Origin: Opitutales bacterium
Lineage (GTDB): Bacteria > Verrucomicrobiota > Verrucomicrobiia > Opitutales > UBA2995
Length of the DNA: 39,461 nucleotides
Reading direction: 5' to 3'
NCBI GenBank assembly: GCA_022824405.1
Contig: JAJDZZ010000050.1
Span: 1 to 39,461, forward strand
Shown in pieces: positions 1-39,461 of this stretch. Position numbers and translations under genes: made by a program. A model generated the notes under the pieces. That model was not told the DNA's origin. It searched no databases and was given only the letters and a program-made list of their open reading frames with translations. Every line of letters starts with the position of its first letter. The first letter of the stretch is position 1.

Positions 1-7
1 TGCCGCT

Positions 8-88
8 GCCCTACCGCATGCAGCCGGGTATATTTGGTAGGGCAAGAGCATCCTTGCTCTGCCGCGTGTATTCTTGGTAAAGCAAGAC
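8..88. repeat. Hairpin-forming tandem repeat at the left edge
   Basis: Two imperfect copies of a roughly 30-bp unit lie here (about 22-50 and 61-88), both with a GTGTAT/GTATAT-like start followed by TTGGTA and GCAAGA. An 8-bp perfect inverted repeat (8-15 GCCCTACC with 36-43 GGTAGGGC) and a second stem (45-50 AGAGCA with 55-60 TGCTCT, extendable with a bulge) are visible. No coding potential is evident. It resembles intergenic REP-like sequence; the function is unknown. Confidence 0.45.
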
Positions 89-210
89 GGGAAAAGGACA
101 CCCAGTATTTCGATAAAGGTGGTTTTGGGCAACAACCCCTCAACGACTGACCCCGACGATCGTCACTTTTCTACGGCAGAGACATGCGGGCTAGAAATCA
201 ATTGTCCAGC

Positions 211-1404
211 ATGGTTAAGACAGGGTTATACGTTTCCGACCGGGCAATATGCGCGACACCCGACTATGCTCGGCTGTTAGTTGAGGAGAAGGGAGTCGAT
301 CTCTTTGTCGTGCGTAGCGGATTCGATCCAAGGCGCGAAAGTTCCGTCCTGGACAAGGCGATCGGGAAACTGAATCGGCTTGGAGCGCGTTACATGTTCC
401 TGGTGGGCACCTGGTGGGGGGAAGGATTGGAAGACGATCCGCTGACGATGCGAAACAGGTCCCCCGTTTTCAAATATAATAGCAATGAGGCCCATGAGTC
501 GCAATGGAGCATGCTCACGCCTAGCCCTGAAACCCATAAGCCCATTGTGGAACGGATCCTGGAATTTACGCGTCGCTACGAGCCATTCGGCATTTGTCTC
601 ACCCATGCAAGGTTCAAGCACGCGGCCGACATCAATAGCCTGTTCGATATGGGTCGCGATGGGTTTTCGGATGCCATGGACAAGGCTGGCCTGACGCCCG
701 CTCGGATAAGGTTGGAATTGGTGAATGTCATTAAGACGTTGGAGGGGCTGACGCTATCCAAACTGGCAACTCATGCGGAGGGAAAGACATTGATTGAATT
801 CTTGGATGCGCTCAGTGGCTCCGATCTGTTTTCCAGGTGGTTCGACTTTCGCTGTGATTGGATTGAGGAATCCGTTGACGGGATCTTTGCTCAAATTCGT
901 TCAGCCCGAGGGAATCTATTCTTGGGCGCCAACGCCATAGGTCCGCTTTTCAGCCGGTTGTCCGGTCAGAATTATTCCCGGTTGGCCGGAACCTGTGGTT
1001 TTATTCAACCCCTGTTCGGCTACATGCGCTGGCACGTGCTGCAGCCCATTTACATGTGGGCCAAATTTTTTGCCCGGCAATGTCCTTCCATTCAATCGGC
1101 GGAAGCGCTTTGCCTGAGCGCAAAGCTATTTGGATATACCGTGGATGAACTGTCGATGAATTGGAAGGACCGGAACCAATCGGATGAGGGAGATGAAGCG
1201 GCCATTATTCGTATGGTGAAAAAGCAACTCTCGGCCTTACCGGTCGATTCCGGCCATTACATGCCCGTCCTGCGCGGGCACGGATTGGGTGTGGAAACAA
1301 CAAGGACCCTTGCGGAACTTGTCCGTGAGAAAGCGGGTGGTTCCGTGATTTATCAGGGGTCGAATTTTATTGGAGGGGAGGCGCCACATCCCGGATGGAA
1401 ATAG
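211..1404 (+). CDS. Hypothetical TIM-barrel/GHL-like protein
   Basis: I do not recognise a named family with certainty. The protein of about 397 residues begins with a likely first beta strand (MVKTGLYVSDRAI), followed by alternating strands and helices (GVDLFVVRSGF, GARYMFLVGTWW, YEPFGICLTHARF), a pattern common in barrel-type putative glycosidases. There is no signal peptide, so a cytoplasmic location is likely. The ATG at 211 was preferred because it places the first strand at the N-terminus; an in-frame ATG at 184 is equally possible, and neither has a clear Shine-Dalgarno site. Downstream on the same strand lie an orphan C-terminal glycosidase fragment and a secreted GHL protein, so a role in carbohydrate breakdown is plausible but inferred from context only. 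No catalytic residues can be assigned. Confidence 0.6.
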   Translation: MVKTGLYVSDRAICATPDYARLLVEEKGVDLFVVRSGFDPRRESSVLDKAIGKLNRLGARYMFLVGTWWGEGLEDDPLTMRNRSPVFKYNSNEAHESQWSMLTPSPETHKPIVERILEFTRRYEPFGICLTHARFKHAADINSLFDMGRDGFSDAMDKAGLTPARIRLELVNVIKTLEGLTLSKLATHAEGKTLIEFLDALSGSDLFSRWFDFRCDWIEESVDGIFAQIRSARGNLFLGANAIGPLFSRLSGQNYSRLAGTCGFIQPLFGYMRWHVLQPIYMWAKFFARQCPSIQSAEALCLSAKLFGYTVDELSMNWKDRNQSDEGDEAAIIRMVKKQLSALPVDSGHYMPVLRGHGLGVETTRTLAELVREKAGGSVIYQGSNFIGGEAPHPGWK

Positions 1405-1467
1405 GAGATGGTGTTGGAGCGATTTTGTGCCGAATAAGAGAAAAACGAAAAACGTGAAAGTAGAACC

Positions 1468-1719
1468 ATGCAAGATGCGTCCAGTAGTGGAAGGGCTTGG
1501 TTTACCCTGTTTGCCGTGAGTGGTCAGCAAGTCGTTCAGCGAGGTTTGTCCATCCACCTGAATGACAGACTGTTGGGCGGGGCAAGGCTCGGGAGCGTTT
1601 CCCTGCTGAGTCCGGATGCCGATCCGGTTCAACTGTCGGTGAAGAGCCGCGACGGCGGTATGGATATAACTATCCCGGAACTGAGAATATGGGGGCTTCT
1701 GGTAGTCGAGGTGGAATGA
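1468..1719 (+). pseudogene. Orphan C-terminal fragment of a GHL-type glycosidase
   Basis: The 83-codon reading frame ends in DGGMDITIPELRIWGLLVVE. That matches the style of the very end of the GHL6-like enzyme at 17845-19974 (SARLDIPELRIHTIICLETF) and looks like the last beta-sandwich strands of a large glycosidase. Nothing of the catalytic barrel precedes it in frame: the 63 bases before it are A-rich non-coding sequence after the upstream stop. The simplest reading is a remnant of a deleted larger gene, although a small independently expressed protein cannot be excluded. Similarity to the other C-terminus is my visual comparison, not an alignment. Confidence 0.5.
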
Positions 1720-1747
1720 TTTTTTTAACCGGAAACAATGTCTGATT

Positions 1748-3940
1748 ATGAAAAAAATAGGGCCAATTTCCCTTTTTGTTACTATTCTCTGTAGCGGATA
1801 TGGCTTGGAGCGCTCCACCGTATTTACCCTGCACGCTCCCCATACCCCGGAAGAAATTGCCAGCGTCTTGTCCGAGTATCAGGTTGACGTAATCGGGTGG
1901 GGAAGCGCTGCGGAACAGAATCTCGCGGCTATCAAGGCATTGGGAATTGAATACCACATGACCTTGAGCGGCAGTGTTTGGGGGGGCGCCTCGCTGGATG
2001 ATCCCACGTCGCCGCAAGGAAGGTTGGTTTGTGAATCCTTTGACGGAACCAGGATCAGAACCAGGGGCACGGGTTTTACCACCACCTTGTATCGTATGTG
2101 CGGAAACAAACCCGGTTGGGCGGATGAATGGTTGGCCAGGAACGCGGCCAGCGGGTCCTTTGACGGATACCAGTTGGATGCCCCGATTGGTTCAGGGGGT
2201 CATTATGGAGCCTTTTTGGTGGACGGAGCCTGTTACTGCGATCCGTGTATCGAGAAATTCAGGGAGTATTTGAAGAACGAATACAGCGCAGAGGAATTGG
2301 CCGCCCAAGGTGTTGTCGATATCGAGGCTTACAATCAGAGAGATATTGTGAATGCCGCTCTCAAGGGAAGGACCTTTGCCGATGCCTTCAAGGCCGATGA
2401 TATAAAATTCGGGAAGGATTATTTGTGGTTTCAAATGCGGACGGGAATCCGAACCGGCACCCGGATGCTGGAGATTATCAGGGAGAACGATCCTGATGGC
2501 GTCCTCAAGGCCAATGCCTGGCATCTCGCGCCCTACAATTTGTATACGGCGGATCTTGTGGATTACTTCTTTGTGGAAAACCATTATTACGCGGGGGAGT
2601 GGCGGAAGAGATCCATGTCCAAAGGGGTTTCCAAGCTGTTCAAGTTGGCCGATTCCACGGGAACATCCTGCGTATCCATTCCCACCATCGATGATTTTAA
2701 AATCCTGAGAGAGAATGGGTTTAGGAACGTAAACGAGCAAAAGCTGTGGATTGCCGGTTCCTATGCCTTGGGTGGGTACTGTGTGGCTCCTGTTCGCTAC
2801 GAATGGGCTGGAACTCCCTTTTACGAGCCGGACCCGGCTTTGTTCTCCCCCATCTATAAATTCATCAAGGAGCATAAATTTCTCTTTGACGGTTTCGAAT
2901 CCTACGACGAGGGAATTGCCTTGATCTATGATAATGCAGCCTATTTCGAGACTTTCGGGGAGATCGATTTGGGATCGGATGCCTACCAGGAAGCCTTCGA
3001 TGAAATCAACGCCGCATTGTGGGACGCGAACATCCAGTATGCTTTGGTGACGGCCGCCGATAAATATTTTTATACCCATAAACTCACCGGACAGGAATTG
3101 GGCAGGCATGGTATCGTCTTTAATTCTTCGGAGAGTTGGCTGGTCGAAGGCCAGAGTGAGATCGTTTCGGAATTTGAAGATGCCGGTGTGGTAAGAACCA
3201 TCGCGGGGCCGGAAGGGATAGAGGCAGTCCTGCAGGATTATGCCCCAGCCGTTTCCGTTGGGAATGCGCCGGTTTGGGCCGTGGTCAGGAAACATGGGGA
3301 ATCGAGTGAAACGGTCATCCATTTGCTGAACCGACAGCATAATCCCGAAACGGATGAGTTGACCGGGGTTGATGAAGTCAACTTGAGCGTTCGCAAAGAC
3401 GTGTTGGGAGCGGGGAGGGTCGACCAGGTCGCCGTTTATGCCCTGGGCAAGGCAATGGTTCAACCGGAGTACAGCTTCGATGAGGACGGCCTCAATATTT
3501 CAATAGAGGACGTGGATCTGTGGTCCATCGTTCACGTGACCATGGCGCCATTGGACTACTCCCACTGGTCCGCCGATTTCGAACTGAATGGATCCGCTGA
3601 GGACGATCCGGATGGAGATGGACAAATTAACCTTGTTGAATATGGATTTGGCGGCGATCCGACGAATGGGTGGGATACTGGAGTATTGCCCGTTCTCCGC
3701 TATGACGGAATGGGCGAACGCCTGAAATTAATTCATGTTTCCCGTCAGAACGCTGAGTCAGGCATCGTCTACAAAGTAGAGCAAACCGAGGATCTGAAGA
3801 ATGGAGTCTGGACTACCGGGGATTGGAATAGCGTGACGAGTGCTGCCACTTCCGATCCGAATTTTGAATTGGTGGAATATACCTTCCCAGCCGCATCTGC
3901 CGGGAATCGCTTTTTCCGGATTCGTATTTCGCTGCTCTAA
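1748..3940 (+). CDS. Secreted GHL-type putative glycosidase with Ca-binding-like C-terminal module
   Basis: A 730-residue protein with a short N-terminal hydrophobic stretch (ISLFVTILCSGYG) that looks like a signal peptide, so export is likely. Residues about 25-450 look like a TIM-barrel putative glycosidase: FDGYQLDAP carries a candidate acidic active-site position and CYCDPCIEKF is a two-cysteine-pair motif also present (as CYCPTCKAKY) in the GHL6-like enzyme at 17845. Residues about 450-600 look like a beta-rich accessory domain. Around residue 620 there is a DDPDGDGQINLVEYGFGGDP stretch resembling thrombospondin type-3/dockerin-like calcium loops, then a C-terminal beta module ending in RFFRIRISLL that is common in secreted verrucomicrobial proteins. 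A strong hairpin follows the stop immediately. Substrate unknown; the glycosidase role is inferred. Confidence 0.7.
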   Translation: MKKIGPISLFVTILCSGYGLERSTVFTLHAPHTPEEIASVLSEYQVDVIGWGSAAEQNLAAIKALGIEYHMTLSGSVWGGASLDDPTSPQGRLVCESFDGTRIRTRGTGFTTTLYRMCGNKPGWADEWLARNAASGSFDGYQLDAPIGSGGHYGAFLVDGACYCDPCIEKFREYLKNEYSAEELAAQGVVDIEAYNQRDIVNAALKGRTFADAFKADDIKFGKDYLWFQMRTGIRTGTRMLEIIRENDPDGVLKANAWHLAPYNLYTADLVDYFFVENHYYAGEWRKRSMSKGVSKLFKLADSTGTSCVSIPTIDDFKILRENGFRNVNEQKLWIAGSYALGGYCVAPVRYEWAGTPFYEPDPALFSPIYKFIKEHKFLFDGFESYDEGIALIYDNAAYFETFGEIDLGSDAYQEAFDEINAALWDANIQYALVTAADKYFYTHKLTGQELGRHGIVFNSSESWLVEGQSEIVSEFEDAGVVRTIAGPEGIEAVLQDYAPAVSVGNAPVWAVVRKHGESSETVIHLLNRQHNPETDELTGVDEVNLSVRKDVLGAGRVDQVAVYALGKAMVQPEYSFDEDGLNISIEDVDLWSIVHVTMAPLDYSHWSADFELNGSAEDDPDGDGQINLVEYGFGGDPTNGWDTGVLPVLRYDGMGERLKLIHVSRQNAESGIVYKVEQTEDLKNGVWTTGDWNSVTSAATSDPNFELVEYTFPAASAGNRFFRIRISLL

Positions 3941-3964
3941 GGCGCAAAGGGACCCCTTTGCGCC
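3941..3964 (+). terminator. Hairpin terminator abutting the GHL stop codon
   Basis: GGCGCAAAGGG and CCCTTTGCGCC form an 11-bp inverted repeat with a 2-base centre (about 10 usable pairs around a 4-base loop), starting right after the TAA at 3938-3940. The following sequence (TAAATTAAT) is AT-rich but not a clean U tract, so termination is probable rather than certain. Confidence 0.6.
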
Positions 3965-4007
3965 TAAATTAATATCAGCAATAGTAATGAATCTATAAAA
4001 ATTATTA

Positions 4008-4037
4008 TTGGACATTATGAAATGCTTATGGGATAAT
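4008..4037 (+). promoter_or_regulatory. Candidate sigma-70 promoter for the TonB receptor
   Basis: TTGGAC (4008-4013) and GATAAT (4032-4037) are separated by 18 bp. This lies in an AT-rich gap downstream of the terminator and about 98 bp before the receptor start codon. It is the best promoter-like match in this gap, but was judged by eye. Confidence 0.4.
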
Positions 4038-4134
4038 ATGATGGTAGCAAGATCGAAACGTACAGGGCCTAAAACCGTGGTGGCCCTATGGACGCAAAAC
4101 TACCTCAAAACGTTACTTCAGCTCTTCAAGAATC

Positions 4135-7071
4135 ATGATCTACAAAAAGCAAACTCTGTATCCGTTTCTCATCAGCCTTCTTTCCATTGTGTGCCTGGGT
4201 AGCTTCCAGGCTCTCGCTCAGGATGAGGACGACGAAATCTACGAACTGTCTCCCTTTATAGTGAACACTTCCGGGGATATCGGGTATCAGGCCGAATCGA
4301 CTTTGCAAGGCACTCGGATCAATTCTGCTCTGCGGGACATTGCCGCTCCCATCTCCGTATTCACCAAAGAATTTCTGGATGATATCGGAGCGACCAGCGT
4401 GGAGGATGTGACCAAGTACATGCCCAATTTTGAGCAGGAACTCACCGAGAATTCCGCTTTTCACGACGGTCACGTGACGGTGCATAGTGACACGGGCTTT
4501 CGGGTGCGAGGCTTGGCCAACGGCGCGGTTACCCGGGACAACTTTCGTTGGAGCTGGAATGGGGACGGATTCAACTATGAACGCATTGATTTCTCCCGTG
4601 GTCCCAACAGTATTCTGTTTGGAATCGGTTCTGCCGCGGGAACGATCAATCAGACGAGCAAGCAAGCCCGCTTCAGTGATTTCAATTTTCTGCAATTTCG
4701 CGTGGGAAGTTACAGCCACCTTCGAGCCCACCTGGATGCGAACCGGGAGATCGTGGACGGGAAATTCGCCTTTCGCGTAAACCTTCTTCACGATAATACC
4801 GAGACTTGGCGGGAGCACGAGTACAGGGAAGCGGATCGCGGCGCTGTGGCGGCGACTTTTCGTCCTTGGGAAAAGACGACCCTTCGCTTGGCCTGGGAAG
4901 GCGCCACGGTGGATCAGGTTGCTTATCGCCCCTGGGGAGCCCACGACCATGTGTCCGGTTGGTTGGCCGCGGGCAAGCCACTGACTGATATTTTACCGTT
5001 TTGGCCGGGTTCCTTACCCCACGGAGCAGGAGGGACTCGGATTCAATGGGCAGGATTTGAAAATTACGCCTACGTGGCCAACGACGGTGTGGTGCGCAAT
5101 TACGCCCTGACCTATGTTGGTCGTTACCCACTTCAGTTCGGGGGCACCAACGAGCTGGATGGCATGTTTGGCAACAACCTCATGGACATTGCTCCGGTGG
5201 AAGGCGTTGCCATCGACGGATTAAAATTGGCCGGCTTCCCTTCATCTCTGCGAGGACCGGGAGCCACTTCGGATTTTGACTACGATGTTTACAACGTATT
5301 CTTGGAACAAGGTATTGGAGATAACCTATTTATCGAGTTGGCTTTTAACAAGCACGTATCCGACAGCGACGTTATATCCAATGGTATGTTCAGGTATGCC
5401 CAGCCGCTGTATGGGGATCCCATGGCTGTCCTGAAAGACCTATCTCCCAATCCGCATGCCGGAGAATTCTTCACTATTACGGAAGGGCAAAGAAATCCAA
5501 CTGGAACGGATGCCGACACAGTGCGGGCCACCGTCGCTTACAAGCTGGATTTTTCGGAAAACGAAAATTGGACCCGATGGCTCGGTTCGTGGAACTTTGC
5601 CGCACTTTACGAAAATTGGGAAAACGACAGCTATCAAATGGACATTCGGAATTACCTGTCCCGTTTCCCCGGCAATCCAAATCCTCCGGTCAATCCTTAT
5701 AATTCCCAATTGGAATTCCAGATGCGCACCTATTTGGATTTTGAAAACGGTCCTCGCAGCGCTGCGAATTACGCGGAGGTCATGCCGACATCCGTAACCA
5801 TTGATGGCGATACTGTTTCGACGCATTGGCTGTTGTTCCAAGGTACCGATAACATTGAGGAATTGGAGTCACAGTCCATTGCGGCCCAAGGATTCCTGTT
5901 CAACCGCCGTTTGGTTGTTACCGGGGGCGTGCGCAGTGACGAACAAAATGTGATTCTCTCCCAACGTCTCACCGATCCCGTTACAAATTTTCGCTATCTG
6001 GAAAAGGATGCATTTAGGGAAGGACCTCGCGATGGCGATACCTATACGCTTGGGGCGGTAGGTCACATTACCAGAACGATTTCAGTTTTTTACAACGAGT
6101 CGGAAAACTTCATTCCTCAAGGAGATCAAAGGGGGATCGGTGGGATTCCCCTACAGGATGTCGAGGGCATCGGCAAGGACTACGGTGTGAGGTTCAGTTT
6201 CCTGGATGACCAGGTAACCTTCAGTGCGGGCAAATATGAAACCAGCGATACGGGCGCCTTCCTCAGCGCTCAATTCATTGGGAATCCGATTCGCGAGATC
6301 TGGAGAACCATGGCTTCACACCAACTCATTCCGTTCGCTGATTGGGAAGAGTTCGACGGTCTTACCCCCCAGTTTGTCGGTGATACCAGGGACAACGTCA
6401 GTGACGGTTATGAATTGAGCCTGCTGGGCAATTTCATGGAGAACCGCTTGTCCATCATGTTCAATTACTCCGAGAACGATTCGGTGGATTCCAATCGCAT
6501 TCCCAATATGCTCAAGCATATAGCCGATAACCGCGACTTCTGGCTGCAAAATGGCGATCGGATCATGTCCCCTGGCGCAGTTGGAGATTTTCTGGACCCG
6601 GACGACCCGAGCGACCTTTATCAAGGAGTGAAAACCGTTGGGGAAGTGGTAGCGATAATCGAAAACACTCACGTTCCCGAAGTCCTCAACGATCAGGGTA
6701 CCAGTGCTCGAGGCCTGACCAGGGAAAAGATCAACTTCTGGGCCAACTACACTTTCGACGAGAGGCTCCAGGGCTGGTCGGTGGGCGGAGGTATCCGCTA
6801 CCGCAGTGGCAAACTGATGCAGTATACCACCATCGACGCCGAGACTCGCGAGCCGATTTATGGCAATAGCTACACGCTGGCGGACGCCAAGGTAGGCTAC
6901 AAATTCAAGATGTTCGACGACAAGGTCGACGTGAACGTGCAGCTCAACGTAACTAACGTGGCTGACGACCGGGACGTCGTCCTCACGCGATCCCTGCGCA
7001 ATGGCATTCCCATCAACTACCACTATCAAACTCCCCGGGAGTGGCGGCTCAGCGGTACCTTTAATTTCTAA
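4135..7071 (+). CDS. TonB-dependent outer-membrane receptor
   Basis: A 978-residue outer-membrane transporter, expected to move oligosaccharides (or another large ligand) into the periplasm using TonB/ExbBD energy. The N-terminus is a clear Sec signal peptide (FLISLLSIVCLGSFQALAQ) followed by an acidic DEDDEIYELSPFIV segment, typical of Opitutales receptors. The plug occupies about residues 45-165 (DIAAPISVFTKEFLDDIGAT, VEDVTKYMPNF, FRVRGLANG, RGPNSILFGIGSAAGTINQ). The rest is a 22-strand-type barrel ending in an aromatic residue (WRLSGTFNF), as outer-membrane assembly requires. Length is normal. There is no SusD-like partner in the window. It lies between a candidate promoter and a strong terminator, so it is probably a single transcription unit. 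The start at 4135 puts the signal peptide at the N-terminus; no Shine-Dalgarno site is obvious. Confidence 0.93.
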   Translation: MIYKKQTLYPFLISLLSIVCLGSFQALAQDEDDEIYELSPFIVNTSGDIGYQAESTLQGTRINSALRDIAAPISVFTKEFLDDIGATSVEDVTKYMPNFEQELTENSAFHDGHVTVHSDTGFRVRGLANGAVTRDNFRWSWNGDGFNYERIDFSRGPNSILFGIGSAAGTINQTSKQARFSDFNFLQFRVGSYSHLRAHLDANREIVDGKFAFRVNLLHDNTETWREHEYREADRGAVAATFRPWEKTTLRLAWEGATVDQVAYRPWGAHDHVSGWLAAGKPLTDILPFWPGSLPHGAGGTRIQWAGFENYAYVANDGVVRNYALTYVGRYPLQFGGTNELDGMFGNNLMDIAPVEGVAIDGLKLAGFPSSLRGPGATSDFDYDVYNVFLEQGIGDNLFIELAFNKHVSDSDVISNGMFRYAQPLYGDPMAVLKDLSPNPHAGEFFTITEGQRNPTGTDADTVRATVAYKLDFSENENWTRWLGSWNFAALYENWENDSYQMDIRNYLSRFPGNPNPPVNPYNSQLEFQMRTYLDFENGPRSAANYAEVMPTSVTIDGDTVSTHWLLFQGTDNIEELESQSIAAQGFLFNRRLVVTGGVRSDEQNVILSQRLTDPVTNFRYLEKDAFREGPRDGDTYTLGAVGHITRTISVFYNESENFIPQGDQRGIGGIPLQDVEGIGKDYGVRFSFLDDQVTFSAGKYETSDTGAFLSAQFIGNPIREIWRTMASHQLIPFADWEEFDGLTPQFVGDTRDNVSDGYELSLLGNFMENRLSIMFNYSENDSVDSNRIPNMLKHIADNRDFWLQNGDRIMSPGAVGDFLDPDDPSDLYQGVKTVGEVVAIIENTHVPEVLNDQGTSARGLTREKINFWANYTFDERLQGWSVGGGIRYRSGKLMQYTTIDAETREPIYGNSYTLADAKVGYKFKMFDDKVDVNVQLNVTNVADDRDVVLTRSLRNGIPINYHYQTPREWRLSGTFNF

Positions 7072-7132
7072 TGCTTTAGGAACCCGAAAGAAGTAAGCCG
7101 GGTTGCCCTCTTGGGACTATCCCATTTTGGTG

Positions 7133-7165
7133 AGAAGTCAGCGTCTGAGAAAGGCGCTGACTTCT
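7133..7165 (+). terminator. Strong intrinsic terminator after the TonB receptor
   Basis: A 14-bp stem (AGAAGTCAGCGTCT with AGGCGCTGACTTCT, one G-T pair) encloses a GAGAA loop, followed by TCATTTAAGG. It lies 62 bases after the receptor stop codon. The stem is long and GC-rich in its centre, so termination is likely despite a short U run. Confidence 0.75.
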
Positions 7166-7182
7166 TCATTTAAGGGCATTTT

Positions 7183-7337
7183 TCTAACCACAGATAGGGA
7201 AGCGCGCCGAGGTGAGCGAATTAGGAATTTTGAGTTTTTTGTGGTTATTCTCTTTCTCCCCTCTTTGCGACCTTGGCGCTCTTGGCGAGAGTCAAATCCG
7301 CATTCGCGCCTGTCGGGTTAAGGCGTGACAGGCGGAG
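7183..7337. repeat. Dispersed-repeat debris between convergent genes
   Basis: The stretch contains CTAACCACAGAT... and ...TTTGTGGTTAT as an inverted pair (about 7184-7192 with 7236-7244), an AATTAGGAATT block, a TTTGCGACCTTGGCGCTCTT segment with GGCGAGAG, and a hairpin GCCTGTC/GACAGGC (7308-7314 with 7327-7333). Phrases of this type recur as intergenic repeats in Verrucomicrobia and Planctomycetes. Related pieces (AATTAGGAAT, GGCGTGACAGG, CACAGAGAACTCAGAGG) reappear at 9909-10125, so the two ends of the minus-strand gene in between share repeat material. No gene seen here. Confidence 0.5.
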
Positions 7338-7342
7338 GGGTG

Positions 7343-10060
7343 TCAGCTTCGGGTTTTGGCCTCGGCTTTCCATTCTTCCATCAAATTTCGGTAGAGCTGC
7401 CGGGCTTCTTCGACCTTTTCCAGAAGAGCATCGGCCTGATCTTTGAGTTGAATCTGCTGCTGGTCGTAACGAATGGAATAACGCATCGCTTCCCGGTGGT
7501 CTTTTTGCCGGTAGGCCAGCCATTCGGAAGGGATTGGTTGCCTTTCAAGTCCCTCGGCGCTCCAGGTAAGGTTCAGGTAACGGCGCGGCGTCCCCGGATT
7601 CGAATAAGTGAGGGTGATCTCGTGTTCTTTTTCCGATACGAGCGTTACCGTCTTTTCCCTGGTCCCGGGTTCTTCTTTGGCCATGAGCATTTCTCCATCG
7701 ATGCTCACGGTGGATGGACCGGATGAGTCGAGGTGAAAGGTCAGGGTATTCGGATAATTTTCGGGTAATCTCAGGGTTCCCTTCCACCTCACGGACCAAA
7801 AATTTCCTCTGCTCGAAGATGGCCAGCCTTGTTCGGAATGGTCGAAGAAGTCGATTCCCCTGGGTTGAGTGAAATCCGATTCTCCATACCAGACACCGAC
7901 CAAGGAACCTTTTCCTTCTTCAAGTGTGATCGCGTCAAAATCCGAGGCCACCTGAGCCATGTTCCGGACTTCGTCCAATTGTTCCAGGCATCGATCGATG
8001 ATGGCGGGGATATTTTCATGATCCCAAAATCGCAGGGGTGACCTGCTCAGGTAAATGGGGGTGGTATGCGCGCTCGATCCATCATCGGCGTAGGTCCTGG
8101 CCGCTATCCAGCAACCCCACCCGGGGTCCAATTCAAAATCCAGATCCAGGGCCGCCTCGGAGGAAGTTGGTTGTTCAACCGACCGAATGACCTCCCCGTG
8201 GCGGACGATCTCGAGGCGGGTAGGGGCCAATCGGTCGGTATGACCCCAACTGCGGGCTTTCACCGACACCTTGGATGATTCCTTTGTCAGTTCGATTTCA
8301 TCGCCGGGCAAGGCTCCGTTCACGGAGAATTCCAGCATGGGACCGTTGGTGACAAAGGTTCGACCGGCTTCCACGGCTTCAAACCACCGGTCCGCGTTGA
8401 GCGTTTTGTCGCCGATATAGGCGTAGATGCGAACTTCGCCTACCGTTCCTCCCCAGGGAACATCCGATCCGGCCGAGGCGGTAATCTTTGCTCCCAGGTT
8501 GAGGAATTCGTAGTAGAGTTCGGTTCCCATATTGTGGAACTGGAGCAATTCGACAAAATCCACTTTGCCTTTTGGGATATTCAGGCTCAAGTCCCGGTGT
8601 ATGTTGAACATCTTTCGGTTTACATGGGCGTAGCCGTAGAGTCCCCCCAAGGCGTGAACGCGGTCATAGAACCAGTCGTGCAGGTAATATTTCGAGGTGT
8701 TCCGCACCGCTTGAGAGATATTCATGGCGATGGTGTGCCCCAGGTTGAATATGCGCGGATCCTCCTGGCCGGGGACGAGGAGGATATCGCCTCTTTGGAT
8801 GCGCCCGGCCTGTCCGAAAGCCCGCTGTTGAAAGTAGGTGCGCTCGTGATCGCCCATCTCCAGAATGTTGAGAACGTGGGTGTCTTCAGCCTGGGCCCAG
8901 GCAACCAGCCGGTCCACGTCGGTGTCGCTGAGGATCTGAGCGTGGACGTGGTCGTCTCCGGAATACCATCCTCGGTCGGCCATTCTCACCCAACGTTGGG
9001 GACGGTAGGACCGTTGGGTGGTTTCACCCGAGCGGATCGGGAAATTGTCCTCGACCACCAGGTGTTCGAGGCCGCGCAGGATGGTCACCTTCCAGTCTCC
9101 GGGGGGGACCATCATGTCGACCTCACCGGGAACGATCCAATAGTTGCCCGGGACGAGCCCCGGAAGCTTCAAGGGTCTGCTGCCGACGGGGCCTCTGCGG
9201 CTCGATCCCTGGGAGTCGAATTGTCCGGTCAGGTCCAGGGCGGATTCGGGCCTGCGATCGCTGCCGTCCAGAAGCCATTCCAATCGAACCATGGCGGGGG
9301 TTGGTTTACCGGTATCGTCGGAAAGAACCTCCAAGCGCAATCGGCCCATTTTAGGGGCGGATACATGCAAAGGTATTCTAGTGGAGGCGCCGGTCTCATC
9401 GGAGATGGTCAGGTAGAGGTGGGTGAGGCCGTCGGGCACGTGGTCCAGGCTGAGCAGAGACCAGGTTGTCCCGGACGAGTATACCGGCAAGGCCAGTGTT
9501 TTCTCTTCTCTGGAAAGATCGCCCTCGGCGCTTGTGAAACTTGTCGGTCCAGGGCCTTGGGTCACCTTGAACATAATGCCGCCCCGGTCGCCGGGGAGTT
9601 CGAATAACCGGACCTTGGAGGGCGATAAATCCGCCTCGCTTCTCATATCCACCGATAGCGAATCCTGAACCGTTTCAAGAATTTGGAGAAACGGCTCGGT
9701 GGGAAGTTCGCGGTTCATCTCATTCTCGGCCGTCTCAATCTGTTGGGCCAGATCTTGACGTTGGTCGGGATGCAAAAGGTAGGGATGCTTATCGAGGAGG
9801 CGGTAGGCCAATTCCATCGATCCCTCCGGCCAGGATTGGTGGTAAAGCTCTTCATGGCCGTCCGTTATCGAGGGAGAGGCGGCCAGAAGAATGAGGCTGA
9901 GGCGCGCTAAGGCGCGCCAATTAGGAATTAGGAATGAAGAATTAGGAATGGGGAATTGAATCCCACCAAGGCGAGATAACACATCCGCCTTCGCTGAAGA
10001 TCTACGGCGTGACAGGGAAGGCACAAAGTTTAATCGTGATCGAAAGGAACGGAAAGACAT
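7343..10060 (-). CDS. CehA/McbA-like PHP-type metallohydrolase with PA14-like C-terminus
   Basis: A protein of up to 905 residues. The central part (about residues 360-560) looks like a PHP-fold metallohydrolase of the CehA/McbA type: GWYSGDDHVHAQ (His371, His373 as metal ligands), LEMGDHER, YGYAHVNR and ASAGSDVPWGG are candidate metal or active-site segments. The region before it is beta-rich. Near residues 770-870 a PA14-like domain is suggested by WSVRWKGTLRLPENYPNTLTF, STVSIDGEML and LNLTWSAEG, and the tail is a charged coiled-coil-like helix. A signal-peptide-like segment (RALARLSLILLAASPSITDG) starts only near residue 49. The first 48 codons read through AATTAGGAAT-type repeat sequence, so the native start may have been lost or displaced; no ATG, GTG or TTG sits just before the signal segment. 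Reaction and substrate unknown; a hydrolase acting outside the cytoplasm is the likely role. Confidence 0.78.
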   Translation of the reverse strand: MSFRSFRSRLNFVPSLSRRRSSAKADVLSRLGGIQFPIPNSSFLIPNWRALARLSLILLAASPSITDGHEELYHQSWPEGSMELAYRLLDKHPYLLHPDQRQDLAQQIETAENEMNRELPTEPFLQILETVQDSLSVDMRSEADLSPSKVRLFELPGDRGGIMFKVTQGPGPTSFTSAEGDLSREEKTLALPVYSSGTTWSLLSLDHVPDGLTHLYLTISDETGASTRIPLHVSAPKMGRLRLEVLSDDTGKPTPAMVRLEWLLDGSDRRPESALDLTGQFDSQGSSRRGPVGSRPLKLPGLVPGNYWIVPGEVDMMVPPGDWKVTILRGLEHLVVEDNFPIRSGETTQRSYRPQRWVRMADRGWYSGDDHVHAQILSDTDVDRLVAWAQAEDTHVLNILEMGDHERTYFQQRAFGQAGRIQRGDILLVPGQEDPRIFNLGHTIAMNISQAVRNTSKYYLHDWFYDRVHALGGLYGYAHVNRKMFNIHRDLSLNIPKGKVDFVELLQFHNMGTELYYEFLNLGAKITASAGSDVPWGGTVGEVRIYAYIGDKTLNADRWFEAVEAGRTFVTNGPMLEFSVNGALPGDEIELTKESSKVSVKARSWGHTDRLAPTRLEIVRHGEVIRSVEQPTSSEAALDLDFELDPGWGCWIAARTYADDGSSAHTTPIYLSRSPLRFWDHENIPAIIDRCLEQLDEVRNMAQVASDFDAITLEEGKGSLVGVWYGESDFTQPRGIDFFDHSEQGWPSSSRGNFWSVRWKGTLRLPENYPNTLTFHLDSSGPSTVSIDGEMLMAKEEPGTREKTVTLVSEKEHEITLTYSNPGTPRRYLNLTWSAEGLERQPIPSEWLAYRQKDHREAMRYSIRYDQQQIQLKDQADALLEKVEEARQLYRNLMEEWKAEAKTRS

Positions 10061-10125
10061 TGAGAATTGGGGGGGGAGTGAATATGCACAGAGAACTCAG
10101 AGGGGGGCGCCAAATGGGAATGAGG
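9909..10125. repeat. Dispersed repeats overlapping the start of the PHP-type gene
   Basis: Contains GGCGCGCCAATTAGGAATT with repeated AATTAGGAAT blocks (9919-9957), a CCGCCTTCGCTGAAG/CTACGGCGTGACAGG segment (9990-10016) and CACAGAGAACTCAGAGG (10087-10103). The same phrases occur in part at 7183-7337. Most of it is read as the first 48 codons of the minus-strand gene, where it encodes low-complexity residues such as FPIPNSSFLIPN. Confidence 0.5.
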
Positions 10126-10164
10126 ATGGAGTCGGTATTTTGAACTGGTTCAAAAGTATAGTCT

Positions 10165-12189
10165 ATGTCAAATTTCGAGGTCAACCTACTCAAACAAATG
10201 AACCTGGGTAAAATCACATTTCTCCTTCTGATTTTCCTGTCCGCCGGGCTGCTATTTTCCGCCATGCCTCCGCCGATGGAGGAAATTAAGGATAATCCGG
10301 TAATTTACACCGGCCATGAAACCAGCGACAAGCGATGGCATCACGGGGGCTTCAGGCATGCCGTAGGCGTGCACAGAATACAGGCTTACCGGGCTGGCCG
10401 GGACCAGCCGCTGCATGGGGACAATGTCGGCTGGACTTATAACCACGCTCCCATGTTGGCCTATTGGCAGGGGAGGTTCTGGATGAATTATGTGTCCAAT
10501 CGGGTCGAGGAACACGGCACGCCCGGTAAGACCGGTTTTACCTCTTCGCCGGATGGCTATGTGTGGGAATTTCCCAGGACGGTATTTCCCATCGTCCGGT
10601 TGCCGGAATTGAAACCGCCGCCCCGCTATTTCAGCGGGCGGGATTTGCCGGTTCTTCCCAAAGGAACCGAGTCGGTAATGCATCAGCGCATGGGTTTCTA
10701 CGTCGCCGCAAACGGCCGCCTTCTCACCTCCGGCTTTTACAGCTATTGTCCCAATGTCCGATGGGGACCCAACCGCGGGCACGGTCTCGGGAGGGTGGTT
10801 CGCGAAGTCCATGCCGATGGAGAGTTCGGCCCCATTTACTTTATCCGTTACAACCGTCATGCCGGTTGGGATGAGAGCAATACCCCTTTCCCTTTTTACC
10901 GAACGAGTGAGGATCCCGGCTTCTTGGAGGCTTGCCAGGCATTGCTGGCGGACAAACTCATGACCTTGCAGTGGTGGGAGGACGACCGGGCGGAAGACGG
11001 CTTCTTTACCTTGGAAATACCACTCGATTTGACCATTTCGGATCTGACTTTCGGGCCCGTTCCGCAGGATGATGTCCATTACATAGAGCCGAAGGCCCTG
11101 AGTTGGTATGAACGGCCCGATGGCGTGACGGTAGGGCTCTTCAAGAGCGAGTTGGCAACCCTCAGTCCGGATGACGGCCTGACCTGGGTAAAAGGCCGTC
11201 ACTATTTTCCCGAATCGGCGGCAAAGATATGGGGGCAACGTACGGAGGACGGCCGCTATGCGTTGGTTTACGATCACAGCGCGACCAAACGGAACCGTTT
11301 CCCCCTGGTGGCGGTGTCGGGTGACGATGGATACGCTTTCGACGACATTTTGAATATTCACGCGGAAGTGCCCCCCATGCGTTTCCGAGGGGCCAACAAG
11401 TCCCTGGGCCCCCAGTACATTCGCGGCATTCTTCCCGGCAATGGAAATCCACCCGGGGACCACATGTGGCTGACCTATAGCGGGAATAAGGAGGACCTTT
11501 GGGTGGCTCGCGTCCGGGTCCCGCTGCAGGGATCGGTGGAGGAACACCTGAGGGAGGGATTCGAGGGCTACGAACAACTCGCCGATATGGAGTTGTGGAA
11601 CCTCTACCTGCCGCAGTGGGCCCCGGTTTCGCTGCATACCGATCCGCTGGATCCGGCCAATCCGGTTTTGAAAATAGCCGATGAGGAGCCCTACGACTAT
11701 GCCAAAGTGGAACGGCACGTCCCCTCCAGCAAACGGCTGAGAATTTCCTTTCGCGTAATGCAGCAGCAATATGGATTGAACGGATTGGAGTTCGAGGCCC
11801 AAACGGCGCGCGGGGTCCGGCCCATGCGCTTGTGGTGGTTCCCCGAACAAATCGGCTTCGACCGGGCTGGAACCGAAGTGGAACGCGCGCCCATCCAATT
11901 GGGCCGCTGGCACAAGATAGAGTTGGAACTGGATTGCAACCGGGAGCGCTATTCCGTTTCCATCGACGGAGAGGTAATCCACCGGGATTTGGATCTGGAG
12001 GAAAATCCGGAGTCCATCGAGCGATTGGTATTTCGTACGGGTCCGTGGCGGATGGACGTCCGGCAGTTTATCATGGAGGACGGGGAGCCCGGATCACCCG
12101 GGGTGTGGGACGGGGATCGCCCCGGAGCGGACCGAAAGGTGAAAGCGAGTGTCTACCTGATTGACGACCTGAAAACAGAGACCTTTTAG
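10165..12189 (+). CDS. Secreted beta-propeller (BNR/sialidase-like) protein with LamG-like domain
   Basis: A 674-residue protein. A signal peptide (KITFLLLIFLSAGLLFSAM) is clear, so it is exported. An in-frame ATG at 10198 would give a tighter signal peptide than the ATG at 10165; neither has a convincing ribosome site. Residues about 60-450 carry repeated short motifs such as MLAYWQGRFWMNYVSN, GFTSSPDGYVWEFP, ATLSPDDGLTWVKG and PLVAVSGDDGYAFDD, the Asp-box-like S-x-DDG-x-x-W pattern of sialidase-fold propellers. Residues about 480-660 look like a concanavalin/LamG-like beta sandwich (RWHKIELELDCNRERYSVSI). Such proteins can be exo-glycosidases or polysaccharide lyases; I cannot choose among families. 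It is transcribed divergently from the PHP-type gene and is followed within 10 bases by palindromic element A. Confidence 0.72.
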   Translation: MSNFEVNLLKQMNLGKITFLLLIFLSAGLLFSAMPPPMEEIKDNPVIYTGHETSDKRWHHGGFRHAVGVHRIQAYRAGRDQPLHGDNVGWTYNHAPMLAYWQGRFWMNYVSNRVEEHGTPGKTGFTSSPDGYVWEFPRTVFPIVRLPELKPPPRYFSGRDLPVLPKGTESVMHQRMGFYVAANGRLLTSGFYSYCPNVRWGPNRGHGLGRVVREVHADGEFGPIYFIRYNRHAGWDESNTPFPFYRTSEDPGFLEACQALLADKLMTLQWWEDDRAEDGFFTLEIPLDLTISDLTFGPVPQDDVHYIEPKALSWYERPDGVTVGLFKSELATLSPDDGLTWVKGRHYFPESAAKIWGQRTEDGRYALVYDHSATKRNRFPLVAVSGDDGYAFDDILNIHAEVPPMRFRGANKSLGPQYIRGILPGNGNPPGDHMWLTYSGNKEDLWVARVRVPLQGSVEEHLREGFEGYEQLADMELWNLYLPQWAPVSLHTDPLDPANPVLKIADEEPYDYAKVERHVPSSKRLRISFRVMQQQYGLNGLEFEAQTARGVRPMRLWWFPEQIGFDRAGTEVERAPIQLGRWHKIELELDCNRERYSVSIDGEVIHRDLDLEENPESIERLVFRTGPWRMDVRQFIMEDGEPGSPGVWDGDRPGADRKVKASVYLIDDLKTETF

Positions 12190-12198
12190 GGCTTAAGC

Positions 12199-12334
12199 AA
12201 AAGGGGTCAAACGTAGAAAATAGAATTTCCCTCAGTATCCCCCGTGCTCAAACGGCAAACTACCAGGGCCATCCCAACCGAATCACGATAGTAATCAGGA
12301 AGGGAAATTCTATTTTCTACGTTTGACCCCTTTT
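12199..12334. repeat. Palindromic element A (RAYT-linked family)
   Basis: Two perfect 34-bp arms, 12199-12232 and 12301-12334, begin AAAAGGGGTCAAACGTAG and end in the reverse complement. They enclose 68 bp that include the 24-bp block GGGCCATCCCAACC/GAATCACGAT at 12266-12289. The interior runs in the opposite orientation to copies B, C and D. It lies 9 bases after the stop of the plus-strand propeller gene and 14 bases from the stop of the convergent ATPase gene, where its hairpin could act as a two-way terminator. Confidence 0.9.
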
Positions 12335-12348
12335 GCCTTCTCCCATCA

Positions 12349-13539
12349 TTACGGGATGATATCCCCATCCCAAAGGCGTGTCAAAAAGTCTGATACCGTG
12401 TAAACTTGAATCTCGCCCATTTTTAGAGATCGTTTTCCCTGAAATATCCCGAACGCTTTAACTCGATCTTTACCCAGATCGTCGCGAAGGCGGGCCAAAC
12501 CTCTGCCGAAGCGTTTTTCCCAGCGTCGAGACGCCTTGATTTCGATGGCTCTGAATCCATCTATGGTTTCGCAAAGAAAATCGACTTCGACGCCATCATA
12601 GCTTCGCCAGAAATAGAAGGGATAGCGCTTTTTAGTGTAATCGAGGTAGGCTCGCAATTCGGAGTAGATATATGTCTCGACCAACGCTCCTAGCTCCTCC
12701 TGAGTAGGCGGGTAAGGAAGTCTGCCAGACAGGGCCCGGGCGATTCCCGAATCGAAAAAGTAGAATTTTGGATGGGAGACTTGTTTGGTAGTCGATTTCA
12801 AGCGCCAGGCCTTCACCCAGTAGCCAATTAATGTGTCGATGAGAATTTCGAAATAAGTTTGGACGGTTTGCCTGCTGACCTGGGCGTCTCTTCCAATGGA
12901 GGTCGCGTTGGTGAGCTGCCCGTTTTGCCGGGCGGCGATCTCCAGGAATCGAGAGAAGTTGCCTATGTTGCGGGTGAGCGCTTCGGCTTGAATCTCCTCC
13001 CGTATGTAGGTTTCCGCATAACTGTGTAGGTAATCCAGAGGATCGTCACTGGTCACGGCGACCGGCAAGCCACCGCAGAGGATTCTCTGGTCGACGTCGA
13101 GATGTTCGCCCAACTCTTTGGATACCAGAGGGTGCATGTGGGTAACGCGAGCGCGCCCAGCGAGCAAGTTTACTCCCGATCGTTTGAGCTTTCGAGCGCT
13201 CGACCCGCTCAGTACGAATCTTATGCCGCATTCCTCCATCAGTCGTTGGGCTTGATCGAGAAGCGCTGGAACCTTCTGTACTTCGTCTACGACGGCCCAG
13301 CTTTGCGGGGGAAGGTGAGACAATTCCTGGAAGAGCAACTCCGGGTTTCGGCTGAGCCTCAACGCTTCCGAGGTGTTCAGCAAATCGTATTGCGGCGCTT
13401 TCGCAAAATGTTCCCGGATCCAGGTAGACTTGCCCGTTCCCCGAGGACCGAGCAAAAGGACTGAATGCTTCGGTTTTGCTAATAGGCGGCCATACATGGA
13501 ATCAACTAATTTTTCGGAAATTCGCCATAAAGCGAGCAT
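12349..13539 (-). CDS. AAA_14/DUF4143-type ATPase
   Basis: A 396-residue ATPase of the AAA_14 plus DUF4143 type. The Walker A motif is LLLGPRGTGKST (about residues 29-40), Walker B is SWAVVDEVQK (about 79-88) and a sensor-like LSGSSARKLKR follows. The C-terminal half carries the DUF4143 hallmark FYFFDSGIARALSG...ELGALVETYIYSEL and a nuclease-like YFWRSYDGVEVDFL...AIEIKAS segment (D, E-x-K). Members are widespread, often horizontally moved, and of unknown function; links to toxin or defence roles are not proven. An alternative start is the ATG at 13497 (MYGRLLAKPKH), which is closer to the usual family start. Two 13-bp direct repeats lie just upstream of 13539. Confidence 0.88.
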   Translation of the reverse strand: MLALWRISEKLVDSMYGRLLAKPKHSVLLLGPRGTGKSTWIREHFAKAPQYDLLNTSEALRLSRNPELLFQELSHLPPQSWAVVDEVQKVPALLDQAQRLMEECGIRFVLSGSSARKLKRSGVNLLAGRARVTHMHPLVSKELGEHLDVDQRILCGGLPVAVTSDDPLDYLHSYAETYIREEIQAEALTRNIGNFSRFLEIAARQNGQLTNATSIGRDAQVSRQTVQTYFEILIDTLIGYWVKAWRLKSTTKQVSHPKFYFFDSGIARALSGRLPYPPTQEELGALVETYIYSELRAYLDYTKKRYPFYFWRSYDGVEVDFLCETIDGFRAIEIKASRRWEKRFGRGLARLRDDLGKDRVKAFGIFQGKRSLKMGEIQVYTVSDFLTRLWDGDIIP

Positions 13540-13542
13540 AAA

Positions 13543-13586
13543 TACCGGAAAAATGCCAATAAGATGGCGGAATTACCGGAAAAATG
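13543..13586. promoter_or_regulatory. Pair of 13-bp direct repeats before the ATPase gene
   Basis: TACCGGAAAAATG occurs at 13543-13555 and again at 13574-13586, 31 bp start to start, close to three helical turns. A related TTTTTCGGAAATT lies at 13510-13522. Placed between the ATPase start and the broken ORF6N gene, they could be operator half-sites or a promoter duplication. No protein partner can be named. Confidence 0.35.
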
Positions 13587-13905
13587 TAAAATTTCCCTGT
13601 TTTGTGGGATATGGACGATTTTCGGTAGCAGCCCCGTGCTCGGTAAAGACCCAAGGTGGTGTGCGCCTTCCGCCGTGGCGACTTGATGTCACAGATTGTG
13701 ATATCAAGTTTATAAACTCTTCTTGGGTAAGCAGAAACGCAAATTCATACGGGAACCGTTTTTTGTTCCGCTTAAACGCCTGATTAAATACTCCGGTCGT
13801 AACGCCATAGATGTTGGCTAGATCACTATCCAATACAACAGGTAGACCACGGATTGAATAAATTTCTGGTTGATCGTAGGTTTTCGGAGGCTGACTAACT
13901 TTCAT
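13573..13905 (-). pseudogene. Truncated ORF6N-domain protein
   Basis: The 110 codons begin as a normal ORF6N DNA-binding-type domain: IYSIRGLPVVLDSDLANIYGV, then FNQAFKRNKKRFPYEFAFLLT and PPWVFTEHGA. After FTEHGA the family normally continues with a helix (such as AMLSSVLRS), but here it changes to ATENRPYPTKQGNFTFFR and stops, so the 3' part is lost. ORF6N proteins are typical of phage and mobile regions and often run to about 170 residues or more. Its ATG overlaps the end of the antitoxin-like gene by 11 bp, so the two were probably co-transcribed. Likely non-functional. Confidence 0.7.
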
Positions 13906-14119
13906 TATTGTCTTGCCTGAGCCTTTCCTTTGCTTCCTCCCAATCCATCATCTCCTCCTGGCCACTATCAACCCGCTTCTTTGTTTCTTCGAGAACTTCA
14001 CGGTGCCATGCTGGTGACTTAAACGTGTTGGATGATCGACAGAGGTCATCCCAAATGACTTCCATAACTCGAAGCTTTTCGTTTAACGGCATCTTCTGGA
14101 TTTCCTGGTTTGTTATCAT
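13895..14119 (-). CDS. Addiction-module antitoxin-like protein (TIGR02574 type)
   Basis: A 74-residue protein starting MITNQEIQKMPLNEKLRVME and continuing VIWDDLC...PAWHREVLEETKKRVDSG and MDWEEAKERLR. This is the layout of the 'putative addiction module component' family (TIGR02574), small helical proteins that usually precede a ParE/RelE toxin. No toxin follows: the next gene, overlapping by 11 bp, is the truncated ORF6N protein. It therefore looks like an orphan antitoxin in an eroded mobile patch. Family assignment is by pattern; confidence in it being a real gene is good. Confidence 0.75.
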   Translation of the reverse strand: MITNQEIQKMPLNEKLRVMEVIWDDLCRSSNTFKSPAWHREVLEETKKRVDSGQEEMMDWEEAKERLRQDNNES

Positions 14120-14356
14120 GCCACAAAAATGAACGATTGGTGGCTAGCCGCAATCGAATTATAGCATCTTCAGGTCGTCCTTAAGGCGCTGGACCCGTTT
14201 GGCCGGTTTATTCCCGCTAGGCTGGTCCCCAATTGGAGTAGAACTAATCAGGTCTATTGGGAGAGCAACCAAATGGCCCATCCATGATGTGTCGATACAA
14301 GGGTCGGTAACACGTTTTAGGGATTAAATGAAGCATGCTATTCCGCGATTTCTACT
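14120..14356. other. Intergenic stretch with no recognisable gene
   Basis: Between the antitoxin start and the AraC remnant there is sequence with no reading frame that I can assign and no clear hairpin or promoter. Given broken genes on both sides it is probably decayed DNA. Confidence 0.4.
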
Positions 14357-14530
14357 TCAGGAAGGCGCGGCGGTTTTTCTGAATTGGCCCGGTGGAACAC
14401 CCTTCATGGATGTGAATTGTCGGGTAAAGTAGAGGGGATCCCGGTAGCCGCAGGTGTTGGCGATTTCCTGAATGGAGCGACGGGTGTTGGTGAGCAGGTC
14501 GCAGGCGCGGGAGAATCCATATCGTTTTAA
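14357..14530 (-). pseudogene. AraC-family regulator remnant (C-terminal helix-turn-helix only)
   Basis: Reading the minus strand from about 14530 to the TGA at 14357-14359 gives roughly 57 codons: LLKRYGFSRACDLLTNT, then RRSIQEIANTCGYRDPLYFT and RQFTSMKGVPPGQFRKT. This is the second helix-turn-helix and terminal signature of AraC/XylS regulators (SI-EIA-x-CG-x-x-D-x-x-YF-x-R-x-F...G-x-x-P-x-x-FR). A TGA stop lies just upstream in the same frame and no start codon or effector domain is present, so only the 3' end of a gene survives. It may be the lost local regulator of this polysaccharide locus. Confidence 0.75.
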
Positions 14531-14600
14531 CAGAATTCAAATTGCTCTTTTCGGGACTGTGGCAAAGATTGGAGGAGTTGTCTGGGGATCCGATTGAAAT

Positions 14601-15917
14601 ATGAGAAACCGATCCGTACTGGAATGGCCTACGGGATTGACGGTGTGCAAGCCGGAGAAATGCTTTCCCGGGTTTACCATGTTTCACGTGGAGGGCACGG
14701 TCTACCTCATCGATATGAACGGGGAAATCTGCCACCTCTGGGGCGGGGCCAGCCCGGATAGCAAGTATCTCGGCAATGGAAACCTGCTGACGGGAATCGG
14801 TGGCCGGAGCGCCGTGTCTCTGACCCGTCACCACACCGCTGCGGGTTGTGCCAGCAAAGCCGCCGAGCTGAGCTGGGAAGGGAACGCGGTCTGGACCTAC
14901 GAGATTGAGCCGGGAACGGAGCTGCATCATGACCTGGCCCGCATGGATAATGGTAATACGCTGCTGCTTTTGCGTAATTGGGCCGAGGCGCCGGAAGGTT
15001 GGGCGGCATACAAGGAACCGCAAAACCTATGGTATGTCCTGCCTCGGGAAAAGCCGCTGAAAAAGCCCGTGTTGAATGATTTCATACGGGAAGTGAATCC
15101 TGCGGGCGAGACGGTTTGGGAGTGGCATAGCGTGGACCATTTTGAGGACTTCGACTGGGACGAGAAGACGCGCGAAGCGGTGGCGGTCAGTGGTGGTGAC
15201 TGGCTTCATGCCAATTCGATCGAGGTATTGCCGGACGGGAATATCCTGACGAGCTTCAACCGGGCCAGTATGGTTGCGATCATTGAAAGGGAAACCGGAA
15301 ACATCATTTGGACCTGGGGAACCGGCGAGAACGGTACGGTTGGCCAGCATGGCCCCACCCTGATTCCGGAGGGGTATCAGGGCGCCGGAAATATCCTGAT
15401 ATACGACAACGGTGGCGGGAATGGCTATGAGGGCAAAAAGCGGGGCTACACGCGGTTGATCGAGGTGAATCCGGAGACCGATGAGATTGAATGGGAATAC
15501 GTGAACCTTCCGATGAATTGGATGCGCAACCACCATGCCATGGGACCGACCATGATGCACCACGTGCGGCGTTTCTTCAGTCCGGCCTGGGGATCGGTCC
15601 AACGATTGCCCAATGGCAATACGCTGAGCGTCGATTCGGCAGGCAACCGCCTTTTCGAGATCACTTACGAAGGAGAAATCGTTTGGGAATACATCAGCCC
15701 GTATATGGGCTCTGCAGTGCTTCCGCTGGTGGAGGGCGGCATCGAGGATGACGCCCAACTTAAATCGGGTCTAAGCAAAATGCCGGGTGTGGATTTCTAT
15801 TTCCCGGAAAACTGTCAGATACAGGCGCCTGCAGCCAGGATGCCTACCTACAATCAATTTATCTACCGCTGCTACCGCATACCTTACGAGGACGCGCCGC
15901 GAGCTGTGCACTCTTAA
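14601..15917 (+). CDS. Arylsulfotransferase-like (ASST/PQQ-type propeller) protein
   Basis: A 438-residue protein resembling the arylsulfotransferase_2 type of six-bladed propellers. Visible repeats are IDMNGEICHLWG, LHHDLARMDNGNTLLLLR, WLHANSIEVLPDGNILTSFN, IWTWGTGENG...GQHGPTLIPEG, LIEVNPETDEIEWEY and VQRLPNGNTLSVDSAGNRLFEI. Conserved His residues in LHHDL, WLHANS and GQHGP sit where ASST enzymes carry catalytic histidines. True ASST moves sulfate between phenols in the periplasm, but no signal peptide is visible here, so the role may differ. A purine-rich GGAGGAG lies about 22 bases before the ATG, too far for a good ribosome site. The TAA stop overlaps the first bases of repeat R2 copy 1. 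Confidence 0.75.
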   Translation: MRNRSVLEWPTGLTVCKPEKCFPGFTMFHVEGTVYLIDMNGEICHLWGGASPDSKYLGNGNLLTGIGGRSAVSLTRHHTAAGCASKAAELSWEGNAVWTYEIEPGTELHHDLARMDNGNTLLLLRNWAEAPEGWAAYKEPQNLWYVLPREKPLKKPVLNDFIREVNPAGETVWEWHSVDHFEDFDWDEKTREAVAVSGGDWLHANSIEVLPDGNILTSFNRASMVAIIERETGNIIWTWGTGENGTVGQHGPTLIPEGYQGAGNILIYDNGGGNGYEGKKRGYTRLIEVNPETDEIEWEYVNLPMNWMRNHHAMGPTMMHHVRRFFSPAWGSVQRLPNGNTLSVDSAGNRLFEITYEGEIVWEYISPYMGSAVLPLVEGGIEDDAQLKSGLSKMPGVDFYFPENCQIQAPAARMPTYNQFIYRCYRIPYEDAPRAVHS

Positions 15918-16151
15918 CCCGCATGTCTACCTACCGAACGAATGCGATATCTCCCAATTTTCTGCTGCGCTCCGGGGCGGAGGAAGGGGTCAAGCCTGAA
16001 TGGCGCTTAGTTAAGCGTGTTTGTAGAGGAATTTTGTATGGACGCCATTCGGGTCAAGCCTTGAATCGGTTGACTCCGCAAGCTGCGTCAAGATTACATG
16101 GCATGACCCCGAGGCCAGCGCTCGCTACGAATTTTGTGAGACATGCTTGTT
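15916..16151. repeat. Repeat family R2, copy 1
   Basis: Starts AACCCGCATGTCT, with ACCGAACGAATGCGATAT and CCCAATTTTCTGCTGCGCTCC following, and ends CTACGAATTTTGTGAGACATG. The left end and the right end (reverse complemented) share GCATGTCT. The interior carries a GGGGTCA (15986-15992)/TGACCCC (16104-16110) inverted pair and a GAATGGCG/CGCCATTC pair, suggesting a nested palindrome. Copy 2 at 17607-17807 shares the ends but not the interior. The first two bases are part of the upstream gene's stop codon. Confidence 0.75.
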
Positions 16152-16177
16152 AACCTTTGGTAAACCTTGATCAAAAA

Positions 16178-17596
16178 ATGGATACGAGAACAGAACTCTA
16201 CATAAACGGCGCGTGGGTCGAGTCCACCGCCGAGGAAACCATCGATGTCGTCAACCCGGCAACGGAAGAAACCATCGGGCGCGTGCCCAACGCGACGGCG
16301 GAGGATGTCGACCGGGCCGTCCGGGCCGCGCGTGCCGCTTTTCCCGCCTGGTCGGGAACAACGCTGGAGGAGCGGATAGGATGGTTGACCAAACTCAAGG
16401 AAGGAATCGAGGCTCGGAGCGAGGAATTCGCTCTCCTGGTGACCCGGGAGATGGGCGCTCCATTGGAGATGTGCAGAAATGTCAACGTGGCCAATGCCAG
16501 CCGGTCCATTGAAGCGATCATCCAGGAATTGCAGGCTTTCGACTTCTCGGAAGAATTGGGGAACTCCCTCATCGTTTACGAGCCCGTCGGTGTGGCCGCT
16601 TGTATAACACCGTGGAACTTCCCCTTGGTGCAGGTGATTCGTAAGGCGGCTACGGCTATGGGCACCGGGAATACCGTTGTGGTCAAGCCGTCCGAACAAA
16701 CTCCTTTGGATGCCTACCTCGTAGCGGAGGTGATCCATGAGATAGGGCTTCCTCAAGGCGTATTCAACCTCGTAACCGGATTTGGAGTACCTACCGGCGA
16801 AGCCCTCGTGTCTCATCCTGAAGTGAATTTGATTAACCTGACGGGATCTACCGTAGCCGGGAAACGGGTGATGGCGCTGGCCGCTGATGGGCTGAAGAAA
16901 GTGGCTTTGGAATTGGGTGGCAAAACGGCCAACGTGATTCTGGATGATGCCGATCTGAAACAAGCCATTGAGGCCGGTTTGGGAAGTTGCTACTATAATT
17001 CCGGGCAAGTCTGCGTAGCGCAATCGCGCATGTTGGTGCCCCGGGAGCGGTTGGAAGAAGCGACGGCGATTGCCAAGGAGATTGCCGAATCCTATTCCTG
17101 TGGCGATCCAATGGAGAGAGGCGGGAAATTGGGTCCATTGGTGTCGGAGCGACAGCATCATCGAGTGCGCGACTATATCCGCAAGGGAATAGAGGAGGGG
17201 GCAACCCTGGTAACCGGAGGGAACGATGAGCCCGATGGATTAGATTCAGGCTATTACGTGCGGCCCACTGTTTTCACCAACGTCAGTAACGATATGACCA
17301 TTGCCCGGGAGGAAATATTCGGCCCGGTTTTGTCGATCATTCCCTACGAAGATGAGGAGGACGCAATTCGCATCGCCAACGATACACCCTATGGTTTGGC
17401 CGGAGCGGTTTGGTCCGGCGACATGGAACGTGCCAAGAAGGTAGCCCGACAGATCCAGGCAGGGAAAATCACCATCAATGGAGCCATGTGGAACAGCAGA
17501 GGGCCTTTTGGCGGTTACAAGCAATCGGGGATCGGTCGCGAGGGCGGCAAACATGGCATTCATGAATACCTCGAAGTCAAGTGCATGGATCTTTAG
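16178..17596 (+). CDS. NAD(P)-dependent aldehyde dehydrogenase
   Basis: A 472-residue cytosolic enzyme that oxidises an aldehyde to the acid with NAD(P)+. Signature segments are present in order: ITPWNFPLVQVIRKAATAMG (cofactor site), NLTGSTVAGKRV, LELGGKTANVIL (general base Glu245), NSGQVCVAQSRM (catalytic Cys279), EEIFGPVLSIIPY and GPFGGYKQSGIGREGG. Length is normal. The ATG at 16178 was chosen because MDTRTELYINGAWV is the usual ALDH N-terminus; a TTG 21 bases earlier is in frame but lies beside repeat R2. The gene is bracketed by the two R2 repeats. With the GMC oxidoreductase downstream it could complete oxidation of a sugar or sugar alcohol to an acid; the substrate is unknown. Confidence 0.95.
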   Translation: MDTRTELYINGAWVESTAEETIDVVNPATEETIGRVPNATAEDVDRAVRAARAAFPAWSGTTLEERIGWLTKLKEGIEARSEEFALLVTREMGAPLEMCRNVNVANASRSIEAIIQELQAFDFSEELGNSLIVYEPVGVAACITPWNFPLVQVIRKAATAMGTGNTVVVKPSEQTPLDAYLVAEVIHEIGLPQGVFNLVTGFGVPTGEALVSHPEVNLINLTGSTVAGKRVMALAADGLKKVALELGGKTANVILDDADLKQAIEAGLGSCYYNSGQVCVAQSRMLVPRERLEEATAIAKEIAESYSCGDPMERGGKLGPLVSERQHHRVRDYIRKGIEEGATLVTGGNDEPDGLDSGYYVRPTVFTNVSNDMTIAREEIFGPVLSIIPYEDEEDAIRIANDTPYGLAGAVWSGDMERAKKVARQIQAGKITINGAMWNSRGPFGGYKQSGIGREGGKHGIHEYLEVKCMDL

Positions 17597-17606
17597 GTGA
17601 GGGGTA

Positions 17607-17807
17607 AACCCGCATATCTCACTTACCGAGCGAATGCGACATCACCCAATTTTCTACTGCGCTCCGGTATGTCGGCACTGGTGGGGATTTCCCTGGATTC
17701 GGGACTTTGCAGGGTGTCGACCCGGCTTCACCCCCGAATCTGCACGAAACCCCCGCCAGCACTCGACCTCCGTTCGCTCGTCACGAATTTTGTGAGATAT
17801 GTGGGTT
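17607..17807. repeat. Repeat family R2, copy 2
   Basis: A 201-bp unit with terminal inverted repeats AACCCGCATATCTCAC (17607-17622) and GTGAGATATGTGGGTT (17792-17807), 15 of 16 matching. The left end continues TTACCGAGCGAATGCGACAT and CCCAATTTTCTACTGCGCTCC as in copy 1, and the right end has CGTCACGAATTTTGTGAGAT. The interior differs from copy 1. It begins 10 bases after the aldehyde dehydrogenase stop and ends 37 bases before the next start codon. Confidence 0.8.
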
Positions 17808-17844
17808 AAACCCCATTTTTCCATCTACCGACAGAAGCATTCCC

Positions 17845-19974
17845 ATGAAGTGGTATCAAAAGACAAAACGGGCCTACCTGCTGGATTTCCAGATGCCCGA
17901 TGACCTTGACCAAATGCCGATCGGGCAACCCCGCAATCTGCGCAACATCGATATCCCGCGGATCGTCCGGGAACTCAAGGAAGCCCGTGTGCAAGCCATT
18001 TACATGCATGCCAAGGACAATCAGGGCAACTGCTATTACGACACGGAATACGGGGTGAAGCATTCGGGGATCGGAGAAAGAGATTTGCTCAAGGAAATCT
18101 CCAGTGAGTGCCGCAAGCACGGAATGAATATTCTCTTTTACGTCCAACTGAGCCGGGAACGCAGAGGGGCTCGTTACTGGCCAGCCATGCGCTACGACGG
18201 ATCCCCTTTGGTATTCAGGACGGAGGGACCGCTCGACCCGGATGATGACGCTCACCCGGTCATGTGCCACAATGGCGGCGGCCGCGAGTACCTGAAGAAT
18301 ATTCTTCGAGAGCTTTCGGAAAACTACGATTTCGACGGATTCTGGTTAGATAACCCGATGGCTTGGATGACCAGGGCCGTTCCTTGCTACTGTCCAACCT
18401 GTAAAGCGAAGTACAGGGAGGAGAGTGGGCGAGACCTGCCTGGTCCCGAGGACAAGAAGAAAGAAACTCCGGCCTGGAAAGCGTATCTCGATTACAGATG
18501 GCGTCTCAATACCTTGATAATGCAGGAGTATTACAAGACCATTCGTCTGGCTAATCCCGAGCTGACCATCGTGCACAATGGGGCCAATTTCAGTTATAGC
18601 ATGGGCGACGATTTCTGCGATGGGGCGGACTATGTCATGCATGAGTTCCATTACAGTCAGGGTTTCGGACATCTCTCTTTCATGATGCGTAAGCTCGATG
18701 CGCTCAAGCCGGACCACAATTACGAAGTGGAAACCTGGAGGTTCTTCAACCGGGGGCATGCAGCAACCCCTGAGGCCAGGATGGTACGTGCTTACCAGAT
18801 CCGACCGGTCGATCATTTGTCGACGGAAATGGCCATGATCATAGCCAACAATGCCCTGATTCAGTATTACGACCAGATCCGTCCAGAGGGTTTACTGGAT
18901 GATCTGAGCCTGGAGCACATGGGGAAAGCCTTCGAGCACGTCGAACAGTGCGAGCCGTATATTCCCGCTGGACAAAAACGGATCGATTACGCCTCCATTC
19001 TTTGGTCCAAACGCACCGAATCCTTCGCCAACCACTCCCACAAGGGAACGCATGGGAATGGGATCAAAGGCATCCACTTCGCCTTGACCGAAAGACAAAT
19101 CCTGAACCGCCTTATCACGGAACCGGAATTGATGCGCGGCAACATTGGAAATCCCAAGGTTATCGTGCTCGACAATGCGGAATGCATCTCCGAGCGGGCT
19201 TGCGAACAAATTCGCCGGTATGTGAAACGGGGAGGGGGACTGGTGGCCACCTACCGCACATCCCTGGCCGACCGCATGGGCAATGCGCGTTCGAATTTCC
19301 TCCTGGCCGATGTCTTTGGCTGCGACTATCGGGAACCGGTCTCGTTCACCTACAGCTTCTACAAATTTACCGAAGAAAATGCTTTGTCCAAAGGCATCCC
19401 CTTGAACTGGGACATGACCTTGTGGTCGAAGCTTCAGTTGAAGGTGGATCCGACGACGGGGGAATCCGTCGGAAATATCGTGAATCCCATGCGGGGCATG
19501 AAAATGGGGCACCCGCCCCAGGAAACCACATGGTATCCGGCTGCCGTTACCAATAGATTTGGAAAGGGCCGGGTGGTCTACCTTCCCCAGGAAGTCGGCC
19601 ACGGGTATTGGGATTACGGGCACCAGCACCAGCAAAAACTCATCGAGAATGCCGTAAGATGGGCAGCCGGTTGTGCTCAACCAGTCGAAGTATCGGCCCC
19701 GGAAACCGTGGAATCGGTGCTCTATGAGCATGAAGGAAATTTCTATCTGCACCTGATCAACAAAACAGCCTGTGGATCGGTTCGGGCAGTGGAGAACGTC
19801 TTCAATTACGCAATTCCGGTTTACAACCTCTCGGTGGATCTCAATATCGACGTAAAAAGCGCCATGGAACAGCCGTCAGGCAGAAAGCTCGGGATCGTCA
19901 GGGAGAATGGCTCCGCTCGATTGGATATCCCCGAATTGAGGATTCACACCATAATCTGCCTGGAAACATTCTGA
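17845..19974 (+). CDS. GHL6-like putative glycoside hydrolase
   Basis: A 709-residue protein without a signal peptide. Residues about 1-350 form a barrel of the 'hypothetical glycosyl hydrolase 6' type: VQAIYMHAKDNQGNCYYDT, HGMNILFYVQLS, FDGFWLDNPM with a candidate catalytic Asp, and the cysteine motif CYCPTCKAKY. Residues about 430-620 (PKVIVLDNAECISERACEQI, YVKRGGGLVATYRTSLAD) resemble the glutamine-amidotransferase-like domain found after the barrel in GH42-type beta-galactosidases. The C-terminus is a small beta domain ending IPELRIHTIICLETF. The family fold recalls GH29/GH42 enzymes, but activity is not established. The ATG at 17845 was chosen because MKWYQKTKRAYLLDF starts the fold; upstream in-frame codons read repeat R2. 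Probably acts on imported oligosaccharides in the cytoplasm. Confidence 0.8.
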   Translation: MKWYQKTKRAYLLDFQMPDDLDQMPIGQPRNLRNIDIPRIVRELKEARVQAIYMHAKDNQGNCYYDTEYGVKHSGIGERDLLKEISSECRKHGMNILFYVQLSRERRGARYWPAMRYDGSPLVFRTEGPLDPDDDAHPVMCHNGGGREYLKNILRELSENYDFDGFWLDNPMAWMTRAVPCYCPTCKAKYREESGRDLPGPEDKKKETPAWKAYLDYRWRLNTLIMQEYYKTIRLANPELTIVHNGANFSYSMGDDFCDGADYVMHEFHYSQGFGHLSFMMRKLDALKPDHNYEVETWRFFNRGHAATPEARMVRAYQIRPVDHLSTEMAMIIANNALIQYYDQIRPEGLLDDLSLEHMGKAFEHVEQCEPYIPAGQKRIDYASILWSKRTESFANHSHKGTHGNGIKGIHFALTERQILNRLITEPELMRGNIGNPKVIVLDNAECISERACEQIRRYVKRGGGLVATYRTSLADRMGNARSNFLLADVFGCDYREPVSFTYSFYKFTEENALSKGIPLNWDMTLWSKLQLKVDPTTGESVGNIVNPMRGMKMGHPPQETTWYPAAVTNRFGKGRVVYLPQEVGHGYWDYGHQHQQKLIENAVRWAAGCAQPVEVSAPETVESVLYEHEGNFYLHLINKTACGSVRAVENVFNYAIPVYNLSVDLNIDVKSAMEQPSGRKLGIVRENGSARLDIPELRIHTIICLETF

Positions 19975-20000
19975 TTCCAATTTTGGTTACGACCGTGTTT

Positions 20001-20042
20001 GAATTCGATTTCCGATGAGAACATTCGGCGAAAATCGAGTTC
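20001..20042. other. Long intergenic hairpin before the GMC oxidoreductase
   Basis: GAATTCGATTTCCGA (20001-20015) pairs with TCGGCGAAAATCGAGTTC (20025-20042) with a few G-T or mismatched positions, giving a stem of about 15 bp around a short loop. It lies 27 bases after the GHL6 stop and 39 bases before the GMC start. It has no U tract, so it may be an mRNA-processing or stabilising element or a weak terminator. Confidence 0.35.
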
Positions 20043-20081
20043 AGAAGAATTTGTTATGATGGATTGCGGTAGAGGATTCTC

Positions 20082-21692
20082 ATGAGGAAGGACCCGGTCG
20101 ATGTTTTGATTATCGGTGCGGGCGCCTCCGGGGCAGCCTTGGCCTGGTCGCTTTCCGAGACCCGGATGAGCATTCTCTGCCTTGAGCAGGGGGACTGGCC
20201 CCAGATCGAAAAATACCCCAATACCCTTCGTGATTGGGAGCGGCACCGCTACGGTGGATTCAGCTCGGATCCAAACATCCGCAAATGGCCCGAGGATTAT
20301 CCGATAAACAACTCCGACTCTCCCATCACACCGGTCAACTACAACGGGGTAGGTGGCGGCACCGTCCTTTACATGGCCCACTTTCCGCGTCTCCACCCTT
20401 CGGATTTTCGAACCCGAACGCTGGACGGCGTGGGCGATGATTGGCCCATCGACTACCGGACATTGGAGCCGTTCTTCGCAATCAATGACCGTATCATGGG
20501 CGTATCGGGATTGTCGGGAAACCCCGCCTATCCCCACTATGACACCGCCTACCCTCCCGTTCCCATTGGCACCATCGGGCGAACCCTGGCCAAGGGCTTC
20601 AATAAGCTGGGCTGGCATTGGTGGCCCAGCGACTCTGCCATCCTAACTCGGGACCAAGGCGGTCGCAAAGCCTGCGTAAATGCCGGGCCCTGCGACCTTG
20701 GATGTGCCAGCGGTTCGAAGGGAAGCGTCGATATCACCTATTGGCCACGTGCCCTTAACCGGGGAGTTCGCCTCAAGACCCGATGCCGGGTGAGCGAGAT
20801 CACGGTGGGAAAGAACGGCATGGCCGACGGCGTACTTTATTTCGATGAGGAGGGAAAACGGCAACGGCAGGAAGCTTCCATCGTCGTCGTCGCCTGCAAC
20901 GGAATTGGGACGCCACGCCTCCTTCTCAATTCCGGCTCGAACCAATTTCCTGACGGATTGGCCAATCGAAGCGGCCTCGTCGGAAAGAACCTGATGTTCC
21001 ATCCCCTCACTATCGTAACGGGTTTATTCGACTATCCCATGGAAGGTTACAAGGGACCGCGCGCGTGCAGCATCACCAGCCACGAATTTTATGAAACCGA
21101 CAAGGACCGTGATTTTGCCCGCGGATACATGCTGACGGCCGGGCGCGGTGTGGGGCCTTTGATGGCCGCGGTCGGCGGATTGTCAGACGATCGGCCCATT
21201 CCCTGGGGAGCCGTCCACCGCGATGCGATGGACTCGGAGTATGGTCACACGACCGCTCTTGTCGTGGTCAGCGAAGACCTTCCGCGGGAGCACAACCGGG
21301 TCATCCTGGATCCCACCCTGACCGACAGCAACGGGATCCCGGCCCCTAAGGTCATCTACCGGCAGGGAGAAAACAACAAACGGATGCACAGGCATGGGCT
21401 GGCCCGCGCCCGGGAAGCGATCGAGGCAGCCGGCGCGTTGCGTACTTTCACAGACGACACCATCATACGACAGGCCGGTTGGCATTTGCTCGGAACGGCC
21501 CGAATGGGTACCGATCCGGAGAAGTCGGTGGTCAATTCCTGGGGCCGGTCGCACGACGTCAAGAACCTGTTCATCATCGACGGCAGCGTATTTGTAACCG
21601 CCGGCGCAGTGAATCCGACCTCCACCATTCAGGCCATCGCCCTATATATCGGTGACCGGATAAAGCGTAACCTGACCAAACTGTTCGACTGA
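20082..21692 (+). CDS. GMC-family FAD-dependent sugar/alcohol dehydrogenase
   Basis: A 536-residue GMC oxidoreductase. The FAD-binding Rossmann motif is VDVLIIGAGASGAALAWSL at the N-terminus, followed by GVGGGTVLYMAHFPR and the cysteine-containing CVNAGPCDLGCASGSKGS segment. The C-terminal substrate domain has GWHLLGTARMG (catalytic His) and GAVNPTSTIQAIALYIGDRI (the usual His/Asn partner is Asn here). This type oxidises the C1, C2 or C3 hydroxyl of sugars or polyols and passes electrons to a carrier rather than to oxygen. An AGAGG about 8 bases upstream supports the ATG at 20082. The next gene, 10 bases downstream, encodes a gluconate-2-dehydrogenase subunit-3-like protein, so the pair should form one enzyme. 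No Tat signal is visible on either subunit, suggesting a cytoplasmic complex. Confidence 0.93.
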   Translation: MRKDPVDVLIIGAGASGAALAWSLSETRMSILCLEQGDWPQIEKYPNTLRDWERHRYGGFSSDPNIRKWPEDYPINNSDSPITPVNYNGVGGGTVLYMAHFPRLHPSDFRTRTLDGVGDDWPIDYRTLEPFFAINDRIMGVSGLSGNPAYPHYDTAYPPVPIGTIGRTLAKGFNKLGWHWWPSDSAILTRDQGGRKACVNAGPCDLGCASGSKGSVDITYWPRALNRGVRLKTRCRVSEITVGKNGMADGVLYFDEEGKRQRQEASIVVVACNGIGTPRLLLNSGSNQFPDGLANRSGLVGKNLMFHPLTIVTGLFDYPMEGYKGPRACSITSHEFYETDKDRDFARGYMLTAGRGVGPLMAAVGGLSDDRPIPWGAVHRDAMDSEYGHTTALVVVSEDLPREHNRVILDPTLTDSNGIPAPKVIYRQGENNKRMHRHGLARAREAIEAAGALRTFTDDTIIRQAGWHLLGTARMGTDPEKSVVNSWGRSHDVKNLFIIDGSVFVTAGAVNPTSTIQAIALYIGDRIKRNLTKLFD

Positions 21693-21702
21693 GGAGATCG
21701 AG

Positions 21703-22188
21703 ATGGGTAACGCCCAAGCAAATTCATGGAACGAGGAAGAAGGCGTGCTTCTTAGCGCCTTGCTCGACACGATCGTCCCTTCCGGTCGCGGCGGTGCGCT
21801 TCCGGCCGCGGGAGCGCTCGGGGTAGCGGATTTCCTGGCGGCCCGGGTAAAGGATACAGCGGGATTCGGCGATCACATTTCCAACCTGTTGGAATCGTTG
21901 TCCGAAGTGACAGCTGAACACGGCTCCGTCCCTTTCCACAAACTGGAAGGCGCCGTTCGGGAGGAAATGGCCAAGAAGGTTGAAGCCAGGCTGCCGGAAG
22001 CGTTCAAACGACTGGTCGTTCAAACCTATAGCGGTTATTACACGCGTCCGGAAGTGACCGTTCATTTCGGGACGGGGCCAAATCCTCCCCATCCCTCCGG
22101 GTATGAGTTGCCCCCGGATGACCCCGAAGAGCTGATGTCGCTTCTGGAACAGGTGAGGGTGCGTGGTAAGCGCTATCGCGAATGCTGA
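21703..22188 (+). CDS. Gluconate 2-dehydrogenase subunit 3-like protein
   Basis: A 161-residue small helical protein starting MGNAQANSWNEEEGVLLSAL, then LLDTIVPSGRGGALPAAGAL, with conserved-looking YYTRPEVTVHFGTGPNP near the end (the usual family ending has Y-x-x-P-x-x). Proteins of this family act as the accessory subunit of GMC-type dehydrogenases, helping folding, FAD loading or export. Many carry a Tat signal; this one does not. It follows the GMC gene by 10 bases with a good ribosome site (GAGGAG, 7 bases before the ATG), so the two are an operon. It ends 3 bases from the stop of the convergent GH2 gene. Confidence 0.85.
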   Translation: MGNAQANSWNEEEGVLLSALLDTIVPSGRGGALPAAGALGVADFLAARVKDTAGFGDHISNLLESLSEVTAEHGSVPFHKLEGAVREEMAKKVEARLPEAFKRLVVQTYSGYYTRPEVTVHFGTGPNPPHPSGYELPPDDPEELMSLLEQVRVRGKRYREC

Positions 22189-22191
22189 TTG

Positions 22192-25011
22192 TTATCCTTT
22201 TTGCGACAACCAATTGATAATGTTCAACAGCAACCGGTCCGCCACGGGGTCGGATCCTAGGTTGTCGATCAACCTCAAGGTGCTCAACAGGGCTCGTCCC
22301 TTTTTATAGGGCATGAGGGTCAAGTCGCGGTGAATGACGGGTCCCTTGACCCCACGGTAATCCTGACGGTGTTTTTCACCGGCAAACCATTCACAACCAA
22401 TGGTGGTAACGATGTGCTCGCCCTCGGGCAGGTTTACCATTGAAGCTCTCGGATACACATTTTCGTAGTCACGGCCCATGATGCAATCCGCCGGCAAGCC
22501 CCGGGCGACAGGGTGCCGGCGAATGATATGTGAATAGGGCGTCCACAGACCGAAGGATCCTTTTATGCTTATGGGCCTGGGAAGCGCGGTGGAATCCAGG
22601 GTTCGGGTGCCGCGCCATATGTCGGGCGGCAGGCTGGGATCGACGTATGCCGCCGTGCCGCCGGACTCGATGAGGGAAACCAGATCCCCGTTACGGTCAT
22701 CGTCGTCACTACAACTGACCAGCACAATGGCATCGGCGCTTGTAGAACTGCTGAAGTCTTCGAATGGAATACCGACGCCGTTGAGGAAGTCGGCGATGCG
22801 GCCCGAAACATCCATGATGCTCACCGGCCTTTCCGGGGCAACGGCCTCGAGCTTCTCGTAAACACGGATGGTATAGGCATTCTCGGTCACCACCTTTCCG
22901 TCTGGGCCGGTCAGTGTGGCCGTTACGGTATGGTATCCGTTCCATGCGTCGGTCGCGATTATGTTGTTCACAACCTCGGTCACGCGTTCGCTTGCGGCCA
23001 CCTTCTCTTCCAATTCGGTGACGGTCTCGCCTTTTTCCGAACCCACGCTTACTTTCAGGGTTCCCTCGATACGATCCAGGTCGTTGGCGCAGGTTACTTT
23101 GAGCCCGAGTGGCTCACCCCTGTAAATGTTTCGCTTATTTGTGCGGACGGCGAGATAGACCTTCTGGTTCACCTCCCTGGAGGCGTAATAACTTTTCTTG
23201 GGGTTCCTGAACAGGTCCACCAAGCCCGCCCCGATGACCCAGTCCCCATCGGTAAATGCATGCACCCCAATTCCGTTTACATCGGGATTAATGCGCGCCG
23301 CCTCGATCATCAACTTATTGGCTTCGGCATGGATCTCCTGCGTTGCCAGGCAATAGTCCCTCACGGTTGGGAAGATTTTGTCAGCCCCGGTCTCCGCCAA
23401 AACTTCCTCGTACTGCAGCAGCAGTTGTTTGTGGATACGGTAGGTGGGGGTGAGGCGGTTGCCTTCCCTTTCAAACCGGGCCACGTTGGCCTCCAGGTCG
23501 GGTAGACTTCCATAGCCTATCTCCGTGATGTTCGTGAGCACACCGGGGACGGTTTTACTCCCGGTATGCTGGCGCTTCTCCAAACCCAGGGCCTCGAGTT
23601 GCTCCTCTGATTTTGAAATGGCCAGGAATGAGTCGTAGGCCCCGTTATCGATAGGCGCCCCGGGGTAGCAGTGCACGTCGTTCATCCGGACGGGTTCCAG
23701 GCTGTAAGGCGGATAGATTGCGGCGCCGCCCGCGAACCCGCCCGCTTCGTCACATACCAGGCGGGTCGGATCGAGCTTGCGGGCAAGGGCCGACATCGGA
23801 TGCTTCATCCGGGCAAGTTCCGGACGGAGAATCTCATTGAAAATTTCCCAAAGCACGATGCAGGGATGGTTGCGGTCCCGCATTATGGATTCGCGAACGT
23901 CCGTTTCGATGCGTCGAGACATTTGCGGGGTGATCGTCGGCCAGTAGCCCATACACTCGAAGGCAAACACACCGACCAGCATCATGCCCATCTCGTCGGC
24001 TATGTCGTAAACAAAGGATGGTTGCGGTTTGCGCCAGGGCCGAAGCATGTTGAACCCGGCCTCTTTGAGCAGCCGCATCTCCTCGCGTATCAGTTCTTCG
24101 CTCTCCGGATAGGCCAGGCCATGCGGATACAAACCCTCGTAGAAGGTCGAATTGAGAAAAATTTTCTCGCCGTTGAGCAGGAAGTCATTCTCACCGAGGG
24201 TAAACTCCCTCATTCCGAACCGGACGCTTTGGGCGTCGGCCACCTCATCATCCCTTCTCAGTTCGATTTTGAGGGTGTAGAGGTGCGGGTTGTCGACGTC
24301 CCAATAGACGGCGTCTCCGATTTCGAGGGTAAGCTCCACAGCGTTGCCCAGTGGCGCGACCGTTATGTCAGCGGTGGCTTCGGCCCCGGCCGTAGAGATT
24401 CCGACCGACAAATCCCGTTTCTCCAGGAGCAGACTTTCTATTTCGAGTCGAACCTTTACCGTATCGGTATGAATGTCCGGCAGGACGAAGACGTCCTTGA
24501 TGTAGACTTTGTCCGTGACCAAAAGGCGGACCGGTTGCCAGATGCCCCCTGTTATGGCGCCGCGCCAGTGAGGCATTTCGTTCATTCCCAACCCATCGAT
24601 AGTTACATCACGGGTGATAATGGGGCCGATAACGCGAACGATTATCCAATTTTCCTCACCGTATTCGAGCAGGTCGCCGATCTCGATTTCAAACCCGGTA
24701 TAACCTCCCTCATGCCAGTGTATGGGGCTGTCGTTTACGTAGATTTCCGTCTCGTAGTTAACCGCGTCAAACTGAAGCCGCACACTGCGTCCGGTCCATT
24801 CCGCCGGCGCCTCGACTTTGCGCCGGTACCACGCCACACCTTCGTAGTCCTGTTCGTACCGTTCCCAACAGGACGGAACTTCAATGGAGCGGACGTCATT
24901 ATGTCCTGAGAATCCTTCGACCGTGGCCCAGTTGTTTGCTTTCCCGACATTTGACGGATCGAATATTATGTCCCAAGTCCCATTGAGTGGGATTTCCTCT
25001 CTCTGTGTCAT
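22192..25011 (-). CDS. Glycoside hydrolase family 2 enzyme
   Basis: A 939-residue GH2-type enzyme (beta-galactosidase, beta-glucuronidase or beta-mannosidase class). The N-terminal jelly roll (LNGTWDIIFDP, IEVPSCWERYEQDYEGVAWY, VNYETEIYVND) is followed by an immunoglobulin-like domain and a TIM barrel. VLWEIFNEIL carries the likely acid/base (Glu393) and NITEIGYGSL the likely nucleophile (Glu497). About 330 residues follow the barrel, including an immunoglobulin-like stretch (RNIYRGEPLGLKVTC) and a terminal GATase-like region. There is no signal peptide, so it probably acts inside the cell on imported oligosaccharides. The ATG overlaps the upstream aldo/keto reductase stop (ATGA), implying translational coupling. 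Exact linkage cannot be decided. Confidence 0.92.
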   Translation of the reverse strand: MTQREEIPLNGTWDIIFDPSNVGKANNWATVEGFSGHNDVRSIEVPSCWERYEQDYEGVAWYRRKVEAPAEWTGRSVRLQFDAVNYETEIYVNDSPIHWHEGGYTGFEIEIGDLLEYGEENWIIVRVIGPIITRDVTIDGLGMNEMPHWRGAITGGIWQPVRLLVTDKVYIKDVFVLPDIHTDTVKVRLEIESLLLEKRDLSVGISTAGAEATADITVAPLGNAVELTLEIGDAVYWDVDNPHLYTLKIELRRDDEVADAQSVRFGMREFTLGENDFLLNGEKIFLNSTFYEGLYPHGLAYPESEELIREEMRLLKEAGFNMLRPWRKPQPSFVYDIADEMGMMLVGVFAFECMGYWPTITPQMSRRIETDVRESIMRDRNHPCIVLWEIFNEILRPELARMKHPMSALARKLDPTRLVCDEAGGFAGGAAIYPPYSLEPVRMNDVHCYPGAPIDNGAYDSFLAISKSEEQLEALGLEKRQHTGSKTVPGVLTNITEIGYGSLPDLEANVARFEREGNRLTPTYRIHKQLLLQYEEVLAETGADKIFPTVRDYCLATQEIHAEANKLMIEAARINPDVNGIGVHAFTDGDWVIGAGLVDLFRNPKKSYYASREVNQKVYLAVRTNKRNIYRGEPLGLKVTCANDLDRIEGTLKVSVGSEKGETVTELEEKVAASERVTEVVNNIIATDAWNGYHTVTATLTGPDGKVVTENAYTIRVYEKLEAVAPERPVSIMDVSGRIADFLNGVGIPFEDFSSSTSADAIVLVSCSDDDDRNGDLVSLIESGGTAAYVDPSLPPDIWRGTRTLDSTALPRPISIKGSFGLWTPYSHIIRRHPVARGLPADCIMGRDYENVYPRASMVNLPEGEHIVTTIGCEWFAGEKHRQDYRGVKGPVIHRDLTLMPYKKGRALLSTLRLIDNLGSDPVADRLLLNIINWLSQKG

Positions 25012-26024
25012 AATATTAATTGGTCGAGTTCCTCCTTGCTCAGGTTTATGTTTGCCGCTTCCAGGATCTCGGGGATGCGGTGAGGCTTTGCCGTGCCAAT
25101 GATGGGGTAAACGGGCATCGGTTGGTTTAATAGAAATGCGAGCGCTATCTGATTGGCGGTCACCCCGCGTTTTTCCGCGATCGACGCGGCTTGTCGGAGG
25201 CGTTGACGGTTCAAAGGGGAGTCGTATTTCGGTCCTCCCAAGGGGGCAGATCCTTCAAACCCGCCCCGCATCCAGGCGACATTGCGTTCGCTGAAGTACC
25301 CTGTCGCCTGTGATGTATAAGGGATCACGGGGAAGTGGTTTTCCACATGCCATTGCAGGGCTGTGTCGTCCATGGCGAGTAAACCCGGTACCGGGGTAGG
25401 AGGCCAGTTCGGTTTGGCCAGGCTCCAGTTCGGTTGGCTCGCTACAAATCCGGATAAACCGGTTTTTTCGGCGTATGCGTTGGCCGCCTCGATTCGTGCC
25501 GTGGTCCAATTGGATGCGGCAATACGCTTCACGCGCCCATCCCGGATAAACGCGGCAAGTGTCCCGATTATTTCCTCTACCGAGCGATGGAGGTCATCCA
25601 TGTGAAGCCAATACATATCAATCTGCTCAATACCCAGGCGTTCGAGACTCTCACTGAGGTCCTGTTCCAATTCCGCCGATGACAAGCGCGGATGGTCCAA
25701 ATCGTCCACTTTGGGGTGGCCGCCCTTTGTCCCGACGATTACCTGGTCCCGGATCTTCCGGTCCCGAAGCCAAGCCCCCACGGTGCGCTCGCTCATTCCC
25801 GAGCCTCGGGGATGCCAGTCCGCATAAAAGTGTGCCGTATCGATCAGTCTGCCCCCGTGTTCGAAAAAGGCATCCATTACCGCAAAGCTGGTTGCCCGAT
25901 CGTCTGAACTTCCGAAATGAGCCGTTCCCAGGCAAAAGGGGTCAAACGTAGAAAATAGAATTTCCCTTCCTGATTGCCATCCTGATTCGGTTGGAATGGC
26001 CCTGATTGTTTGCCGTTTGGACAC
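25008..26024 (-). CDS. Aldo/keto reductase with N-terminus replaced by palindromic element B
   Basis: An NAD(P)H-dependent aldo/keto reductase fold of about 305 authentic residues. Visible catalytic elements are the Asp and Tyr in GRLIDTAHFYADWHPRG, Lys in VIVGTKGGHP and His in MYWLHMDD, with a phosphate-binding-like end (YPIIGTAKPHRIPEILEA). The family usually begins a short way before the ICLGTAHFG strand. Here the codons before FCLGTAHFG are those of palindromic element B (to 25934), and the only in-frame ATG (26024) lies inside that element, giving an odd leader (MSKRQTIRAIPTESGWQSGR). Either the element now supplies the start, or the gene is 5'-truncated. The last codons overlap the GH2 start by 4 bases. 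In the locus it may reduce or oxidise a released sugar. Confidence 0.8.
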   Translation of the reverse strand: MSKRQTIRAIPTESGWQSGREILFSTFDPFCLGTAHFGSSDDRATSFAVMDAFFEHGGRLIDTAHFYADWHPRGSGMSERTVGAWLRDRKIRDQVIVGTKGGHPKVDDLDHPRLSSAELEQDLSESLERLGIEQIDMYWLHMDDLHRSVEEIIGTLAAFIRDGRVKRIAASNWTTARIEAANAYAEKTGLSGFVASQPNWSLAKPNWPPTPVPGLLAMDDTALQWHVENHFPVIPYTSQATGYFSERNVAWMRGGFEGSAPLGGPKYDSPLNRQRLRQAASIAEKRGVTANQIALAFLLNQPMPVYPIIGTAKPHRIPEILEAANINLSKEELDQLIL

Positions 26025-26067
26025 GGGAAACTTTGAGAAATTCTATTTTCTACGTTTGACCCCTTTT
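25934..26067. repeat. Palindromic element B (RAYT-linked family)
   Basis: Arms of 31 perfectly paired bases, 25934-25964 and 26037-26067, with the 24-bp interior block at 25979-26002 (two differences from copy C). It overlaps two genes: the right arm contains the TAG stop (26043-26045) and last seven codons of the transposase, and the rest supplies the leader codons of the aldo/keto reductase. Confidence 0.9.
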
Positions 26068-26981
26068 GGCATCTGTCTCATTGCCATCGTGATTCGGCTG
26101 GGATGGCCCATGTTGAGCCTTTTTGCCAGCCATGGATTTTTACAGGTTGTATGCTTTCGGGTTAATCGTGCCACCTCCATTTTCCAGGGCGACCCCTTCG
26201 GATCTGCTTCAATGTCTTTTTCTGTCTTCCCCAATTTTTTTAGTTCTTCACGAACAAAGCTGTCCCATTTCCTTTCATTGAGTTCTGCCAAATCCTGGCC
26301 TTCCCAATCAATACCGGAATGTTGCCTGTTGAGATCTTCTGACAATTCCTGTTTGGCTTTTTTGCTCCCGATAAACCAACCACGACAATAGCTGCGGTAA
26401 AGTTTGTCTGTATTTCGTGGATCGCTTTCTTCGGACAATTCCAGGTGCTTTTGGTAGATCTGCATTCCCCCGATGCTGTCCTCCACACCCAGCAGTGACA
26501 ATAGTACCTTGCGATTCAATGGTTTGCGAACCTTGTGCCGCCAGAATTTCGGGTAGCTGCTAAAGGTATATTGCTTAAGATGTTCTTTCTGGCAAAGTCC
26601 CGCCCTTGCCGGATTAAGGTGAATATAGTCTAATAATCCCAATAAAGAACGGTCCGGTTCTACGACCAAAGCTTTATACCGCCCCTGGAACACATGTCCG
26701 CGTTCTCCATGAAAACGGTTAAACCGAGTGGCAAAAGTGCTCTGCAACCACTGCATGCCCTCTACCAGGTTTGGGTGGGGAGTTTCCATAGCCAAATGGT
26801 AATGATTGCTCATGATCACATAGGCATATAAATTCCACTCACACCGTTCGACAGCTTCGAAAATGGTCTTTTCAAAAGCCTGGGTTGATTTGAAATCAAA
26901 AAAGAGATCCTTTCTGTAATTTCCCCGACTGATGACATGATAGACTGCTCCGGGAAACTCAATCCTCTGTTTTCTTGGCAT
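26043..26981 (-). CDS. REP-associated tyrosine transposase (RAYT, Y1/HUH family)
   Basis: A 312-residue single-strand DNA transposase of the IS200-like/RAYT group. The N-terminus PRKQRIEFPGAVYHVISRGN and KDLFFD segment are typical, the metal-binding HUH motif is NHYHLAMET (His60, His62), and the catalytic Tyr119 lies in LDYIHLNPARAG. A C-terminal extension of about 150 residues ends NPWLAKRLNMGHPSRIT, then MAMRQMPKGVKRRK. The last codons (PKGVKRRK and the stop) are encoded by the right arm of element B, and the GHPSRIT stretch by a 24-bp block that is also present inside every palindromic element. Intact length and motifs suggest activity is possible. Such enzymes act on hairpin-bearing REP sequences. 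It interrupts the minus-strand polysaccharide genes. Confidence 0.93.
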   Translation of the reverse strand: MPRKQRIEFPGAVYHVISRGNYRKDLFFDFKSTQAFEKTIFEAVERCEWNLYAYVIMSNHYHLAMETPHPNLVEGMQWLQSTFATRFNRFHGERGHVFQGRYKALVVEPDRSLLGLLDYIHLNPARAGLCQKEHLKQYTFSSYPKFWRHKVRKPLNRKVLLSLLGVEDSIGGMQIYQKHLELSEESDPRNTDKLYRSYCRGWFIGSKKAKQELSEDLNRQHSGIDWEGQDLAELNERKWDSFVREELKKLGKTEKDIEADPKGSPWKMEVARLTRKHTTCKNPWLAKRLNMGHPSRITMAMRQMPKGVKRRK

Positions 26982-27026
26982 AGAAGTGAGCGTGACCCTG
27001 CAACGGGGCAGTTGACAAGAAGCAAT

Positions 27027-27158
27027 AAAGGGGTCAAACGTAGAAAATAGAATTTCCCTTCCTCATTGTTATCGTGATTCGGTTGGGATGGCCCTGGTTG
27101 TTTGCCGTTTGGGCATCGGATACTGAGGGAAATTCTATTTTCTACGTTTGACCCCTTT
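27027..27158. repeat. Palindromic element C (RAYT-linked family)
   Basis: Perfect 33-bp arms at 27027-27059 and 27126-27158, with the interior block at 27071-27094. It lies 45 bases before the transposase start codon and 8 bases after the stop of the neighbouring sulfatase gene, so its hairpin may end sulfatase transcription and shield the transposase. Confidence 0.92.
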
Positions 27159-27166
27159 GGGTAACC

Positions 27167-28648
27167 CTACGGTCGCTTAGCCAGGTTTTCGGGCAAACCG
27201 GTTCCTGGAGGCGGAGGAGGACGGAGCAAGTGAGGCATGGCCTTCCCGGGCGCCTCTTTCTTCGGAAGCCACTTCCGGTGCTCGGCAATGACGCCGGCGT
27301 ACCGCGGATCACCGGCCAGGTTGTCGTGTTCCCAGGGATCGCTCAGGTGGTCGTAGAGTTCTTCATCGCCAGTGTTGTAACGGATGTAGCGCCAGCGTTC
27401 CGAGCGTACCGCATGATTGCCGGGGCCTTCATTCATCAGGGCAGGGCGAACCCATTTCCCGTCCGGATGTTTCAACAAGGGGACCAGGCTGAGCCCGTCG
27501 TTGTCTGCTTTTTGGGGAAGGCCCGCCAACTCGATCAGGGTAGGGTAGATGTCGATGAGGCCCACCGGCTGATCGATCCGACTGCCCGGAACTGAAACCC
27601 CGGGCGCCACAATGATGAAGGGCACGCGGTTGGCTTTTTCCCAAAGGGTAAACTTGACGCAGGTTTCCTTGTCTCCCAAGTGATAACCATGGTCGGCCCA
27701 GAGTACTACGATGGTGTTGTCGGCCCGACCGGTATCATCGAGTTTATCCAACAGGCGACCCACCATCTGGTCGGCATAATCTGAGGCTGCCTGATATGCC
27801 TGAACCATCCGAGGCAGGCTTCCGGGCGCCTCGCACGGTTGAACTGTCGTGTTGTCCCAGATCCAATACTCCTTGCGGACCATGCGCCGTGCCATGTCGC
27901 CCACGTCGTCCAAATCTCCCGCAGGCATGGGCGGCATCTGCAAAGTTGCAAAGGGGTAACGATCGAACGTATCCTGCGGCGCGTAGAAGGGGAGGTGAGG
28001 ATTAAAGATCCCAGCAGCCAGAAAGAGCGGTTTATCCCAGGATTTCTCCATTTGCGCTTCCACGTATTCGCACATGTCGTCATCGATCATCTTCCGGTCA
28101 TGCACGCCCCAATCGAAAGCGAGCGCTCCGAGACGAGGATTGGTCGGTTTCCTGTAACCGTTGTAGTTCTTATTCAAGCCGGGCCCGCGGATATCGAGTT
28201 TCTTGAAGAATTCCTGGAAGGCTGGCTTGCCTTTGGGCTCTTTTCCGGTGGGACCATGATGGAAAATTTTGCCGGCTCCACGTGTGGCGTATCCACCCTC
28301 CAACTCGAAGTATTTTGGGATGGTTACCGCATCCGGAATGATTTCCGCCCAGGCCGTCCGGTTTCCGTATACACCGGAAGTAGTGGGTCGGTAACCCGTC
28401 ATGATGGCGGTGCGGGAAGGATTGCAGCCCGGGGATGCACAGTAGGCCCGACTGAAAAAGGCGCCCCGTTCAGCCAGGCGCTTCAAATTGGGCGTCTGGA
28501 TCGGATTGCCCTCATCGAACAAGGTCGTCCAATCGTTCATGTCATCGATGGCGATGAAGAGGATGTCCGGACGATCCTTGGCGACCGAGAAAACGGTCAG
28601 TTCCAAAACGAAAAGAATGGTCAATTCAAGTGTGCGCATGAGTTTCAT
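27167..28648 (-). CDS. Sulfatase (iduronate-2-sulfatase-like), exported
   Basis: A 493-residue S1-type sulfatase that hydrolyses sulfate esters after conversion of Cys75 to formylglycine. The signature is CASPGCNPSRTAIMTGYRPT (C75-x-P-S-R79). Metal-site residues are visible in ILFIAIDDMNDW and VVLWADHGYHLGDKETCVKF. The DDMNDW start and HGYHLGD segment are typical of iduronate-2-sulfatase-like enzymes. An N-terminal hydrophobic helix (LTILFVLELTVFSVAK) suggests export to the periplasm. It starts 5 bases after the stop of the preceding sulfatase and is therefore in the same operon. Precise sugar and position specificity cannot be assigned. Confidence 0.95.
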   Translation of the reverse strand: MKLMRTLELTILFVLELTVFSVAKDRPDILFIAIDDMNDWTTLFDEGNPIQTPNLKRLAERGAFFSRAYCASPGCNPSRTAIMTGYRPTTSGVYGNRTAWAEIIPDAVTIPKYFELEGGYATRGAGKIFHHGPTGKEPKGKPAFQEFFKKLDIRGPGLNKNYNGYRKPTNPRLGALAFDWGVHDRKMIDDDMCEYVEAQMEKSWDKPLFLAAGIFNPHLPFYAPQDTFDRYPFATLQMPPMPAGDLDDVGDMARRMVRKEYWIWDNTTVQPCEAPGSLPRMVQAYQAASDYADQMVGRLLDKLDDTGRADNTIVVLWADHGYHLGDKETCVKFTLWEKANRVPFIIVAPGVSVPGSRIDQPVGLIDIYPTLIELAGLPQKADNDGLSLVPLLKHPDGKWVRPALMNEGPGNHAVRSERWRYIRYNTGDEELYDHLSDPWEHDNLAGDPRYAGVIAEHRKWLPKKEAPGKAMPHLLRPPPPPGTGLPENLAKRP

Positions 28649-28653
28649 GGTTC

Positions 28654-30057
28654 CTATTTCTCCCCTAAAACTTCAAAATCCTCAACACCCAGATAGTCGC
28701 GGTACCGTGGTGTGTCCCCGAGTTCAATCAGGTGATATTCAGCATCGAACAGCATCCCGGGTTCGCGGGAGTTTTCCGCAATTTCCCTGGCGTGATGGTT
28801 CAGGATTTCCTCCAGTTCAGCCACTAACCCAGGAAACTTTCCGGCCAGGTTTTTCATTTCCCCGATATCCGCGCTCAAGTCGTAAAGTTCGAACTTGCCT
28901 TTGGCTCCTCTAACCAGTTTCCAGTCGCCCCGTCTCAATCCATCGTTCTCGTAGAACAGTATGGGATGCTTGGATACGGCATCGGGTTTTCCCAGGAACA
29001 CATCCAGCGAATTGCGGCCATCGATGGTTCTATCCTCCGGTAGCTTTGCCCCTATCAATGCGGCCAAAGACGGAAGCACGTCGATGGATGGAACAATCTG
29101 GTCCGATCGATTTCCGGCAGGGATCGTCCCCGGCCACCAGCTTATGGTCGGCATACGGTTATGTCCTTCATAAACAGGGCCTCCCTTTCTTCCACGAAAG
29201 GGTCCGGCGCTCATTCCACCGGCGGGACCATTATCGGAGGTAAATAACACCAGCGTATTCTCCGCGAGATCAAGGTCCCGTATTTTATCCAATACCCGCC
29301 CCACCTGCGTATCGATCTCTTCCACCACGGCGCGGTGGATATTTCCTTCCGCCTTCTTGCCGATATCCATGCTGACGAAACGGGGACGGTGAACGCTGAC
29401 AAAGGGCAGATAGAGAAAAAATGGCTTCCGGTGGTTTTCGTCGATAAACCCAATTGCACGGTCGATGATGGAACGACAGAGCAGGGCCTGATCCATTCCG
29501 TCGCTCACATAAGCGACGATTTCTTCGTTTTGGATTACGGGTAGTGGCGTATACGGCTCTTTGGTGTGGCGATGCCCTTTCAGGTTTCCCGGCCACATGT
29601 CGTTCGAATAAGGAATTCCGTAGTACTCATCGAAACCCTGGCGAAGCGGCAGAAATTCCCACTGGTCGCCCATGTGCCACTTACCGAAAATCCCGGTTTT
29701 GTAGCCGACCGATTTCATGGCCTCGGCAATGGTCGTCTCCTCCGGATTGAGACCGCGCCTTTCACCCGGGAAACATACAGCTCCATCCATGCCGATCCGG
29801 TGCGCATAGACGCCCGTCATGAGGGCCGACCGGGATGGCGTGCAATTGGTGTTGGATACGTAGAAATGGGTGAGTCGATTCCCTTCCGCGGCCATTCGAT
29901 CCAGGTTCGGAGTCTGGTTGATCTCGTTTCCAAACGCCCCGATGTCCCCATACCCCATGTCGTCAATGAAGATAAGGACGACGTTGGGCTGGGCCGCCTC
30001 GGCTCCCAATGCCAGGAACAAACCCGGCAGGGCAAAGTTAAGTATCCATTTTTTCAT
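28654..30057 (-). CDS. Sulfatase (arylsulfatase A-like), exported
   Basis: A 467-residue S1-type sulfatase with signal peptide (KKWILNFALPGLFLALGAEA). The formylglycine motif is NTNCTPSRSALMTGVY (C72-T-P-S-R76). Metal ligands appear in VVLIFIDDMGYGDIG and LVLFTSDNGPAGG; YKTGIFGKWHMGD holds the Lys and His of the active site. Length is typical. The gene begins 25 bases after palindromic element D, which separates it from the upstream sulfatase, and is followed after 5 bases by another sulfatase gene. The element may uncouple the two halves of the sulfatase cluster. Substrate unknown. Confidence 0.95.
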   Translation of the reverse strand: MKKWILNFALPGLFLALGAEAAQPNVVLIFIDDMGYGDIGAFGNEINQTPNLDRMAAEGNRLTHFYVSNTNCTPSRSALMTGVYAHRIGMDGAVCFPGERRGLNPEETTIAEAMKSVGYKTGIFGKWHMGDQWEFLPLRQGFDEYYGIPYSNDMWPGNLKGHRHTKEPYTPLPVIQNEEIVAYVSDGMDQALLCRSIIDRAIGFIDENHRKPFFLYLPFVSVHRPRFVSMDIGKKAEGNIHRAVVEEIDTQVGRVLDKIRDLDLAENTLVLFTSDNGPAGGMSAGPFRGRKGGPVYEGHNRMPTISWWPGTIPAGNRSDQIVPSIDVLPSLAALIGAKLPEDRTIDGRNSLDVFLGKPDAVSKHPILFYENDGLRRGDWKLVRGAKGKFELYDLSADIGEMKNLAGKFPGLVAELEEILNHHAREIAENSREPGMLFDAEYHLIELGDTPRYRDYLGVEDFEVLGEK

Positions 30058-30081
30058 ATCTCGAAACCTTTCGACGGCAAT

Positions 30082-30213
30082 AAAGGGGTCAAACGTAGAA
30101 TTTAGAATTTCCCTTTCTTAAAGCCACCGTGATTCGGTTGGGATGGCCCAGGTTGTTTGTGGTTTGGGCATCGGATACTGAGGGAAATTCTAAATTCTAC
30201 GTTTGACCCCTTT
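30082..30213. repeat. Palindromic element D (RAYT-linked family), arm-covarying copy
   Basis: Perfect 33-bp arms at 30082-30114 and 30181-30213. The arm sequence is GTAGAATTTAG where copies A-C have GTAGAAAATAG, and the partner arm carries the matching change, so pairing is kept. The interior block is at 30126-30149 (one difference from copy C). It lies in the gap between two sulfatase genes of one operon. Confidence 0.92.
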
Positions 30214-30245
30214 GGGTATCCCTGGTACATGAGGAGAGTCAATGT

Positions 30246-32027
30246 TTACAACCGCCTCACACTGACATAGATGGCACTGCAGAGAGCATCTCCCTCGTCA
30301 TCGAAAAAAGTGGTTTCCAATTGCGTCCGGCCGGTCGGCAAACGAACCCGGAAACGGGCATGGGTATCGTCAGGACGGGTATCCATGGTCTGGTTTCTTC
30401 CCGCTATCTGCAATTCGGCCGAGGCAATGGGACGGGCGGCATCACCCAAGTCGCTCCGCTCAGGCCAGCCCTCGGTCAGTCGCTTGCCGGACTCCTTGGG
30501 CCAGCGTCGAAGCTCGATTTCGTACTCGCCGGCCCGATCCACAATTACATTCCAATAGCCCCGAGCGGTAGACTGGGATAAACCCCGCGGATTATCACAG
30601 TAATCTCCCACCCAGTCCTGAGCATAGAGTGTCATTGGATTGGAAGCCTCGTGTCCGATCGTAATCCAGCGCGGGAGGTCAAAGAGGTTCTTCGCTTCGG
30701 CATACCATGCTTCGTAGTGCTGCTTCATCGCCGTGAAGACCTGAGGATGATCGGCGGCAACGTCCTTCTGCTGTCCGGGGTCTCGACCCAGATGATAGAG
30801 TTCGAGCTTCGCGTTAGGATCCTGGGGCCGCCTTCCTTGCTTGGGTTTGAGGAGCCGCCATTGATCCCACAGGACCACCGCCGGGTCCCACGGCGATCCG
30901 GAGGTACGATACTGCACCACCAATTTTCGGTCCGGCAGATTCGTGGAGGTTCCCTTGATCAGGCCGGCCAGGCTGAGGCCGTCGAAGGCCATTTCGGTCT
31001 CGTTCTTCAATCCGCACAGGTCAATCAAGGTGGGCAGCAGATCCTGAACCTGTGTGAGTTCATCGACGCTGGTGCCATGGGCAAGTTTGCCGTCAGGCCA
31101 ACGAACCATGAGCGGAACCCGGTGCCCGCCCTCGTAGACGCTCGTCTTCTTATCGCGCATGCCGTAGTTGAAGATCTTCATTGCCCCCGTGCTCTGGGTG
31201 CCATTGTCCGTCATATAAATGAGGATCGTGTTTTCTTTGAGATTTCGATTCTCCAGGAAGGCTTCCAGCTTGCCCAGGTTTTCGTCCAGGTTGGCAATCA
31301 TTCCGTAAAACTTTGCCGGTATCGTTTTGCTGTCGTGGCGACCTTCGTAGGGGTCGGAATAGGCATCGGCTACGATATCCGGAACGTGCGGGGTATTGGT
31401 AGCCAGATAAGCGAAAAAGGGTTTGTCAGCGTTAGCCTGACCATCGATCCAACGCATGGTTTCGCCAAAGAAGATATCGGTGCAATAACCCTTGTAGCGT
31501 TTATCCACTCCATTGTGCGAAAGCACCGGATCGAAGTAGGCGTCGGTATGGTTCTCCCAGTGATCGGCCAAGGAAGTGATTCCCCAGGCGCGGTGATGAA
31601 GGGTTTCCTGAAACCCCCGGTCCTGGGGTCGGTGCGGATAACTGTCTCCCAAATGCCATTTGCCGAAGTGTCCGGTGGCATAGCCGGAATCGGCAAAAAA
31701 ATTGGCCATGGTGGGCAGGTCCGCGCGCATCATGGAACGGCCCTGGCAAACCGCCGTGCACCCGTTGCGCATGGCGTCGAGGCCCGTCATGAGTTGTCCC
31801 CGCGTCGGCGAACACATGGGCGCGACATGAAAGTCCGTAAAGGAAACACTCTGCTCCCTGAAGGTGTCCAGATGCGGAGTCTTCAGCACCGGACTGCCAT
31901 GGGCGGAAACATCTCCGTAACCCTGATCGTCGGTAATGATCAGAATGACATTGGGACGGTCAGCTGCGAAGAGGGGAGTGAGCAGGCTTCCTGCTAAAAG
32001 GAATAGCGTCCAAAGTCTTTTAGTCAT
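30246..32027 (-). CDS. Sulfatase with C-terminal accessory domain, exported
   Basis: A 593-residue S1-type sulfatase from the ATG at 32027, chosen because it starts a signal peptide (KRLWTLFLLAGSLLTPLFAA) and overlaps the upstream stop as ATGA; a longer frame to 32072 exists. The formylglycine motif is APMCSPTRGQLMTG (C72-S-P-T-R76). Other active-site segments are VILIITDDQGYGDV, ATGHFGKWHLGD and LIYMTDNGTQSTG. After the catalytic and C-terminal subdomains (to about residue 460) it carries about 130 extra residues (YWNVIVDRAGEYEIELRRWP and on), a beta-rich accessory module likely to be a binding domain. Coupled with the sulfatase upstream. Confidence 0.95.
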   Translation of the reverse strand: MTKRLWTLFLLAGSLLTPLFAADRPNVILIITDDQGYGDVSAHGSPVLKTPHLDTFREQSVSFTDFHVAPMCSPTRGQLMTGLDAMRNGCTAVCQGRSMMRADLPTMANFFADSGYATGHFGKWHLGDSYPHRPQDRGFQETLHHRAWGITSLADHWENHTDAYFDPVLSHNGVDKRYKGYCTDIFFGETMRWIDGQANADKPFFAYLATNTPHVPDIVADAYSDPYEGRHDSKTIPAKFYGMIANLDENLGKLEAFLENRNLKENTILIYMTDNGTQSTGAMKIFNYGMRDKKTSVYEGGHRVPLMVRWPDGKLAHGTSVDELTQVQDLLPTLIDLCGLKNETEMAFDGLSLAGLIKGTSTNLPDRKLVVQYRTSGSPWDPAVVLWDQWRLLKPKQGRRPQDPNAKLELYHLGRDPGQQKDVAADHPQVFTAMKQHYEAWYAEAKNLFDLPRWITIGHEASNPMTLYAQDWVGDYCDNPRGLSQSTARGYWNVIVDRAGEYEIELRRWPKESGKRLTEGWPERSDLGDAARPIASAELQIAGRNQTMDTRPDDTHARFRVRLPTGRTQLETTFFDDEGDALCSAIYVSVRRL

Positions 32028-33370
32028 TTTCTCTTTATCATTTTGTAATTGATATGCTCTTCCTGATCCCATCCGAGCCGTTCGAAATATCCATCCAGGT
32101 TGCCACGCAGCAGAGCCGCTTTTTGGGGTAATTTTCCGATCAGGTTTTTCTGTTCTCCCAGGTCATCCCAGAGCGACCAAAGGTGCTCCTTGCCGCTGCC
32201 GATATCCCGCAGCAACTTGTACCTGTCCTGTACGATGGCAACATCGAGATTGCCCTGTCGCTTGGTGTAGCGGAAAACCATAAAGGGATCCTTTCTCTCC
32301 ACGCTTCCCGTTCCGCCATTTTCACAGAGCGAGAGAAGACTTCCTCCTTCCACACCTTCCGGAATGTGATCGGTTGCACCCGCCATATCGAGAACCGTCG
32401 GCAGGATGTCCCAGCCAACCACCGGCACCCGGGAACTCTTTCCAGCCGGAATTCCCGGACCGCTTATAACAAAGGGTACGCGCAGACCACCTTCACTGAT
32501 CATGTATTTGTGTGAGAGAATGGGATACGCTTTGTGATAGGTGCGCTGCTCAACCGGCTTCCATTGATCGACTTTGCTCTCATAGCCGTTGTCGGCGGTG
32601 TAGATAAAATAGGTGTTCTCCCGGATGCCCAACTGCTCGACCGTTTCCACAATGCTTCCGATGGCCATATCCATGTCCTCATGCATGGCAGCCCATAGAG
32701 CCGAGTTTTGGTACTGCGTCGCTTTATCCTTCCTCGCCTCGTACTTCTTTATCGTTTCAGGCAGGGCCATGTACTTCAGGTGGTTGGCATAAAAGGAAAC
32801 CTGGACGAAAAAAGGATGACCATCGGCTACTTGGCGGGTCATAAAATCGTTGGTTTTTCGGGCGAGGGAAAACGTCAATTTGGGATCGTCGGGCGGACAT
32901 TGATTCCCCTCCGCGTTCATGGTTTGCCCGTCACTCTCGTCATAGCCAATGTCCTCCGGCGTGCGGGTGCGCTGATGCCACTTTCCAAAATGGGCCGCCC
33001 GGTATTCGGGCCAGGCGGCTTTCAGGCGGGAGATCATGGCGTCCGAAGGCGGAGGCAGGTTCGTGGGCAATGCCTCGGCAAACTTCCCCACCATCGAGGG
33101 CGATTGTCCGTACTGAATGCTGGTACGGGTTGGCCCGCAGGTGGGCGCCGGCGAATAAGCCATGGAAAAACGCACTCCCGATAATGCCAGCTTCGAGCTA
33201 TGGGGTGTTTGATAGAACGCACTCCCCGAACCGTCGATTTCCGGATCGGCCGGTATATCCAATGCATTCCACCCGGTATCGTCCAGCAGGATGAAAACGA
33301 TGTTGGGTCTTTCCGCGGCAAGGACGACCGAGAACACGAAAAATAATACAAGACTGATCAGGGATTTCAC
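32024..33370 (-). CDS. Sulfatase, exported
   Basis: A 448-residue S1-type sulfatase with signal peptide (KSLISLVLFFVFSVVLAA). The formylglycine motif is SPAPTCGPTRTSIQYGQSP (C78-G-P-T-R82), and RPNIVFILLDDTGWNALD and YFIYTADNGYESK hold metal ligands. AHFGKWHQ supplies Lys and His. The Y-G-Q after the motif, where many sulfatases have T-G, is slightly unusual. It starts 18 bases after the GH32-like gene's stop and overlaps the next sulfatase by 4 bases, so these three are one operon. Specificity unknown. Confidence 0.95.
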   Translation of the reverse strand: MKSLISLVLFFVFSVVLAAERPNIVFILLDDTGWNALDIPADPEIDGSGSAFYQTPHSSKLALSGVRFSMAYSPAPTCGPTRTSIQYGQSPSMVGKFAEALPTNLPPPSDAMISRLKAAWPEYRAAHFGKWHQRTRTPEDIGYDESDGQTMNAEGNQCPPDDPKLTFSLARKTNDFMTRQVADGHPFFVQVSFYANHLKYMALPETIKKYEARKDKATQYQNSALWAAMHEDMDMAIGSIVETVEQLGIRENTYFIYTADNGYESKVDQWKPVEQRTYHKAYPILSHKYMISEGGLRVPFVISGPGIPAGKSSRVPVVGWDILPTVLDMAGATDHIPEGVEGGSLLSLCENGGTGSVERKDPFMVFRYTKRQGNLDVAIVQDRYKLLRDIGSGKEHLWSLWDDLGEQKNLIGKLPQKAALLRGNLDGYFERLGWDQEEHINYKMIKRK

Positions 33371-33388
33371 TTTTTCGACCTTCTCCCC

Positions 33389-35065
33389 TTACTCATAAAT
33401 ACTTCCCATCTGCCAGGCATCGAGAGAGACCAGTGTTGCTTCCGAACCCTGAGCTCGCAGCGCCAGGCCGACGCTGTCTTCGCGTCCCGGATATACGCGG
33501 GCAGCCACGCAGGCTTTTCCGTTTACGAAAACCTCGACCACACTGCGGTCGATAAAGATGTGTAGTTTGATCGCTTCCCCCTTGCCTCTCTTGAAACTAT
33601 CCATCTCTGCCGGACGCGACTCGGCCAGCCGAAGTATGGATGAACGTGTGTTGTCGAGGGTAACAACCGTGTCATACATAACCTCTTTTGCAGCTCTTCG
33701 GGCCCGCATGTCATCCAGTCCGAACGTTCTTGGACTGTATCCCTTCTCAGGTTGAATGATGATGCGGGTTTTTTCTTCACCTCCCGGAGAACGCAGCAAT
33801 TCGAGTTCGATGGCCTGGGCGGACATTGGGTCGATTTCCGCTATCAGTTCCATGGTGTTTCCGGAGATATTTTTCAGTACGATATTCTCATTCGCCGCCA
33901 AGCTAAGGTTTTTGACGCTTTTGTGTTTCCCTCGGAGGGAGGCATGATCCCCGGCAGGTTCCTGGCGAATGGGATCGAATCTGTCGTCTAGGGCCAAGGT
34001 GATCCGTCTCGGAAGAGACATCAGTTGGTTCCAGCCCTTGCTAGGGTAGGCGTCGTTCATGTTAAAGATAACGATGAGGCCGCCTTTGCCATCCGGAAAC
34101 ACCGAAGGAGCGTGAACCCCCCCAGGTCTGGATGGACCATGATTAAAATCGCCGCCGTCGGTCACCATGAATTTCATGCGCTTTTTGTCGAAATCACCAA
34201 GGATCCATTTTCCGCCGCTGGTGTGACTATAGTGAATGAGGATGTGCTTTTCATCATTTTCACCAATGGGCCAGAAATAAGGACAAGCCCCATCGTCACC
34301 CACCTTACCGTAGCGGTCATTTTCAAGAAACTGATGAATGTACTGCCAATTGGCTAAATCACTCGAACGGTGCAGGTAAACGGCTCGAACGCTTTTGCCT
34401 CCCGGCCCGTTGGCGGTTTGGCCGGCCGTAAGAGCGAAATAATAGTCGCCCTCCTTAAAAATGGCTGGATCGAAGATTCGGTTGGGCAACGGCGGTGGAC
34501 CCGCTCTCCATTCCGGGATTACAGCTTGGCCGGTAACCTTCTCCCAATTCAGTAATAGCGGATCATCGGATACGGCTACCATCGAACCCACTTCGGTACC
34601 GTGATACATGGCAATCGCTCGATCTTTTTCAATGATCACATTCCCGGAAAAGCAGGCCCGTTCCGGATCGGGATAAATCGCGTATGGAAGATCGCGCCAA
34701 TGTATTAAATCATCGCTTACGGCGTGTCCCCAGTGCTGTCGCGGAAACTCCGGCGGATAACCTTGGTAAAACAGGTGCCACTGTCCGTTCCAATAGCTCA
34801 AGCCGTTAGGATCATTCAGCCGGTTTTCCGGACTGCTGAAATGAAAGCGCGGATAATGCGGGTCTTCCAGCAACTTGGAACGGGACTCGTGAAAGCGTTT
34901 GAGCAAGGAATTGTCGGCCAATTCCATTTCCTGCTCCTCCAAGGTGTTCGAAAAGGTAAAGCGGGGCACCGGGGAAGCATTACTGCCGGGGGCAGTCTGG
35001 GCTGAGGCAAAGGTTACGGCTGAGATGCTCACAGCCAATATCGACAGGATCGGGGATAATTTCAT
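33389..35065 (-). CDS. GH32-like secreted protein lacking the canonical acid/base Glu
   Basis: A 558-residue exported protein with a five-bladed-propeller GH32 layout and a C-terminal beta sandwich (KLHIFIDRSVVEVFVNGKAC). The nucleophile motif is intact: RLNDPNGLSYWNGQWHLFYQ (Asp85). FSGNVI is present. The RDP motif reads IFDP (Asp199 kept, Arg replaced). The ECP motif, which should supply the acid/base Glu, reads GACP at residue 259-262, so Ala260 sits where Glu is expected; DD just before it may substitute. A conventional fructan-hydrolase role is therefore doubtful. The ATG at 35065 was preferred since it begins the signal peptide (MKLSPILSILAVSISAVTFA). It heads the minus-strand sulfatase operon. 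Confidence 0.87.
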   Translation of the reverse strand: MKLSPILSILAVSISAVTFASAQTAPGSNASPVPRFTFSNTLEEQEMELADNSLLKRFHESRSKLLEDPHYPRFHFSSPENRLNDPNGLSYWNGQWHLFYQGYPPEFPRQHWGHAVSDDLIHWRDLPYAIYPDPERACFSGNVIIEKDRAIAMYHGTEVGSMVAVSDDPLLLNWEKVTGQAVIPEWRAGPPPLPNRIFDPAIFKEGDYYFALTAGQTANGPGGKSVRAVYLHRSSDLANWQYIHQFLENDRYGKVGDDGACPYFWPIGENDEKHILIHYSHTSGGKWILGDFDKKRMKFMVTDGGDFNHGPSRPGGVHAPSVFPDGKGGLIVIFNMNDAYPSKGWNQLMSLPRRITLALDDRFDPIRQEPAGDHASLRGKHKSVKNLSLAANENIVLKNISGNTMELIAEIDPMSAQAIELELLRSPGGEEKTRIIIQPEKGYSPRTFGLDDMRARRAAKEVMYDTVVTLDNTRSSILRLAESRPAEMDSFKRGKGEAIKLHIFIDRSVVEVFVNGKACVAARVYPGREDSVGLALRAQGSEATLVSLDAWQMGSIYE

Positions 35066-35210
35066 AACTCTCGTTTTTAACCTTATTAACAACTTTATTT
35101 TCAATGAATCCAAAAATTCAGGTTACCGCCTTCGCTTCCACTTTCTCAAGAAACCTTCCTTTGGTTTCCGGAACAAACAATTTTACCCAAGCAGGATGGG
35201 GAATAATAAC

Positions 35211-35226
35211 TCACCTGATCGGGTGA
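35211..35226. promoter_or_regulatory. Candidate operator palindrome between divergent genes
   Basis: TCACCTGATCGGGTGA is a 16-bp palindrome with one mismatched pair, in the gap between the GH32-like gene (minus) and the DUF1592 gene (plus). It directly abuts a promoter-like -35 at 35227, a good place for a regulator that controls one or both operons. No regulator gene with an intact DNA-binding protein for it is visible. Confidence 0.4.
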
Positions 35227-35255
35227 TTGACGTTTTGGACGTTTTCTCTCATAGT
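35227..35255 (+). promoter_or_regulatory. Candidate promoter for the DUF1592 gene
   Basis: TTGACG (35227-35232) and CATAGT (35250-35255) are separated by 17 bp. Transcription would begin about 35262, at the proposed ATG, implying a leaderless message, in line with the lack of a Shine-Dalgarno site. The -10 match is only moderate. Confidence 0.35.
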
Positions 35256-35261
35256 GGTCCC

Positions 35262-37664
35262 ATGTTTTGCAGTTATTCGCCTTGTACCCTATTCTCGAGG
35301 GCTCTCCCCAAGGTGATTTCCGCATTCATAGCCTGCATTCTTTCTACTGCATCGGCCAAGGTCGGCTTCGCCGAGCCGCCCAAGTCGCTGAACGTCTTTC
35401 TCGATCGGCATTGCCTGGAATGCCACGACGACGTCGACAGCGAAGCCGATCTCAACTTGTGGGATTTGGAATTCGATCTGAAAGACCCGGCCAAGTTGGC
35501 AATCTGGCAGCGTGTCTTTGAGCGCATCCGCGATGGTGAAATGCCGCCCGCCAAGAAACCGCGTCCCGCAGCCGCCGAACTGGCCGAGCTGCTCCCGGCC
35601 CTCAAGGAGCCTTTGATGGCCGCGGACAGGATCGACGCCAATGAGAGGGGCCGCGTGCGCAGCCGCCGCCTGACCCGTCTGGAATACGAACACACCTTGC
35701 ATGACCTCCTCGGCATCGACCTGCAGCTCAAGGACCTCCTACCCGAGGATCCCGCGTCCCATGGCTTCGAAACCGTCGCCGACGGCCAACAGCTATCGTA
35801 CCACTTATTGGCGCGATACCTGGACGTTGCCGACCTCGCGTTGGCCGAAGCATTTGATCGCGCTCTCAACGGGGACGCCACCTACGCCGAGGACTTCTCA
35901 CCCAGCGTTTTGTCGCAGGGAATTGGGAGGCGCAACTACCGAGGCCCCGAGCCTCGAAATGGCGAGAGTATTTCCTGGCCAATTCATAGATTGCAATTCT
36001 ACGGACGAATGCGTTCGATCAAAGTGCCGGAAGACGGCTGGTATCGAATCACGCTTCGCGATGTGCGCGCAATCAACCCGGCGACAGGTGGAACCGTCTG
36101 GGGAACCTTGCGATCGGGGGCCGGGATCTCTGCCGAACCGATTCTCTACGATGCTGGTATCGTGGAGGCGACCGAGACTCCGCGAGACCTGCATTACGAA
36201 GCCTGGATTCGGAAAGGACACTTGTTGGAGCTGAAGCCGAACGATCGAACCCTCCCCAGGGCACCCAACCAATACAAACGGGCAGACACGGCCGTCTACG
36301 AAAAGCGAAATGAGGAGCTAGGTTTTTCAGGGATCGCCCACAGTGGTATCCGCATTGAGCGCATCTACCCCAACGGCGACCGCGCCGCCGTGCGCAAAAA
36401 CCTGTTCGGAGACACGGATCTTGAGGCAGCCAGGAAGAAACCGAAAGTCGCGCTCAACCAACTGATCGCGCGTTTCGCTCATCGGGCCTTCCGACGCCCC
36501 GCCACCGAAACGCAACTGGCGCCCTACCGGGAAATCTCGCAGGCCGCACTGGCCGAAGGCGATTCGCTCGAAGAAGCGTTGCGCGCCGGTTACCGCGCCA
36601 TCCTCTGCTCCCCACGATTCCTTGCTTTCATCGAAAAGCCCGGTCAACTGGATGACTATGCCCTGGCCTCGCGGCTCAGTTACGCATTGTGGGTGAGCAT
36701 GCCGGACTGGAAGCTCACGCAGGCGGCGAGCGAAGGCAGGCTGCGCGATCCCAAGACTTTCGACGCGCAAATCAACCGGATGCTGTCCGACGCGAAATTT
36801 GAACGCTTTATCAATAGCTACGGCGACCAATGGCTCAACCTGAAGGAGATCGGCTTCACCAACCCGGACCGCGGCCAATTCCCTACGTTCGATCCGGTCG
36901 TTCAGGAGTCCATGCTCCAGGAGACCCGCTCCTTCCTTCGCGAGATGATCCAGTCCGACCGCGGCGCCGCCGGCATCGTCGATTCCGATTTCGCCTTCTG
37001 GAATGAACGTCTCGCGCGGCACTACGAAGTCGACGCGAAATTCAAGCCCGGCCAAGGTTTGCAAAAGGTCTCGCTCCATGAGAAGAACGTTCGCGGCGGG
37101 CTGTTGACGCAGGGCGCGATCTTGAAGGTAACCGCCGACGGCTCGGCAACCTCTCCGATCGTTCGCGGTGTCTTTGTCAACGAGCGCATCCTGGGTGAAC
37201 ACTTGGCGCCGCCGCCGCCGGACGTCCCGGCGATTGAACCAGACATCCGCGGCGCCGTCTCGATTCGCGACCAATTGGACAAGCACCGCTCCAACGAGTC
37301 CTGCTACTCCTGCCACAAGACGATCGACCCGCCCGGACTGGCCCTCGAGAACTTCGATCCGGTCGGCAAGTGGCGCACGCACTACGGCCTCGGCAAAGGC
37401 GCCGCCGTCGACGCCGCCGGCGCCACGCCGGATGGCGAACGCTTTGCCGACATCCTCGCCTGGAAGAAAATCTACGCGCAGCGCGACGAACAACTCGCTC
37501 GCGCCTTCACCGAGCATTTCCTCACCTATGCAACCGGCGCTCCCATGCGCTTCAGCGATCATGCGGCGGTCGACGAGATTGTCGCCGCTTCAAAAGCATC
37601 CGACTACGGCTTGCAGACCCTGATGAAAGCCACGCTGGCCAGCTCGATTTTCCAACAAAAGTAA
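35262..37664 (+). CDS. Planctomycete-type cytochrome c/DUF1587-1595-1592-1588-1585 protein
   Basis: An 800-residue multi-domain protein. A signal-peptide-like start (VISAFIACILSTASAKVGFA) is followed by a haem-binding CLECH (C51-C54-H55). Domains then follow in the usual order: DUF1587 (RRLTRLEYEHTLHDLLGIDL), an inserted beta domain (about residues 210-340), DUF1595 (LIARFAHRAFRRPATETQL), DUF1592 (LDDYALASRLSYALWVSMPD), DUF1588 (GGLLTQGAILKVTADGSATS with second haem motif CYSCHKTIDPPG, C681/C684/H685) and DUF1585 near the end. Such proteins are abundant in Planctomycetes and Verrucomicrobia and are suspected of electron transfer linked to polymer oxidation; no reaction is proven. The ATG at 35262 was chosen over more upstream codons that overlap the divergent gene. 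It precedes the DUF1552 gene by 23 bases, the usual pairing. Confidence 0.9.
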   Translation: MFCSYSPCTLFSRALPKVISAFIACILSTASAKVGFAEPPKSLNVFLDRHCLECHDDVDSEADLNLWDLEFDLKDPAKLAIWQRVFERIRDGEMPPAKKPRPAAAELAELLPALKEPLMAADRIDANERGRVRSRRLTRLEYEHTLHDLLGIDLQLKDLLPEDPASHGFETVADGQQLSYHLLARYLDVADLALAEAFDRALNGDATYAEDFSPSVLSQGIGRRNYRGPEPRNGESISWPIHRLQFYGRMRSIKVPEDGWYRITLRDVRAINPATGGTVWGTLRSGAGISAEPILYDAGIVEATETPRDLHYEAWIRKGHLLELKPNDRTLPRAPNQYKRADTAVYEKRNEELGFSGIAHSGIRIERIYPNGDRAAVRKNLFGDTDLEAARKKPKVALNQLIARFAHRAFRRPATETQLAPYREISQAALAEGDSLEEALRAGYRAILCSPRFLAFIEKPGQLDDYALASRLSYALWVSMPDWKLTQAASEGRLRDPKTFDAQINRMLSDAKFERFINSYGDQWLNLKEIGFTNPDRGQFPTFDPVVQESMLQETRSFLREMIQSDRGAAGIVDSDFAFWNERLARHYEVDAKFKPGQGLQKVSLHEKNVRGGLLTQGAILKVTADGSATSPIVRGVFVNERILGEHLAPPPPDVPAIEPDIRGAVSIRDQLDKHRSNESCYSCHKTIDPPGLALENFDPVGKWRTHYGLGKGAAVDAAGATPDGERFADILAWKKIYAQRDEQLARAFTEHFLTYATGAPMRFSDHAAVDEIVAASKASDYGLQTLMKATLASSIFQQK

Positions 37665-37687
37665 CCTAGGATCGGAGCCTCAATAAT

Positions 37688-38959
37688 ATGAAAAACGTAA
37701 ACATCAATTTGGGCGCCAAGATTTCCCGAAGAACGCTGCTCCGCGCGGGAGGCGTTTCATTGGCGCTTCCCTTGCTCGACGCCATGACTCCCGCGTTTGC
37801 GAAGACGCAGCAGGCGATGCATGCGAAACGGTTTGTCGGCGTCAGTCTGTCTCTCGGCCTTCACTATCCGAATCTCGTGCCCGAAACGGCCGGAAAGGAC
37901 TACCAACCCTCGCGCTACCTCAAATCGTTGCAAGACATTCGGAACGATTTCACGGTGGTTTCAGGATCGTCGCATCCCGGTGTCGGCGGGGGGCACTCGG
38001 CGGAAGGCAGCATCTTTTCCGCCTGCCCGAACCAGCGCGGCTCGACGTCACACAACACCATCTCATTGGACCAGCTCATGGCCAAGCATCTCGGCCATGA
38101 GACGCGTTTCCCCTCCCTGGTGCTCAATACCTCCGGGCAAACCAGCCCGTCCTATACCGAAAACGGGGCGATGATCCCGGCCGAAAACCAGGCCATGCGG
38201 CTGTTCACCAAGCTCTTTGTTGACGACTCGCCCGCCGAACAAGATCGCCAAGCCGAGCTCATCCGCCGCGGACGTAGCGTCATGGATACCGTCGGCGCCG
38301 AAGCCAAAACCCTGCAGCGCGAACTGGGGGCCGGCGATCGCGACAAGCTGGACGCCTGGTTTACCAGTGTGCGCAAATTGGAGGGCCGCCTGGTCGCCAA
38401 CGAGCAATGGATACGGCGCCCCAAACCCAAGGTGTCACTCCCGCCGCCAGTGAGCGTGCCGCGGAACAACGAGGTCGCCGTCGAGAAGATCTTTCTCGAT
38501 ATCGTGCACATGGCCTTGTCCACCGACTCCACGCGCTTTGTCACCCTGCACACCACGGGTAACGGGGTGTCCGACATCGAGGGCGTCAACGACGGCTACC
38601 ACAACCTCAGCCACCACGGCCGCAACGAGGAAAAAATCCGCCAACTCGGCGTTGTCGAGCAAGGCATGATCGACGTATGGGGAGACTTCCTGCGAAAGCT
38701 GAAACGGGATCATTTGCTGGACGAGACCATGGTCCTGATGACCTCCAATCTCGGCAACGCCTCCGCACACTCCAACGACAACATGCCCGTCCTGTTTGCC
38801 GGGGGCGGCTTCCGGCACGGGCAGCACCTCGCCTTCAGCCAAGAGAACAACTATCCCCTGCCCAACCTTTACCTGAGCGCCCTGCGCCGGCTCGGATTGG
38901 ACATTGACCGTTTCGCCACCACCTCCACCGAGATGCGCGGCCTGGATGTTGGCGGGTGA
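37688..38959 (+). CDS. DUF1552 protein with Tat signal
   Basis: A 423-residue protein with a twin-arginine signal (ISRRTLLRAGGVSLALPLLD), so it is exported folded. The body has the DUF1552 features KRFVGVSLSLGLHYPNLVPE, SGSSHPGVGGGHSAEGSI, TSHNTISLDQLMAKHLGHET and the C-terminal LLDETMVLMTSNLGNASAHS plus LPVLFAGGGFRHGQHLAF-like metal-site segments, resembling a sulfatase/alkaline-phosphatase-related fold. Function is unknown; it always pairs with the DUF1592 cytochrome-type protein upstream, suggesting one functional unit, probably periplasmic. Base composition is GC-richer than most genes in the window, as in its partner. Confidence 0.92.
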   Translation: MKNVNINLGAKISRRTLLRAGGVSLALPLLDAMTPAFAKTQQAMHAKRFVGVSLSLGLHYPNLVPETAGKDYQPSRYLKSLQDIRNDFTVVSGSSHPGVGGGHSAEGSIFSACPNQRGSTSHNTISLDQLMAKHLGHETRFPSLVLNTSGQTSPSYTENGAMIPAENQAMRLFTKLFVDDSPAEQDRQAELIRRGRSVMDTVGAEAKTLQRELGAGDRDKLDAWFTSVRKLEGRLVANEQWIRRPKPKVSLPPPVSVPRNNEVAVEKIFLDIVHMALSTDSTRFVTLHTTGNGVSDIEGVNDGYHNLSHHGRNEEKIRQLGVVEQGMIDVWGDFLRKLKRDHLLDETMVLMTSNLGNASAHSNDNMPVLFAGGGFRHGQHLAFSQENNYPLPNLYLSALRRLGLDIDRFATTSTEMRGLDVGG

Positions 38960-38977
38960 AACCCCCGCCGGCGCCGG

Positions 38978-39187
38978 CTGGCCGTTGAGGGAATGCGGTT
39001 TACGGAGGCCTATGCCAATCCAACCTGTTCTCCCACGCGGGCTGCATTGATGACCGGCCAATATGGTTACATGGATCTGCCAGATAAACCGGGATTCGGG
39101 GTGGAAGTAATCGACGATATAGAAAAGAAATTCCCATGGGTTCCGGGCTCCTATTCAAAACCAAATCCTCTGTTCCCGCAGAGATAA
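38978..39187 (+). pseudogene. Chimeric remnant: sulfatase core joined to enolase-superfamily C-terminus
   Basis: In one frame the sequence reads [20 protein letters not shown] then RAALMTGQY, the formylglycine region of an S1 sulfatase (C-S-P-T-R), and switches at about 39066 to [20 protein letters not shown] and [19 protein letters not shown], which is the C-terminal strand typical of mandelate racemase/galactonate-dehydratase-like enolase-superfamily proteins. Neither protein is complete: the sulfatase has no N-terminal metal site and no downstream domain. It probably arose by deletion fusing two genes that once stood after the DUF1552 gene. Its ATG at 38993 is unlikely to give a functional protein. 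Confidence 0.7.
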
Positions 39188-39461
39188 TCCAGTAAATGGC
39201 GAGGGCTATATCTGTCTGAAACAATATTAATCACTGTTCATATTCATATCTCATGATCACTATGACCATTGTCATAAAATCATACTGAAATTCGAAAGAC
39301 CGGAAAGTCTTCCAATCCTGAGGGCAGATCCGGTAACCGCGTATTTTTCAACTTTGATTGATAAAAGCGTTAAAAGCTAAGTTCTCTCACCCAGAGTTTC
39401 AGCAATTCTTATGGCCCTGCTGCCGGGGATAAGCATTTCGTATGCTTCTTGTGAATGCATT
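39188..39461. other. AT-rich terminal stretch; possible partial minus-strand frame at the edge
   Basis: Mostly non-coding AT-rich sequence with small palindromes (TGATCA; ATGAC/GTCAT). At the very edge the minus strand from 39460 reads MHSQEAYEMLIPGSRAIRIA and ends TAG at 39378-39380, about 27 codons. It could be the tail of a gene that continues outside, or chance; I cannot decide. Confidence 0.3.

Follow-up and report, generated by a model that had tools for sequence, protein, structure and literature searches.

The TIRYT locus and its palindromic elements

The window analysed here, a stretch of 39,461 bp corresponding to contig C22 of an Opitutales genome (G000), carries on its minus strand a gene for a TIRYT or RAYT-like Y1 (HUH) transposase (26043-26981; 312 aa), together with four palindromic mini-elements. 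Two of these flank the gene: E2 (25935-26066, minus strand, 132 bp) overlaps its 3' end, and E3 (27027-27158, minus strand, 132 bp) lies 45 bp upstream of its start codon. E1 (12200-12333, 134 bp) is found on the plus strand, as defined by the strand on which its gene-like tail is read, and E4 (30082-30213, minus strand, 132 bp) shows an AATTTAG variant in both arms. These positions agree within a base or two with those given for the gene and the elements in a preliminary description of the locus, and the long near-perfect arms reported there are perfect over 33 bp in E1, E3 and E4 and over 32 bp in E2. Next to the TIRYT locus lie four adjacent genes (27167-28648, 28654-30057, 30246-32072 and 32024-33370), whose translations appear sulfatase-like by eye. 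A repeat of ~160 bp at 17648-17808 (also 16119-16153 and 17775-17809), which has more than 30 copies of 78-87% identity in G001, a genome of the same genus, apparently represents a separate dispersed repeat family.

The transposase matches the Y1_Tnp domain (PF01797, E = 4.7e-11), and its H60-x-H62 and Y119 residues are invariant in a set of 82 relatives that includes the window gene. It scores 67.5 bits against the model of REP-associated tyrosine transposases (NF047646, REP_Tyr_transpos; cut-off 80) and 20.3 bits against the IS200 model (cut-off 55), and it gave no match to a Pfam helix-turn-helix family. The gene is the only close copy in its genome, all other Y1 genes being at most 36% identical.

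Read along the gene strand, the locus comprises E3 (left arm, interior, right arm), a leader of 45 bp (26982-27026, minus strand) that resembles the leader of the nearest relative, L060 (TTGTCAACTGCCCCGTTGCAGGGTCACG versus TTGTCAGCTTCCCCGTTCTTGGGTCACG), the gene itself and finally E2 (left arm, interior, right arm). The outermost arms (27126-27158 and 25935-25967) form a perfect inverted pair of 33 nt, each belonging to a complete element. The proximal arms of E3 and E2 occupy the places at which relatives carry their single arms, yet in inverted orientation, and no separate native arm remains at the locus. With the proximal E2 arm in place of a native one, the gene ends with codons from the left arm of E2, which provides the residues KGVKRRK and the TAG stop codon (26043-26067, minus strand). 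The earlier claim that the arm encodes the last residues and the stop thus stands, with the qualification that this arm, in gene orientation, is inverted relative to the one that follows the shared block within an element. The arm sequence GGGGTCAA fits seven of the eight positions of the motif GGGGWSAS, and GGGGTCAG, found in many relatives, fits it completely.

An element family that shares the tail of the transposase gene

A block of 24 bp in the interior of E3 (27071-27094) recurs with a single mismatch at 26086-26109 within the TIRYT gene, exactly as described previously, and we find that the similarity widens to 43 bp with 84% identity, covering a segment of the gene tail (26073-26115, minus strand) that encodes the RLNMGHPSRITMAMRQ region. 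Allowing up to three mismatches, the 24-mer has five matches in the window, as opposed to none in 100 shuffles. Without its arms, the E3 interior aligns with the 3' end of the gene in the same orientation (score 53; shuffle maximum 24), and the E4 interior aligns with the L060 unit, again in the same orientation and adjoining the arm (score 41; shuffle maximum 26). When read in the gene frame, which is open in 11 of 12 elements, the elements encode Q/R-GHPNRIT..IRKGNSIFYV, followed by a TGA stop codon within their own right arm; the reported difference between GHPSRIT in the gene and GHPNRIT in the elements, a Ser/Asn exchange in the same frame, is indeed present. That the left half of the interior might stem from the leader was also considered and rejected, as its alignment with the leaders of the units gave no significant score.

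The genome-wide count of arms proposed in the preliminary description, made by means of searches, returned 32 arms, corresponding to 16 dispersed elements next to one close transposase gene, in a draft assembly (3.39 Mb, 92 contigs, 96% complete) that may hide further copies. All of these arms are paired, with no solo arm among them. Twelve elements measure 131-134 bp, whereas one of 152 bp and three of 115-125 bp reflect other deletions within the interior. Mean pairwise identity reaches 97.3% in the arms but only 74.7% in the interiors. At two variable positions inside the arm, both sides change together in five of five cells, a value matched by none of 500 shuffles, so that arm symmetry is kept; it may reflect selection for pairing, conversion or descent from symmetric parents, explanations among which five cells from few lineages do not discriminate. 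As single-stranded DNA, E3 is predicted to fold with -39.1 kcal/mol (z -11).

Several observations concern the element boundaries. The sequence GGGTAACCC abuts the end of E3 (27159-27167, plus strand) and GGGTATCCC that of E4 (30214-30222); one or the other abuts one end of five GGGGTCA elements, including those on contigs C54, C88 and C68 of G000. The sequence TTTGGGTWWCCC occurs ten times in the whole genome, five times at these element ends, which might reflect a target preference or an extended element end. Across 22 candidate elements at 21 places in G000 and G001 (one with two right ends), the inverted symmetry runs into the unique flanks for a mean of 3.36 bp, compared to 2.39 bp in mismatched pairs (permutation p 0.0008), as if the elements occupied small palindromes or symmetrised their own flanks. 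Inspection by eye revealed no target-site duplication at the elements.

In the sister species represented by G001, no element is present at the sites equivalent to those of E1 and E4, with exact empty-site junctions obscured because the intergenic DNA has diverged. Together with the dispersal of the copies, these two species-specific absences suggest that the elements have been mobile. G001 still holds element relics, one of which (on its contig C88) reads CHPSRIMSAMR followed by a stop codon, and contains no close TIRYT at E<=1e-30, a situation consistent with earlier mobility in trans and with the disappearance of the enzyme.

It is conceivable that the elements now serve mainly as host features, such as bidirectional terminators or hairpins stabilising mRNA, and that their link to the gene is merely ancestral. 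E1 lies 10 bp past a stop codon between converging genes, and elements in another genome of the order (G307) abut gene ends, in line with such a role. However, it would leave unexplained both the contrast in conservation between arms and interiors and the presence or absence of elements between species. We therefore regard it as unlikely as the main explanation, although it would be compatible with an origin of the elements by internal deletion of a transposon.

Terminal repeats and gene ends across the order

A search of 373 genomes of the order detected relatives of the window transposase in 109 of them at E<=1e-20. Among the 84 relatives with enough flanking sequence, 70 are bounded by inverted repeats with a score of at least 15, while 445 shuffled comparisons peak at 13. 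These repeats are single arms that differ among units, their outer ends having GGGGTCA in common. The stop codon lies within the right repeat of 42 of the 70 repeat-flanked relatives, and in 29 of these 42, according to our reading of the flank table, the TGA of TGACCC serves as the stop. In this order, the terminal repeat of a unit thus often supplies the codons for the C-terminal residues of its transposase. Three units from another family with 59% identical transposases (L163, L165 and L166) have arms, AAAGGGGTCAAACGTA(G)AAAATAGAAT, that match the element arms exactly or almost exactly.

These flanks also bear on the possibility that the elements are strict REPINs, that is, pairs of oppositely oriented, GTAG-tagged REPs that a domesticated RAYT mobilises. 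The family does resemble REPINs in its paired inverted arms, its single transposase gene, its dispersed intergenic copies and its long hairpin. Its arms, however, are not individual hairpins ending in GTAG, the arm motif of the relatives is GGGGTCA, mostly without GTAG, the window transposase does not reach the cut-off set for the REP-associated family, and relatives bear single arms as terminal inverted repeats (TIRs). A strict REPIN identity thus appears very unlikely. The RAYT-REPIN pairing invoked in the preliminary description is thus not an exact classification, the arms being TIRs of the GGGGTCA type rather than GTAG-tagged REPs.

The nearest relative (L060, the same unit as L041, in genome G004) is 77-83% identical and frameshifted. 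It forms a single-armed unit with arms AAGGGGTCAAACGTAGAATATAGAAT at both gene ends and a tail reading GHPSRITAAMRQQ up to its stop codon. Its 3' end reads ...GGGCCATCCCAGCCGGATCACTGCGGCAATGAGGCAGCAATAATTCTATATTCTACGTTTGACCCC, and E3 reads ...GGGCCATCCCAACCGAATCACGATAACAATGAGGAAGGGAAATTCTATTTTCTACGTTTGACCCC on the same strand; the two share the block, the distance between block and arm (to within one base) and the orientation of the arm. The block encodes the motif W284..L289-N-M291-G292-H-P294-S-R-V/I297-S/T298, which is conserved among the 82 relatives (G292 99%, W284 99%, L289 94%, M291 85%), even though these range from about 36 to 83% identity and mostly belong to genomes without such elements. 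In a structural model that is weak overall (mean pLDDT 49.2; about 68-81 locally), helices are predicted at residues 265-277, 282-288 and 295-303, and the block would fall within this three-helix C-terminal unit, compatible with the helix-turn-helix reported for the subclass (PMC6006769).

The conservation of this motif identifies the block as ancestral transposase sequence and therefore marks the elements as descendants of the gene rather than as the source of its tail. The opposite scenario, in which the gene captured its tail from an earlier palindromic repeat that was later recruited as coding sequence, had been left open by the preliminary description. It does apply to the final seven codons, since KGVKRRK is encoded by an element arm, so that an element has donated codons to the window gene. 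For the block itself, it is contradicted by the conserved motif, making tail capture highly improbable as a general account. Chance or convergence can be dismissed altogether, with nothing in its favour, no match in 100 shuffles, and the same register and orientation repeated in an independent genome.

Some units of the order are rearranged. L187 (contig C1 of G091) and L191 (contig C1 of G163) are tandem duplications of a TIRYT, extending from the left flank to inside the gene tail, with shortened upstream copies. For the tandem genes in G091, the first of which ends with KGVKRKI and a stop codon in the left arm, insertion into the tail was considered and rejected in favour of tandem duplication because the left flank AAGATAA is shared. 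Partial tandem duplications of repeat ends are seen beside single-armed units at L049, L052, L055, L058 and L163.

Palindromes conforming to a strict pattern (AGGGGTCA, 60-120 bases, TGACCCCT) are present in 31 of the 373 genomes, with reversed-pattern controls being rare. Those tested from G307, G267, G343, G331 and G313 share only arms with their TIRYTs and lack the tail, and two elements of G190 match their TIRYT solely through repeated arm sequence. A general rule of tail-bearing palindromes is therefore unsupported, and we consider the tail-bearing elements lineage-specific. The anticipated identity of tail and repeat in related genomes is borne out by the register of L060 but not by the palindromes of these five genomes. 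In the scheme of PMC10969869, most other palindromes of the order would count as type II MITEs. In G307, all listed arms but one are paired, and one single-armed unit is present; a comparison of this genome with G231 yielded no usable junction for an empty site. The elements of G307 (L224-L227, L259-L277) and G343 (L232, L233) share arms, with interiors that fail to align or have strongly diverged, and often have a nearly constant length of 83-85 bp. Many in G307 lie between gene ends, with TGA/TCA adjoining the arms. The arm sequence GGGGTCAAACGCAAAATGTTAACAT characterises a second palindromic family, 94-101 bp in length, which occurs in G000 (contigs C17, C55, C90 and C92; L120-L123) and G001 (contig C1; L124). 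No cognate transposase of this family was found in G000, and it gave no significant match to L045, the only unit with similar arms.

Origin of the elements and their relation to known systems

We propose, with a probability of roughly 0.86, that the elements are type I MITEs that arose from a TIRYT unit by internal deletion, consist of its left arm, its last ~15-20 codons and its right arm and presumably spread in trans. This reading bears out the suggestion that they were built from the gene's own tail, as the tail of L060/L041 runs directly into a right arm whose register is that of the elements. The ancestral unit would have comprised a left arm (AAAGGGGTCAAACGTAGAAAATAGAAT..), a short leader, the Y1 transposase gene and a right arm whose TTTGACCCC supplied the TGA stop codon. 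When nearly the whole gene was deleted, its last ~15-20 codons would have remained, joined to the left arm through a short spacer and followed by the right arm, the coding tail being retained because the gene's end runs into the edge repeat. The resulting units of ~132 bp may subsequently have spread through trans-mobilisation by the TIRYT; by analogy with related enzymes, this transposase could recognise a long single-strand hairpin formed by the arms.

On this reading, the window TIRYT is a surviving relative of the parent rather than the parent itself, given the Ser in its tail at the position of the Asn of the elements. The direct parent would have been an intact unit with the arm AAAGGGGTCAAACGTAGAAAATAGAATTTC and a gene ending in ..GHPNRIT..IRKGNSIFYV and a stop codon; no intact single-armed unit with exactly the ending IRKGNSIFYV was found, the frameshifted L060 being the nearest. 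The original 3' end of the window gene appears to have been replaced by the E2 arm, giving rise to the C-terminus KGVKRRK. Plausibly, each native arm received an element insertion at its inner edge, and the duplicate arm was then lost.

An origin of REPIN-like palindromes from RAYT-type transposases has been proposed before but rarely seen directly. With a fossil of the last transposase codons in matching register and orientation, the elements directly support, at the level of sequence, an origin by internal deletion in the TIRYT branch. It is also possible, albeit rather doubtful, that in this order the TIRYT C-terminus is locked to its own right repeat, which would both mark the transposon end and encode the last residues and the stop codon. 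If so, repeat and protein end would have to change together, a coupling that could help to drive diversification into many repeat-specific transposases, with tail-bearing palindromes as a natural by-product of deletion. The roughly 70 single-armed units with recognisable ends from one order provide a basis for testing end recognition, arm co-variation and the placement of stop codons in repeats.

Among known systems, IS200/IS605 elements share with the window transposase the Y1_Tnp domain, the HUH motif and the catalytic tyrosine. Their ends are subterminal hairpins without TIRs, whereas TIRYT units are bounded by TIRs, and the match to the IS200 model is below the cut-off. Compared with type I MITEs, the elements differ in that the related transposase is a single-strand HUH Y1 enzyme rather than a DDE enzyme and in that no target-site duplication is apparent. 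They are otherwise short, TIR-bounded and devoid of an intact transposase, and they share their interior with an autonomous unit, in line with the definition of type I prokaryotic MITEs as non-autonomous, TIR-bounded elements whose interior is common with the autonomous element (reviewed in PMC10969869). REPINs have been proposed to arise from the ends of an IS200-like element (Bertels & Rainey, 2011; PMC3116915). The family resembles the REPIN/RAYT system in its paired inverted arms as the mobile unit and in having one transposase per family. It differs in that its arms end in AAAGGGG/CCCCTTT rather than consisting of GTAG-tagged REPs, its ends are TIRs, a coding fossil is kept, and 16 elements are present instead of the about 100 or more copies per genome typical of REPINs.

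The gene and its relatives have the architecture of TIRYTs and TIRtrons, described by Di Nocera et al. (2013; PMC3733652) as RAYT-like Y1 genes with long TIRs carrying the motif GGGGWSAS, with TIRs that also occur as dispersed dimers and repeats overlapping the gene 3' end noted as '3'ov'; this architecture corresponds to subclass 2.1 in PMC6006769. As in that system, the transposases analysed here combine a Y1 HUH domain and its tyrosine with long inverted repeats, found in 70 of 84 relatives, what appears to be a GGGG(W)(S)A-type motif and dispersed dimers, but the window gene is enclosed by a pair of complete dimers instead of by single TIRs. The accessible parts of PMC3733652 and PMC6006769 describe neither dimers with a coding tail nor a stop codon formed by the TGA of the repeat. 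A repeat coding for the end of its own transposase, initially noted as not known to be described, is not wholly without precedent; TIRYTs with dispersed dimers, type I MITEs and an origin of REPINs from transposon ends have been published (PMC3733652, PMC10969869 and PMC3116915, respectively). Relative to these systems, and as far as the open-licence literature reaches, with earlier description elsewhere being possible, the novel features are thus the coding fossil in the elements and the recurrent placement of the stop codon within the repeat.
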